From a virus: DNA of 48,424 bases. Where the stretch lies: positions 1-48,424 of IMG/VR virus record IMGVR_UViG_3300050821_001025, one strand, 5' to 3'. The position numbers and the translations under genes are program-made. Positions 1 to 48,424 of the stretch are shown here, one piece after another (positions within the stretch are counted from its first letter, which is position 1; every line of letters starts with the position of its first letter). The notes below the pieces were generated by a model. The model saw only the letters and a program-made list of their open reading frames with translations. It searched no databases and was not told the origin of the DNA.

Positions 1-97
1 TTCGTGCTCTGCAATCCTGGAACCGTGGTGGCGACTGCTACTCCGACCACTTCAACGATCAATAGCAATACGACGATGGTTTTGCAAGGTAAAGTTG
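1..97. repeat. Terminal direct repeat, left copy
   Basis: These 97 bases are identical to 48328..48424. The repeat lies inside a coding region whose frame is kept across it. The simplest reading is an assembly overlap of a circular or circularly permuted phage genome rather than a biological repeat. Confidence 0.95.
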
Positions 98-1794
98 CAG
101 GGAATAATCCTGAGTGCGGGTTCTGGTGGAGTGACAACACGAATTACTGGGGCGCGGAGATACTGCCCACTGATGCGAATGGACGGTTGCAAGCGGCAGG
201 AATGCCTGCGCTTACTGGTGACGTGACTAACAGTGCCGGAGCGCTGGCGACGACGCTGGCTAACACTGCTGTCACTCCCGGCAGCTACACGGCGGCAAAC
301 ATCACAGTGGACAGCAAGGGTCGCGTCACGGCTGCTGCCAGTGGGTCGGCAGGCGGTGCGGTAACCGGGCTTTCGGCGCAGGTCAATACCGTAGCGGTAA
401 CGGCCAGCGCAAACTCGACATCGGAGCAGGCCCTACAGGAAATCTCTCTTCCGGCTGGATACCTCAATACTCTCAATCAACCCTTCCTGATTCACGGCTC
501 TGGTGTATTTAGCACCGGGACGGCGCAGACGCCAACGTTGACTTTCAAAGCCAAGCTCTGCACCGTAAGCGGTTGCGGTTCGGGCACTGTAATTCAGCTT
601 GTCGGTTCAGGCGGAATTACGACCTCGGCAACTATAGCTCTCGTAAGCAACAATTCGTGGAACCTGAACTTGGTTGCTATTCCTAACCTTGCGGGAAGTT
701 CTGGGACATTGGTCACTCATGGGCCGTTGGCGATTGACCTTGGCTCTCTCACTACTTCTCCCGACACGGTGTTCAACGATCTAACCACGGCGGCATCCTC
801 GGCTATTGATCTGACGGCTGCGTTGTTCGTGGATTTTTCGGTGCAGACTTCTACCGGAAACACCGGAAATGCGATCACACAGCAGATGGGGATGGTCGGC
901 CCAGTAGGTTCGGCTGTGTCTGCCGCCAGCGCGACTACCAACATGCTCTCTTACTACACCGCCGCCAGCACCACGGGCGGCAAGAGTTGGGCCGATCTGT
1001 CGGCAACCGACTACGTAGCAGGCGGAGGAACGGCGCAGGTACAGACAGCAACTTTATCTCCAGCCTTGGTCACGCTGACTACAGGGGCGCATCTATGGTT
1101 CCTGCCCACGGCTGCGAACACTGCGACAGCGCCGACTTTGCAGGTAAACGCGACAACGGCCAAGACAGTTACCAAATGCGGTACGGTTGCCTTGGTAGCT
1201 GGTGATTTGTCCACTACAGCCCCGGCACTGGTAATTTACGATGGCACGGAATGGACGTTACAAAATCCACAAGCCATTGCTTGTGGCGCGACCACTAGTG
1301 GAGCATATGAAACAGTCGGAGCTAACCAAGGTGGCACCGCGACCTTACATCCCGCCGCGAATGCGACGCTATTGTGGTCGTTTGTTCCTACCATCTCCAT
1401 GATTTCGTCCACGAAGTTGGGGTATGCCATCACCACCGCCGACAACACCGCTGCGATTTACAATGCTGCAATCTTCGACGGCGCGACCGGGAACATTGTC
1501 TGTCAGACCGGGGCTATAGCAGGAACCTCGTTTGCTCCTGCAACTGGAGCGCGGAACATTGCGTGGACAGCGACTTGCGGCCCTATCCTCGCGGGTAAAA
1601 AATACTACTTCGGCACAACAAATGTAACCTCGACGGCAGTTACAGGTGGCCAGACTAATATCTTTTCCGCTCTTTGCGGGACAGCCCCAAGTAGTAACGG
1701 GACGACTGCCGCTGGTGTATGGACTACTCCGATAGGCATCCCAGCGGATTCGGTTTCAAGTGTCTGCACCGTGCCAGAAATCATTATTTATTAA
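1..1794 (+). CDS. Tail fibre-like protein, C-terminal part (continues from 47155)
   Basis: This is the downstream part of a gene that begins at 47155; the frame is open from base 1 and in phase with it, giving a joined product of about 988 residues. It is Thr/Ser/Ala/Gly-rich with low charge, as in beta-structured phage fibres. A tail-fibre repeat (LANTAV....ANITVD.KGR.TAA) at 256..345 recurs in the upstream part at about 47776..47866. The stop TAA lies two bases before the next ATG, so the genes are probably translated together. The upstream part has a signal peptide. Role in host binding is inferred from composition and position. Confidence 0.75.
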   Translation, partial: FVLCNPGTVVATATPTTSTINSNTTMVLQGKVAGNNPECGFWWSDNTNYWGAEILPTDANGRLQAAGMPALTGDVTNSAGALATTLANTAVTPGSYTAANITVDSKGRVTAAASGSAGGAVTGLSAQVNTVAVTASANSTSEQALQEISLPAGYLNTLNQPFLIHGSGVFSTGTAQTPTLTFKAKLCTVSGCGSGTVIQLVGSGGITTSATIALVSNNSWNLNLVAIPNLAGSSGTLVTHGPLAIDLGSLTTSPDTVFNDLTTAASSAIDLTAALFVDFSVQTSTGNTGNAITQQMGMVGPVGSAVSAASATTNMLSYYTAASTTGGKSWADLSATDYVAGGGTAQVQTATLSPALVTLTTGAHLWFLPTAANTATAPTLQVNATTAKTVTKCGTVALVAGDLSTTAPALVIYDGTEWTLQNPQAIACGATTSGAYETVGANQGGTATLHPAANATLLWSFVPTISMISSTKLGYAITTADNTAAIYNAAIFDGATGNIVCQTGAIAGTSFAPATGARNIAWTATCGPILAGKKYYFGTTNVTSTAVTGGQTNIFSALCGTAPSSNGTTAAGVWTTPIGIPADSVSSVCTVPEIIIY

Positions 1795-1795
1795 A

Positions 1796-3202
1796 ATGAA
1801 AACACTCGGACTCATTCTCGCTCTCACACTCGCCTGCCACAGTCAGACTATCGTCTCGTCCATCGAAGGTGACGACGGAGCGGGAACCTCGTCCAACACA
1901 GACCATCCAAACCCCTACGCCGACACCAACGGAACCTACAAAGTCTTGGTGACATGGCAGAACGTCATTATCCAAAACTCTGCCGGGACGACCGTAAGCA
2001 CTACTCCATTGCTTACGTTTCTCAGCAACGCAGGGTTTACCTGCACTTATCCAGCCGCCACGGAGACACGCGTCGTTTATGACCGCTTCATCTCGCGCTG
2101 GATTATCGTCACAAATTGCAATGGGCCGCTTGATCCGATGATTGTCTCTAGCGGTTCCGACCCGACCACTTCGACGTGGAAGGGCGTTAGCCTACAAGCA
2201 TCGCCGGGGAGCGACCCCACGTTGAGAATTGCATACGACAAGAACTGGATTGGAGTTACCGAATCCTCGCCGGGGTGTGGGCCGACGACCTCAACTGAAA
2301 TCCTACTTCCGCAAGCGGATGCCGCGTGGAGCGGCGGCGGAAACGTCTCGCTCACACACGAAGTAATCGGCACCTGCTACGCATGGGAAGCAATTCCGTG
2401 CTTCGACTCCAACGCAAGCAAATCTTCGACTACGCCATTTTATTTCGTCTCCCGGCTCAATCAAACTCAGGTGCAAACCAACGGCTCAGAAAATATCACC
2501 ATGGACACATTCACGCCTACGAGTGCAACCGCAGGATCGCTTAGTGCCTCTGGCTCACCGACTGTGGTTACGACGCCTTATGTCTATAACACTCCGGTTG
2601 ACCCTTCCCAGCCCGGTTCTCCTAGCGGAGTCCGGGGAGCGGAAAGTCATCGTCGGTATTCCTGTACTTCTATCAACAGCACGGATTTACAAGTCGTATC
2701 GTCATCTGGAGGCTGCGCTTCTTCGTGCGGCACACAGGGAACCGACACTCAGCAGATCATATTCTGGTACAAGGTGGCGACGCCGGGATTGACTCTGCTC
2801 GACAGCGCAAAGATTTCCAATAGCTCGATTAGCTACATTTTCCCTACGCTTGCCCTCGACAGCGCCGACAATACAGTTATCGTTGCGACAGGCTGTGGAG
2901 CGTCCCAGTTCTGTTCGCTCTACAGTTGGACTCGTTTCGCTTCGGACGCTGCGGGTACAATGCGTGGGCCTGTGCTTCTTACTTCCGGTACGGCGAACTA
3001 TCAGGTCTGCAACACCACGCCACATCCCGGCTGGGGCGATTATGCTTCTGCACTGCAAGAAGTTGGTGATCCGACGAAACTGTTGACCATTGGCGAATAT
3101 GCCTGTTCTGCTACTCCGTGCGTGTGGTGTACGCGGGTGCTGGAATTGCAGATCAACCCGCCGACTGTTCCGGTAACTACGATGTTGGCGGCTAAACAAT
3201 GA
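1796..3202 (+). CDS. Exported beta-rich protein, possible propeller, fibre cluster
   Basis: This 468-residue protein starts at the ATG right after the previous stop. The N-terminus (MKTLGLILALTLACHSQ) looks like a Sec signal peptide. The rest is rich in Thr, Ser and Gly, with many cysteines and repeated aromatic/beta stretches (e.g. YDRFISRWIIVTNC), suggesting a secreted beta-propeller or sialidase-like fold. No catalytic motif was recognised. It lies between two fibre-like proteins that also carry signal peptides, and ends in an ATGA overlap with the next gene. Function unknown; a host-surface or receptor-binding role is inferred. Confidence 0.7.
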   Translation: MKTLGLILALTLACHSQTIVSSIEGDDGAGTSSNTDHPNPYADTNGTYKVLVTWQNVIIQNSAGTTVSTTPLLTFLSNAGFTCTYPAATETRVVYDRFISRWIIVTNCNGPLDPMIVSSGSDPTTSTWKGVSLQASPGSDPTLRIAYDKNWIGVTESSPGCGPTTSTEILLPQADAAWSGGGNVSLTHEVIGTCYAWEAIPCFDSNASKSSTTPFYFVSRLNQTQVQTNGSENITMDTFTPTSATAGSLSASGSPTVVTTPYVYNTPVDPSQPGSPSGVRGAESHRRYSCTSINSTDLQVVSSSGGCASSCGTQGTDTQQIIFWYKVATPGLTLLDSAKISNSSISYIFPTLALDSADNTVIVATGCGASQFCSLYSWTRFASDAAGTMRGPVLLTSGTANYQVCNTTPHPGWGDYASALQEVGDPTKLLTIGEYACSATPCVWCTRVLELQINPPTVPVTTMLAAKQ

Positions 3203-5943
3203 AACGACTCGGCGTATTAGCCTTGCTATTTACCGCCTCCGCTCTTGCCCAAACGTCCAACGTAACCGCCACGATCACCGATCCAGATGGGCAAACATGG
3301 AATAACGGAACCTATACCATCACCTTCATTCCAACTCCCGGAATTCCGGGGCCGTACACGTGGAGCGGTGGCAACCCATTTCCCAACATTTACACCGGAT
3401 CGTTCACCAGCATCGGGGTGCTGGCAATTGCCCTCCCAGATAACAATTTCATATCGCCAAAGGGAAGCAAGTGGCAATTTACCCTATGTTCGCAGACATC
3501 TGCCCCGTGTCAAAACGTGACCACGACAGTCACAGGTGCAACCCCTGACCTGTCAACAACTCTGAGTTCTACGTTGATAGCTCCTCGCTTCGGGCCGGGG
3601 CAGTTCTCGTTTGGGTATATTGACGCGGAAGTCGCTGGAGCGCTGCTTCCCGGAGTCACATACTTCAACGTTACTAATACGATTCAAAGAATCTGGAATG
3701 GTTCGGTGTGGGTAAACAATTCCAACGGCGGTACCGGATTAGTCTCCAATTGTGGAGCGGTAGGGCCGCTCTATTACTCCTCTGTCATTGGGCAAATCGC
3801 TACCTGCGATCTGTTCGCGACTACTGACGGGTCTGGGAATCTAACTTTCAAGAAACTCACCATCGGATCGGGTACGGGAATCATTGACATGACGGAAGGA
3901 GCATCACCGGGGAACCCAGCCAGCGGGAAAGGGCGGCAGTACGTAGATTCAACAACGCACCTATTTACATGCCTCGATCCATTAGCCCCTAGTAGCAACT
4001 GTATTCCATCGCCAATTACAGGCACACCAACAAACGGGGACTGCGCTAAATTTGCGTCTATTTCCAAAATCCAAGATGCTGGTTACCCATGCGTAACGCC
4101 TTCTACGGTGCCTACGCAGGTCATCCAGAATGGCCTCCTCGCGGAATACCGGTTCACGGACGGTTCAGGACTTACCGCAGCCGACTCGTCTGGAAACGGT
4201 AATACAGCCACCCTCGGAACAGGCGGGAATGCCCCTTCATGGCTTACGGCAGGAGGGTTGCAATTCGCCGCAAGCAGCGGCCAATTCGTGACATTGCCCT
4301 CGGCGCTGAACACGTCAATCACCATGCAGTTTGTAGTTCAGTTTCAGTATGCGGGTGCGCCGCAGTTCAACGCTTTGATCGCAAGCGCATCTGGGGCTTC
4401 AACTGATTGCGGAATCCTGATGCTGGATAATCAGCACAACAATGTGAATCAGGGCACCAATTATGCTTTTGAGATGTGGACGAATGGAAGCTATGGAGCG
4501 GGTTGGCGGCAGACAGTTCAGGGAACCGCTATCGTCTCCCATGAACGCCCCACTAGCGGCTCCCAGTTGCTGCAACTCAATTACGATACTCTGAGGACGG
4601 CCAGCACTGGGACGACTTTCGATGGAGCCAATTATCAACTAGGCGGGATTGCTGCTGGAACGGGCGGTACAGCATGCCCCAGCGGGGCCAATACTTATTT
4701 CAATGGGCAAATCCTCTATGCCGTGTTTTACAATCGCGCACTCACGCAGACTGAGATCAACATCAACAACCAATTTCTGACATCGGTTATGTTCTCGCGC
4801 GGGACGCCGATCAATACACAAAGCACTTCACTGACCGACATTCTGCTTTTGGATGGCGACAGTGAGATTACTTTTGAAACCAATTCGATGATGAGCTTCC
4901 CGCCAACGCCAGTGAACGTGTACAACATAGGGGCGTCGGGATATTTTATCGAACAGATGGTCGCCGATGGCCCCACCGTACCCGATACCTATGTTCAAAC
5001 AGCGGCAACGAGGCAGGCTGATCTAATTTGGGGCGGAACCAACAATCTTACCTCGTCTGGGCTTGGTTGTACTGGAGCCAATGCGCAATGCGTGATGAAT
5101 TTTGCTGCATCTTATTGTCGCGCCCGTAGGCTCAAGGGATTTAAGTGCATCGTTGTGGACTTGATGGATCACAATGCCGGGGGAGGCTCGGCATTTAAGA
5201 ATGGCGTGAATGTAGCGGAGCGGACAAGTTGGAGCGGGTTTGCAGATGCGTTTGTGGATATCGGGGCCGATCCACTCATGGGCTGCGATGGATGTGCAAC
5301 TAGCTCGACTTATTTTCAGACAGGGCTTCATCCGTCACTGGCAAGCGCCAACAACATCGTAGCTCCCTACATTCAGCGTTCTATTAATCGACTATACGGG
5401 AACAATGACTGGACAAGCGCCGCTACTTATGCCAGCGCCGCGCCAGCAGCCACGGCAATCACCGCCGCTAGTGAATCTGGGAATACGGTAACGATCACAT
5501 CCACACTCAATCCGCCAGTCAATTCCTGTGTTACCGTAGCCGGGGTCACGCCATCTGGATACAATAATGTCAGCGGCGAGTGCTGGAACGTTTTGACGAC
5601 TTCCGGCTCTAACTTCACCTATTACAACTGGACGACAGGGCTTGGGGCGGGTAGTGTGTTTGGAACCGCCTCGGTGCCACTTCAAAAAGATGCGGACACT
5701 TATACCATCCTGAATTTCGGCGCTGGCAGCTTCACACTGGAACCTTGCGGCGGATATACGGGCGGGAAGCTCTACATCAAGAATATCAACGCTGGATCGT
5801 CCACTGTTACTGCATGGGGGAATGATCTGATTGACGGATCAACGACGGCAACCATAGCACAGAATGCTGTTTTAGTTTTACAGGATAAAGTCGTGACTTC
5901 GGCAGCCCCAGTTTGTTCTTGGGTCAAGGTGCAGAACAATTGA
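3199..5943 (+). CDS. Exported fibre-like protein: LamG-like plus SGNH/GDSL hydrolase domains
   Basis: This 914-residue protein has four parts. (1) Signal peptide MKRLGVLALLFTASALAQ. (2) A module of about 170 residues (TATITDPD.QTWNNGTY, PGSKWQFTLC, LIAPRFG.GQF) shared with the protein starting at 47155. (3) A LamG/ConA-like segment near residues 310-530 (GLLAEYRFTDGSG, DSSGNGNTATLG, FNGQILYAVFYNRALT). (4) An SGNH hydrolase-like segment with GDSE (Ser555), GGTNN (Asn615/616) and LHPS (His711). The Asp usually three residues before the His is a Thr (708), so activity is uncertain. Known family members remove ester groups, often acetyl groups, from glycans; this suggests attack on a decorated host surface. 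The start overlaps the previous stop (ATGA). Confidence 0.75.
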   Translation: MKRLGVLALLFTASALAQTSNVTATITDPDGQTWNNGTYTITFIPTPGIPGPYTWSGGNPFPNIYTGSFTSIGVLAIALPDNNFISPKGSKWQFTLCSQTSAPCQNVTTTVTGATPDLSTTLSSTLIAPRFGPGQFSFGYIDAEVAGALLPGVTYFNVTNTIQRIWNGSVWVNNSNGGTGLVSNCGAVGPLYYSSVIGQIATCDLFATTDGSGNLTFKKLTIGSGTGIIDMTEGASPGNPASGKGRQYVDSTTHLFTCLDPLAPSSNCIPSPITGTPTNGDCAKFASISKIQDAGYPCVTPSTVPTQVIQNGLLAEYRFTDGSGLTAADSSGNGNTATLGTGGNAPSWLTAGGLQFAASSGQFVTLPSALNTSITMQFVVQFQYAGAPQFNALIASASGASTDCGILMLDNQHNNVNQGTNYAFEMWTNGSYGAGWRQTVQGTAIVSHERPTSGSQLLQLNYDTLRTASTGTTFDGANYQLGGIAAGTGGTACPSGANTYFNGQILYAVFYNRALTQTEININNQFLTSVMFSRGTPINTQSTSLTDILLLDGDSEITFETNSMMSFPPTPVNVYNIGASGYFIEQMVADGPTVPDTYVQTAATRQADLIWGGTNNLTSSGLGCTGANAQCVMNFAASYCRARRLKGFKCIVVDLMDHNAGGGSAFKNGVNVAERTSWSGFADAFVDIGADPLMGCDGCATSSTYFQTGLHPSLASANNIVAPYIQRSINRLYGNNDWTSAATYASAAPAATAITAASESGNTVTITSTLNPPVNSCVTVAGVTPSGYNNVSGECWNVLTTSGSNFTYYNWTTGLGAGSVFGTASVPLQKDADTYTILNFGAGSFTLEPCGGYTGGKLYIKNINAGSSTVTAWGNDLIDGSTTATIAQNAVLVLQDKVVTSAAPVCSWVKVQNN

Positions 5944-8114
5944 TGCAATCTATTATCATCCTCGCGCTGTGCTCTGCGGCATTGGGGCAGGTCGTCATTC
6001 AGGGCAACGTGTCCGTACAAGGCAACGTATCCATATCCGCTCAAACACTCGATAGCATTGTTGTGTACCCCGCTTCTCCGAAAGCGGTGAATGGAACGAT
6101 CACAAATTTCACTGCGATTGGAAATTATAATACTGGGTCTGCCGATATAACCACGCAATGTTCATGGTCGTCCTCGGCTCCATCAATTGCGTCTTTAGGA
6201 ACCTTGGGTGCATCACAGCCAGCCACTTGCAATAGTGCTGGAACGGCAAACATTTCCTGTAGCGTTGCCGGACTGTCGGCTTTACAGCCCCTTACGTGCG
6301 CTGCGCCTCCCACGATCACAACCACGTCGATTCCGGGTGGAACCATCAACGTGGCTTATTCAACGCCCATTGTTTCTACAGGCGGCACTGGGCCATTCAC
6401 TTGGGATTGCAATGGAACAGCTTGCAGTTCCGTCTTACCCACAGGCGTGACGCTCACAGGCACAACGGCCACCAGCACTTTGGCGGGAACCCCAACCGTC
6501 TCTGGGGCATTCCCATTCACAGCTAGAGTATGTGATTCGTTGAGTAATTGCGATACGCAGGCTTTGACGTTGAGCATTGCGGCGGTTTCTGGCTGTGGGC
6601 CTCCCAATTACTCTTGCTCAAGTACCAGCACCGCAAATCCCGGAGTAATCACGGCACTCTTCAATAGCACCACGCCGACTGGCGCAAGCAGTTGTTCAGG
6701 TGATTGCCAAAACACTAGCAAGTACGATACGACGATCAATCCTTCTGGAACAGACTGCATTACCCGCGTCACGGACGGATTCGTACTGAGCGGTGCGTCC
6801 GTGGGCAATGTTACCGACAGCGGAGGCGACAACGATATTATGTGGTCGAAGAACGAAGATTTTCTAGCGGTCAGAATCAGCGGCGGGGTTGACAAATTCT
6901 TCCAGTTGAGTCCAAGTGGTGGTTGCCAGAAAGTGGTTAACACTGGGCGTCCAGCGATCACCGTGACAGGGGCGATGGGTTTCTCGCGAACCACGGACAA
7001 CGTTTTCTATTCCGTTGTCGCTGGGCATCTCTTGAATAAATACACCATCGCAAGTATTAACACGATGCCGCCGCCAACGACCTTGTTCGATTACACGGCT
7101 GCTGGGAAGTGCCCCGGCATTACGGTGAATATGAGCGTTTTAGGTAATGGGATCATGGTGCCAAACGGAACCGACAGTCGGTTTACTGTGATGCTGGCAA
7201 CCGGGCCACAAGGTTCAGGAATCTGGGTTGCATCTTATGACCCTGTACTGGGATGCTCAACTGCAAACTTTCAGACTGGGCAGGTGTGGACTTGGTGCGC
7301 TTCCAGTTGCTCCCCTAGCACTCCGCCGCTGGGTACATTCGCAACCACTGGCGATAATTGCTGGGGAGCGAACCCAAGCGGGAGTACAGGCGGGATACAC
7401 GACGGCCAGCAGGTCATCAACGGAACCTATTACATCATGTCACTTGCCCCGCCGTGGACAAAAGGGGTGTGTGCCGGGTTAACTACAGCTACGCAATTTG
7501 TGAGTTGGCAGATAGGAACGCTCGGAAACCAGTGGTGCTCTAGTTCCAGTTCTTCCACCAACGGCCATTGCGCCTCCCATCAGGCGTTCGGTTACACGAG
7601 CGCCATCATGCCGAATTGGCAAGGCTATAATTTTCGTCCTATCGGTAGTTTGGGCAGCGGGTTCACAAACTTTCTCGCTCAAGGCATTCCCAATTGCCAT
7701 GACATCCACCAAGGGTGGCCACACGGAACGGGCGATGATTCGATGACGTGGGTGGGAGCATGCGATCTGGTGCTGACTGGGCCAGCGCACGAGTCCGGGT
7801 GCAGTACGAGTTCGGTTTACTGTCCCCCAACTCCGGAGAACATGATCGTCGCTACCTATCCAAATTCCATCAACAAAGCGATTACCGTGTTTGCTCACAC
7901 CTTTAGTTGCAACGAGAAATTACCTCCTCCCCAGACAAATATTTACGGCTTGTGTTTAGATGGAATCGGTGATCCATTCGGATCGGGAGAGTCCATCGGA
8001 ACCACTTCCCCACAGGGCAATTGGTTCAGTTGGGGGTCAACCATGCTTCACGCCGATGGGAACGATAACACGGGAGCGCCAAGATCAGATGTGTACGTGA
8101 TCACGCTTCAATAA
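5943..8114 (+). CDS. Exported protein with Ig-like domain and beta-propeller-like region
   Basis: The start is the ATG overlapping the previous stop (TGATG), giving 723 residues. A signal peptide (MQSIIILALCSAALGQ) is followed by beta-rich sequence, then a putative Ig domain around residues 120-210 (GGTGPFTWDCNG, TLAGTPTVSGAFPFTARV, a pattern of He_PIG-type domains). The remainder is a cysteine-rich region with repeated aromatic strands, probably a propeller, ending in DVYVITLQ. The many cysteines suggest disulfides, which fits export. No enzyme motif was recognised. It is the third signal-peptide protein in a row and probably works with its neighbours on the host surface. Confidence 0.7.
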   Translation: MQSIIILALCSAALGQVVIQGNVSVQGNVSISAQTLDSIVVYPASPKAVNGTITNFTAIGNYNTGSADITTQCSWSSSAPSIASLGTLGASQPATCNSAGTANISCSVAGLSALQPLTCAAPPTITTTSIPGGTINVAYSTPIVSTGGTGPFTWDCNGTACSSVLPTGVTLTGTTATSTLAGTPTVSGAFPFTARVCDSLSNCDTQALTLSIAAVSGCGPPNYSCSSTSTANPGVITALFNSTTPTGASSCSGDCQNTSKYDTTINPSGTDCITRVTDGFVLSGASVGNVTDSGGDNDIMWSKNEDFLAVRISGGVDKFFQLSPSGGCQKVVNTGRPAITVTGAMGFSRTTDNVFYSVVAGHLLNKYTIASINTMPPPTTLFDYTAAGKCPGITVNMSVLGNGIMVPNGTDSRFTVMLATGPQGSGIWVASYDPVLGCSTANFQTGQVWTWCASSCSPSTPPLGTFATTGDNCWGANPSGSTGGIHDGQQVINGTYYIMSLAPPWTKGVCAGLTTATQFVSWQIGTLGNQWCSSSSSSTNGHCASHQAFGYTSAIMPNWQGYNFRPIGSLGSGFTNFLAQGIPNCHDIHQGWPHGTGDDSMTWVGACDLVLTGPAHESGCSTSSVYCPPTPENMIVATYPNSINKAITVFAHTFSCNEKLPPPQTNIYGLCLDGIGDPFGSGESIGTTSPQGNWFSWGSTMLHADGNDNTGAPRSDVYVITLQ

Positions 8115-8124
8115 AGGAGATATC

Positions 8125-8451
8125 ATGTTGAAAGAAATTAAATTAGCGGCGATGATCCTGATGGGCTGCGCGATTGCGACATTGGGAATTGTCAAATTGT
8201 ATGCCCAAAACGGATTGCAAGCCTCGCAGTTGTTTTTTGACTCTGCACCGGGGCCGCTTGCCTCATGTCCGGCACCTACAGTGGGCCGCGACAAGCTCTG
8301 CGATGTTGCAGGCGTGGGGTTCGAGCAATCGCTTAACGGAGGGCCGTATGCACCGCTGGGGGCAGGTACGGCCCCAGTGACAAGCGTGAACGGAAAGAAG
8401 CCAGACAGTACGGGAAATGTTGCGCTGGCTGCGACAACTACGATTCAATAG
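8125..8451 (+). CDS. Small fibre-tip-like protein with N-terminal membrane or signal segment
   Basis: This 108-residue protein has a good ribosome site (AAAGGAGATATC) before its ATG. Residues 6-27 are hydrophobic (signal peptide or anchor, ending near LYAQN). The C-terminal half carries TSVNGKKPDSTGNVAL, close to the VNGKxGxVxL motif common in phage tail fibres and tip proteins. It closes the fibre-like group, just before the lysis region. A structural or accessory fibre role is inferred. Confidence 0.65.
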   Translation: MLKEIKLAAMILMGCAIATLGIVKLYAQNGLQASQLFFDSAPGPLASCPAPTVGRDKLCDVAGVGFEQSLNGGPYAPLGAGTAPVTSVNGKKPDSTGNVALAATTTIQ

Positions 8452-8459
8452 GAGGGGGC

Positions 8460-8909
8460 ATGGACATCTGGACGCACGTAGAGCTTCTGGTGGTGGTGGT
8501 GGTGCTCATCGTAGCCGCTGGCTTATTCAGTCACTACCGTCTCTGGCCTGCCATCGCCAGCATCCGCGATCTCGCTGACCTGATGAATACGAAAGGTGGG
8601 GTCATTCTTCTACTGGGAGTGTTCTCCGCCGTGTTCTTCTTCGCCGGGATGCGTTGGCTCTACTGGACTACCATGCTCATTGTTCATAAGGACATCACTC
8701 CTGACAACGCAGTGATTGGCATGGGTTTTAGTTGGATTTCTGGGGCCGCATTTGGATCGTCCTTTGGCGCGATGCTCAACTCCATGAAGGGTGAGGCCGC
8801 GCCTCCGCCTATCACTGCTACAACTACCAGCACCACGGTAGAAAGCAAGACCGATAGCAAGACCGTGCCACCTGTTCCACCAACACCATCCGATGCTGGA
8901 GGAAAGTGA
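8460..8909 (+). CDS. Membrane protein, holin candidate
   Basis: This 149-residue protein follows a strong ribosome site (AGGAGGGGG). It has at least two, perhaps three, membrane segments: about residues 7-25 (VELLVVVVVLIVAAGLF), 45-65 (GGVILLLGVFSAVFFFAGM) and a weaker one near 86-106. A Thr/Pro/Ser-rich soluble tail follows. Its place at the head of the region with the endolysin makes a holin or holin-partner role possible, but no specific holin family was recognised. Confidence 0.65.
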   Translation: MDIWTHVELLVVVVVLIVAAGLFSHYRLWPAIASIRDLADLMNTKGGVILLLGVFSAVFFFAGMRWLYWTTMLIVHKDITPDNAVIGMGFSWISGAAFGSSFGAMLNSMKGEAAPPPITATTTSTTVESKTDSKTVPPVPPTPSDAGGK

Positions 8910-8910
8910 T

Positions 8911-9189
8911 GTGGCTGCTATCGTTGACATTCCTACTTCCGAGTACCTCAACCTTGCGGTCACTCTCTTGGGCTGTGTTTGCACTTTCGTGTTTGCTATT
9001 GTTGGCTGGGCTTTACGTTTGGAACTCCGCAATCTACGTGCTCAGTACGTTAGTCTCGAAAGTCAGTTTAGCCGTCGCGTCGGAGAACTTGAAGATTTAC
9101 AAAGACGGCAAACTCTTGCCCTATACGCCGCCGGAATTATTGGCCCAGACGGTTACGCAACTGGTCGCCGTCTCAGAGAAGAACATTAA
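8911..9189 (+). CDS. Membrane-anchored coiled-coil protein (spanin- or holin-accessory-like)
   Basis: This frame starts at a GTG seven bases after the ribosome site GGAGGA (8898-8903) and gives 92 residues. There is one membrane span (about residues 17-35), then a heptad-like, charged coiled coil and a basic C-terminal end. This layout resembles inner-membrane spanins and other lysis accessories. A competing frame opens at the ATG at 8909 and runs to 9517, but its N-terminal half is Ser/Leu-rich and looks like a shadow. This frame is preferred on composition. Confidence 0.55.
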   Translation: MAAIVDIPTSEYLNLAVTLLGCVCTFVFAIVGWALRLELRNLRAQYVSLESQFSRRVGELEDLQRRQTLALYAAGIIGPDGYATGRRLREEH

Positions 9190-9193
9190 ACGC

Positions 9194-9517
9194 ATGGCTG
9201 TGCTAGGCATCTTGGCTTTTATGATCGCCGTGACTTCGTTATATCAAGAAGCGAAAGGGATAACTCGGTACTACTATGAGAACGCGAAGGTACAAAAGGT
9301 TGGTGATGCGCGATTTTGGATTACCCCATCAGGACAATCGCCTATCTATGTCACCGTTTGCCGTGACTATCAGCTTCCGCCATGGCAAACGGGATGGACG
9401 CTAACAAAAGTTTGGTTTGTTGATGAAGGGAATTGTTGGAGCCGCGATCCTAATAAGGGTGGCGGATTTTATGCACTAAGGAGAGAAAACGGTGAACCCA
9501 TACTCACTAACAATTGA
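9194..9517 (+). CDS. Small protein with N-terminal membrane anchor, lysis region
   Basis: Taken from the ATG at 9194, this is a 107-residue protein with a hydrophobic start (MAVLGILAFMIAVTSLY), then a soluble domain with several aromatic residues and two cysteines (VCRDYQ, GNCW). The frame is open back to ATG 8909, so a 202-residue form with two membrane spans is the alternative. The shorter form is chosen because the preceding 280 bases read better in another frame. Its ribosome site (AGAGAAGAA) is weak. Function unknown; a periplasmic-facing lysis accessory is possible. Confidence 0.55.
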   Translation: MAVLGILAFMIAVTSLYQEAKGITRYYYENAKVQKVGDARFWITPSGQSPIYVTVCRDYQLPPWQTGWTLTKVWFVDEGNCWSRDPNKGGGFYALRRENGEPILTNN

Positions 9518-9599
9518 AAATAAACCCACGCCGCAACCAGTCCCAGAACCTGAGCCGGATCAGCAAGACCCGCCTCCCGATGGGCCGCCAAAACACTAA
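9492..9599 (+). CDS. Very small proline-rich protein
   Basis: This 35-residue ORF starts at a GTG preceded by a strong ribosome site (AAGGAGAG). It overlaps the end of the previous gene by 26 bases. The product is rich in Pro, Asp, Glu and Gln (PQPVPEPEPDQQDPPP). The strong translation signal and the following gene starting four bases after its stop support expression. Proline-rich small proteins occur in lysis cassettes (outer-membrane spanins), but no lipobox is present, so no function is assigned. Confidence 0.5.
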   Translation: MNPYSLTIENKPTPQPVPEPEPDQQDPPPDGPPKH

Positions 9600-9603
9600 G
9601 CAC

Positions 9604-10125
9604 ATGAACCAAGCATCTCAGAGCAACGAGTACCAGAACATCATTAGCCGCCTTAGCTCTATCGAACGGGCGATCAACGGCGAGAAGAAGCCTGAAATTC
9701 CGCTGATTGACCCTACGGCTAACGTTCTGGCACTCGTCTCTGCGGAAACAAAAAGGCAGGACGACCTTCGCATGGCAGAGTTCAAGCGACAAGACGATCT
9801 CCGTGCCCAAGCCGACAAGTATCAGGACAAGATTGACACTGAACGGAAGCGAATGGAAAGCGATGCGAAGAAAGCCGAGGCTGACCGCATTGATGCCCTA
9901 CTTGCTGCCAATAAAAACGATGTCGCGTTGGCCCTCGCCAAGCAGCAGGCCCAAGCCGAGGCGCAGGACAAGCGCATTGCGATTGTGGAGCAGAACCAGT
10001 ATCAGGGGGTCGGTGGTAAAGAGCAGCGCACCGAGAGCCAGAAGCGCAGTGAATGGGTGATTGGCTTGATCGCTACCCTAGCTGCGGGGGCAGGCGCGAT
10101 GCTAGTACATTTGCTAGGGAAATGA
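9604..10125 (+). CDS. Coiled-coil protein with C-terminal membrane segment
   Basis: The start is placed at the ATG four bases after the proline-rich ORF, giving 173 residues. Most of the protein is a long charged coiled coil (ETKRQDDLRMAEFKRQDDLR, then Lys/Glu/Ala-rich repeats). It ends in one hydrophobic span (WVIGLIATLAAGAGAMLVHL) close to the C-terminus, as in tail-anchored membrane proteins. It sits directly before the endolysin, so a lysis-related or envelope-spanning role is plausible. A longer upstream start at 9514 exists but would overlap two genes. Confidence 0.65.
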   Translation: MNQASQSNEYQNIISRLSSIERAINGEKKPEIPLIDPTANVLALVSAETKRQDDLRMAEFKRQDDLRAQADKYQDKIDTERKRMESDAKKAEADRIDALLAANKNDVALALAKQQAQAEAQDKRIAIVEQNQYQGVGGKEQRTESQKRSEWVIGLIATLAAGAGAMLVHLLGK

Positions 10126-10128
10126 GAT

Positions 10129-10620
10129 ATGGACGCTAACTCAGAAGCAAGACTAAACATGGTTCACCCCGCTCTGGCGGCAAAAGTGCGCCAGATGGCT
10201 GACATACTGGACGAACAATTCATCACCATCCGCGTGACGCAGGGACTACGTTCAATGGATGAGCAGGCGGCACTTTATGCGCAAGGACGCACAACGCCGG
10301 GAAAGATCGTTACCAATGCTCTGCCGGGGACATCGTGGCATAACTTCGGCCTAGCCGTGGACGTAGCACCATTTGACGCCGAAGGCCAGCCGGACTGGAA
10401 TGTTAACCATCCATCGTGGAAAAACATCGTAGCAACCGGAGAAGGGTTAGGACTATTTTCTGGTAGCAAGTTTCGCACCTTCCCTGACTGGCCCCATTTT
10501 CAACTTACCGGAGACCTTCCTGTATCGCCCGATGATGCAACCCGACAGGCTTTTAAGGTAGGCGGATTACTCGCAGTGTGGTCAAATACAGGCTTAGGAC
10601 AAGGAGAAGTAAACGCATGA
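10129..10620 (+). CDS. Endolysin, M15 family L-alanyl-D-glutamate-type peptidase
   Basis: This 163-residue protein matches the M15C/VanY-type zinc peptidases used as phage endolysins. The zinc-binding motif HNFGLAVD supplies His71 and Asp78, and DWPHFQ supplies the third ligand (His123). The upstream QGLRSMDEQAALYAQGR segment is typical of the family. It would cut peptide cross-bridges or stems of peptidoglycan at the end of infection. No signal peptide is seen, so a holin is expected to release it. It is followed by a lipoprotein gene with an ATGA overlap. Confidence 0.92.
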   Translation: MDANSEARLNMVHPALAAKVRQMADILDEQFITIRVTQGLRSMDEQAALYAQGRTTPGKIVTNALPGTSWHNFGLAVDVAPFDAEGQPDWNVNHPSWKNIVATGEGLGLFSGSKFRTFPDWPHFQLTGDLPVSPDDATRQAFKVGGLLAVWSNTGLGQGEVNA

Positions 10621-11021
10621 AGTACACGATGATTCTATCATTATGTCTGGCCTTGGCCGGGTGCGCTAAGACCGTCGCAGTTCATCCCGGAGCAATCAGC
10701 AACCTTGACAGTTATGCCTACGATTTGCTGATCGTAGAGCAAGACTCCATCAATACGGCCAAAGCCCAGTACCAAGCAGGCCAGCTACCAGCCTCGGCAA
10801 AGACTGCACTGAACGCTGCCATTGATCAGTACAACATCACTGAGGCCACATGGCAGAGCTACCACGCCACGGGAGCTAACCAGACTGCGCTGCAATCGTC
10901 ACTGGATGCCTTGATTGTAGCCGTTGGCGAACTCGTGAAGCTATTGCCAGCCAAAAGCACACCGAAGCCAGTAAATCAATCCTTGGAGGTTTTCCATGTC
11001 CACTACGCCTACGCCGCCTAG
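10617..11021 (+). CDS. Lipoprotein, lysis region
   Basis: The start ATG overlaps the endolysin stop (ATGA). The 134-residue product begins with a lipoprotein signal (MKYTMILSLCLALAGC, lipobox LAGC) and would be lipidated at Cys16. The mature part is mostly helical and rich in Ala, Gln and Asn. Outer-membrane spanins are lipoproteins encoded near endolysins, but are usually shorter and Pro-rich; this could be a spanin partner or another envelope lipoprotein. Confidence 0.75.
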   Translation: MKYTMILSLCLALAGCAKTVAVHPGAISNLDSYAYDLLIVEQDSINTAKAQYQAGQLPASAKTALNAAIDQYNITEATWQSYHATGANQTALQSSLDALIVAVGELVKLLPAKSTPKPVNQSLEVFHVHYAYAA

Positions 11022-11226
11022 CGTCCCCGCCGCCCCCGCTGGTTCACTGGCCGATACGATCCTCAGCGCACTTGACGCCCTGTTGACGGCGGCGGGTGGA
11101 ATATTGCCCTTCGCTGGTTACGCCGATCTGTTGGTAAAGATCGCACAAAAGGGCGTACTGAGCTATGAAGCTCATACTGGAAAGCCGATAGACCCTACAC
11201 TATTAAAGCCAATCGACAAAGTTTAG
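10996..11226 (+). CDS. Small hydrophobic protein, lysis region
   Basis: This 76-residue ORF overlaps the previous gene by 26 bases and has a clear ribosome site (TTGGAGG). A Pro/Ala-rich start is followed by a moderately hydrophobic amphipathic stretch (residues 18-55, including LLTAAGGILPFAGYADLLVK). It might be a small holin-like or membrane-associated protein. No family was recognised. Confidence 0.6.
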   Translation: MSTTPTPPSVPAAPAGSLADTILSALDALLTAAGGILPFAGYADLLVKIAQKGVLSYEAHTGKPIDPTLLKPIDKV

Positions 11227-11237
11227 GAGGCGTTATT

Positions 11238-11411
11238 ATGCCGAAGGATATCTTGTTCTGGGTTATCTACTTGATGTGTTTTCTGTTGGGCTTGTGGGGT
11301 TACACGGGGCCAACGGACGGGCCATGGTATCGACGCTCTAGCGGCCATCTTGCACTGTGGTTGTTGGTTGGCATTCTCGGCTGGCAGGTTTTCGGGCCGG
11401 CGGTGAGGTAA
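11238..11411 (+). CDS. Small two-span membrane protein
   Basis: This 57-residue ORF has an ideal ribosome site (TTAGGAGG) before ATG 11238. It has two hydrophobic segments, about residues 4-20 (DILFWVIYLMCFLLGLW) and 38-54 (LALWLLVGILGWQVFG), joined by a short polar loop with WYRR. It is the last rightward gene and its final 74 bases overlap the end of the oppositely oriented gene at 11338. A small holin or antiholin is possible. Confidence 0.7.
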   Translation: MPKDILFWVIYLMCFLLGLWGYTGPTDGPWYRRSSGHLALWLLVGILGWQVFGPAVR

Positions 11412-12006
11412 CTACGCACTGCCATCCTTTAGGTTTACGGAACTTCCACTTTCCGACGCAAGTAATTGGAGCCTGATCGGGGCAAGCCGCTTTCACTGCA
11501 TCCACATCTCCGATGCAGCCGTAGGTAACTGACGGCTTGGCTGGCGTCTGTGCGGCAGGCATCAATTGCCCATCTTTACATGTGTAAGACTTCCCGTTAA
11601 TGCTGAACATATTTCCATCAGGCTCTCCGGCGCAAAACGTACTCACTGGCGTCTGTGCTGGCTGCGAGGCGGGAGCCTGAATGCGATATGCGCGGTTCAA
11701 TTCATCTTCGAGCGACTTCTGCTGCGCCTTAATCCCCTTCCTGATTGCTCGCATCACCTCGTCGAGCGTGTGGCCGTCGGTGATCTTGCAATGTGTCAGC
11801 AACTCCTTTTCCACTTCGCAGGTCATCAATTCGGCGGTGTCGTCATACACTTTGAACGCGCCGACCGATTCTGTGATTAGCCCGTCCCCAAGAGATTCCC
11901 CGTATGGAGCGAATAGTATCTTAGCTGGGTCGGGTTTGGTTGTTGGCTTCGGCTGTTGTTCCACCGCCAGCGTCACCAGCACAAAGGGGAGAAGGTATTG
12001 GGTCAT
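11338..12006 (-). CDS. Secreted cysteine-rich hypothetical protein
   Basis: This 222-residue protein is the last gene of the leftward transcript. A short hydrophobic N-terminus (MTQYLLPFVLVTLAV) looks like a signal peptide. The mature region has a helical, charged section, then a Pro/Ala linker and a C-terminal region with several cysteines (CAGEPDGNMF, SYTCKDG, YGCIGDVD, CVGKWKF), as expected for a disulfide-bonded periplasmic protein. Its 3' end overlaps the convergent membrane-protein gene. Not recognised; it may act in the envelope of infected cells. Confidence 0.65.
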   Translation of the reverse strand: MTQYLLPFVLVTLAVEQQPKPTTKPDPAKILFAPYGESLGDGLITESVGAFKVYDDTAELMTCEVEKELLTHCKITDGHTLDEVMRAIRKGIKAQQKSLEDELNRAYRIQAPASQPAQTPVSTFCAGEPDGNMFSINGKSYTCKDGQLMPAAQTPAKPSVTYGCIGDVDAVKAACPDQAPITCVGKWKFRKPKGWQCVVTSPPARKPASRECQPTTTVQDGR

Positions 12007-12263
12007 TGAAGCTCCTTTGGAAATTGGGGATTACTGCCCATTCTACCGATGTGATGTTTGTGGCAAATGTCACACATGTAAATTGCGTTTCTCCCTCCGC
12101 GATCAGAAGTCAGTCTGACTACGGCCTTGAGTGCTTCTAAGAAATTCGGCCACGCCAGTTTACCGATGCAACCGCGAACAATCTCTCTTCTGCGTTCCTT
12201 CGTAGTGGGATGACTTTCTTTCCATAATTGATACAGTTCATCCCATTTTCTAATTCGTCCCAT
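12003..12263 (-). CDS. Hypothetical protein with C-terminal CxxC-H-H motif
   Basis: The chosen ATG at 12263 gives 86 residues; a TTG nine bases further up is the alternative. The body is basic and helical (KWDELYQLWKESHPTTKERR). The C-terminal part carries CDICHKHH, which could bind a metal. The stop overlaps the start of the next gene. No family recognised. Confidence 0.6.
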   Translation of the reverse strand: MGRIRKWDELYQLWKESHPTTKERRREIVRGCIGKLAWPNFLEALKAVVRLTSDRGGRNAIYMCDICHKHHIGRMGSNPQFPKELQ

Positions 12264-12268
12264 GTGCG

Positions 12269-12463
12269 TCAACCTTTTGTGTGCGGTCTATTCCACGCTC
12301 TTAACTTCGGGCGGCTATAACCGGATGGTCGATTTACCGTTAGGGTCATCACGTTTCCTTCGCACTTAACGACCCTGCCATCGTCGGTGAAACCCGCCGC
12401 ACACAAAACTCATCCCGCGCACCCCACGAGCGTGAGCAGCAAGAGGGGCAAAGAAAGTTTCAT
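12269..12463 (-). pseudogene. Lipoprotein gene interrupted by an in-frame TGA
   Basis: An ATG at 12463 has a very strong ribosome site (GGAGGA) and overlaps the upstream stop (ATGA). It encodes MKLSLPLLLLTLVGCAG, a complete lipoprotein signal with lipobox LVGC, and then TGA (12412-12410). The same frame stays open for 46 further codons with protein-like sequence (AGFTDDGRVVKCEGNVMTLT) and stops at 12269, just before the next gene. So it looks like one 63-codon gene with a nonsense codon. Alternatives are a separate TTG start at 12406, readthrough, or a sequencing error. Confidence 0.5.
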
Positions 12464-12660
12464 GGTTTCCTCCGCAGTTTTTCAGCTGGGTTGGGTTCGC
12501 TGTGATGGCGAATGTAGTAGAAGGTGACGCCGGGGGGCAAGTGTTTAGGATCGCCGCTGCCCATGTAAATCCGCATCTGCTTCGCCCATTCAAGGAGCGA
12601 CTTGTCGTCGTCTCGTGGACAGTAATCGTGATTCAACTCCACCAACGTTCGATTGCTCAC
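12460..12660 (-). CDS. Small conserved-looking hypothetical protein
   Basis: This 66-residue protein starts at a GTG overlapping the upstream stop (GTGA). The sequence is well balanced and globular in character (VELNHDYCPRDDDKSLLEWA, then GVTFYYIRHHSEPNP). It ends in an ATGA overlap with the interrupted lipoprotein. No motif or family recognised. An overlapping frame on the same strand (12366..12593) was judged a shadow. Confidence 0.7.
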   Translation of the reverse strand: MSNRTLVELNHDYCPRDDDKSLLEWAKQMRIYMGSGDPKHLPPGVTFYYIRHHSEPNPAEKLRRKP

Positions 12661-12953
12661 CTTCCACCTCGCGCACCCAGAGTGGGGGATTTAACCCAGT
12701 AGCGCTCCTGCGCGTCAATTGGACTGTGAATTTCTGGCTCGCAGTAAACGCTCACGTCTTGTAAGTCGCGGATCGCGGACGCCAGCAAAGATTCCGCACG
12801 CAACCGGGCATTGCCGATATGCCGAACACTCAAGCACAACGTCCCGTGAATCTCGTAATCAACAACGATTTCGCGCTTCATCATCCCCTCCCCGCAGCGG
12901 TTGTCATCGCCCCACTTCCACTGTTCCGAGTTTCTCCACCGATAGAATTTCAC
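12657..12953 (-). CDS. Hypothetical early protein
   Basis: This 98-residue protein starts at GTG 12953 with GGGAAG upstream. It shows alternating beta and helical character (KREIVVDYEIHGTLCLSVRH, ESLLASAIRDLQDVSVYCEP) but no known motif. Its 5' end overlaps the upstream gene by about 50 bases and its 3' end overlaps the next by four. Function unknown. Confidence 0.65.
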   Translation of the reverse strand: MKFYRWRNSEQWKWGDDNRCGEGMMKREIVVDYEIHGTLCLSVRHIGNARLRAESLLASAIRDLQDVSVYCEPEIHSPIDAQERYWVKSPTLGARGGR

Positions 12954-13101
12954 TTCCCGATTGAATCAGACGGTGTTTTTCCACTGCGCCGTCAATCGTG
13001 GTTGTGGCATAGTAAAACTCAGCCATTAAGTCAGACCCAGAACGCGCCGAAATCTTAGCTCTGATCTTCCACAGTGTTCTTACATCTCTGTCCTGCGTCA
13101 T
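12904..13101 (-). CDS. Small hypothetical early protein
   Basis: This 65-residue protein starts at an ATG overlapping the upstream stop (ATGA). The sequence suggests a small beta-rich fold (LWKIRAKISARSG, MAEFYYATTTIDGAVEKHRL). The 50-base overlap with the next gene is larger than usual here, so the end of one or the start of the other may differ. Not recognised. Confidence 0.6.
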   Translation of the reverse strand: MTQDRDVRTLWKIRAKISARSGSDLMAEFYYATTTIDGAVEKHRLIQSGSEILSVEKLGTVEVGR

Positions 13102-13430
13102 GATTTCTTCCCTTCCTCTTGGAGCTTGCCGGACGTGGCCGATGGTGGATCACTGATCGCGGGTAATCTCTTTACGATGTCCGCAGCAATGTCCCGGTGT
13201 TTGTTCCAGTACAGAACTGGCAGCGAGTGATCTCCGAAATACCAATGAAGAGTGTTACAAACGATGATCCATATTTCGTTAACTCCCATCGTGAGGTGGA
13301 TCGCCGCCGCAATTTCAGTAATCTCAGGATCGTACTCATCTTTAGGGCAGCCCATTTTTAGCAAGCCCTCAGGATCGTGCTCGTTCATCACATTGCCAAC
13401 CATATTTTCTAGCTGCGATTTATTTGCCAT
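13098..13430 (-). CDS. DUF1871-like small protein
   Basis: This 110-residue protein has the pattern EHDPEGLLKMGCPKDEYDPE, characteristic as I recall it of the DUF1871 family, whose members carry NxWDPIxLL...PxDEYxxE. The rest is helical (IWIIVCNTLHWYFGD). The family has no defined biochemical role that I know of. It lies in a chain of overlapping early genes. Confidence 0.7.
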   Translation of the reverse strand: MANKSQLENMVGNVMNEHDPEGLLKMGCPKDEYDPEITEIAAAIHLTMGVNEIWIIVCNTLHWYFGDHSLPVLYWNKHRDIAADIVKRLPAISDPPSATSGKLQEEGKKS

Positions 13431-13463
13431 TCGACTCCCTGTTCCCTTCCGGCTCTTTGGCCG

Positions 13464-13643
13464 TCAACGCATCTTTAGAAATCGTTGTAGGTTTTTCAAC
13501 TCACGAACCGGATTCGACTTGCGCAGCCAGATTACGCCACGTTTGTAATTGATTCCGCGAAACCGCTTCTTCAATGTACGGTTTTTGTTACGACCGCGAA
13601 CGCGATCAACGAACATCCGTTTAGTGTCCCATTCGGCGATCAT
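13464..13643 (-). CDS. Small basic protein
   Basis: This 59-residue ORF starts at an ATG overlapping the upstream stop (ATGA). It is strongly basic (RGRNKNRTLKKRFRGINYKR, later LRKSNPVRELKNLQRFLK), which suggests nucleic-acid or ribosome contact. No family recognised. About 30 bases separate it from the next gene. Confidence 0.7.
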   Translation of the reverse strand: MIAEWDTKRMFVDRVRGRNKNRTLKKRFRGINYKRGVIWLRKSNPVRELKNLQRFLKMR

Positions 13644-14293
13644 TGCGGGTCCTTAGCGCGAGACGGAGCGGCGGCGAACGCAATCAATTTCTTTCCGCGT
13701 TCTAGCAGCTCGTCCACTGTGATTCGCCTTTGTATTGTGTCCAATATCAGCTCTAGGAATTCTTTGGCAAGCAAGACTTTTGAGTTGAGCACGTCCCGTT
13801 CCGCCCGGAGCGAGGCCAGTTCGCGCTCTGCTTCAACCAATCGCATCAATTTTGGGGTAATCTCGTGCTCCCGCTCCCCTAGCTGGCTGGCGGCGTAGGC
13901 TTCGGCAAACTCAAACAGAAATGCTCTGGTATAGGTATCGTATTCCGGCAACTCAGTTGGGCAATATTTCGCACGCCAGAATTCTCGCGCCCCTGCTGGC
14001 TGCTCGGGGGCAGGCGCGGGTTCAGTGAGAGGTTCAGCACGACGCGAATATTCCCCTTTGATAAATACATGCTCAGTCGCGTACCATATCGACCAGCGAC
14101 TTGGGGATGGGAAATAGCCTAAAGCAGCAGCTACGGCCTTGGCCTCGGATTCCGTATAACGTTTGGCTGCCCACGCATTATGTGTAAGCCATCCTCCGCA
14201 ATCCTTGGGAGGAGCCGCCCACCAGCCTTCACTCTTGTTTTGATGAAACAATTCGACCAACCAAACAGTTTCTGATTCTTGATTCTCGCTCAT
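13640..14293 (-). CDS. Hypothetical protein with C-terminal coiled coil
   Basis: This 217-residue protein has an N-terminal part rich in Trp and aromatic residues (SEGWWAAPPKDCGGWLTHNA), a Pro/Glu linker near residue 90, and a long Glu/Arg/Leu-rich coiled coil from about residue 140 (LMRLVEAERELASLRAERD). Similar mosaic proteins are common among phage early genes. No function assigned. Both ends overlap neighbours by four bases. Confidence 0.75.
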   Translation of the reverse strand: MSENQESETVWLVELFHQNKSEGWWAAPPKDCGGWLTHNAWAAKRYTESEAKAVAAALGYFPSPSRWSIWYATEHVFIKGEYSRRAEPLTEPAPAPEQPAGAREFWRAKYCPTELPEYDTYTRAFLFEFAEAYAASQLGEREHEITPKLMRLVEAERELASLRAERDVLNSKVLLAKEFLELILDTIQRRITVDELLERGKKLIAFAAAPSRAKDPQ

Positions 14294-14721
14294 GGCAGCT
14301 TCCTCTCAAGTTCCTCGCGGATGATCGCTCTCAGGCAAAGCTCATCTATCTTGATATTGAAGGAAAGTTCCAAATCCCGCAGTAATCGCTTTCCCATTCG
14401 TTCCGCGATCCGCTCCGCTTCCGAAGGGGAGGGAGAGGACGCCAGCACAGCAAGAATCTGTTTGAAATAGTGGGCGTCTTCTAGCCAGCCAGCTTTGACG
14501 GCACCATTTTTCTGCGCCGCTATTCGCAAGCAATTCTTGAGTCGTTCTTCAACCCACTCGGTAAGCGTTAGTTTGCCTATCGGCCCAACATCGAACGGCT
14601 CAATAACTTCGCTAGCAGGGCCGTATATTGCGTTCGTCCCTTCCACTGGACGCGGCTCGGCGGCTGGTGTGTTAGCGTTAAATTCACCATACGACTTTTC
14701 ATATTCTTCACGCTCGCTCAT
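14290..14721 (-). CDS. Hypothetical helical early protein
   Basis: This 143-residue protein has an acidic, Pro-rich N-terminal third followed by a helical domain (LTEWVEERLKNCLRIAAQKN, and SEAERIAERMGKRLLRDLEL). Its start and stop overlap the neighbouring genes by four bases (ATGA). No motif recognised. Confidence 0.7.
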   Translation of the reverse strand: MSEREEYEKSYGEFNANTPAAEPRPVEGTNAIYGPASEVIEPFDVGPIGKLTLTEWVEERLKNCLRIAAQKNGAVKAGWLEDAHYFKQILAVLASSPSPSEAERIAERMGKRLLRDLELSFNIKIDELCLRAIIREELERKLP

Positions 14722-14891
14722 TTCGTTTCGTCCTTTCCGGTGATCCCCGGCTCATAGTGTTCCCATTTTCCGTTGAGTACGATTTCGGTGGCGATCTTCA
14801 AAGTCGTTCCGTAACTTTCATGACCCGGCTCGACGATTATTCGCTGGCGGTCGAATTCGTAGGCCAACGTGCCGTCCGGCAGAACTCTCAT
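14718..14891 (-). CDS. Small hypothetical protein
   Basis: This 57-residue ORF is bounded by ATGA overlaps on both sides, which strongly supports translation. It reads as a small beta-rich protein (RVLPDGTLAYEFDRQRIIVE, then GKWEHYEPGITGKDE). Function unknown. Confidence 0.7.
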   Translation of the reverse strand: MRVLPDGTLAYEFDRQRIIVEPGHESYGTTLKIATEIVLNGKWEHYEPGITGKDETK

Positions 14892-15184
14892 ATTGTCTCC
14901 TTTGTCCCGGCGATCCCGAACTTCGAGAGGATGGCCTCGGAGATCGCGTTGCCGATTACTTCTGTGCTACCCACGAAGTTGATGACATTGTGGCGAGTAT
15001 TGGCAATCTTCGCGCATTCCCGCACCAGGCGCTCACCGGATTCGGCCAACCAAGCATCAATTTGCTCGTAGGCGTCTTCTGGTGACCATCCACCCATTAC
15101 GAAACGGTCGTAGAGTTCACGTGCGATCTCAGCAGTAAGGTCGTCCTTCCGCGCCATCTCCACCAGTTCCTTGCTGGGCTTCAT
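14888..15184 (-). CDS. Hypothetical helical early protein
   Basis: This 98-residue protein is predicted to be mostly helical (SKELVEMARKDDLTAEIARE, SPEDAYEQIDAWLAESGERL). It is linked to both neighbours by four-base overlaps. No family recognised. Confidence 0.7.
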   Translation of the reverse strand: MKPSKELVEMARKDDLTAEIARELYDRFVMGGWSPEDAYEQIDAWLAESGERLVRECAKIANTRHNVINFVGSTEVIGNAISEAILSKFGIAGTKETI

Positions 15185-15399
15185 CGCGCTCTCCTCGCTT
15201 GATCGTAGTCGCGCATTGCTTTATACGGCACTGGCGGCATGTATTTCATACAGACCCAACCTTCTGGCGCGTGACATGCGGCTTGCATCCCATTCTGCCG
15301 GAGCGGGGAAACAACTAGCTTCTTACCTAGTTCACAGCCTAAACATTCGTGATCCGGATACGGCGGCTTCCCCGTCTTCCGCTTAGGATCAGTCGGCAT
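15181..15399 (-). CDS. Small cysteine-containing protein, MPTDP type
   Basis: The start chosen is the ATG that overlaps the upstream stop (TGATG), giving 72 residues. It has four cysteines (HECLGCELGKKL, then CHAPEGWVC), a possible metal site. It begins MPTDP, as does the upstream gene, so the two may share a duplicated start. A longer frame begins at 15495 but overlaps the upstream gene. Confidence 0.65.
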   Translation of the reverse strand: MPTDPKRKTGKPPYPDHECLGCELGKKLVVSPLRQNGMQAACHAPEGWVCMKYMPPVPYKAMRDYDQARRAR

Positions 15400-15611
15400 C
15401 ACCAATTTCCTCCCGATGTATCGGCTTCTCCGAAAGTGCAGGGGCCGCATAACCCAGTGCACGGGACAATCGGCCTCGCTCCGCAATTGAAGCAACTCCG
15501 CGTCCAGTCCGGCTCTGTATCTTTGGCGCGCTCACCGAACACAGAGCGGAGTTTTCGGGTGGCCTCCGGGTGTTTCAACTTCATACGTGCATTTGGCGGA
15601 TCAGTCGGCAT
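15399..15611 (-). CDS. Small zinc-ribbon-like protein, MPTDP type
   Basis: This 70-residue protein has CFNCGARPIVPCTGLCGPC near its end, five cysteines in two CxxC pairs plus one, typical of a small zinc-binding fold. The N-terminal half is basic and helical. The opening MPTDP matches that of the downstream neighbour. Function unknown; many phage early zinc proteins bind host nucleic-acid enzymes. Confidence 0.68.
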   Translation of the reverse strand: MPTDPPNARMKLKHPEATRKLRSVFGERAKDTEPDWTRSCFNCGARPIVPCTGLCGPCTFGEADTSGGNW

Positions 15612-15825
15612 CGCTAGGCTCCTCTCGCAGCAATTTGTAGCCTGTCGAGTTTGGCCGGAATCGGTCTAGCCGGATACGGACTTTCTTTACGCCGTCGCTG
15701 AGGCAGTAGGCGTACTTTTCGTCCACGGACTCGATGTGAATACGCCGCTCATGGCCAGAGCCGCGAAACCGCTTATCCCAATCTAGCCAAACCTGCCCAG
15801 CTTTCACTTCCGTCGCGTTCGCCAT
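15601..15825 (-). CDS. Small hypothetical protein, SH3-like beta pattern
   Basis: The start is the ATG overlapping the upstream TAA stop (TAATG), giving 74 residues. The opening KAGQVWLDWDKRFRG, followed by short strands with HERRIHIES and KYAYCLSDG, resembles small SH3-like or KOW-like beta barrels common in phage early regions (start GQVW...D.r). It is basic. The exact family is not established. Confidence 0.68.
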   Translation of the reverse strand: MANATEVKAGQVWLDWDKRFRGSGHERRIHIESVDEKYAYCLSDGVKKVRIRLDRFRPNSTGYKLLREEPSDAD

Positions 15826-16040
15826 TATGAGCACCCCGTCGTGGCATGAGTACGCAGAAGCCCTTTGTCGCCACCCCGCAACGAGTCCCAGGATTCAAGT
15901 AGCGCGGTTGCTTCTTCCCTGTACCGCTCCGTCAGTTCATTCTCTTGGCGAATGTTGTATAGCCAATTGCTCATGCGCTGGCCTTGATTGACCAACTTCC
16001 GAAGTTGCGAAACTGTTAGTCGTTTGGCGTCCGTGCTCAC
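15825..16040 (-). CDS. Hypothetical helical early protein
   Basis: This 71-residue protein starts at a GTG inside a GTGA overlap with the gene upstream. It is helical and polar (VSQLRKLVNQGQRMSNWLYN, TERYREEATALLESWDSL). Nothing else was recognised. Confidence 0.65.
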   Translation of the reverse strand: MSTDAKRLTVSQLRKLVNQGQRMSNWLYNIRQENELTERYREEATALLESWDSLRGGDKGLLRTHATTGCS

Positions 16041-16198
16041 GATTTACCTCGCCGAAAGTCCCAAATATAGCCAGCCATTTTCCACGCTGTGACCGGGCCG
16101 AACTTCATGTACTGATCAAGCCACAGCCACTGAATGCCATGCTTAAGCCATAGAGCGAGGCCGACTTTTAGCGTGAAGATCAGTCGTCTTCGGCTCAT
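16037..16198 (-). CDS. Small hypothetical protein, aromatic and basic
   Basis: This 53-residue ORF ends in a GTGA overlap with the next gene and starts directly after the upstream TAG. It is rich in Trp, Leu and basic residues (MSRRRLIFTLKVGLALWLKH, IQWLWLDQYMKFGP). It may be membrane-associated. No family recognised. Confidence 0.6.
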   Translation of the reverse strand: MSRRRLIFTLKVGLALWLKHGIQWLWLDQYMKFGPVTAWKMAGYIWDFRRGKS

Positions 16199-16600
16199 CT
16201 ACCTTTCCTCCCTTTCCGGCTCATGCGCCCCCGCAATGAATCGCTTTAGGTTGCACTCCACAAAATCAATGACATCTAGCGTCGTCCATTTGTATCCCGG
16301 CCCGCATTGTGATTCCCAGTGCGCCACAGCCTGAGAAATAATTTCGCGCTTATTCGGCGGCGGCTTATCTGGGACGACCATCCTTCTGGGTGTGCCATCT
16401 CCGTATTGCGGTATATAGCCGTCTGGGTAGCCCTCTCGCTTTCGCTTTCCCGTGAGTATCTGATGCCTCGAAAACACCGCTCCCCATGACCGCCTGAATC
16501 CCATAAATTCAAGCATCTTCTGCAACGCCTCAGGAGTCTTCTCTGGGAATTTTACGATGATGTCGTCTTCTGCCTTTTCCCAGATTCTATTGCCAGCCAT
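16199..16600 (-). CDS. Probable Myb/SANT-like helix-turn-helix protein
   Basis: This 133-residue protein begins with NRIWEKAEDDIIVKFPEKTP followed by RRSWGAVFSRHQILTGK, the spacing of Trp and basic residues seen in Myb/SANT-like or GcrA-like DNA-binding domains that scan for a target through a helix-turn-helix. The C-terminal half is not recognised. It lies just downstream of the DNA methyltransferase gene. A regulatory or DNA-scanning role is inferred. Confidence 0.6.
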   Translation of the reverse strand: MAGNRIWEKAEDDIIVKFPEKTPEALQKMLEFMGFRRSWGAVFSRHQILTGKRKREGYPDGYIPQYGDGTPRRMVVPDKPPPNKREIISQAVAHWESQCGPGYKWTTLDVIDFVECNLKRFIAGAHEPEREER

Positions 16601-16664
16601 CTCTCGCTCCTCTTCGACCTGATTTTCTACAATTCATCGCCGCTGGTTAGTTCTGCGCGGGGTC

Positions 16665-17633
16665 CTACCCTCCGTCTGTTTGCACGTGGCTGGCAAAGAC
16701 CTTGGCAATGTGATTCGCCAGTGGGAAGGGAATCTTGGCGATCATGGCGGAAGCGGCTTTGCGAGAGTTGGACTTACTGCCGAACCTGCGACCAAGAGTG
16801 TTTTTTTCCAGCGGCTCACCGTGCGGAGTGAAGCCCTTTACGCCGCCCTCGCCGACCTGAAACTCTTCCCTGAATCTCTGCGCTGCTGTGACGTTGAAGC
16901 CGGGAGAGTTGCGGTCAGAGAAGTTTACGCCAGAGACTTTCACTGCCTCGGGCCCACAGTCTCGACTCGTGAAGCGCGCGCCCTTGCCCACGTCCGTGCG
17001 CCGTCCGCTCTCCGACGGCACTTTAACTGCTTCGTCGTTATGCGGCCATCCTGAAATCCTTCCGCCCTTTGCTCCGGGCAGTCGCTTGTTGGAGTTCGCT
17101 TCGGACTTACTGCCTTCCCGATGAGCTGCGACATTGCCGACAGGTCTGTCGTTCCAGATTTGCTCTTTGCAGTCGCCGAACTTTCGCGGCGGGAGTGTAA
17201 TCGGCATCAGCGCCGGCACATCTCCCCACAAGTAATAGCTACCAAAGTGCCACTTGGCTCGACCTACCCACTTCTGCGCTCCCCGAACATTCTCAATTAC
17301 GAGGGGAATGTATCTTCCCGCGGCTTCCGAGGCTTCGCGTTGAATCCGAAAGCAGGCGTCAAAGAGCGTGTTGTCTGGCGGTGGCAAGGCTTTGGCTCGG
17401 CTCCACGGCATCGCCCGGTAGGAGTAGGCTTGGCAGGGCGGGGAAGCTACGATGCAGGTGGCGTCTTTGAACTGCGAACCATGCAATGTGGTCACGTCCT
17501 GCAAAACCAGTTGGCTGGGATAGCCTCCGGTGCCGTAGTCATGGCGTTCGATGTCGAATCCGATCACGCGATAGCCCTCGGCGAGAAATCCTTCTGCCCA
17601 TCCGCCCAAGCCGCAGTAGAGATCAATCGCCAT
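16665..17633 (-). CDS. DNA (cytosine-5) methyltransferase
   Basis: This 322-residue protein has the ordered motifs of C5-cytosine methyltransferases: motif I DLYCGLGGWAEGF (SAM binding), motif IV ASPPCQAYS with the catalytic Cys, motif VI IENVRG, and a motif X-like end (KAASAMIAKIPFPLANHI). The region between about residues 150 and 280 is the variable target-recognition part and looks unusually Gly/Lys/Ser-rich. No restriction enzyme gene is adjacent, so it is probably an orphan enzyme that protects phage DNA from host restriction or alters expression. ATG 17633 gives the usual start MAIDLYCG; a GTG at 17642 is also possible. Confidence 0.9.
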   Translation of the reverse strand: MAIDLYCGLGGWAEGFLAEGYRVIGFDIERHDYGTGGYPSQLVLQDVTTLHGSQFKDATCIVASPPCQAYSYRAMPWSRAKALPPPDNTLFDACFRIQREASEAAGRYIPLVIENVRGAQKWVGRAKWHFGSYYLWGDVPALMPITLPPRKFGDCKEQIWNDRPVGNVAAHREGSKSEANSNKRLPGAKGGRISGWPHNDEAVKVPSESGRRTDVGKGARFTSRDCGPEAVKVSGVNFSDRNSPGFNVTAAQRFREEFQVGEGGVKGFTPHGEPLEKNTLGRRFGSKSNSRKAASAMIAKIPFPLANHIAKVFASHVQTDGG

Positions 17634-17672
17634 CAAAGTCACACCAACCCCTGTGTAGAAAATCAGTCCTGC

Positions 17673-17876
17673 TTACCTTCCTGTGCGCCCGAGGATTTCT
17701 ACGCCAATTAATTCAGCGCGATCAAAAGCGTCTCCATCAGGCCCACCACCTTGTCCGCCACTACGAAGTACGCTCTCCAATTCCGGCGCATCGCAATCAA
17801 CAGTCTCGTGGGAGGTTTTCAGGGCATTGAGACACTCGCCGTCGTACCGCTGTCGTTTGATAAGGAATCTCAGCAT
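17673..17876 (-). CDS. Small hypothetical early protein
   Basis: The start at ATG 17876 has a good ribosome site (AAAAAGGAGAAAT), giving 67 residues. The N-terminal part is basic (MLRFLIKRQRYDGE), the rest acidic with a Gly-rich stretch (RSGGQGGGPDGDAF), ending LIGVEILGRTGR. No motif recognised. It sits directly upstream of the methyltransferase in the transcript. Confidence 0.65.
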   Translation of the reverse strand: MLRFLIKRQRYDGECLNALKTSHETVDCDAPELESVLRSGGQGGGPDGDAFDRAELIGVEILGRTGR

Positions 17877-17925
17877 ATTTCTCCTTTTTCCGCGCCGCAC
17901 AAGAACCCCGTCCCGTGCTCCCCCA

Positions 17926-18426
17926 CTACTCGCCTGTTGCTTTGCTGATGGTCAGTTCTGCAATTTCCTCTGGCATCTGCCACTCGAATAATCCCTGATG
18001 ACCGCGAAGTGGGATTGCGCCGTTTGGCAATTGAATAAGCGAATCGGTCTGCCACGCCCAGCGGTTCTCGTCATAATTACCCCATAGCTCCTCGTGCTCC
18101 GACAGGTTTTCTAAAACTGTTTCTGTGCGGACGCAGCCCGTCAGCCTAACGATGCAGACTACCGCTCCGAATGACAGCTTCGACAAATCCCCGAGCCAAT
18201 AACGCGCAAAATCGAGAAAGTCATCGTCCGACAAATCAATCGGTTTCTTAGCAGCATGAATCGCTAGCCAACCGCGATAGCTAGTGGGCCAGGATCGCGT
18301 CTCGTTACGCTTCACGCCGCGCCGCATTGCTTCCGCCCACGGCTGCCAGAGAGAAATGACTTTGATAACGCGGGATCGCGCCTCTTTCTGGTCTAACATC
18401 TCCATCTGGTCGCATTGTCCGCACAT
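17926..18426 (-). CDS. ASCH-domain (PUA-like) protein
   Basis: ATG 18426 with GGAGGAG gives 166 residues. The sequence matches ASCH domains: VISLWQPWAEAMRRGVKRNE near the start, YRGWLAIHAAKK, a central strand FGAVVCIVRLTGCV, and the closing PLRGHQGLFEW. ASCH proteins have a beta-barrel fold related to PUA RNA-binding domains, and some act as nucleases or nucleoside amidohydrolases. The substrate here is unknown; RNA or nucleotide binding is the best guess. The frame is open further up to 18501 but would overlap the upstream gene. Confidence 0.85.
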   Translation of the reverse strand: MCGQCDQMEMLDQKEARSRVIKVISLWQPWAEAMRRGVKRNETRSWPTSYRGWLAIHAAKKPIDLSDDDFLDFARYWLGDLSKLSFGAVVCIVRLTGCVRTETVLENLSEHEELWGNYDENRWAWQTDSLIQLPNGAIPLRGHQGLFEWQMPEEIAELTISKATGE

Positions 18427-18485
18427 ACTCCTCCACCAACCTTTCTTCCGCCGTGCTCCCCCAAGGGAGAGAACCAAGAGGAAAG

Positions 18486-18734
18486 TTAACGAGTACACCA
18501 ATCCCGCCGCAGCGATGCCAAATTATCGAGTACTCTGCGAATGTCAGGCTTGCCGACTCCGCCCTGTGCGTGAATCAGTGTCACGATTGCTTCCTTTGAC
18601 AGCCCTGCGCTGAGAGCCTTCTGCGCATTTGTAGAGATGTCGATAATCGCCTGCGCGATAATCTCCGGCGCAATCGGCTCCTCTGGCTTCTGTTTAATTA
18701 CTGGCTTCGGTGGAATATCTTGCTTCTTTGTCAT
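18486..18734 (-). CDS. Small hypothetical helical protein
   Basis: This 82-residue protein has a basic Lys/Pro-rich start (MTKKQDIPPKPVIKQKPEEP) then a helical domain (PEIIAQAIIDISTNAQKALS, KPDIRRVLDNLASLRRDW) with a possible small helix-turn-helix. The ribosome site GGAGAG precedes the ATG. No family recognised. Confidence 0.65.
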   Translation of the reverse strand: MTKKQDIPPKPVIKQKPEEPIAPEIIAQAIIDISTNAQKALSAGLSKEAIVTLIHAQGGVGKPDIRRVLDNLASLRRDWCTR

Positions 18735-18779
18735 TTTCTCTCCTCTCCTTTTCCCTGCCCCCTCTCTGGGAGGACAGAC

Positions 18780-19049
18780 CTAAGAACTTGCTTCAAAAAA
18801 GTGCCACACAAATACGCCATCTTGAACTGTTGCGATGTACTCGTCCGCGACTTCTGGCCCCGGATTGTTTGTGCCGGTTCCGAAACATAGAATCTTAACC
18901 TTCCTCGCTGGAGATTCTTCGTCCACGTCCGTCCATAGCGTAATGGTTCCGCGCTGAACCTGTACGTCCAGCATCCGATGAATTGCTGGCATACTCACGA
19001 ACTGCGAGTCCGCAATCTGCAACCTGTATTTAAGAATCCGTCGCGCCAT
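18780..19049 (-). CDS. Conserved phage protein, DUF7352-like
   Basis: This 89-residue protein has the order ILKYRLQIADSQFVSMPA, then VQRGTITLWTDVDEE, then ILCFGTGTNNPG. I recall this as a widespread small phage family (DUF7352-like), without known function, built of short beta strands. The name is from memory and needs a profile search. Confidence 0.65.
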   Translation of the reverse strand: MARRILKYRLQIADSQFVSMPAIHRMLDVQVQRGTITLWTDVDEESPARKVKILCFGTGTNNPGPEVADEYIATVQDGVFVWHFFEASS

Positions 19050-19082
19050 TTCTCCCCTTCCTTCCCCTTCGGGCCACGCCCG

Positions 19083-19535
19083 CTAAATTGTCAGTGCCGC
19101 ATACAGCGATTTAACATCAGGCTTCGCGCCGGATTGCAGCACACGCAAAATCCTCTCCCACCGTTCCGGCCACTTCTTTGCAAACCAGTCCAAACTGAGG
19201 ACTTTATGATTGTCGAACCACGTATGACAGCATTCGCATCCCGCGAAAGAATTGTCCGGCTCCCAGCGCGTGATGTAGTATTCCCGGCTTTGCACGTGGC
19301 ACCACTGAATCGCGATGATCCGTCCGTATTCTTGGGAAAACTCCCCAGCAACCCTTCCGCACCGCTGGCAGACATTTTGGTCGCGATCTTCCACGATGTC
19401 TTTCCGTGCCGCCTTGTCCAGGGCAATGACCATCTTCCGCCGCGATACGGTTTTCTTGTGCCGCGTCCGGTTCTTCCGCTTCTTGCGCGGCCCCGGTTTC
19501 GGCAAACCTAAACTCTGGCTATGGTCTATCGGCAT
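19083..19535 (-). CDS. HNH/NinG-like nuclease
   Basis: This 150-residue protein has a basic N-terminus (PGPRKKRKNRTRHKK), then CQRCG, a WCHVQSR motif and a downstream CECCHTWFDNH pair. Two CxxC knuckles around a His-containing central motif are typical of HNH nucleases and of NinG/Rap-type phage recombination nucleases. The family cuts branched or damaged DNA intermediates or acts in packaging. Nearby ERF recombinase and replication genes favour a recombination role. Confidence 0.78.
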   Translation of the reverse strand: MPIDHSQSLGLPKPGPRKKRKNRTRHKKTVSRRKMVIALDKAARKDIVEDRDQNVCQRCGRVAGEFSQEYGRIIAIQWCHVQSREYYITRWEPDNSFAGCECCHTWFDNHKVLSLDWFAKKWPERWERILRVLQSGAKPDVKSLYAALTI

Positions 19536-19689
19536 TTTTTGCCTTTATAATTCTCAGCTTTTGTGTGACCCGTCGCCTTACATACTCGTTTTGCTCTACT
19601 TTGTGCGCCAGTGGAGTGACGAATCTCCCATCCTCAGTCTTGACGAACACAGGAGCCACGCGCCTTGGATTTTTCCACGCCCAACTCAT
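19519..19689 (-). CDS. Small basic hypothetical protein
   Basis: This 56-residue ORF starts at an ATG overlapping the upstream TGA (ATGA) and ends 17 bases into the nuclease gene. It is basic (RRVAPVFVKTEDGRFVTPLA, then VRRRVTQKLRIIKAKN). No family recognised; expression is supported by the tight coupling on both sides. Confidence 0.65.
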   Translation of the reverse strand: MSWAWKNPRRVAPVFVKTEDGRFVTPLAHKVEQNEYVRRRVTQKLRIIKAKNADRP

Positions 19690-20165
19690 TTGGTAACAGC
19701 TTCAAATCCCTTGCGATGTTGCTCCAAATTTTCTGGTGAAGGCTGGTCGAGTCCGGCCATTTTACGCAGCGAAGCCCTCAGTGCTTGGCGATCTTCTTCG
19801 GTTGCCAGCTTGCCTTCCTGTTCCGCTTTGCGCTGCTCGGCCTTGTAACGTTCCCAATCGTTGTTTCCGCGCTCTTGTAGTGCGCTTTCTTGAACTAGAT
19901 CGCACAGTTCAGCAATGGTATTCGGGTCGGGGAAATACTCACCGCGATAGCGCAAGAACGCCTTCTCAACTGTTTCCGTCGAGTATCCGCCCAGCTTTAC
20001 CTGCCACAGCCTCATCTCGCCGGGGAGCATCTCCCTCGACTTGCTCTGGGCTATCGAGAGGAGCAATCCAGCCCAAGCTGGCGGCTGATTCGAGGTTTGT
20101 ACGAGCAACTTGTCGCGCCCTTGACTCGCGTTGAACTTTTCCACCGCTTTGCTGATGTGTTCCAT
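19686..20165 (-). CDS. Possible helicase loader-like replication protein
   Basis: This 159-residue protein has EMRLWQVKLGGYSTETVEKA followed by YRGEYFPDPNTIAEL, which resembles the N-terminal helical domain of phage helicase loaders or inhibitors (G39P-like: Trp...Leu...FPP-type turn). A Glu/Arg-rich C-terminal helix follows. Its first 200 bases overlap the end of the replisome-organiser-like gene in another frame. Phages often encode an initiator and loader pair here; the assignment is by weak pattern and context. Confidence 0.55.
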   Translation of the reverse strand: MEHISKAVEKFNASQGRDKLLVQTSNQPPAWAGLLLSIAQSKSREMLPGEMRLWQVKLGGYSTETVEKAFLRYRGEYFPDPNTIAELCDLVQESALQERGNNDWERYKAEQRKAEQEGKLATEEDRQALRASLRKMAGLDQPSPENLEQHRKGFEAVTK

Positions 20166-20814
20166 TTCCGTTTTTCTCCCATGTAATGATTGCGGATCGC
20201 CAGTTCTTCATCGCCACATTTCCCTTATACTTCCATCCCCGCGCTGTGTAGTAGTTGAAGAATTCTTCCGGGTCTATGCCCTTACCTCTTTTCTCGCAAT
20301 AAGCGGTGATCTCTCCTAGAGAGGGAATTGCGAAATGTTCAGAGCGGGTTTGTTTTTGACTTACTGCTTCTGCATTTGGAGATGGAGATGGTATGTCGTA
20401 CAAAGCGTTACCTGTAACAGGTGTAACGTTTTTTCGCCTACCCCTCAACCTTTGAACTCGCACTCTGGTTTTCTCGCGCTGCACTTCGGCAGACATCAAC
20501 TCCCTGTATTTGGAGTGATTTACCAAAAACCATCCCCCATTTACTACCTTGATTCTCCGACCCTCTTCTTCTTGGCTCCACGAATACTTGTCTGGCTGTT
20601 GGAACTTTTCTAGGGCTGCTTCACATTCCCCTAGTGTGATTCTTGCTCGAACCGCCAATCCTGGAATCGTGGCTTCAACTATCCCGTCGCGGTTCGCCAT
20701 TGCCAGCATAGTGATCCACAGCACCCGCGTCTCAGAGTCCTCTTGCCAGATTGTTGAGTCCAAGATGCGACTGAATAGCTTGGTATATCCGGCCATTTGG
20801 TTACTGTAACTCAT
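19966..20814 (-). CDS. Replisome organiser-like protein (initiator)
   Basis: This 282-residue protein has an N-terminal winged-helix-like domain (GYTKLFSRILDSTIWQEDSE, AVRARITLGECEAALEKF, GGWFLVNHSKYRE) and, after a Ser/Pro linker, a DnaD/organiser-like C-terminal domain (SLGEITAYCEKRGKGIDPEE, YKGNVAMKNWRSAIITWEKN). This two-part layout is that of phage replication initiators that bind the origin and recruit host helicase. The last 200 bases overlap the next gene in another frame, so its C-terminal tail may be under dual constraint. The origin may lie inside this gene, as in lambda O, but I saw no clear iterons. Confidence 0.78.
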   Translation of the reverse strand: MSYSNQMAGYTKLFSRILDSTIWQEDSETRVLWITMLAMANRDGIVEATIPGLAVRARITLGECEAALEKFQQPDKYSWSQEEEGRRIKVVNGGWFLVNHSKYRELMSAEVQREKTRVRVQRLRGRRKNVTPVTGNALYDIPSPSPNAEAVSQKQTRSEHFAIPSLGEITAYCEKRGKGIDPEEFFNYYTARGWKYKGNVAMKNWRSAIITWEKNGNGTHQQSGGKVQRESRARQVARTNLESAASLGWIAPLDSPEQVEGDAPRRDEAVAGKAGRILDGNS

Positions 20815-20941
20815 GGTAACGATTTGTCAAACTGTGAATATCTCGCAAATCTTCGTCGCGTCCCAACTCTCCTAGCCGGGTGAGAAACCAGAATCCGATC
20901 TGGGCCAGCGGAAGGGCGAAAAGGGCAAGTTCAAAGCTCAT
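20801..20941 (-). CDS. Very small protein with hydrophobic N-terminus
   Basis: This 46-residue ORF starts in an ATGA overlap with the upstream gene and ends 14 bases into the initiator gene. Residues 2-20 are hydrophobic (SFELALFALPLAQIGFWFL), the rest polar. It is probably a single-span membrane peptide. No family recognised. Confidence 0.6.
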   Translation of the reverse strand: MSFELALFALPLAQIGFWFLTRLGELGRDEDLRDIHSLTNRYHELQ

Positions 20942-21132
20942 CCAATTTCTCCATTCCTGCGATCTAGGAACTCAAACTTCATCCCACAACTGACGCAAAA
21001 CTCAGGGTCACCCATCAGGCCCATGATTCCGCCACAAGCTCCGCACCGCCAGCGCGTGAAGCCGTCATTCAGGCCTTGAATGGGCCGCTCGACCTCGTAG
21101 CAGCTATGGCGTTCGCGCTCAGTTAACGGCAT
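20938..21132 (-). CDS. Zinc-ribbon protein
   Basis: This 64-residue protein carries WRCGACGGIMGLMGDPEFCV, with a second knuckle at CVSCG, a standard two-CxxC zinc ribbon. The N-terminus is charged and polar. It is one of a group of tiny zinc proteins in this transcript. DNA, RNA or host-protein binding is likely but untested. Confidence 0.72.
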   Translation of the reverse strand: MPLTERERHSCYEVERPIQGLNDGFTRWRCGACGGIMGLMGDPEFCVSCGMKFEFLDRRNGEIG

Positions 21133-21319
21133 TGCGCTTCCTCCGCCTAATCATCCGGCCGTGCTCCCGGCGTTTCTGCGGCGTCCAGATAAGCTTGCCT
21201 CGCTGATGTTGATACTCCCCTCGACAGGCCAGATTTTCGCACAGAATGCGGCCCGGTGGGATGATCGCGCGGCAGATCGAGCAAAGCCCGATGCAAATCA
21301 CGCCAGTGTCTTGACCCAT
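21119..21319 (-). CDS. Small four-cysteine zinc-binding protein
   Basis: This 66-residue protein has CSICRAIIPPGRILCENLAC, two pairs of cysteines in a treble-clef-like spacing, followed by a strongly basic tail (KRREHGRMIRRRKRN). Such a layout fits a small DNA- or RNA-binding protein. It overlaps the upstream ERF gene by 22 bases. Confidence 0.7.
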   Translation of the reverse strand: MGQDTGVICIGLCSICRAIIPPGRILCENLACRGEYQHQRGKLIWTPQKRREHGRMIRRRKRNAVN

Positions 21320-22152
21320 TGCAAAGCCTCATCTAGTTGGAGTGGTGTCATTTTGGTCATGGAATCAATCCCGAAAGTCTCATAGCACCAGCGTTTGACA
21401 TCTTCTTCGGGGACTTCTTTTTCTCCCGCCAAAGCAAAGAGTTTGGAAAAGTTCAAATTCGTCTTGGGCAAGCTATCCTGTACGGCCTTGGTTAGATCGC
21501 CTTTGTCTGGCGTGAGTAGCCATTTGATAGCCGCATCGAACTTGTTTTTGGGCATTTCCTCAATGCTGAAAATGCCGGAGGCTTTGAACTTAGCGGAGAT
21601 TTGGGCCTCAGTGCGGACACCCTTTGACTTCGCGGAATTCCACGCGGAGATTTGCTCTTTGGTGACAAGCCGCTGATCTTCGGTGCGCTGATCAAAGTCG
21701 CGCTCGTACTTTTTGTCGGTTCCAACCGATGCTGCATTTCCATCATCGTCGGTATCGGCTGCGACATTGAGGAAAGCACTTAGAGAGTACCGCCGTGCGT
21801 AGGTAAAGGCACTTCCAGCCCCTTGCGCGTCATACTTGACCATCGGGAGGGCCAATTCGTCTTGGAGCCACTGGCCGCTGCTGTGGGCCAATTTGGTTGT
21901 GATGATCGCGTTGTTTCCATCCACGCGGCAGGATTGCAGGACAATCAGCCCGTTTTCGCACAGGGCCGGGGTAACCGCTTCAATCACGGTTGCCAAGTCC
22001 GCATACTTTGATTTGAAAAACGGATTATTTGAGTCTTTGACTACCTTTTTGAATGACTTACGGGCCAAAGCAAGGGCTTCAACCAATTTGCCAATGTCGG
22101 CAGTGTGAGACAGGCCAGATTTCGGCGTAACTTCTTGAACTTCTTCTGACAT
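21298..22152 (-). CDS. erf: ERF family single-strand annealing protein
   Basis: This 284-residue protein (ATG 22152, ribosome site GGAGGAGG) shows the ERF family core: NNPFFKSKYADLATVIEAV, ALCENGLIVLQSC, and GSAFTYARRYSLSAFLNVA followed by an acidic ADTDDDGN. ERF proteins, named after the P22 protein, form rings that anneal complementary single strands in phage recombination and genome circularisation. The C-terminal half is helical and may bind partners. Circularisation by Erf would fit the terminally redundant or circular map. The frame is open further up but lacks another good start. Confidence 0.9.
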   Translation of the reverse strand: MSEEVQEVTPKSGLSHTADIGKLVEALALARKSFKKVVKDSNNPFFKSKYADLATVIEAVTPALCENGLIVLQSCRVDGNNAIITTKLAHSSGQWLQDELALPMVKYDAQGAGSAFTYARRYSLSAFLNVAADTDDDGNAASVGTDKKYERDFDQRTEDQRLVTKEQISAWNSAKSKGVRTEAQISAKFKASGIFSIEEMPKNKFDAAIKWLLTPDKGDLTKAVQDSLPKTNLNFSKLFALAGEKEVPEEDVKRWCYETFGIDSMTKMTPLQLDEALQWVKTLA

Positions 22153-22307
22153 TTCGCCTCCTCCAAAAGCAGTTTGACAGCGGCATTTCTCCCCAGCACG
22201 GTAAGCTGGCCGTTTACGCGGACGATCTTCAAATCTGGCCCATGTCCACAGCACGGGCAATTCCCCAAACAATGAGCGTCAAAACGGCCATGCCCACACA
22301 GAACCAA
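22041..22307 (-). CDS. Candidate small zinc-finger ORF overlapping ERF start
   Basis: An 88-codon frame from TTG 22307 has CLGNCPCCGHG near its start, then DLKIVRVNGQLTVLGRNAAV and a basic tail. The first part reads like a small zinc protein and fills the 77-base gap between its neighbours, where this densely packed region otherwise has none. But the start codon is poor, and it overlaps the ERF gene by over 100 bases. It could instead be a shorter gene or a shadow. Confidence 0.35.
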   Translation of the reverse strand: MVLCGHGRFDAHCLGNCPCCGHGPDLKIVRVNGQLTVLGRNAAVKLLLEEAKCQKKFKKLRRNLACLTLPTLANWLKPLLWPVSHSKR

Positions 22308-22390
22308 GCCGCCTTCATCATGCGTTCGCGGCGTAAATCGGCTTTGGCGAACTTCTCCCGCAGTACGGTAGCAGCGTGTTCATCAGTCAT
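22229..22390 (-). CDS. Small single-span membrane protein
   Basis: ATG 22390 overlaps the upstream stop (TGATG), giving 53 residues. A charged N-terminal helix (EHAATVLREKFAKADLRRER) is followed by one membrane span (AWFCVGMAVLTLIVWGIARA). It is probably an inner-membrane peptide of unknown role. Confidence 0.68.
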   Translation of the reverse strand: MTDEHAATVLREKFAKADLRRERMMKAAWFCVGMAVLTLIVWGIARAVDMGQI

Positions 22391-22659
22391 CACAGCCTCC
22401 CGGCCAGCATCAACCAGAAGCCAGCAGCCAAAACAATCACGGAAAAGAGAACGCCTAAAAGCATCTGCTTCGCCGGATCGGTGATTTTCCGCTTTGTTTG
22501 GCAGATTTCCCCTCGGGCAAATTTCGCTCTCCGCTCCACGCGCTCCCGTATTCGCTGAGAGCACACCGGGCAATCCCACAGCGGAACCACATGCTCCCAG
22601 CAGTAATTAGCAATTGCCCACAGCCACACGCGAGTCAGAAATCGCTTCATCTTCACCAT
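22390..22659 (-). CDS. Membrane protein with CxxC motif
   Basis: ATG 22659 sits in an ATGGTGA overlap with the upstream gene, giving 89 residues. It has an aromatic N-terminal helix with WDCPVCSQRI, a basic middle and a C-terminal membrane span (MLLGVLFSVIVLAAGFWLML). Together with its smaller downstream neighbour it forms a pair of early membrane proteins. Function unknown. Confidence 0.65.
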   Translation of the reverse strand: MVKMKRFLTRVWLWAIANYCWEHVVPLWDCPVCSQRIRERVERRAKFARGEICQTKRKITDPAKQMLLGVLFSVIVLAAGFWLMLAGRL

Positions 22660-23039
22660 TGCATAGCCTCCCATTCTTCCCACGCTCGATGTATCAGGTT
22701 CGCGCACTCATCGGTGTTGTGCAGCCCTACAATCGGACAGTCGCGGTCGGTGCATTCGCGTGGTTCCCAAGGGTCAAAGCCAAACTTCTCATCCCACCGC
22801 GCCCAAAAGTCCGCAATCGCTTCGGCTTCGGTCGCGCCATAGCCGACAATGGAATCGCTGACGTAGTTCCCGTCCACGTAATCCGCATCGTAGGAATTGT
22901 CGTCATACGCCGACCAGTCAATCGTGCGAATCGGAATCGGCGGATAATCGTGGCTCGTCTTGACTACAACGCTTGCGCGGCGTTCCTGCCGCTCCACCAT
23001 TGCCGTCAGGTCGGAGATCAACTGGCCGTTATAGATCAT
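22653..23039 (-). CDS. Hypothetical acidic early protein
   Basis: This 128-residue protein is acidic and rich in Asp, Tyr and Trp (DDNSYDADYVDGNYVSDSIV, then ATEAEAIADFWARWDEKFGF). The segment SIVGYGATEAEAIADF, a Gly followed by ATxxEAxxDF, is a pattern seen in small phage and bacterial alpha/beta proteins of the HicB-like or DUF1508-like kind, but the match is too short to name. Near the end are two cysteines (CTDRDCPIVGLHNTDEC). Confidence 0.65.
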   Translation of the reverse strand: MIYNGQLISDLTAMVERQERRASVVVKTSHDYPPIPIRTIDWSAYDDNSYDADYVDGNYVSDSIVGYGATEAEAIADFWARWDEKFGFDPWEPRECTDRDCPIVGLHNTDECANLIHRAWEEWEAMQW

Positions 23040-23313
23040 CGTCGTCTCCCTCGTCTGATTCGTAGGTTGTGACCATGCGGCCAGCCTTCGCGCCCGTGGA
23101 ATTAGCTTCCAGTTTCCGGGCTGGGTCGTTGTGTCCGACGGTCAGCAATATTTCCATGTAGGTCGAATACTTTCTAGCCGCGATCTCATAATCATGGCGC
23201 ATCTTCTCGGCATGTTTCCGCGCCTTCTCCAATTGCACATTCGCGTCCTGCCAATCGGCCATGCAAGCATCAGCCTCGGCCTTAAGTTTTGCCAATTCGG
23301 CGCGGTTAGCCAC
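23029..23313 (-). CDS. Coiled-coil protein with acidic tail
   Basis: This 94-residue protein is mostly one helix with heptad character (ELAKLKAEADACMADWQDAN, KARKHAEKMRHDYEIAARKY), ending in an acidic tail (YESDEGDDDDL). Acidic tails of this sort occur in DNA-mimic or protein-binding phage proteins. No family recognised. Confidence 0.65.
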   Translation of the reverse strand: MANRAELAKLKAEADACMADWQDANVQLEKARKHAEKMRHDYEIAARKYSTYMEILLTVGHNDPARKLEANSTGAKAGRMVTTYESDEGDDDDL

Positions 23314-23614
23314 GGGTGGAGTCCTCCGCCTTCATGGTGTTCTGATATTCGCAAACATGCTCACGTTTAGTGAGGTCGGGAATAGTTCTCCCTGTTGCCC
23401 GTTTCATCATTGGGGTGTCTTGATACTGCTTCCTCGCTTCCGCTAGTCCAGCGGTGAATGCTTGCCGATTCAATGACTCGATGCGATCAAAGAGACGCGT
23501 GAATTCTTTATCGTAAGGCGGCTGGTCGGCGGCTGGGATGCCCACATAGTGCTGCCAAATCCAGCGAGTTAGCGACTCAGGCGTATCCGGCACGTTGTAA
23601 ATGTCAGGAGCCAA
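23306..23614 (-). CDS. Hypothetical early protein with TTG start
   Basis: The start is TTG 23614, five bases after a strong GTAGGAGG site, giving 102 residues. The N-terminal half is globular (SLTRWIWQHYVGIPAADQPP) and the rest is helical and basic (FDRIESLNRQAFTAGLAEAR). No motif recognised. The upstream gene overlaps by 11 bases. Confidence 0.65.
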   Translation of the reverse strand: MAPDIYNVPDTPESLTRWIWQHYVGIPAADQPPYDKEFTRLFDRIESLNRQAFTAGLAEARKQYQDTPMMKRATGRTIPDLTKREHVCEYQNTMKAEDSTRG

Positions 23615-23864
23615 AAGTGCCTCCTACCCGCTGCCTCGCCGTCTCGGGTGTCCAATGCACCGCAAGTTCTGTGGACTCCTGCGCGATTGTTGCCGCTTCG
23701 CTCCGCGCCTCGATTGCGGCCTCAACGCCCCGGAGCAAATGGAACACGTTCTGCCCAGAAGCCATCTCGGGAGCGTCAAACTCGATAATATCCACGAGGT
23801 TCGTGCGCTCAAGGCCGTCAATTTCGCCCACAACTTCATACGTGCAAACCCGATACTTTTTCAT
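23604..23864 (-). CDS. Hypothetical early protein
   Basis: This 86-residue protein has a beta-strand-rich start (MKKYRVCTYEVVGEIDGLER) and a helical, acidic second half (LLRGVEAAIEARSEAATIAQ). The opening resembles small ferredoxin-like folds. It is coupled to its upstream neighbour by ATGA. Not recognised. Confidence 0.65.
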   Translation of the reverse strand: MKKYRVCTYEVVGEIDGLERTNLVDIIEFDAPEMASGQNVFHLLRGVEAAIEARSEAATIAQESTELAVHWTPETARQRVGGTFGS

Positions 23865-24079
23865 CGCCCGTCCCTCTCTTTCAGCTTGGAATCACCATGC
23901 GGCCCACAATCAAAGCACCGCATAGTTTTCTCGTGCTTGTAGTCGAAAATCGGGTTGCAATGGGCCACATGGCCGCATTCGAGCAAGATCGGCGTTATAG
24001 TTCCGGGGCATTCCCCGCCTGACGATCTATCAGGCTGAATCTCTATAACTTTGCGGAATGGGCCTCGCGGGTCAGTCAT
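23861..24079 (-). CDS. Small zinc-finger protein
   Basis: This 72-residue protein carries ILLECGHVAHCNPIFDYKHE and MRCFDCGPHGD: Cys and His pairs in the CGH...C...CxxC arrangement of small zinc ribbons. It lies second in the leftward early transcript. Its role is unknown. Confidence 0.7.
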   Translation of the reverse strand: MTDPRGPFRKVIEIQPDRSSGGECPGTITPILLECGHVAHCNPIFDYKHEKTMRCFDCGPHGDSKLKERDGR

Positions 24080-24227
24080 TTTTGTTATCCAGTTTCAGCT
24101 TGGAATCAGCCACGTCGCGCCAGTCGTAACGCTTGCACTTCGGGCAGCACTTAGGCAATTCGCCATCCAGCCGCGATTCCCATTCGTGGCCGCAGAGCTT
24201 ACAGGTCAATATGTCTTGTGTCTCCAT
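24072..24227 (-). CDS. Zinc-ribbon protein, first leftward early gene, leaderless
   Basis: ATG 24227 gives 51 residues with CKLCGHEW and CCPKCKRYDWRD, a classic two-knuckle zinc ribbon. The start is chosen because a promoter fits it exactly: -35 TTGACT (24258-24263), 17-base spacer, -10 TAATAT (24235-24240), then seven bases to the ATG, which is where transcription would start. No ribosome site is present, so the mRNA is probably leaderless. An upstream in-frame ATG at 24263 would lie inside the -35 box. As first gene it may be a regulator or host-takeover factor. Confidence 0.75.
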   Translation of the reverse strand: METQDILTCKLCGHEWESRLDGELPKCCPKCKRYDWRDVADSKLKLDNKND

Positions 24228-24234
24228 GTGATGA

Positions 24235-24263
24235 ATATTATTATAATGAGGATGATTAGTCAA
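24235..24263 (-). promoter_or_regulatory. Leftward early promoter (leaderless)
   Basis: Reading the minus strand: TTGACT at 24263-24258, 17 bases, TAATAT at 24240-24235, then seven bases to the ATG at 24227. A TATAAT also occurs inside the spacer (about 24240-24245) but at too short a distance from the -35 box. It would drive the whole early operon. Confidence 0.6.
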
Positions 24264-24345
24264 GAACTTTAGTGCCTACTCGCTCAACAACTTAAATGGT
24301 AATGATTTCAACAGGCAGGATAAACCATGATAATCTCCGAGATGT

Positions 24346-24726
24346 ATGAGCGCTTGCATTGTTCAAACGCCACAATTTCGCAGTTCCCCCAAACGCTTGA
24401 ATTACAAGCCAGTCCTCGTGCTCCAAGACCTTAATACGGCATCCGTGATTCAAGTCCTTCCGCCGCCACAGCTTGCAAAGGCCCAAAACTTGGGATTGCT
24501 CACTGTGCCCCATTCTCTCGGAGAACGCGTAAAAACTCGCTTGGACTTTGAAGTGAAGGTAACTTGGAATGGCTCAAGGACTTACAAGCGTCTTCGTGGA
24601 GTTAGTATTTTGATCAGCTCCCCCAACCCAGAGCAGGCCGAGCTATTCATTCAGGCGATCCACGACTTCGCGGCGTCATTGAATGGGAAGTGGTTAGCTT
24701 CTAAGCCTGTAGTGGATACGAAGTAA
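24346..24726 (+). CDS. Hypothetical protein in the control region
   Basis: This 126-codon ORF stands alone, transcribed rightward between the two divergent promoters. The second half looks like a real alpha/beta protein (RLDFEVKVTWNGSRTYKRLR, PEQAELFIQAIHDFAASLNG). No ribosome site is clear; a GATAAT or TAATCT box lies at about 24329-24336 but without a good -35. The minus-strand frame over the same bases is less protein-like. A regulatory role is conceivable from its position, but no DNA-binding motif was identified. Confidence 0.5.
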   Translation: MSACIVQTPQFRSSPKRLNYKPVLVLQDLNTASVIQVLPPPQLAKAQNLGLLTVPHSLGERVKTRLDFEVKVTWNGSRTYKRLRGVSILISSPNPEQAELFIQAIHDFAASLNGKWLASKPVVDTK

Positions 24727-24788
24727 GGTGCTCTCCGTCTTGTGTGTGCAGCGGCTTTGATGAACAGGGTAGCATGCGCGTCAAATAG

Positions 24789-24825
24789 ATGTTGTAATGT
24801 TGCCGAACCACACTCGCATGTTGTT
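24789..24825 (+). promoter_or_regulatory. Operator-like array of ATGTTG repeats
   Basis: Two adjacent 8-mers, ATGTTGTA (24789-24796) and ATGTTGCC (24797-24804), are followed by ATGTTGTT at 24818-24825. The same 8-base unit occurs three times in tandem in the promoter of the ribbon-helix-helix gene (32192..32215). Tandem short repeats are typical operators for such proteins. Binding is inferred. Confidence 0.5.
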
Positions 24826-24966
24826 GATAACACACGGCAATATCTCTCCAGTGTCCGATAACGAGCAGGTACGCCCCCACTCCGGGTACAAAACAGGCCG
24901 GGGTAGGGTGAATTTGAATTCCAACCACTTCGCACGATCAGGAAATAAAAATAAAATTTGGGAAAT

Positions 24967-24997
24967 ATGTTGACATTGCGCACAGATGGTGTACATT
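24967..24997 (+). promoter_or_regulatory. Rightward promoter (leaderless) with overlapping repeats
   Basis: A perfect -35 TTGACA (24970-24975) is followed 16 bases later by TACATT (24992-24997, four of six matches to TATAAT) and then six bases to ATG 25004. The -35 box lies inside ATGTTGAC (24967-24974), one base from the 8-mer repeat of the other operator sites. Two direct repeats, ACATTGCGCACA and ACATTGCACACA, start at 24973 and 24993, 20 bases apart, about two helical turns. Confidence 0.55.
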
Positions 24998-25003
24998 GCA
25001 CAC

Positions 25004-25258
25004 ATGGAGTTGGTGTACAAAGTCACCAGAGAAGTATTTGAGTGCGGAGGATGCAAATGGCAGTGGATACCAAGGAAGCGGGAAGGGTGGCCGAAGCAGT
25101 GTCCAAATCGGTCTTGCCGGAGTCGTTTAAGCCAAGGGACATCCCAGAAGTCTATCCAGCTGACATCAACTGGAACATCGTCTATCACCGAATCCAAGTT
25201 GGAGAAGCCACGCATCGGCAGTGCGAGTACGAAGACTGCATATCGTATCTTGCCATGA
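25004..25258 (+). CDS. Zinc-ribbon protein, leaderless, overlapping the next ORF
   Basis: ATG 25004 gives 84 residues. The first 35 include FECGGCKWQWIPRKREGWPK then QCPNRSC, a typical zinc ribbon (CxxC...W.PR...PK.CP...C). No ribosome site is present, but the promoter places transcription start at or near the ATG; an upstream in-frame ATG at 24986 would fall inside the promoter. The C-terminal half (QGTSQKSIQLTSTGTSSITE) is low-complexity and may be constrained by the overlapping frame from 25057. It is first in the rightward transcript, a mirror of the leftward zinc ribbon at 24227. Confidence 0.62.
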   Translation: MELVYKVTREVFECGGCKWQWIPRKREGWPKQCPNRSCRSRLSQGTSQKSIQLTSTGTSSITESKLEKPRIGSASTKTAYRILP

Positions 25259-25296
25259 TCCACGGTAAGTATTGGCCGGAGGTCGTCAATGGCTGA
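25057..25296 (+). CDS. Small hypothetical protein nested in another frame
   Basis: ATG 25057 lies six bases after GGAGG (25046-25050), itself inside the zinc-ribbon ORF. The 79-residue product is well balanced (EAGRVAEAVSKSVLPESFKP, IQVGEATHRQCEYEDCISYL) and ends overlapping the start of the co-chaperonin gene (ATGGCTGA), which suggests translational coupling. About 200 bases are shared with the preceding frame. No family recognised. Confidence 0.65.
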   Translation: MAVDTKEAGRVAEAVSKSVLPESFKPRDIPEVYPADINWNIVYHRIQVGEATHRQCEYEDCISYLAMIHGKYWPEVVNG

Positions 25297-26092
25297 TCCA
25301 GAGTTAGGGAACCGAGCATCGGAGCAAGGGCAGTTTGAAAAAGGTGTGGACTTTGAGGGGATAAACTCTTCCGGGTTACCTGTGTCGGGGCCAATGGTGG
25401 AAGTGGATGTAAAGTCTAACGGTAACGATCTGGAGCTTTTGCAGAAACGACCTGCGGTTCATAGAAGCATTGAATTGCGACATTCTGAGTCAGATTTGTT
25501 GGCCGCTCAGATGCTCGACGACCCGGAGATGACTTCGTTCTCGATCCCTAACGTTGGAACCATTGAGGCTTCACCGTCTCGTTTGTCGAAGGCTTTGAGC
25601 CGGAACCATAACCGGGAGCAGTTGGTGTGGTTTGGTATTGACTCGCACAATATGAGTGCGGCGATGGGTGATCGAATCATCGTCCGCCGGGACTTGATGG
25701 AGTCGGAGTATGTTTGCCGGGAATGCCGGGGAAAGGGTCATACCGATGAAGTCTGCAAGCTCTGCGACGGAAAGCAGCAAAAGGACGGACAGCTTTGTAA
25801 CCAGTGTATGGTTTTGGGTTTCGAGTCCGAAAAACCTCACCCCTGTGGGTTTGTGAAGTGTCCTAACTGTGTCGGTTCCGGGTGGAGAAACGGAATTATC
25901 ATTCCAGAGGTCGCACAGGGTAAGCCTGTCACTGGGGTCGTCGTTTCTATTGGCCCGGCCACCACCCTCCTAAAGCTCGGAGATCGAGTCTTGCATTCCA
26001 AATTCGCCGGACACACCCTTGAAATGAAATCTGAAACCTACACCTACATGTATGAGAAGGAAGTGATTTCCCTTCTCCGGGACATCGGATGA
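25289..26092 (+). CDS. Chimeric GroES/Cpn10-type co-chaperonin with inserted DnaJ-like zinc domain
   Basis: This 267-residue protein has three parts. Residues 1-125 are an unrecognised N-terminal extension. Residues 127-135 (GDRIIVRRD) match the first strand of Cpn10, and 201-267 match the rest: a mobile-loop-like GIIIPEVAQGK, VVVSIGP, KLGDRVLHSKFAG and YMYEKEVISLL. Between them, residues 141-198 carry four CxxC knuckles (143/146, 156/159, 170/173, 191/194), the first and last as full CxxCxGxG, like the DnaJ zinc domain. Cpn10 proteins cap GroEL rings; T4 gp31 and RB49 CocO replace host GroES for capsid folding. It lies upstream of terminase and head genes, so capsid folding is a likely job. 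Confidence 0.85.
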   Translation: MADPELGNRASEQGQFEKGVDFEGINSSGLPVSGPMVEVDVKSNGNDLELLQKRPAVHRSIELRHSESDLLAAQMLDDPEMTSFSIPNVGTIEASPSRLSKALSRNHNREQLVWFGIDSHNMSAAMGDRIIVRRDLMESEYVCRECRGKGHTDEVCKLCDGKQQKDGQLCNQCMVLGFESEKPHPCGFVKCPNCVGSGWRNGIIIPEVAQGKPVTGVVVSIGPATTLLKLGDRVLHSKFAGHTLEMKSETYTYMYEKEVISLLRDIG

Positions 26093-26406
26093 GCCAAGCC
26101 CACATCAAACGCCGTCTTGCTCAGATGGAGGTCATCGACTTCGTGGAAGGCTCAACCACTGAGCGTGGCGAAAAGGTTTACAAATCCCTGCGAATCACTT
26201 TTAGGCCGTGCTTTGGTTCGCCTTACATCCGCGTCTTCCAGTGTGACAAGGGGATCGGTATCACCGAGGAGTGGATCGAGGACACAATCAAAGGCTGCAT
26301 GGAAGCCCTCGCTAAAGATTATCCGATGGACTCGTTCTCTCTTGTTAGAATCAAATCCAACGACATCGCCTTCAACTACGCGGGTACGAGGGGAGTGGTG
26401 AACTGA
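26089..26406 (+). CDS. Hypothetical protein
   Basis: This 105-residue protein starts in an ATGA overlap with the co-chaperonin. It shows alternating strands and helices (VIDFVEGSTTERGEKVYKSL, RITFRPCFGSPYIRVFQCDK, EEWIEDTIKGCMEALAKDYP). No motif recognised. The tight coupling suggests it is made with the co-chaperonin. Confidence 0.68.
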   Translation: MSQAHIKRRLAQMEVIDFVEGSTTERGEKVYKSLRITFRPCFGSPYIRVFQCDKGIGITEEWIEDTIKGCMEALAKDYPMDSFSLVRIKSNDIAFNYAGTRGVVN

Positions 26407-27035
26407 TGCGAATGACTGAAATGGAATCTCGCCCTGACTGGCGGGACATTGCTCTCGCGGCTCAGTGCCCGACCTGCTTTGCTAACGTCGGCAGCATGTG
26501 TATCGACATGGGCCAGTCCGGAACAAAAACCTCGCGTCTTGATTTTCATGCTTCCAGAAAACAATCGGCCAAGATACTATGGGAACTGAAACAGATTGAG
26601 CGCACCGACGAGCACATTGCCGACGACCTCGACAAACTGGTAGCTGCGCTTCCCCAAAAACTTTCGTTTATAAAAATCAGATTCAAAGGAGCCAGTATGC
26701 CAGAAGGGCCAGTAACTCTCGCACAGGGACAGTCGTCCACGGCGACGATTGACTATTTTGACCAGAACGGGAATTTGATGTCCCCGTCCTCAACCTTCAC
26801 CCCGCCAACCGTTACCTATACCATAGACAACTCGGCCATCGCAACTTCTGTGCCACAACCTGACGGACAGTCAGACCTCGTGACTTGGGTTTCGGCTGGA
26901 ATCGCCAACCTGACAGCTACGGTCGCAGGCCCGAATGGGACTCTGACTGACACCGAAACCGTGACTTGCCAGCCTGCTGTCGTTGCGACTCCGGTGCTGT
27001 CGAGCATTAAGATCAACTTCTCTGCACCGAAGTAA
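26406..27035 (+). CDS. Zinc-finger plus Ig-like protein, with possible internal start
   Basis: This 209-residue protein joins an N-terminal small zinc finger (CPTCFANVGSMC followed by FHASR, a pattern common in phage proteins with CPxC..xxGxxC...H..R) to a C-terminal Big/Ig-like beta domain (PVTLAQGQSSTATIDYFDQN, VTWVSAGIANLTATVAGPNG). A strong internal ribosome site (AAAGGAG) and ATG at 26697 would produce the Ig domain alone (112 residues). Either two products are made from one frame, or two genes have fused. Ig domains on phage particles often bind carbohydrate or decorate capsids. Confidence 0.7.
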   Translation: MRMTEMESRPDWRDIALAAQCPTCFANVGSMCIDMGQSGTKTSRLDFHASRKQSAKILWELKQIERTDEHIADDLDKLVAALPQKLSFIKIRFKGASMPEGPVTLAQGQSSTATIDYFDQNGNLMSPSSTFTPPTVTYTIDNSAIATSVPQPDGQSDLVTWVSAGIANLTATVAGPNGTLTDTETVTCQPAVVATPVLSSIKINFSAPK

Positions 27036-27050
27036 CGAAAGAGGGCTGCC

Positions 27051-27521
27051 ATGCCGCCAACGGAAGCCAATGAGATTGCAAAAACGTTGAAGCTGGTAGC
27101 CCTTGATTTTGCTCTTGCCCCGATGTCGGTAATCCAAAAAGAATTAGGGGGTAATGGAGAAAACGGAGTAGCCTGCAAGAACAACATCTACCAGAGACGC
27201 CAGACCGACCTTTACAAAGAAACTCTCCACGAAATGACCGAATCGTGGAAAGCCCAAATGATCAAGGCTCCGGGAACCTCGGAGCTTCGCAAGTCCATTA
27301 ATTACGGCATGGGAATTGCGGTCAAGAAACTCATCGAAATACTGGCTGGCGATAACCCAAACAAGGACATCATTGGTGCAGCCCGACTCATGGCTCAAAT
27401 GGATGGGAGGTTCTTGCGCAGCGATGGAGAAGGAGAAGGCCACGCTTCCTCTGTTGATACCGAGAGCGTGGCTCAGGAACTTCTTACCGCGATCAAGCGT
27501 CAGAAAGAATCCATCCAGTGA
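27051..27521 (+). CDS. Probable terminase small subunit
   Basis: This 156-residue protein lies one small gene before the large terminase. It has an N-terminal helical region that could be a helix-turn-helix (NEIAKTLKLVALDFALAPMS, VIQKELGGNG) followed by a long helical region. Small terminases recognise packaging sites and feed DNA to the large subunit. The call is mainly positional; a profile search is needed. Confidence 0.5.
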   Translation: MPPTEANEIAKTLKLVALDFALAPMSVIQKELGGNGENGVACKNNIYQRRQTDLYKETLHEMTESWKAQMIKAPGTSELRKSINYGMGIAVKKLIEILAGDNPNKDIIGAARLMAQMDGRFLRSDGEGEGHASSVDTESVAQELLTAIKRQKESIQ

Positions 27522-27715
27522 TATCAAAGATTGCAGAACTCGTTGATGAAGGAGTTGATGAATATTTGTGTTCCGAATGTGAAGCGCAATTCGATTGCTG
27601 GATTCTAGTGACAAGAGACAGAATCCCCGCTGGGGTTAAGCCGTTAATCGGATATACCGTACCGTCTGCGTTTGTAACCCCTAACCTATGCCCGAATTGC
27701 GGTAAGCCAGCGTGA
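27518..27715 (+). CDS. Small zinc-ribbon protein
   Basis: This 65-residue protein starts at a GTG in a GTGA overlap and ends by overlapping the terminase GTG. It has CSECEAQFDCW and CPNCGKPA, two knuckles of a zinc ribbon separated by 40 residues. Zinc proteins are not usual between the terminase subunits; function unknown. Confidence 0.68.
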   Translation: MISKIAELVDEGVDEYLCSECEAQFDCWILVTRDRIPAGVKPLIGYTVPSAFVTPNLCPNCGKPA

Positions 27716-29592
27716 ACCTCCCGGAAGGTCTTGAACCTGTCCGTGATCTAGTTCAGGAAACCAATCCTAACAAGTGGCAGGAGATCACAATTTATGATTC
27801 TATGTCTTCCTCGGCCAAGAAAGCTGCCATTCGACTTAATGCTCTCGGTTCCCTGTTCTACTTTTCCAAAGTGGTACTTGGACATAACCGCCTATCTCCG
27901 ATGTTGCACGGTTATATGTGTCGGGAATTGGAACGGGACACGCTTCGGTTGGTCATGGAAATTCCCCGCGACCATTTCAAAACTACGGTTGCTTCCGTCT
28001 CCGCCCCGATGTGGTGGGCTTTGGATTTTGGAGCCGAAGACGAAGACCTCATGGGGTCACTCGGCTACTCCGAAGAGTGGCTCCGATGGATGCGCCGCGC
28101 CCACTACTCATCCACAAGAACCCTGATCGCTTCTGAAACCATCGGCAACGCCAGAAAGATTGGCGTGAAGATTGACGGCCACTACACCTCGAATGCAGTT
28201 TTCCGTTTTCTATTCCCAAAGATCATTCCTAAAGACACGGCTCGGTGGAACCAAGACTCCATGACCCACAACCGACTTGATGGGGAATATCACGGAGAGG
28301 GCACTTACGACTTCATCGGAGTCAAGGGAGCGTTGCAGTCCAGACACTACAACCGACAAGTAATTGACGATGCAGTGGGCGAGAAGGCGATCAACTCCGA
28401 CATTGTGATGGAAGGAACGATTGACTGGGTTAAGAAACTTCCTGGAGCTTTTGACTCTGACCCACTGCGACCAGACGCGATGGCTGATCAGCTTTTCATC
28501 GGCAACCGCTGGTCGCACCGCGATCTTGGTAGTTGGCTGCGTAAAAATCTCCCTTCGATGCAGTTCATCACCCACTCGGCTGACGGGGGATGCTGTGATA
28601 TGCACCCTGCCGGAGTTCCTATATTCCCCGAAGAATTTACGATGTCGAAGCTGGCTGAGATTCGTGCAATGGAGGGCGGCTACAATTTTAGTTGCCAGTT
28701 TAGAAATAAACCTGTCGCACCAGAAGCCGTGCGCTTCAAAGAGACGTGGCTGCGTCATTACCACATTGACGCATGGAAGGAACCAAAGAACTCAACCGAA
28801 GTAAAACCAGAAGACCGGATGCGAGTTGCCAACTGGGGGCAGTTGACCGACAAGAACAGGATGGAAGCCCTCGGCATCATCGAAGACAAAGCCGAAGAGA
28901 TGGGAGCTACGCCGGAACGATTGAAGAAGGCGATGGTACACGACGTTAAGGAAGGAGAAGCCATTGGAGATATACGAGCAGGCGAACTCGACAGGTTCGC
29001 TTTCATGGACCCTAACCACTCCGGCGAGTTCGGACGCGCACGTAACGCCATACTCGTCATTGGTGTCTATAACCGTCCACCCGCCCAAAGGCGCATCTAT
29101 CTTCTTGACTGTTGGGCGAAAGCATGCAATCACGAGGAATGGTTGGATGCGGCCCTTAGCACGAAAGCTGGCAAGCGTGGCCTCGTGGTTAAGTGGAGAT
29201 GCCATTCTCTATATATCGAGAGCGAAGTCGCCGGACAGCAAGGCTGGAAGTACGCCATCAAAGAAAGAATGAAGAACATGGGCATTGATGCTTGCTTCTC
29301 GGTTCGCGGCCTAAAAACCGACCGCTCGGAGAATGCCAAGACCAACCGCATCATCGGCATGGAATCCATCTACGAGAACGGGTTTTTCTGGGTTCGCAGG
29401 GTCGGATGCGAAGCGTGGATGGAGGAATATAGCGAATTTCCTAACGGTGCCACGATGGATTTGCTAGACTTGACTGGCTATATCCCTCAGACTTGGGGCG
29501 GCGGCTCACGCGCACAGGCCAGAGACTTTGTTGCCGAAGAACAGAACCGCCGAAAGCAGTTGATGATGAATGTCTCGATTGCGGGTTACTGA
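27712..29592 (+). CDS. terL: Terminase large subunit
   Basis: This 626-residue protein has the ATPase and nuclease layout of packaging motors. The Walker A region is EIPRDHFKTT (residues 83-92), an atypical form with Asp/His in place of the usual glycines. Walker B is VIDDAVGE (217-224), with the motif IGNRWSHRDL near 263. A nuclease-like aspartate block is FMDPNHSGE (from 431). Residues 355-425 form a charged helical insert before the nuclease block. It pumps DNA into the prohead and cuts it. The start is a GTG overlapping the upstream stop. A sequence-based packaging-type call is not possible here. Confidence 0.9.
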   Translation: MNLPEGLEPVRDLVQETNPNKWQEITIYDSMSSSAKKAAIRLNALGSLFYFSKVVLGHNRLSPMLHGYMCRELERDTLRLVMEIPRDHFKTTVASVSAPMWWALDFGAEDEDLMGSLGYSEEWLRWMRRAHYSSTRTLIASETIGNARKIGVKIDGHYTSNAVFRFLFPKIIPKDTARWNQDSMTHNRLDGEYHGEGTYDFIGVKGALQSRHYNRQVIDDAVGEKAINSDIVMEGTIDWVKKLPGAFDSDPLRPDAMADQLFIGNRWSHRDLGSWLRKNLPSMQFITHSADGGCCDMHPAGVPIFPEEFTMSKLAEIRAMEGGYNFSCQFRNKPVAPEAVRFKETWLRHYHIDAWKEPKNSTEVKPEDRMRVANWGQLTDKNRMEALGIIEDKAEEMGATPERLKKAMVHDVKEGEAIGDIRAGELDRFAFMDPNHSGEFGRARNAILVIGVYNRPPAQRRIYLLDCWAKACNHEEWLDAALSTKAGKRGLVVKWRCHSLYIESEVAGQQGWKYAIKERMKNMGIDACFSVRGLKTDRSENAKTNRIIGMESIYENGFFWVRRVGCEAWMEEYSEFPNGATMDLLDLTGYIPQTWGGGSRAQARDFVAEEQNRRKQLMMNVSIAGY

Positions 29593-29593
29593 T

Positions 29594-29755
29594 GTGGAAA
29601 GTATTAAAGACATTACTAGAAGGCTAATTAAAAAATCTCGCTCACGAGGCAAGCGGTGTGCCGACTGCGCTAGATTGTCGGCAGGCACGAGATGGATTAC
29701 GTATCCGCCGAAATGCCGCAAACACCGAAAAATGCAGTGCCTAGCGAGTCGCTGA
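29594..29755 (+). CDS. Small basic zinc-binding protein between terminase and portal
   Basis: From GTG 29594 this is a 53-residue basic protein with RCADCARLSAG, then PPKCRKHRK: a C2-CH zinc pattern with a Lys/Arg-rich start (RRLIKKSRSRGKR). It ends in TGA overlapping an ATG of the portal gene (TGATG), which supports both its reality and the portal start at 29755. A start at 29570 is possible. Confidence 0.55.
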   Translation: MESIKDITRRLIKKSRSRGKRCADCARLSAGTRWITYPPKCRKHRKMQCLASR

Positions 29756-31692
29756 TGCCAATTCCTACCGAGGTTCCGATCTCGCATCTGTTTTCAGACG
29801 AGCGGATCAAGGACATCGAAGGCTACTCCAAAGATCGCATCCAGTCCCTTGTTCGCGGCCTCCGTGGAATTAGAGAAGAGAAGATCAACAAGTGGCGCAA
29901 GGTTTACAACGGTACTCCGCGCGAGAAAACCAAATCCTTCCCGTGGCAAAACGCTTCCAACGTCGTCATCCAATTAGTCGGCTCCTACGTCGATCAGCTT
30001 GTGGCGAAGATCGTCATGGGTTCGGTTGCGATGGAACCCCTATTCACGACTGAGCTTGTCGGGGAATTCCCACAGGAAGACAACGCGGAGAAACAGCGCG
30101 TAGCAGTCGAAGAATGGCTTGCCTACCGGATGCTTGAACCTTCACAGGTGAATTACTTGCCGAAGGCCGTCATCTGGATTCGCAACATGGTGCGCTACGG
30201 ATTTGGGGCAATCAAGGTCATTCCCGAAAAAGTGGTTGAACAGGTCGTTAAGGAAGACGGTGGGTTCCGTGAATATGTGCGACACAACGGGCCAGTCGCT
30301 TACCCAATTATGTTTGAAGACTTCCTCATGCCTTCGACCACGATTGAGCTTGAGCGATCTCCCTTCATCGCGCAGCGTTCCCGATTCGAGAGATTTGAAA
30401 TCGAGTCTATGCTGCACGATCCCAGTTATGACCGCGCGAGAATCCGTGAAGCATTGAAGTCTCCTACCCGCCAAGGTCCGGACAGAAACCAGCAGCAGAT
30501 TGAAAACGAGACTGGGGCGAAGATTGACACCGGAAACTCCGTCGTCGATCAGTGGGATGTGTATGAGTGCTACTTCCCCTACAACGTCGCGGGAAAGAAG
30601 TTCCAACTCATCTCTACCTGCATCGCAGACGATAACGCGGAGAACCCTCGATTCATCAAGAGCGTATTCAACTGGCTTCCAGATAATTCCCTTCCGTACA
30701 CAGGTGCGCGTTTAGGCTCTGACGGAGAACGGGCCTACGGATTTGGCTTCTGCGAGATGTTGAAGGACTATCAAGAGGAAGTCACAGCGATTCACAATCG
30801 GCGCGGAGATGCTTCCACTCTCGCAAACACGAACCTGATTCGCATCGACACCGGACAGCAGATTGATACCCAGTTCTCGATCTTCCCGAATGCCACAGTT
30901 CCCGCCGCGAAGGACGCTATCGAAGTTATACCGCTTGGTCGCACGGCGAATGAAACCATCAAAGATGAAGGCATGTCGCTACAGTTGGCTCAAGATCGTG
31001 CCGGAGTCGGGCCGTCATCTTCTGGATCGGGCGGAGGGACGGTTAACAAGAAAGGTTCCTACTCCGCGATGGGAACGTTTGCGACGATGCAGGAAGGAAA
31101 CACTCGCGCAAATCTCAATCTGACTGAATTCCGACAATCGCATTACTGCTTTGGTCGCACGTCGTTGATGTATGACGCCCACTTTGGCGTTGCCGAAAAA
31201 GATATTCAGGCGATGGGCAAGATGGGACAGTATCTCCAGAAGGCGCTAGAAAACGTCAAGTCTGGGAAGATCATCCTTCCCGTTCGTGCCGCGACTGGTT
31301 CGGTCAACAAGGAGATCGAAAAGCAGAACCTGATGTTGTATCTCAACAACTGGAGAGCGCATGTCCAGATGGTGATGCAGTTGATGCAGGGTTTGTCGAA
31401 TCCTATGGCCCCGCCTGAATACCAGCACTACGTCATCAGCACGATCATTGCGGGGGACACGTTGATGACCAAGATTTCGAGGGACTTTGGAATCCCCGAT
31501 CCTTCGGGAGTGTTACCGGAACCTTTAGGATTGCAGGACAAGGCCGACGACATTCAACAGCAGCAACGTCAGCAGCAACTCAATAAGGCTTTGCAGTTGT
31601 CCATGCCTGCTATTCAACAACAGCAGCAATCCCAGCAGCCTCCTCCTAACGGCGCGGCTCCGCCTACGCCCGAAGTAACGCCAGTGCAATGA
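29755..31692 (+). CDS. Portal protein
   Basis: Using ATG 29755 gives 645 residues; ATGs at 29692 and 29713 are alternatives. Portal features are KSFPWQNASNVVIQLVGSYV near residue 60, a pattern common to portals of short-tailed phages, the following VDQLVAKIVMGS helix, and the C-terminal Gln-rich tail (QQQQRQQQ, QQQQQSQQ). Twelve copies would form the DNA entry ring. It directly follows the terminase, the usual order. Confidence 0.85.
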   Translation: MPIPTEVPISHLFSDERIKDIEGYSKDRIQSLVRGLRGIREEKINKWRKVYNGTPREKTKSFPWQNASNVVIQLVGSYVDQLVAKIVMGSVAMEPLFTTELVGEFPQEDNAEKQRVAVEEWLAYRMLEPSQVNYLPKAVIWIRNMVRYGFGAIKVIPEKVVEQVVKEDGGFREYVRHNGPVAYPIMFEDFLMPSTTIELERSPFIAQRSRFERFEIESMLHDPSYDRARIREALKSPTRQGPDRNQQQIENETGAKIDTGNSVVDQWDVYECYFPYNVAGKKFQLISTCIADDNAENPRFIKSVFNWLPDNSLPYTGARLGSDGERAYGFGFCEMLKDYQEEVTAIHNRRGDASTLANTNLIRIDTGQQIDTQFSIFPNATVPAAKDAIEVIPLGRTANETIKDEGMSLQLAQDRAGVGPSSSGSGGGTVNKKGSYSAMGTFATMQEGNTRANLNLTEFRQSHYCFGRTSLMYDAHFGVAEKDIQAMGKMGQYLQKALENVKSGKIILPVRAATGSVNKEIEKQNLMLYLNNWRAHVQMVMQLMQGLSNPMAPPEYQHYVISTIIAGDTLMTKISRDFGIPDPSGVLPEPLGLQDKADDIQQQQRQQQLNKALQLSMPAIQQQQQSQQPPPNGAAPPTPEVTPVQ

Positions 31693-32027
31693 CACCCAAA
31701 ACAAAACCGGAAGGCGCGATTGATCCAGTCAACGAATCACGCACCGAGCAATGGAATAAAGCGATAAGCCCTCGTCTCGTCTCGTTGCGTAATTGGTTTG
31801 CTGATGAAAACTGGAAAACGGGAGTAGGCGCGTATTTGAATTCGGTCTTAGCGGAACGACGAGAACATCACGAAAAAGAAAATAATGACCGCGATGCTGA
31901 CCAGTTCATTAAAGGGCAGATCGCCATGCTCAAGCAGATCATTGACTTGCCAGTCGTCATCGAGCGGCAGATTGCGCAGTCCGAGAAGAATAAGAACTCT
32001 GGCCCGACTGGGGACGCTGGGTACTGA
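31689..32027 (+). CDS. Hypothetical helical protein, head region
   Basis: This 112-residue protein starts in an ATGA overlap with the portal gene. It is helical and charged (LRNWFADENWKTGVGAYLNS, KGQIAMLKQIIDLPVVIERQ). It may be a head-assembly or scaffold-associated factor, by position only. Its last 71 bases overlap the end of the oppositely oriented regulator gene. Confidence 0.65.
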   Translation: MTPKTKPEGAIDPVNESRTEQWNKAISPRLVSLRNWFADENWKTGVGAYLNSVLAERREHHEKENNDRDADQFIKGQIAMLKQIIDLPVVIERQIAQSEKNKNSGPTGDAGY

Positions 32028-32175
32028 CCGGATCACGCCGGGAGCGGTCACTCCGCTTGAGTTTTTTCATAATCGCTTCCTCAACCCACTCCGCCAGAGA
32101 CTTGTCTTCTGAGATTGCCTGAATCTTTACTGACCTCGCCAGTCCATCTGTCAGGTTCACATGTAGTTGGAACAT
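31957..32175 (-). CDS. Ribbon-helix-helix regulator, minus strand inside head cluster
   Basis: ATG 32175 gives 72 residues. The first 40 fit ribbon-helix-helix proteins: strand FQLHVNLTDGLARS, then helix VKIQAISEDK and SLAEWVEEAIMKKLKRS. Its basic Ser/Arg/Gln-rich tail is disordered. A consensus promoter places the transcript start at the ATG, so it is probably leaderless, with three tandem 8-bp repeats over the promoter. RHH proteins repress promoters by binding such repeats, often their own. It is the only minus-strand gene in the head region, and overlaps its convergent neighbour by 71 bases. Confidence 0.7.
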   Translation of the reverse strand: MFQLHVNLTDGLARSVKIQAISEDKSLAEWVEEAIMKKLKRSDRSRRDPVSTQRPQSGQSSYSSRTAQSAAR

Positions 32176-32182
32176 GGCGGGG

Positions 32183-32212
32183 ATTATAACGGCAAACATT
32201 TCAACATTGCAA
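32183..32212 (-). promoter_or_regulatory. Promoter of the ribbon-helix-helix gene (leaderless)
   Basis: On the minus strand: TTGCAA (32212-32207), an 18-base spacer, a perfect TATAAT (32188-32183), then seven bases to ATG 32175. The distance puts transcription start at the start codon. Confidence 0.65.
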
Positions 32213-32215
32213 CAT
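32192..32215 (-). promoter_or_regulatory. Tandem 8-bp operator-like repeats
   Basis: Read on the minus strand: ATGTTGCA, ATGTTGAA, ATGTTTGC in direct tandem, covering the -35 box and much of the spacer. Matching units occur in the central control region. This is the expected form of an RHH autoregulatory operator. Confidence 0.6.
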
Positions 32216-32219
32216 CTGA

Positions 32220-32249
32220 TTGCGGCCATGAGTAAAAGCCTTCTATTTT
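32220..32249 (+). promoter_or_regulatory. Possible rightward leaderless promoter for scaffold gene
   Basis: TTGCGG (32220-32225), 18 bases, TATTTT (32244-32249), then six bases to ATG 32256. No ribosome site precedes this ATG. The boxes are weak, but the spacing repeats that of the other leaderless starts. The operator repeats lie between this promoter and the divergent RHH promoter. Confidence 0.35.
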
Positions 32250-32255
32250 CTCCAC

Positions 32256-32951
32256 ATGGCGATCTTCCAGAACGCGACTGTTGATCCAGAGAAGATCATT
32301 GGCATGAAGCCGGAAGAGTTGAAAGCCAAGCTCGACTCCGCCGTGACCAAGGAAGACATGAAGGCGGTCAGCGACCAGGTTGGATTATTCAACAGCGGCC
32401 TCGCGGAACTGAAAGCCTCCCTCGCCAAACTCACTGAACCAAAGCCAGAAGTAGTTGTTGACGATACCGATCCCACCACAAAACTTCTTCTTGATCCCAA
32501 GGGCATGATCCGCGACGAAACCAAAGGTTTGGCCGATGCACAGATTCAAACACAGGCCCAGCTTCAAGAAATGCGGGCGCGGCAGAACCCCAAACTCTCA
32601 GGCGTGTTCGCCAAGTACGGCGATGAGATGGTAGCGATGGCGGAAAAGATGCCGCTTTCGCAACGAGCACAGCCTGGATTCTGGGAATGGCATGCCCGAA
32701 CGTTCATCGGGGACAAGGTTGTTACTGGAAAACTCGACCGCGAGTCTTACCCTTCGCTGATCGGTTCCTCAACCATCGGAGTGCGAGAAGACGGCGACAA
32801 GGGCGATCCGAACATGGGCTTCGATGCTCCTGTGGCTGATTGGCTAAAGGGTCGTAACGTACCACTGGCGAAGGCCGCACGGATTCAAGAGATCATGGGC
32901 AAGAATGGCGACCCAATTTCGATATCGAACTACAAGGCGGGAAATGCCTAA
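32256..32951 (+). CDS. Probable scaffolding-type head assembly protein
   Basis: This 231-residue protein is charged and helical in its first half (KPEELKAKLDSAVTKEDMKA, VGLFNSGLAELKASLAKLTE), followed by KDET/Gln-rich helices and a small C-terminal part. Position between portal and coat protein, and composition, fit a scaffolding protein. No protease motif was seen. Its ATG has no ribosome site. Confidence 0.55.
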   Translation: MAIFQNATVDPEKIIGMKPEELKAKLDSAVTKEDMKAVSDQVGLFNSGLAELKASLAKLTEPKPEVVVDDTDPTTKLLLDPKGMIRDETKGLADAQIQTQAQLQEMRARQNPKLSGVFAKYGDEMVAMAEKMPLSQRAQPGFWEWHARTFIGDKVVTGKLDRESYPSLIGSSTIGVREDGDKGDPNMGFDAPVADWLKGRNVPLAKAARIQEIMGKNGDPISISNYKAGNA

Positions 32952-33675
32952 CGAACCCATGCCCGGTGATCCGGCCTACGAAGAGTTGAAGTCCAAGGTA
33001 GCCGCCGCAGAAAAACCACAGACATACTCGGTTGACCAGTTGGTTAAAGACGCCAAGGTCAACGTAGTGTCTCAGCCTCCCGCTCCCACTGCTAAACCTA
33101 AGCCGCAAGACGGCATGTTTATGGCTGGAGACGGTCGCAAAATGTGGCGTTACACCGTGGATGGAGAAGTTTACATCTATCCCAAGCCCATCGAGGAAAT
33201 GACCGAGGACGACGTTTACAAGATGGCTCCCCGGTTCTCCGATATCACCGCAGGCCGCATCCCCCAAAACCTCAATGCCGTGTTCAAAGACCCGCAATGG
33301 GCAGGTTATTGGTTCAACAAGAGCGCGAGAAGCGGAGTCAGAGTATCAGAAGGCCGAGCGATGGGTTTCATTCCAGCCACGAAAGACGATATTGAAGTAA
33401 TCATCGCCGGACTAAACGACTCAAACGGGGGGATTGAACAGCACGACTTGGTGCTGATGAAAATTCACAAAGCCAAGCTCTACGGCAGGTATTCGCAGCT
33501 TATCGCGCAGGCCAAGCTCAGAGGTGGAATTGACAGCTACAAGAACGCGGCAGAAAACGAAGTCATGGCCCACGGCGGAGACTTGACCAAGGGCCGTTAC
33601 TATCACACTCCGCAAGCGACAGACGAATATCAGGGCGTTGGCCCGGTTGTGAACATTCCCACAGTGGCGACTTAG
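32944..33675 (+). CDS. Hypothetical head-region protein
   Basis: ATG 32944, preceded by AAGGCGGG and overlapping the upstream stop, gives 243 residues. After a Pro/Lys-rich N-terminal linker (PPAPTAKPKPQDG) is a globular region (GRKMWRYTVDGEVYIYPKPI, DPQWAGYWFNKSARSGVRVS) and a helical stretch (MKIHKAKLYGRYSQLIAQAK). A longer frame begins at 32905. Not recognised; probably structural. Confidence 0.65.
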   Translation: MPNEPMPGDPAYEELKSKVAAAEKPQTYSVDQLVKDAKVNVVSQPPAPTAKPKPQDGMFMAGDGRKMWRYTVDGEVYIYPKPIEEMTEDDVYKMAPRFSDITAGRIPQNLNAVFKDPQWAGYWFNKSARSGVRVSEGRAMGFIPATKDDIEVIIAGLNDSNGGIEQHDLVLMKIHKAKLYGRYSQLIAQAKLRGGIDSYKNAAENEVMAHGGDLTKGRYYHTPQATDEYQGVGPVVNIPTVAT

Positions 33676-33685
33676 GAGAACGTAA

Positions 33686-34333
33686 ATGGCAGCGAATCTT
33701 TCGACGCACCTTCCGATCATCCCAGTTCAGACTGTATCGGGCAATCAGGAAGTAATCTTCAACTACTTGGAAGGCGCGACCCAGACATTCAATAACGGAA
33801 CCCCTGTCGTAATCTCGGCTGGTTCCGTGGTTGCCAGCACCTCTCCGTTGAGCACCACGAACCAGTTGGTAGGTATTGCCGCCTACGCAGGACACAACTT
33901 GGCTTCGGCTGGCAAGGGTGCATCTCCGCTGTATGGTTCCATCGGATTTCCCGGAGGCTCTCCCACATTCGGATCAGTTCCAAATCAGACTTCTGCGGTA
34001 AACCTATTACACGGTTCTCCATTCGTTGATGGGTTAATGCCATGCTATCTGGCCGTAGAAGACACGATCTTCGAGGTTCAGGTGGACAACTCCACCGGAT
34101 CGAGCTTCACAGCCTCAAACGCCGACCTTGGAAAATACGCGGCACTGGTTACGGACGCGAACAACTGGTGGTATCTGGATCGCAACACGATTGCGACCAC
34201 TCCGGGTACTTTGGCGGTCGTTATTCTGTCACTTAATCCTCAAGACCTTGTGGCCGGATCAACGACCACGCAAGTTGCAAATGGCCGCGTTCGGGTTCGA
34301 TTCTTGCCCGGTGCAAGCCAGTTGGTAGCGTAG
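33686..34333 (+). CDS. Probable capsid decoration or head-associated protein
   Basis: This 215-residue protein has a good ribosome site (AGGAGAAC) and is beta-rich and uncharged (FNNGTPVVISAGSVVASTSP, NQLVGIAAYAGHN), with short-strand repeats similar to phage head decoration proteins (GTPV....G...GVA...). It directly precedes the coat gene, separated only by the homing endonuclease gene. Confidence 0.6.
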   Translation: MAANLSTHLPIIPVQTVSGNQEVIFNYLEGATQTFNNGTPVVISAGSVVASTSPLSTTNQLVGIAAYAGHNLASAGKGASPLYGSIGFPGGSPTFGSVPNQTSAVNLLHGSPFVDGLMPCYLAVEDTIFEVQVDNSTGSSFTASNADLGKYAALVTDANNWWYLDRNTIATTPGTLAVVILSLNPQDLVAGSTTTQVANGRVRVRFLPGASQLVA

Positions 34334-34342
34334 AATAGTTTC

Positions 34343-34831
34343 ATGGCTACTCTTGAAAAATCCGAATTGGATGTTGCTCTGGAACGGCTTACGCCGCAGT
34401 GGTTGGCGGGGTTCTTTGATGGGGAAGGGTGCGTGAGTGCGTCAACGAGCGGGGTGCGTAACCCTCGGCTTATAGTTCACATCACACAATCCGACTTCAA
34501 TCTCTTAACGCTTATCGGTCTTAAGTTCAGCGGCAACGGCTGCCTATATAGCCCGATAAGAAAGGGCGCACAGAAAGAAAAGCGTCCATGCTGGATTCTT
34601 AGTTTCGGCGGGAAGTCTTGCCTGCCTCTGTTAGAGTACATCGCTCCGCATGTGATCCTGAAACGCAAGCTGGTTCTATGGGGAATTGAGATGGCCAAGC
34701 TCACTGGAGAACGTGGAAAATGTGGGCGGGGTAAGTCTCTACCCAAGGACGTTATGGATCGTCGGCAAGAGTTGATGAATCTGGTAAAGGGGGAAAATAG
34801 GTCGGGTTTCACTTCCAGTAAAGTGATGTAA
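34343..34831 (+). CDS. LAGLIDADG homing endonuclease, free-standing
   Basis: This 162-residue protein has the motif LAGFFDGEGCVSAS (residues 21-34), the LAGLIDADG signature with the catalytic acidic residue (Asp26/Glu28), and the later family pattern (LLEYIAPHVILKRKLVLWGI). A single motif means it works as a homodimer. Such enzymes cut a specific target in a gene copy that lacks them and spread by repair. It stands between decoration and coat genes, with its own TAGAAT box at 34331-34336 and six bases to the ATG. Neither neighbour appears interrupted, so it is intergenic, not intron-borne. Confidence 0.85.
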   Translation: MATLEKSELDVALERLTPQWLAGFFDGEGCVSASTSGVRNPRLIVHITQSDFNLLTLIGLKFSGNGCLYSPIRKGAQKEKRPCWILSFGGKSCLPLLEYIAPHVILKRKLVLWGIEMAKLTGERGKCGRGKSLPKDVMDRRQELMNLVKGENRSGFTSSKVM

Positions 34832-34852
34832 CCCACTGAAAATAAACCACTT

Positions 34853-35812
34853 GTGACCATGGTGCGTAACCAATTTTTTCAGGCAATGAGCATCGACGTT
34901 GCACATAATTTCATCGAGTTCCTAGACCTGCGCCAGAAGGCCGTCCAGTTCCGCTCGATCTTCAACGTGCATCCGTCGAAGAAGGCGTATGAGGATGCGG
35001 TGCACTACGCTGGCTTTGGCCCCGCGCAGCCGAAGAACGAAGGCGAAGCGGTTGTCTATGACAACTTAATTCAGGGCGGAACTCGGCGTTACGTTCACCA
35101 GACCTATGGGCTGGGCGTTCGCATGTCCTACGAGTTGATGCAGGACGACCAGACGGGGATGATGGAACAGTCGCCGAAGGGATTGGTGCAGTCGCACATC
35201 TTCGCACAGGAACAGACTGCGGCCAACGTCTTCAATCTTGGATTCTCCTCGACTGGGACGTTGACCGATGACGGAGTTTCACTGTTCAACAACCAGCACC
35301 CGCTTCTGGGAGGAGTGGCGGCAACCAACGTCGCTCCGGGTGTTGGGTCGTTCTCGACCGCTTCCGGGACTTACCCGAACCGTCCGGCAGTTGACGCCGA
35401 TCTTTCTTTCACGGCTTTGCAGTACGCGACCATGACCTTCCAGCGCATGCCGAATGCGCGAGGACTTGTTGTGGCCGTCCGACCGAAGCACTTGCGGATT
35501 CCTCCGGAGTTGGAATTCATCGCTATTGAACTTCTTGGCTCCGCTGGCAAGCCCTACACTTCCGACAACGAAGTGAATGCGCTTCTGGCAACGGGACTGA
35601 GCTACGAGTTGAACTCCTACTTCACGTCTCCGTCAGAATGGTTCCTGACTGGAAACAAGGACGAGCACCGCCTGATGTTCTTCGAGCGGCAGTCAATCTA
35701 CGGCGACTACGACCGCGACTTCGATCAACAGGCATTAAAGTTCTTGGCCATTGCGCGGTATAGTGCAGGTGCCGACACGTGGCTCAACACATTTGGCAGC
35801 CTTGGGCCGTAA
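34853..35812 (+). CDS. Probable major capsid protein
   Basis: This 319-residue protein is probably the major head protein by position and composition. Features are an N-terminal helical region (FFQAMSIDVAHNFIEFLDLR), a central beta-rich core (RRYVHQTYGLGVRMSYELMQ), a helix-strand block (ALQYATMTFQRMPNARGLVV) and a C-terminal ELNSYFTSPSEWFLTG that resembles HK97-fold or Mu gpT-type coat proteins. The start is GTG 34853 or ATG 34859, neither with a clear ribosome site. The gap after the homing endonuclease is only 21 bases, so its original leader may have been displaced. Confidence 0.75.
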   Translation: MTMVRNQFFQAMSIDVAHNFIEFLDLRQKAVQFRSIFNVHPSKKAYEDAVHYAGFGPAQPKNEGEAVVYDNLIQGGTRRYVHQTYGLGVRMSYELMQDDQTGMMEQSPKGLVQSHIFAQEQTAANVFNLGFSSTGTLTDDGVSLFNNQHPLLGGVAATNVAPGVGSFSTASGTYPNRPAVDADLSFTALQYATMTFQRMPNARGLVVAVRPKHLRIPPELEFIAIELLGSAGKPYTSDNEVNALLATGLSYELNSYFTSPSEWFLTGNKDEHRLMFFERQSIYGDYDRDFDQQALKFLAIARYSAGADTWLNTFGSLGP

Positions 35813-35814
35813 AA

Positions 35815-35830
35815 TGTTCCATGTGGAACA
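35815..35830. promoter_or_regulatory. parS-like 16-bp palindrome next to coat gene
   Basis: TGTTCCATGTGGAACA lies in the 39-base gap between the coat gene and the next gene. It differs by one base from TGTTCCACGTGGAACA, a form of bacterial chromosomal parS sites as I recall them, and by three from TGTTTCACGTGAAACA. The same bases give an 8-bp hairpin stem (35813-35832) with a four-base loop and no T-run, so it is not a standard terminator. ParB binding is unproven. Confidence 0.4.
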
Positions 35831-35851
35831 TTCTGTAAGCGAGGTAAGGTA

Positions 35852-36118
35852 ATGTGGGCTGCAAAACACGCCGATCATGGAGCATGGTTTACCTGTATGC
35901 GCTCCGGCATCCGGTCGAATCTGGATGACATGATTTGGGAGCAGGGGAGATTGATCGCTCCTGAATTCTCGGATGTGTTGGCAGGTGGGTCGTTTGGGCT
36001 TCTGGGGGCACGTGATGCGGACATTGCAAGACGAATCAAACAGAACGTGAGCGACTTGCAGCCGCATCCTAAGCTACAGCAAGGCAACATGCCGGACGAT
36101 GAGGTCTATTTCGACTGA
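35852..36118 (+). CDS. Hypothetical protein, head region
   Basis: This 88-residue protein has a strong ribosome site (AAGCGAGGTAAGG). It is mixed helical with WAAKHADHGAWFTCMRSGIR at the start and an acidic end (GNMPDDEVYFD). Not recognised. It ends in a TGATGG overlap with the next gene. Confidence 0.65.
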   Translation: MWAAKHADHGAWFTCMRSGIRSNLDDMIWEQGRLIAPEFSDVLAGGSFGLLGARDADIARRIKQNVSDLQPHPKLQQGNMPDDEVYFD

Positions 36119-36390
36119 TGGCTTTACAGATTCCCAAGCCGGGTTCTAGGTTAGACTCCAATGCACGAAAGAGCGTAGAGAATCTGGAGAATCATTCCTA
36201 TGCGTCTGACCCTCAGCCAGAGAGTTTTAGATTCAAGCACCACTTTGAACTGTTGAGCCACTGCAAGGATAAAGACCCACAGACGGCGCAGCAGGACGAC
36301 GGTGTTACGGGTTCGGATTGGCCCGTAAAGGATTCGCAAGTACGACCGCACGAAGGTGGCCCGATTGTGACCACCAAGAACCATAGGTAG
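36118..36390 (+). CDS. Hypothetical polar protein, head region
   Basis: This 90-residue protein is polar, rich in His, Asp, Lys and Gln (SFRFKHHFELLSHCKDKDPQ), with a disordered C-terminal half. A minor structural or accessory role is possible. The coupled start supports translation. Confidence 0.6.
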   Translation: MALQIPKPGSRLDSNARKSVENLENHSYASDPQPESFRFKHHFELLSHCKDKDPQTAQQDDGVTGSDWPVKDSQVRPHEGGPIVTTKNHR

Positions 36391-36446
36391 CACCTCAACT
36401 AACCCATGTGCCGGAGAGCTTGGTATAGGCCCGGTGGGAGGATGAA

Positions 36447-37355
36447 ATGTCGCGTAGCCAACGGATGTATCAGCAAGATATTCCCGTCCCTGATGGGATG
36501 ATCAACCTCTCCGCCCTTGACTTTCAGATTCTTTCCGGTGGAGGCACTGGAACCCTCACCAAGATCGCTACGGGAGAAGTTTCGCTACGCCTTTCCACCA
36601 CCACCGCCAGTACGTTTCTTGCGTCTCTGTCCAAGGTGCCTTGGCGGTTTGGAATGCAGGATGATCTTCAAGAGAGATTCGGCTCTGGTATTCCCAGCGG
36701 TTCGGGAGGCGTAGCAATTGGGTTTCCGACTACGCTTTCTACTAGCAGTGCGACGGCGGGTAGTTCGGTAAACATCCCAGTCCTGAGCAGCGTAAATTTC
36801 TCTGTGGATATGTCTCTGGTAATTGACACCGCAGCCTCTGGGGTACAGGAAACTACGCGCGTCACGGCGATTCCCGATGCTACTCACATCACGGTCAACG
36901 CTCTGGCGAACAACCACACCACACCGTTCCCTATTTCGGCACACGTGTTTACAACTCCCGCCGGAGTAAGCGGCCCTCCCCCGTTTACCGGGGTAACGCA
37001 GTTTACTCCCGTTACTGCGCCTCGACCCAAGGGAATCCGAATCAAGCAGATCAACCCGCGCTACATCATCAACACCACTAACGCGACCGTGAACACGATT
37101 GGGATGTCCCTGATAAAGTACACAAACAATGTGGTTGCTCCGGCGGCAACCGCCCTCTTGACGAATGCGGCAAATGGAATGTCGCTGGTGGCGTCGGCAA
37201 ACCCGTATGTGACCCCAATTCCAATTCCGGTTGCTAACCAGAACTACATCATAGGGCAAAACTCGGATGTGATCATCGAGTGGGACATCACGGCGGGAAC
37301 CACAGTTGACCTATTGGGCGTAACGTTGCTGTGCGACTTCAATCTGGATGGATAG
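36447..37355 (+). CDS. Virion structural protein, beta-rich
   Basis: This 302-residue protein has a ribosome site (GGGAGGATGAA). It is Thr/Ser/Ala/Gly-rich, with long beta-strand patterns (ITVNALANNHTTPFPISAHV, IIEWDITAGTTVDLLGVTLL). The segment VQETTRVTAIPDATHITVNA resembles Ig-like beta-sandwich domains found on phage heads and tails. The exact position in the particle is unknown. Confidence 0.65.
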   Translation: MSRSQRMYQQDIPVPDGMINLSALDFQILSGGGTGTLTKIATGEVSLRLSTTTASTFLASLSKVPWRFGMQDDLQERFGSGIPSGSGGVAIGFPTTLSTSSATAGSSVNIPVLSSVNFSVDMSLVIDTAASGVQETTRVTAIPDATHITVNALANNHTTPFPISAHVFTTPAGVSGPPPFTGVTQFTPVTAPRPKGIRIKQINPRYIINTTNATVNTIGMSLIKYTNNVVAPAATALLTNAANGMSLVASANPYVTPIPIPVANQNYIIGQNSDVIIEWDITAGTTVDLLGVTLLCDFNLDG

Positions 37356-37357
37356 AA

Positions 37358-37627
37358 ATGGCGCAACGCGGACAACCATCTGTGGCGCATGAGTACGATG
37401 CGAGAGGCTCGTGTATTCACTGCGGAATGTACAAGGTGAACGTGGATGCTATATCTCATGCCTGCAAGCCGTGGAGGGAGTTGGCGGTGGACAATGCCGC
37501 CGCCACAATAGCGGGGAAGACTTTAAGTATGTATCGGACTGGAACCAATGAAGCCGGATCGCAGGATTTCCGAGATGCCGAAACCGATTCCACCGACGAT
37601 CCAAGCGGGCAAGAGGTTGATGTCTAA
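37358..37627 (+). CDS. Small protein with zinc-like CxxC motif
   Basis: ATG 37358 gives 89 residues. It carries GSCIHCGMYKVNVDAISHAC, a possible zinc site, and an acidic, disordered C-terminal half (DFRDAETDSTDDPSGQEVDV). It ends in a TAATG overlap. Function unknown. Confidence 0.62.
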   Translation: MAQRGQPSVAHEYDARGSCIHCGMYKVNVDAISHACKPWRELAVDNAAATIAGKTLSMYRTGTNEAGSQDFRDAETDSTDDPSGQEVDV

Positions 37628-37926
37628 TGGCCAATGACATTTCGGCAAACCCTTGGAAAATAGACACCCCCGGAGCCTCTGTTATCTACGCATTCCCGGT
37701 GAAGGTGATGAATATTAACTGGTCAAACTACACCATTACCTCGGCGCAAAACCTTGTCGTGCAGGACTCAAACGGGAAAGATATCGTGAACTCCACCACT
37801 GGCGCGGCGGGGGCATCCGGGCAGCTTCAAGTGCTCAATACCGGGCCTCTAGGATGGGTGCGAGGCATCAAGGTACCGACGTTGACCAGCGGAGAAGTGA
37901 CAATCTCAATCGGTGCGGGGAAATAG
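37627..37926 (+). CDS. Small beta-rich structural protein
   Basis: This 99-residue protein is beta-rich (MNINWSNYTITSAQNLVVQD, LTSGEVTISIGAGK). It starts by overlapping the upstream stop and ends just before the large nozzle-like gene. A head or tail accessory role is inferred. Confidence 0.65.
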   Translation: MANDISANPWKIDTPGASVIYAFPVKVMNINWSNYTITSAQNLVVQDSNGKDIVNSTTGAAGASGQLQVLNTGPLGWVRGIKVPTLTSGEVTISIGAGK

Positions 37927-37929
37927 CGT

Positions 37930-39906
37930 GTGCCTGTCAAGGGAGAATTCGAGCAAACGTACTTCGGTGGCCCCGACAACCCCGCTCCATGCGGCGGCGT
38001 AAACTACTCACAGCCGTACACTGCAATTCCACCTACTGACCTCGCTCCGGGATCAGTCAATACCCAGAACATAAACGGGTTCCTGTGCTCGTCTCCGTGG
38101 GTAGCAAATCCTCCATTCACTACTAATTTTGGGACAAGCGAGTACATCCTTGGTATTTTCCAGATCACACTATTCGATCCTGCAAGTGGTGCTCTAGGAA
38201 ATCAGAACCAAGCCTTAGTCGTAACCAATGTAGGGGTTTACCTAACCGTTCATGGAATTCAGAGCATAAGCAGCGGCGGGGTTTTAGGGACATCGGCCCT
38301 CTCTTTAATTCATACATGGATGCTGGCCGATCTAAATTCTGTCTATTTGTACCCAGGGCAGAGCGTTTCTTTTATTGAGATTAACGGTGTCGTGTACTTC
38401 ACGGGACTCATGCTGACTGGGATATATGCCTACGGAGCAATCAATGGGTCTGGGGCTGGAAACGCATTCATAAAGGCGACGAGTTATGTTGCTGGGAGAT
38501 TCATCGCTGAATTGGCTGGAAGGCTGGTTGTGGCCTCGTGCACTTTTCCGGGAGGGGGAGGAACTGGGATATTTCTCAACCCTACAATTGCATGGTCTGG
38601 GGTTGGAATATTCGGGCAGGCGTGGGACGGAAATCCAGCACATGATGTGTGGAACGCTGCGAACCAAACGTTCTTCAATGGGAATATTGGTGGGTTCAAT
38701 CTTCTCGGAGACGTACCCGACCAGATCACGGGAATGGGTACGGTAGGGCAATCCATTATCATTGTCCGCCAGAACGGATTGACTCAACAAGACCCGAACT
38801 CAACATATTCCAACTCTGGGATTCAGCCCTACAACTGGTACCACATGTGGGCCAGCGCACAGGGGGTCGGGGGATACGTTGGGTCGGTAGCACAGTGGGG
38901 GCAGACGCTGACCTTCCGCTCTTACGACAATATTTACTCGCTTTCGATGTCGGCTGGACTTACGGCTCTAGGTACAAAAATAATTCCTCGTATCGTGGCG
39001 GATGAGAAAGCTGTCCTTAACAGCCCTTCCGTGTTTTTATTGCCGTCTGGGCCTGCTAGTCAGTTCTACATTTCGCTCTGGAATTTTGCTTCCAATTACA
39101 ACCTTGACGGACAACTGCATTACGTTCTCACGGCCAGCGCGTATCTGACGAATGCGGCTGGTTCGGTGCAGCAGTACCCGTGCTTCGCCTACGATTTGAA
39201 CATGGCGGACGGTAGCTGGCATGTGTGGGACTTCACGCAATACTACCAAGGCAGGGTTGTGGGGGCTGGATTCCTTTCATTCAGTTGCCCAATTGTCACC
39301 GTGCAGATCAACATGGGCGCAGCAACAAACCCCGCTATATGCAACGTGGACACCTCCCCGATATTTTTCCTCTTCGGGTCATACACAAGTTTGGGAACAC
39401 TGACGGCACTTAATTATCGAGGGGGAATATTTCAGTTGGTGCCCTTCGACTACGACTTCAACTCAAGCTACATCACGACTTACAGTTCTAACCTGTACCT
39501 TCCGGTATCGCTTCCTAGTACCACGATCTTATTCCGAGGCGAGACGATATCGTTGGGCCATAAGATAAGCACCAGAAGACTCAGGATTCAAGCTGACAAC
39601 GCACCCTTACCTTTTTCGGTACTCGCACCTAATCCACAACAGCAGGCTCAGGTGACATTCACTGGGGCTAGTAAAAATTCTGTTAAGCAATCTCCAGTAA
39701 TCAATATGCAAGGCAATCTCGCCCCTACGGGGCTTGCGATTCAGACCTACTACGGGGATGCCGTACTTTCGGATGAAATGGTGCAGCCAAGCCTTACTAG
39801 CGTATTCTCGGCAGCAGGTGGGGCTATCCCTTGGCAGACGTTGTGTGCGTTTAGAATCGCAAGCGCTTCATTAATCGGCAACGATGCGACGGGGACAACT
39901 CAGTGA
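37930..39906 (+). CDS. Tail nozzle or packaged-DNA-stabilising-type protein
   Basis: This 658-residue protein starts at a GTG. It is low in charge, with beta-propeller-like repeats of aromatic and Gly residues (GSVAQWGQTLTFRSYDNIYS, RGGIFQLVPFDYDFNSSYIT). It lies close to the head-tail connector gene at 40503. In short-tailed phages this place is taken by the nozzle protein (T7 gp12) or P22 gp10. No direct motif match was secure, so the role rests on size, composition and order. Confidence 0.6.
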   Translation: MPVKGEFEQTYFGGPDNPAPCGGVNYSQPYTAIPPTDLAPGSVNTQNINGFLCSSPWVANPPFTTNFGTSEYILGIFQITLFDPASGALGNQNQALVVTNVGVYLTVHGIQSISSGGVLGTSALSLIHTWMLADLNSVYLYPGQSVSFIEINGVVYFTGLMLTGIYAYGAINGSGAGNAFIKATSYVAGRFIAELAGRLVVASCTFPGGGGTGIFLNPTIAWSGVGIFGQAWDGNPAHDVWNAANQTFFNGNIGGFNLLGDVPDQITGMGTVGQSIIIVRQNGLTQQDPNSTYSNSGIQPYNWYHMWASAQGVGGYVGSVAQWGQTLTFRSYDNIYSLSMSAGLTALGTKIIPRIVADEKAVLNSPSVFLLPSGPASQFYISLWNFASNYNLDGQLHYVLTASAYLTNAAGSVQQYPCFAYDLNMADGSWHVWDFTQYYQGRVVGAGFLSFSCPIVTVQINMGAATNPAICNVDTSPIFFLFGSYTSLGTLTALNYRGGIFQLVPFDYDFNSSYITTYSSNLYLPVSLPSTTILFRGETISLGHKISTRRLRIQADNAPLPFSVLAPNPQQQAQVTFTGASKNSVKQSPVINMQGNLAPTGLAIQTYYGDAVLSDEMVQPSLTSVFSAAGGAIPWQTLCAFRIASASLIGNDATGTTQ

Positions 39907-40142
39907 TGGTTGATTGGGCCACTCTCGTCAAGAACCGGACGCCAGCAGTCAGCGTCACAAACTCGGCTCACATGTTGGAGTGTATGAAGACGGTGCAAGA
40001 GAAATACCCCAACGCCCAGATCGCAGAAGTGCCGAAAGAGGGTTGGCAGCTAAAGGACGGGGATACCGCCATGTCAGAAATTAATAATTCCCATTATGCT
40101 TGCTGGGCAGAAGTTGCGGAGGCGATGCGTGAGTCAAGTTAG
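39906..40142 (+). CDS. Small hypothetical protein
   Basis: ATG 39906 overlaps the upstream TGA (TGATG), giving 78 residues. It is a compact alpha/beta protein (SAHMLECMKTVQEKYPNAQI, PKEGWQLKDGD). No family recognised. Overlaps the next gene by 14 bases. Confidence 0.6.
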   Translation: MVDWATLVKNRTPAVSVTNSAHMLECMKTVQEKYPNAQIAEVPKEGWQLKDGDTAMSEINNSHYACWAEVAEAMRESS

Positions 40143-40506
40143 TCGAACCCCGCAGTTCCACGGCCTAGATGCTGGTTTTTTAGGACTCTCACGCAACTTC
40201 CGTGTTGCGCAAGCGGTCAACGGAGGGATTGACTTTGGGGCTAGCACCCAGACTGCCCAAGGGCCGGGAACGGCCTACTCAGGAAATATGAACGGCCAGT
40301 GGGCCAACGTCACCGCTCCCGGAGCCGCAAATGTGGAGTTCCCCATACCACACAACTTAAACCGGATTCCCAGTTTTTATTTGTTCATCTCGGATAGCGC
40401 GGCGCACCTTTACCAACTGCCGACTACGGGCACGGCATGGACGCAGAGCAACATCTACGTGAAAAGCGATGTGGCTAGTGCTAAATTCAGGGTGTTCATC
40501 ACATGA
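40129..40506 (+). CDS. Hypothetical structural protein, beta-rich
   Basis: From GTG 40129 it has 125 residues with a beta-rich C-terminal domain (NVEFPIPHNLNRIPSFYLFI, ASAKFRVFIT), like small phage head-tail or receptor-tip proteins. The start is uncertain; an upstream frame opens at 40096. It ends in an ATGA overlap with the connector gene. Confidence 0.55.
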   Translation: MSQVSRTPQFHGLDAGFLGLSRNFRVAQAVNGGIDFGASTQTAQGPGTAYSGNMNGQWANVTAPGAANVEFPIPHNLNRIPSFYLFISDSAAHLYQLPTTGTAWTQSNIYVKSDVASAKFRVFIT

Positions 40507-41558
40507 GCATCGGATCAGACTTCCTTATCGGGGACTGCGTACCAAACATTGTCACCAAGTTTGGCAACCGCCAGAACCTCAACACGACGGCAGACGGCTC
40601 CCTGACCATCACCGCTGTGATGGAAGCGATCAAAGAACTCACCGAGACTTACGAATTTGAGGAGTTGAAATACCAGACTCCGGTTCCAAGTCTTACCCCG
40701 TTGAACATGACTGCTGGGAATCCGGTCATTGCGATCTCAACTCTGCTAGCAACGATTCCCACAAACGCCACTCTATACCCGCAGTTCCAAGGACAGAACA
40801 TCGTTGACCTGTCTGACATCTACACCTTTTGGATGTGGTTTTCGGGGGGCGTGAATCAAGCCGGAAGGACGCTCAAATACCGACGCATCCCGACGATTGA
40901 CACCTACAGCTACGGAATCACGAACAATTCAGCGGGACAGCTTGGGGTTGCGCCTCCGGTGTTTTTCTCGCGCTTTGGAACCAACTTGCAGGTCGGGCCA
41001 GTCCCAGATCAGAACTACCAGTATTTCGTTCGTATGAAGCTACGACACCCGTACCCCGTTGGCGGAACGTCGAACTTCATTGCCGCAGTCATCACCGCAA
41101 CCCTTACGGCGGGAGCGGTCACGGCTTTGACTATAGTGAGCGGCGGCAAGGGTTATCTCGCTTCGCAGACCAATGTTCCGCTTTACTTAACGCCTTCTCC
41201 AAATGGAACGGTAGCCACGGGAACCTTCAACACAAACGTTTCGGGAGTTGTGAGTTCGGTCAATCTTGTAGGCGGGGCGACAGGATACATTGCGGCTCCG
41301 TCAGTCGGTACGGCAGCGGTCGCACAGCAGCAAGTCTTCATGCCGGATTCGTGGCAGGAGATTGTGGAACTCTGCGCGTGTCAAAGACTTGCTCTTTGGG
41401 AAGGGGCTTCGGAGTATATTCAGATGTTCGAGGGTCTGCTAAAGACGAAGGGAATTGATATCGCGGCGGCGAGAGCGAGGAAGGCTCAGATGGAGCGCGA
41501 CGAAAAACACAACGAAAGAAGCATGAGTTTGATGACGGGAGCCTATACTTGGGCGTGA
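40503..41558 (+). CDS. Head-tail connector/adaptor protein with inserted beta module
   Basis: This 351-residue protein resembles T7 gp11 / P22 gp4-type adaptors: VMEAIKELTETYEFEELKYQ at the start and a closing helical region with MPDSWQEIVELCACQRLALW. Between the FVRMKLRHPYP segment and that helical end is an inserted region of about 90 residues with two copies of a Gly-rich motif (SGGKGYLAS and VGGATGYIAAP). Such GGxGYxxxP repeats occur as beta modules in phage surface proteins. The adaptor joins the portal ring to the tail nozzle. Confidence 0.7.
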   Translation: MSIGSDFLIGDCVPNIVTKFGNRQNLNTTADGSLTITAVMEAIKELTETYEFEELKYQTPVPSLTPLNMTAGNPVIAISTLLATIPTNATLYPQFQGQNIVDLSDIYTFWMWFSGGVNQAGRTLKYRRIPTIDTYSYGITNNSAGQLGVAPPVFFSRFGTNLQVGPVPDQNYQYFVRMKLRHPYPVGGTSNFIAAVITATLTAGAVTALTIVSGGKGYLASQTNVPLYLTPSPNGTVATGTFNTNVSGVVSSVNLVGGATGYIAAPSVGTAAVAQQQVFMPDSWQEIVELCACQRLALWEGASEYIQMFEGLLKTKGIDIAAARARKAQMERDEKHNERSMSLMTGAYTWA

Positions 41559-41562
41559 GACT

Positions 41563-42345
41563 ATGGCGACAGCACCAGTAATGCCGCACAACAATTTGGC
41601 CTTCCCTCCGGGTGGAATGGAAGTCAACCCAACCGGAGCCAACGGCACGGGCGGGGTAACGCCTACATGGGGAGGCCCGGTTCCTTGGGGCGGTAATCCG
41701 GTTGGACAGCCAGTAGGAGGGCCGACACCATTCACTCCGCCTACAGGGAGTCCGGGGAATTACGGATACGGCACTTCTGGCAATCCTAATCCAACCGCTT
41801 CGCCTAACCCAACCGGGCCAACTACCACGATGAATCCGGGCGGCTCTGGTGGAACTGGTATTGCAGGTGACCCCACGGTTTCTCCGGGGGTCTTCGCGCA
41901 TACTTTTGGAAGCGGTATTGCTCCAGTTTTGGCGGGAGAAATTAACACGGGCGGCGGGTACAACTCTGCGCTCACCAAGCAGTCCGTGGAAGCCCAAGCC
42001 GCAGAGATGCAACGGCAGGCCATGACTGGCTACGGCAACCTTGAGTCTGGTATGGGCGAGGCGGGGATCAACCCAAATTCTTCCGTGGCCGCTCTTGAGG
42101 CAAGCAATTATTGGTCAAACGTAACGACCGCCGAAAATTCGATGACGGCACAGGAATACTTCAACATGTGGAACGAGTCCCAGAACCGGGAAACAAGTTT
42201 GCTAGCTACTGAGCTTGGGTCATTCTCTAAAAATCGGGGCGGGGCGATGCAGTGGTTCGATGACTTCGCGTCTGGCGTAGGGAATTTGCTAGGCGGCAGT
42301 TCTTATTCTTCGTCCAGCGGGAACGGGAGCTACACGATAGGATAA
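41563..42345 (+). CDS. Possible internal virion or ejection protein (low complexity)
   Basis: This 260-residue protein has an N-terminal half rich in Pro, Gly, Thr and Asn (WGGNPVGQPVGGPTPFTPP) and a helical C-terminal half (SVEAQAAEMQRQAMTGYGNL, AENSMTAQEYFNMWNESQN). A helical segment followed by a Gly/Ser tail is common in the smallest ejection protein of short-tailed phages. The call is by position and composition. Confidence 0.5.
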   Translation: MATAPVMPHNNLAFPPGGMEVNPTGANGTGGVTPTWGGPVPWGGNPVGQPVGGPTPFTPPTGSPGNYGYGTSGNPNPTASPNPTGPTTTMNPGGSGGTGIAGDPTVSPGVFAHTFGSGIAPVLAGEINTGGGYNSALTKQSVEAQAAEMQRQAMTGYGNLESGMGEAGINPNSSVAALEASNYWSNVTTAENSMTAQEYFNMWNESQNRETSLLATELGSFSKNRGGAMQWFDDFASGVGNLLGGSSYSSSSGNGSYTIG

Positions 42346-42348
42346 ATT

Positions 42349-43773
42349 ATGGCGACTACACCTCCTCCGCTTGATCCAAGTACGGCGCAGTCGATGATTG
42401 GACAGTACAAGCCACAGGACGAGTCTGGCATGACGCAGATGGCACCTCAGATGCCGCAACAGCAACAGCGCCAAACCCAATCCCACTCGCAGGGAATCGT
42501 AGCCCTCGTTCAGCAGATTAGCCAGAAAATTGGTGCTCGAAAGCAACGGGAAACCGAGCAGACGTTTGACAGGTTCACACAGTCAGCCAAGGGTGTGCAG
42601 CAGGCAAAGGCCCAGATGGATGAAGCCCAAGCCAAAATTAAAGCTAATCCACAAGACCCCGATGCTATTAAGTCCCTAAAATCCGCGCAGGAAGCCATGC
42701 AGCAGAATCAAACGATCCTGAACGATATGTTCAGCGGGCCGCATGGGGAGAAACATGCCAAGTTGCTTTCCAAGGGGTTTGGTATTGACGATAAGAATGC
42801 CGACACGCCAGAGCGCAAGGCCGCGATGAAGGCTATTCAAAAGTCAATGGGGGTTGGGGAGGGGCCAGCTAGAATACTTTCCCAGATTCCACAGACTCAG
42901 CAGTTGAGTCCTGACGCGCAAAGACAGCAACAGCTTCAACAGGCCGGGGTGGTGGGGAAACCCCCCTCTGGCAATGCTCTCTTGCAGTCTTCCGACAAGG
43001 AGGCTAGCCGTCAACAGCAGATGGCGATTGAACAATTGAAGCAAGCGAACATGAAGGGCGTGACCCTCGATAAGATGAAGATGATCGGTACGCTCAAGGG
43101 CATTGACGTTTCGCGTGATGCTCAAGGTCAGCTTGTGACCCACATCATGTCACCGGAGGAACGAGCAAAAGTACCGTACCTGAAAGCGCAGGATGATCTA
43201 ACAGCAGCGCGGACGGAAGCAGAGCGGGCGATGGCTGATGCCAAGACAAATCCAAACAATCCTGAGATGCGAATCAAGATGATGAACGCCCAGTCTTCGG
43301 CAGTTGACGCGCAGGCCCGGATGCTGACCGCCCAAGCCGCTCAGATGAGGGCGATGGCCGCACAAGCCAAGGAATCTCCAGAAGTTGCGGCGGCGCGGCT
43401 GACCGCAGATCGCATGGACACGGAACTGTCAAAGGCTGAGGTAATTTTGGCGAAGCCACAACCTACCCCAACAGACGACATGGCCCTTGTCGCTTCTTGG
43501 GTACGCGCTCAGAATCCACAGGCGCGCAGCATGTCTCCGGCAGCGATTGAGCAGGCTTTGCAGAACCGGACGTTCGGAACCCGTATCAGCAAGAAGTGGG
43601 AAGAGGCCACACGGGGGAGCCTTGATCCAGAATTCCGTCAAGAGATGGTGGACTCGATCAAGAACTCACGGGACGCAGCGCGGAACACCGCCCAGAAGTA
43701 CGATGTGCAGAAAGAGTCCGAAGCAGTTGGCGATGACGATATTCTTAAGGGTCTGGACGCACTGGGTAAGTAA
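42349..43773 (+). CDS. Probable ejection (internal virion) protein, Gln-rich coiled coil
   Basis: This 474-residue protein is Gln/Ala/Met-rich and helical almost throughout (IVALVQQISQKIGARKQRET, SAVDAQARMLTAQAAQMRAM). Long helical, Gln-rich proteins between the tail adaptor and the fibre genes are typical of proteins packaged in the head and ejected with the DNA. No enzymatic domain recognised. Confidence 0.6.
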   Translation: MATTPPPLDPSTAQSMIGQYKPQDESGMTQMAPQMPQQQQRQTQSHSQGIVALVQQISQKIGARKQRETEQTFDRFTQSAKGVQQAKAQMDEAQAKIKANPQDPDAIKSLKSAQEAMQQNQTILNDMFSGPHGEKHAKLLSKGFGIDDKNADTPERKAAMKAIQKSMGVGEGPARILSQIPQTQQLSPDAQRQQQLQQAGVVGKPPSGNALLQSSDKEASRQQQMAIEQLKQANMKGVTLDKMKMIGTLKGIDVSRDAQGQLVTHIMSPEERAKVPYLKAQDDLTAARTEAERAMADAKTNPNNPEMRIKMMNAQSSAVDAQARMLTAQAAQMRAMAAQAKESPEVAAARLTADRMDTELSKAEVILAKPQPTPTDDMALVASWVRAQNPQARSMSPAAIEQALQNRTFGTRISKKWEEATRGSLDPEFRQEMVDSIKNSRDAARNTAQKYDVQKESEAVGDDDILKGLDALGK

Positions 43774-45380
43774 TGCCGGAAACCGCCCAAGCCGATCCCG
43801 TATCTCAGTTCCAGTCTTTGCCGCGTGACCGACAAACTGCTTTGCTCAAGAAGATGTCACCAGAGCAAAAGCAGAAGCTCAAGGCTGGGATAGATAAAAA
43901 ACTAGCCGCGAAGAATGCCAAACCATCCGACCCGAACGCCATCACTACCGATCAGGGGTTAGCCAAAGCTCGGCGAGATACACTGGGCAGAGAAGTCGGC
44001 AGCCTTGTCAGCAACATAGTCGGCATCCCCGGAGCGATCAAACACGCCGTAACCGATCCCGTTACTGCGGAAGAAGCGCAGCGGCAAGGATTGAAACCGG
44101 GCGATTCCCGCGCATCAATTAACCCTCTTGACCGCTTGGTGGTTCGCCCCATTGCTAACGCTGCGGACTGGTACAAGCAGGCAGCGCAAGGCAAGATTCC
44201 CGACCCCACAGGACAAGCATTGTCAGTTCTACCAGAGGCCATCGGTGCAGGGGCGGCAGCACCCATTACCGAGAAGCTGGGGGAGATGGCTCCATCGGCT
44301 ATCAAGGCGTTACCTAAGACTATTTCTGATGCCATTCCAAAAGAAGTACCACGATCTCTGACTAAGGCCGCAACACAAACCGCCATTGAGGACATGATTC
44401 ACAAGCGCGGGATGGGAATCCGCGACCACATTCAGGAAGTGGCGGATCGCGTTCAGCAAGAGGACTCGGAACGCTGGCAGCACATATCAGACACGGTGGA
44501 CAAGGCTAAGCCCGAAGGAGCGATTGATCTTTCGCAGATTCGCAACGCGACTCAGGGCAATGTAGATGCAACCATCAAAGCCCCACAGAAGCTCCCCGGA
44601 GGCTTAGAGGACATCCGCAAGGGCGGAGAGTCACCCAAGGTCTTTGGCTCTAAGCTAGACCCCACCAATCCTTCACACGCTGCCCTGATACAGAAGCTCA
44701 AAGAAGCCGGAGCATTGCCGGACAATGACGCAGCCTCGTTTGCCAAAGTGCGGCAGATGCGCTCGAAACTGGGGAGAGAACTTAATTCCCACAGTAGCAC
44801 CCTCAGCGGAGAGTCTAAATCCGTCGGCTGGAAGCTCTACGGTGATTACACCAATGCCATGAAAGCGGCGGCGGATGAACATGGTATGGCCGGAGCCTTT
44901 GACGATGCCAACAAATTTCACCAGCAATACATGGAGCACTTCGGTAACCCTGATGCGTTACTAGGGAAAGCCATGCGCGGAGAGAACGCTTCCGAGACAA
45001 TGGAGCCGCTGTCCAGTCCAAAGACTGCGGCCCAAGCGCGAGAAATGATGAAGAATTACACGAAGCACGGGCTTGACCCGGCATACATCAATAGAGAGGG
45101 GATGATATTCCAGAAGTTGAGTTCTGGCTTGCCGCGACAGTTAGGAATGTCGCGTTTTGAATTAATGGCGGATGTCCCCTCGTTAGGGACGGCCAGTCTG
45201 CCTCGCCTTGGATACAACCTTGCGGAAAGGGCCAAAGCCCTGCACGACGTAGCCCAGCCGCCCAAGAATCCAGTCATGGTTCGCGCTCAGGCTCTCAAGG
45301 CTGCGGCGGAGAAGCTCGGCCCAAAGGCCAGCATCAAAGACATAATGGCGGAGGCTGACAAGGCAACACCGCAACAATAG
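43773..45380 (+). CDS. Probable ejection (internal virion) protein
   Basis: This 535-residue protein starts in a TAATG overlap. It has a basic helical start (MSPEQKQKLKAGIDKKLAAK), mixed helical regions (MIHKRGMGIRDHIQEVADRV), and a C-terminal helical Ala-rich end. It has neither a transglycosylase nor a tape-measure signature. Its place as third in the block after the adaptor gene suggests a large ejection protein. Confidence 0.6.
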   Translation: MPETAQADPVSQFQSLPRDRQTALLKKMSPEQKQKLKAGIDKKLAAKNAKPSDPNAITTDQGLAKARRDTLGREVGSLVSNIVGIPGAIKHAVTDPVTAEEAQRQGLKPGDSRASINPLDRLVVRPIANAADWYKQAAQGKIPDPTGQALSVLPEAIGAGAAAPITEKLGEMAPSAIKALPKTISDAIPKEVPRSLTKAATQTAIEDMIHKRGMGIRDHIQEVADRVQQEDSERWQHISDTVDKAKPEGAIDLSQIRNATQGNVDATIKAPQKLPGGLEDIRKGGESPKVFGSKLDPTNPSHAALIQKLKEAGALPDNDAASFAKVRQMRSKLGRELNSHSSTLSGESKSVGWKLYGDYTNAMKAAADEHGMAGAFDDANKFHQQYMEHFGNPDALLGKAMRGENASETMEPLSSPKTAAQAREMMKNYTKHGLDPAYINREGMIFQKLSSGLPRQLGMSRFELMADVPSLGTASLPRLGYNLAERAKALHDVAQPPKNPVMVRAQALKAAAEKLGPKASIKDIMAEADKATPQQ

Positions 45381-45429
45381 TTGGATTTCCCTTGACTGAA
45401 TGTAGTAGAGATTACCTAGGAGGATTACC

Positions 45430-45690
45430 ATGCCGGGACGCGCTGGATTGCTGGACATCGCAGGAGCGAAAGCGGACATTTCGAGTACGCGAATGCACGA
45501 AAACGACACCGGGGTTTCCGGGTCAGATACCTCCGCCATTGGCGGCGAAGGACGCAAGGGAGCATCAGGCCACGGTTCGTTGGATGAGCCTACGTTTGTG
45601 AACGTTGCCGAACGCCTCAAGAGCGGCCACGGTGGCATGGCGGACTCGGGCCAAACAGGCTATGACAGCGGGGCTGGCACCAAGATATAA
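45430..45690 (+). CDS. Small hypothetical Gly/Ser-rich protein
   Basis: This 86-residue ORF has a very strong ribosome site (CTAGGAGGATT). It is Gly/Ser/Asp-rich and polar, with mostly disordered composition (SGSDTSAIGGEGRKGASGHG). It is the last gene before the intrinsic terminator and could be a minor virion component. Confidence 0.65.
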   Translation: MPGRAGLLDIAGAKADISSTRMHENDTGVSGSDTSAIGGEGRKGASGHGSLDEPTFVNVAERLKSGHGGMADSGQTGYDSGAGTKI

Positions 45691-45715
45691 GAGTTTTCTC
45701 CACTGCGTCCGCGCT

Positions 45716-45757
45716 GGGGTGAGGTATGGGTAAACTGCCCACGCCTCACCCCTTTTT
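45716..45757 (+). terminator. Intrinsic terminator
   Basis: GGGGTGAGG (45716-45724) pairs perfectly with CCTCACCCC (45744-45752), with an inner TGGG/CCCA stem (45727-45730 with 45738-45741) and a T5 run right after. It separates the head and ejection block from the ATP-grasp and fibre block. Confidence 0.9.
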
Positions 45758-45766
45758 GGTAGGTCT

Positions 45767-47134
45767 ATGAAATTCATTGTGTTTTCGGAGCACGGCGAGA
45801 TCGCGGACTTGGCGGCATATCTTTTGCACGTCGAGAATCACGAAGTCCTGCTGCACATCCACAACGACACCTACAAACAGATCGCCGAAGGAATTGTGCC
45901 TCACCTAAAAGAATGGTGGAGGGCCATCGGAGAAGACTACGTTTGGGTGTTTGATTCTTGCTCTTTCGGTAACCTTCAAGACTGGCTTAGAGAACAGGGC
46001 GAGTCGATCGTCGGTGGATGCGAAGCGGCTGACGAATTGGAGAACAACCGCCAACTAGGACAGGACTGGTTCAAGGAAGCTGGGTTCGATCAGGTGTTTT
46101 CTAAGAACTTTACCGATATTGATTCGGCTCTAGAGTTTGTTCGAGAGCACAGCGACACTCAATATATCCTCAAACAAAACGCTGACTGCCCAAAGAGTCT
46201 TTCTCATAAAGGCCAGTTCGATTCCAACGAGGACATGATATTCCACCTAGAAGAACTCAAGAAGCACTGGAATGAAGCCGAGTTCGGGCAGTTCGATTGC
46301 GACCTAATGGAAGTCGTCGAAGGAACGGAAATCGCAGCCTCGGCATTCTTCAACGGCGAAGAGTGGCTCAAGAACTCCGAAGGCAAGGTGATTGGCTTCC
46401 TTAACTTCGAGGAGAAAAAGGAGGGCGACGGTGGAACCGGAGAAACCTGTGGCGAAATGGGAACCACCTTTGTGGGAGTGGATGAAGACAACGACCTATT
46501 TCAGAACATCGTCCTCCGTCCCGCCATCAAGTCTCGCCTACAATCCATCGGATTTCGTGGAGTGTTCGACATCAACTGTATCCTCGCTGACGATGGGCGG
46601 CTTGTCGCGCTGGAGCCAACATGCAGGCCCGGTGTTCCGTCCACGTCCTACCAATATATGGAAGGGCTAGATTCCCCGACCGGAGAACTGCTATCCGCAA
46701 TGGCAAAAGGCATCAACCGCAAAGTCGAAGTCCACAAAGGACTCGGCATGGTGATGTGTGTCGTTGCCAAACCTTTCCCACTTGAGGCAGACGTGGAGGA
46801 TGATGCAACGAGCATGGGAGAAAGACTGTGGATTCTACAAGACGGAGTTCCGACCACAGACTTCACGCCGGAGCAAAGGCGGCACATTCACCTTTACAAC
46901 TTCATGCTCAAGACCAACGAGGACACTGGCGAGACGTATTACGCGGTGCCGACCAAGAGCGGGTATCTTTACACTGTGACCGCGAGAGGTGAATACATCT
47001 CAACCACGCGCGACAAGCTGATTCACTACATCAAGCAGAACACATTTATTCCCGGCTATAAATGGAGATCGGACATCGGCAAGCGAGTGGAGCAATTTGA
47101 GTATGAGCAAGAGTTGGCCGGAGCAGTATCCTGA
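45767..47134 (+). CDS. PurD-like ATP-grasp ligase
   Basis: This 455-residue protein resembles glycinamide ribonucleotide synthetase-like ATP-grasp enzymes. There is an N-terminal nucleotide-fold segment (MKFIVFSEHGEIADLAAYLL), a linker with SIVGGCEAADELENNRQLGQ (residues 80-99), a Lys136-containing strand (TQYILKQNADC), EVVEGTEIAASAFFNG (182-197), a CGEMGTTFVG loop, and the metal-binding region near FDIN (267-270) and LEPTCR (282-287). The family normally has ExNxR there; the Asn is replaced, so chemistry may differ. ATP-grasp enzymes join a carboxylate to an amine or thiol using ATP. It follows a terminator and precedes the fibre genes. Substrate unknown. Confidence 0.75.
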   Translation: MKFIVFSEHGEIADLAAYLLHVENHEVLLHIHNDTYKQIAEGIVPHLKEWWRAIGEDYVWVFDSCSFGNLQDWLREQGESIVGGCEAADELENNRQLGQDWFKEAGFDQVFSKNFTDIDSALEFVREHSDTQYILKQNADCPKSLSHKGQFDSNEDMIFHLEELKKHWNEAEFGQFDCDLMEVVEGTEIAASAFFNGEEWLKNSEGKVIGFLNFEEKKEGDGGTGETCGEMGTTFVGVDEDNDLFQNIVLRPAIKSRLQSIGFRGVFDINCILADDGRLVALEPTCRPGVPSTSYQYMEGLDSPTGELLSAMAKGINRKVEVHKGLGMVMCVVAKPFPLEADVEDDATSMGERLWILQDGVPTTDFTPEQRRHIHLYNFMLKTNEDTGETYYAVPTKSGYLYTVTARGEYISTTRDKLIHYIKQNTFIPGYKWRSDIGKRVEQFEYEQELAGAVS

Positions 47135-47258
47135 CGAAGAAGAACCGGAGCCTTATGAAGATGGGCATGAAGAATACGGTGAAGCTGCTAGCGATTGTGG
47201 CCCTGATGGTGGGCAGTGCGCTGGCCCAGACATCTGCGATCACGGCAACTATTACTGA
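47103..47258 (+). CDS. Small acidic overlapping ORF
   Basis: ATG 47103 opens a 51-residue frame that overlaps the ATP-grasp end by 32 bases and the fibre gene start by 104. The product is strongly acidic with a C-terminal cysteine cluster (YPDEEEPEPYEDGHEEYGEA, then DCGPDGGQCAGPDICDHG). The composition is unlike a random frame, but a ribosome site is only weak (GGAG ten bases upstream). A substrate or partner of the ATP-grasp enzyme is a speculative option. Confidence 0.45.
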   Translation: MSKSWPEQYPDEEEPEPYEDGHEEYGEAASDCGPDGGQCAGPDICDHGNYY

Positions 47259-48424
47259 CCCCGATTCTCAGACGTGGAACAACGGAACGTACATAATCAC
47301 TTTCGTACCTGCGCCAAACACTCAACAGCCCTCAACGTGGACTGGCGGAGCCTTGGTCACCCAGTACACAGGCAGCCTTAATTCTTCTGGTGTTCTGAGC
47401 GTCAGCGTGGCCGATAACGGATTCGTTTCGCCTCCGGGAAGCAAGTGGCAATTCACGCTTTGCTCTAACACGTCGGCACCTTGCCAGAACGTCGTTACGG
47501 CTGTGACCGGAGCAAGCCCAAACCTTTCCACGACACTCAGCAATGGACTAATCGCTCCGAGATTTGGGGCGGGTCAGTTTGCTTACGGGTACCTCGATAC
47601 GGAAGTTGGCGGGGCGTTGCTTCCCGGAGGAACCTACTACAACGTCACAAACGCTGTGCAAAGAATATGGAGCGGAAGCGCATGGGGCAACAATACTAGC
47701 GGCGGGTCGGTTACCAGTGTAGGGACTGGAACAGGATTAACAGGTGGCCCTATTACAACTACGGGAACCATTGCCCTTGCTAACACAGCGGTAACCCCCG
47801 CCGCGTACACCAATGCAAACATCACCGTAGATCAACAGGGTCGTATCACTGCCGCTGCGAACGGTAGCTCGTCTGGCGGAGTTTCCAGTTTTAACACTCG
47901 TACTGGGGCGGTAGCCCCAGCTTCCAACGATTACAACTTTAACCAACTCGCAGGAACTGTTGCGTTAGCGACGCAAGCCAGTGGACAGCTCCCAGTCGGC
48001 AACGTAGGAAGTGCTGGCCTTAGCGGAACTGGGCCTGTCCGGGTCAACGCAACTGGGGTAGTAGATATTCTTGGCAATGGCCCACAAACAACTAATTGCG
48101 CTTGGGTGTTCACTGAGGCAGTCGTAGCTTCTGCTGCGGTAGTCCCGACATGGAACTGCCCCGGCGTCGCAGTGGATAGCCGTTCTAGTGCCAGTCCCGC
48201 CATCGTTGGCGACGCTTCGGGAGCCAGTACCGACCGCGCCGCGCTGGTGCTGACGACAAACAACACGACCTCGACAGCGGTGACCGTGCCGCAAGCCGGA
48301 GGCCCTGGCCTCGGCTCCAACTTCCCATTCGTGCTCTGCAATCCTGGAACCGTGGTGGCGACTGCTACTCCGACCACTTCAACGATCAATAGCAATACGA
48401 CGATGGTTTTGCAAGGTAAAGTTG
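47155..48424 (+). CDS. Tail fibre-like protein with signal peptide, N-terminal part (continues at 1)
   Basis: This gene starts at ATG 47155 (GGAG just upstream; ATGs also at 47161 and 47167) and runs off the end in the frame that continues at base 1 to 1794. The N-terminus (MKNTVKLLAIVALMVGSALAQ) is a clear Sec signal peptide. The first about 170 residues (TATITDPDSQTWNNGTY, PGSKWQFTLC, LIAPRFGAGQF) match the module in the 3199..5943 protein. A fibre-type repeat (ANITVDQQGRITAA) follows at about 47776. It is probably a host-binding protein, or one placed on the host surface. Confidence 0.75.
   Translation, partial: MKMGMKNTVKLLAIVALMVGSALAQTSAITATITDPDSQTWNNGTYIITFVPAPNTQQPSTWTGGALVTQYTGSLNSSGVLSVSVADNGFVSPPGSKWQFTLCSNTSAPCQNVVTAVTGASPNLSTTLSNGLIAPRFGAGQFAYGYLDTEVGGALLPGGTYYNVTNAVQRIWSGSAWGNNTSGGSVTSVGTGTGLTGGPITTTGTIALANTAVTPAAYTNANITVDQQGRITAAANGSSSGGVSSFNTRTGAVAPASNDYNFNQLAGTVALATQASGQLPVGNVGSAGLSGTGPVRVNATGVVDILGNGPQTTNCAWVFTEAVVASAAVVPTWNCPGVAVDSRSSASPAIVGDASGASTDRAALVLTTNNTTSTAVTVPQAGGPGLGSNFPFVLCNPGTVVATATPTTSTINSNTTMVLQGKV
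48328..48424. repeat. Terminal direct repeat, right copy
   Basis: Exact copy of bases 1..97. Joining the two copies fuses the reading frame from 47155 to the one ending at 1794. A true short terminal repeat at packaged DNA ends cannot be excluded without read data. Confidence 0.95.

Follow-up and report, generated by a model that had tools for sequence, protein, structure and literature searches.

The mobile loop of the co-chaperonin GroES is generally seen as a short strap, and its disorder as what tunes the affinity for GroEL. Among phage co-chaperonins, CocO of phage RB49 is grouped with gp31 of T4. In GroES, the residues Ile25-Val26-Leu27 of the mobile loop contact GroEL (PMC5653362). The corresponding loop of gp31 is longer (22 residues versus 16), and gp31 is without roof loops (PMC6318259). 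The 13 core genes of HTVC023P-type phages include GroES (PMC9599517). With respect to DnaJ-type zinc proteins, isolated examples such as ZnJ2 can hold unfolded proteins (PMC5818400).

The locus described here, which we term Zn-GroES, encodes a co-chaperonin-like protein in which a predicted zinc domain occupies the mobile loop. It lies in a 48,424-base linear IMG/VR virus record, the whole of which is hereafter called the window, and the reading frame of 267 aa is as the original prediction had given it. The relevant features are the following.

25289-26092, plus strand: Zn-GroES (zinc-domain co-chaperonin) gene, 267 aa, with full-length homologs 43-75% identical
25278-25282, plus strand: ribosome-binding-site-like GGAGG, 6 nt 5' of the ATG, read from the sequence
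25289-25663, plus strand: N-terminal extension, residues 1-125, with the motif GNxAxExGQxExGxDFxGIN in subfamily A
25613-25636, plus strand: REQLVWFG, residues 109-116, strand into the GroES barrel; W114 is invariant in the first seven members
25667-25693, plus strand: first long GroES strand GDRIIVRRD, residues 127-135, from the excision test, alignment and AlphaFold model
25715-25882, plus strand: DnaJ-like predicted zinc domain in the mobile loop, residues 143-198, with CxxC pairs at 143/146, 156/159, 170/173 and 191/194
25892-25906, plus strand: GIIIP, residues 202-206, tip of the mobile loop, aligned with GroES Ile25-Val26-Leu27 (PMC5653362)
25889-26077, plus strand: rest of the GroES barrel, residues 201-263, from Pfam, alignment, AlphaFold and Foldseek
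27712-29592, plus strand: terminase large subunit (phrog_38), a conserved neighbour of Zn-GroES
34853-35812, plus strand: major head protein (phrog_371), 319 aa, the probable client

Elsewhere in the window, the product of 26406-27035 combines a Phage_zn_bind_8 zinc-binding domain with a C-terminal part that is weakly Ig-like or Big_2-similar; its relatives share only the first ~55-80 residues, and the second half looks newly added. The early-gene block on the minus strand includes frames at 21298-22272 and 16665-17642 that match an ERF recombinase and a C-5 cytosine methylase (N-terminal part).

Overall, Zn-GroES shares with GroES/Cpn10 (PF00166) the barrel, the hydrophobic tip of the mobile loop and a profile match that is significant in all members of the family. 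Specifically, Pfam Cpn10 matches residues 201-261 of the window protein with an E value of 9.4e-12 (45.2 bits versus a cut-off of 21.1), and the profile is matched in 16/16 aligned members at E<=0.1. The NCBIfam GroES models and PHROG 3188 (co-chaperonin GroES) agree on this C-terminal part, and the best PDB sequence matches of the window protein are co-chaperonins. For the Cpn10 part the best of these is a member of the Cpn20/tandem co-chaperonins (7ekq), which likewise have a modified co-chaperonin architecture but consist of tandem GroES domains and have no zinc insert. The first strand (residues 127-135) is too short to be found by HMMER alone, and it was tested after removal of the insert in silico against 300 shuffled flanks. 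The natural flank raised the Cpn10 score in register in 15/15 members and beat at least 296 of the 300 shuffles in 13 of them; for the window protein, 0/300 shuffles scored as high, and the signal was weaker in L173 (9/300 shuffles) and L176 (72/300). Consistent with the Pfam and MAFFT results, these data uphold the original prediction of a Cpn10 first strand and remainder that flank an insert.

At the loop tip, the hydrophobic tripeptide is retained in all 16 rows of the family alignment as GIII, GIVI, GIVV and similar forms. The loci L245 (350-1096) and L246 (518-1264) read AGIAIAE in place of GIIIPE and have a longer arm. Zn-GroES differs from GroES/Cpn10 in carrying a zinc domain of ~60 residues in the mobile loop and in a roof hairpin that is ~10 residues shorter by alignment; in one subfamily, the 125-residue N-terminal extension is added to these differences.

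In terms of position, MAFFT alignment with 46 ordinary GroES sequences locates the insert between ..VKR-E and KTAGGIIIP, in the N-terminal half of the mobile loop. The block is thus within the loop and not, as had first been proposed, before it. In the window protein, the four CxxC pairs described at the outset stand at residues 143, 156, 170 and 191, with full CxxCxGxG motifs at 143 and 191. All eight of their cysteines are conserved among aligned members, while C186 is variable (one partial row is without the first pair because its contig begins later). The insert resembles the DnaJ cysteine-rich domain (PF00684) and the zinc-finger chaperones BSD2/ZnJ2 in having four CxxC pairs of CxxCxGxG character. 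It departs from DnaJ in being embedded in a GroES loop and in being unaccompanied by a J domain, to which neither the window protein nor the other members gave a Pfam match.

The likeness to DnaJ is seen most clearly with family profiles. In the window protein alone, DnaJ_CXXCXGXG scores 14.5 bits (E 0.043), under the curated Pfam cut-off of 32.7 bits, and L173 and L252 reach 22.7 and 23.6 bits. Since every individually scored member falls below the cut-off, we call the insert DnaJ-like. Across the family, DnaJ_CXXCXGXG matches 11/16 members (best E 1.4e-5), BSD2_CRD matches 3/16 and Anti-TRAP, another zinc fold, 6/16. Searched against the PDB, the family profile retrieves 1exk, the zinc domain of E. 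coli DnaJ, with all four motifs covered (E 0.011). In hhalign comparisons with the DnaJ zinc domains of eleven bacterial loci, to which a related multi-CxxC protein was added, the four motifs align in register with probabilities of 92.6-95% and E values of 5e-7 to 3.5e-8. The profile check that accompanied the original prediction was therefore positive for Cpn10, and for DnaJ_CXXCXGXG it stayed below the cut-off in the window protein; the resemblance to DnaJ is established on the family and not on the window protein alone. By these comparisons, the insert is a DnaJ-like predicted zinc domain, whether through homology or convergence, and would be expected to bind zinc.

Structure prediction gave a similarly divided answer. 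From an alignment of 62 sequences, which includes ordinary GroES and on which the barrel model leans, AlphaFold produced a model with a mean pLDDT of 84, in which the barrel and the zinc block exceed 85 over most of their length and the weakest stretch (~residues 204-213) is at the loop tip. From the 16 family rows alone, the zinc block was folded and the barrel was not (pLDDT below 50). A Foldseek search of the PDB with the 62-sequence model returned Cpn10 first (1wnr, 8.8e-5; 1p3h, 2.1e-4) and gp31 (1g31) at rank 9, and in BFVD the same model retrieved viral co-chaperonins; Foldseek of the 16-row model was uninformative. For the protein alone, the expected zinc block thus appeared in both runs and the GroES fold only with ordinary GroES in the alignment. 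Zn-GroES resembles T4 gp31 as a phage-encoded lid of GroES fold, apparently without a GroEL of its own, with a short or absent roof hairpin and a probable capsid client. It differs in that the longer loop of gp31 holds no folded domain, and the two have no close sequence relation.

This architecture is common to over a dozen distinct sequences of viral origin, found in the window phage and in more than 10 related phages. A single-protein search of viral contigs with the window protein returned no members, which were found through the terminase instead: that search led to related contigs, and six of them have a full-length Zn-GroES homolog in the 43-75% identity range given above. A DNA pattern that combined the last CxxCxGxG with the loop tip gave 22 matches, 21 of them real members; some contigs are near-copies, and 16 rows were kept in the family alignment. 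In a search with the alignment, the nine best of 77 loci have the insert (one partially) and the other 68 are plain Cpn10. Named phages gave plain Cpn10 matches alone (for example Bacteroides DAC16), and none for the relative with two CxxC pairs described below. Among the matches listed for plasmids there was solely ordinary GroES; the best matches examined in cellular genomes were ordinary GroES or were without an insert-bearing ORF; and distant terminase relatives (~42% identity or less) were mostly without Zn-GroES in the sequence examined. A search of the open-access full-text literature, a scope outside which subscription papers and preprints lie, found no GroES with a zinc or DnaJ-type insert, and within that literature the earlier statement that no such fusion was known to be described holds.

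Two subfamilies can be told apart. Subfamily A bears the N-terminal extension, which belongs to no known family and has no match outside the Zn-GroES fusion. The original prediction had called it unrecognised, and so it is still, although it proves to be conserved in subfamily A and to occur solely with the fusion. Subfamily B (L173/L175, L176/L178 and L188) has a short N-terminus without the extension and a more DnaJ-like zinc block (CEECKGSG...CSDCEGRG...CPECKGKG). Compared with the DnaJ zinc domain itself, motif 3 is without its first Gly in subfamily A, and motif 1 is degenerate in subfamily B. The pN/pS ratio of the gene (0.21-0.28) indicates purifying selection, with the barrel as the most constrained region and the zinc block and N-terminal extension less so.

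Zn-GroES precedes the terminase and portal genes in almost all contigs that show both; in L174/L180 it is on the opposite side and strand of the terminase. The phrog_38 terminase is present in 22/22 records and Cpn60 in 0/22, in records that may be fragments. In L012 (3670-6531) and L178 (5466-8255), the terminase is 930-954 aa long and its homology is split by a LAGLIDADG_3 insert (E 7e-4 and 1.4e-6), which is an intein or a homing-endonuclease insertion.

The window capsid protein has distant relatives among the capsid proteins of Alcaligenes, Roseobacter, Pelagibacter, Caulobacter and Planktothrix phages and of a Methanomicrobiales virus. A search for the host through this protein, in one bacterial phylum, gave distant relatives alone (~37% identity at best). 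All 8 examined phages with a related capsid protein have a Cpn10 gene in the head-gene region, none with a zinc insert. As all of these phages have a co-chaperonin in the head cluster, the major capsid protein is likely, by analogy, to be the client of Zn-GroES. The plain co-chaperonins of HTVC023P, CRP-901, Pag-Yong1, GB2A and relatives are similar to Zn-GroES in lying in a head cluster next to the gene for a homologous major capsid protein. They differ in the absence of the zinc insert, in their separate branch of the tree and in their position between the portal and capsid genes instead of upstream of the terminase (vir526 excepted). In Caulobacter phage GB2A, gp089 (L284, 6230-6661), recorded as a hypothetical protein, is a Cpn10 upstream of the capsid gene (E 2e-10).

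The Cpn10 tree draws on few columns, and its branches are long. It unites the zinc-type proteins in a single group (93/91) that is separate from the plain GroES sequences of the related capsid lineage. A descent of Zn-GroES from the GroES of the capsid lineage itself is unsupported by this tree, with the reservation that its branches are long. Because Zn-GroES stands apart from the plain Cpn10s, co-chaperonins probably became linked to this capsid lineage on more than one occasion. Relatives whose capsid proteins are up to 98% identical have Zn-GroES proteins that share 72-75% identity; the presumed client and its lid evolve at very different rates.

As to anchoring, 16 residues separate the first strand from the first Cys in each of the 15 rows that include both, and, by reading, also in the divergent L245 and L252. 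Between the last CxxC and the tip there are 11 residues, a value partly imposed by the search pattern and different in L245 and L252. The inner CxxC spacings, by comparison, vary from 8 to 25 residues. L252-L255, which are copies of one sequence (L252, 1203-1823), carry just two CxxC pairs in the mobile loop; the first of these corresponds to motif 1 by its distance from the strand, yet MAFFT aligned it to motif 2. This form is possibly an intermediate or a reduced one, and it is compatible with separate zinc sites. Given the fixed strand spacing and this relative, the outer CxxC pair looks like the constant element of the module and the inner arm like the variable one.

These features bear on what the zinc module does. 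A lid with two functions can be envisaged, in which the zinc domain captures unfolded or nascent capsid protein and loads GroEL at docking, bypassing the DnaK/DnaJ hand-over. Such a role would suit the alignment of all four motifs with the DnaJ profile, the BSD2_CRD matches in 3 members and the co-chaperonin in every related-capsid phage examined, and the J-domain-free DnaJ-type zinc protein ZnJ2 does prevent aggregation (PMC5818400). The holding activity of ZnJ2 is independent of its cysteines, however (PMC5818400), and therefore the zinc fold itself need not bind a client; the inner arm is moreover variable, and missing in the two-CxxC relative. We consider client capture unlikely, if the most serious of the alternatives. 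Rather less likely still is that the module acts as a specificity key for an unusual host chaperonin, such as a GroEL whose apical domain is altered or one paralog out of several in the host. Insertion where GroES touches the apical domain of GroEL, a single clade-restricted origin and a module sequence that differs between lineages would all agree with such a key, whereas the tip retains the ordinary hydrophobic GroEL-binding pattern.

Re-use of the GroES barrel beyond chaperonin capping, for example in a protein of the virion or of its assembly that bears a zinc arm and an N-terminal tail, might be read from the unrecognised extension, from the adjoining packaging genes and from a capsid protein that is 98% identical where Zn-GroES is just 72-75% identical. 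We nonetheless judge it improbable, as the hydrophobic GroEL-binding tip is retained in all aligned members and no part is more conserved than the barrel. The weak DnaJ match of the window protein alone could suggest an artefact of chance CxxC pairs, frameshift or assembly chimera. This was ruled out by the occurrence of the same architecture in many independent contigs, and with purifying selection on the gene and a confident model of the zinc block it retains a vanishingly small probability.

Our structural and sequence comparisons are more consistent with Zn-GroES as a gp31-like co-chaperonin that acts on host GroEL, likely in capsid folding, with its loop rigidified or repositioned by the zinc module as a stalk or docking element. 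This docking role is favoured over client capture and over adaptation to host GroEL, and we place the whole proposal, including the co-chaperonin claim, at about an even chance of being correct. The co-chaperonin reading draws on the GroES barrel, the conserved hydrophobic tip, the lack of a GroEL gene in the 22 records and the steady position of the gene in the packaging/head operon. The variable inner arm, the fixed outer anchoring and the two-CxxC relative are what make us lean towards a structural or docking role. Specifically, Zn-GroES would form a heptamer, dock on host GroEL and cap it during infection, most likely for the purpose of folding the capsid protein. The DnaJ-like predicted zinc domain sits between the first strand and the tip of the mobile loop, a region disordered in ordinary GroES. 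There motifs 1 and 4, the outer CxxC pairs if DnaJ is a guide, may clamp both loop ends, and the inner motifs may form a variable arm. Clamping would present the tip on a pre-ordered stalk instead of a floppy loop and could thereby raise the affinity for GroEL or alter the seating of the lid on the apical domains, so that the phage lid competes with host GroES. The shortened roof hairpin may leave an open dome as in gp31. Weighing against this proposal, a capsid protein of 319 aa has no need of a larger cage, and Zn-GroES stands apart from the plain GroES of the capsid lineage, so the two need not share one job.

With natural variants that carry no, two or four CxxC pairs, a long-standing question, the extent to which loop order and height govern lid binding and cage chemistry, becomes testable. 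Zn-GroES is also a natural template for GroES lids engineered to carry cargo domains and, if the dual-function reading were true, would merge two chaperone activities in a single phage protein. The recurrence of co-chaperonins beside these capsid genes points to capsid folding as a bottleneck, one that phages of a single capsid lineage answer with co-chaperonins of their own.
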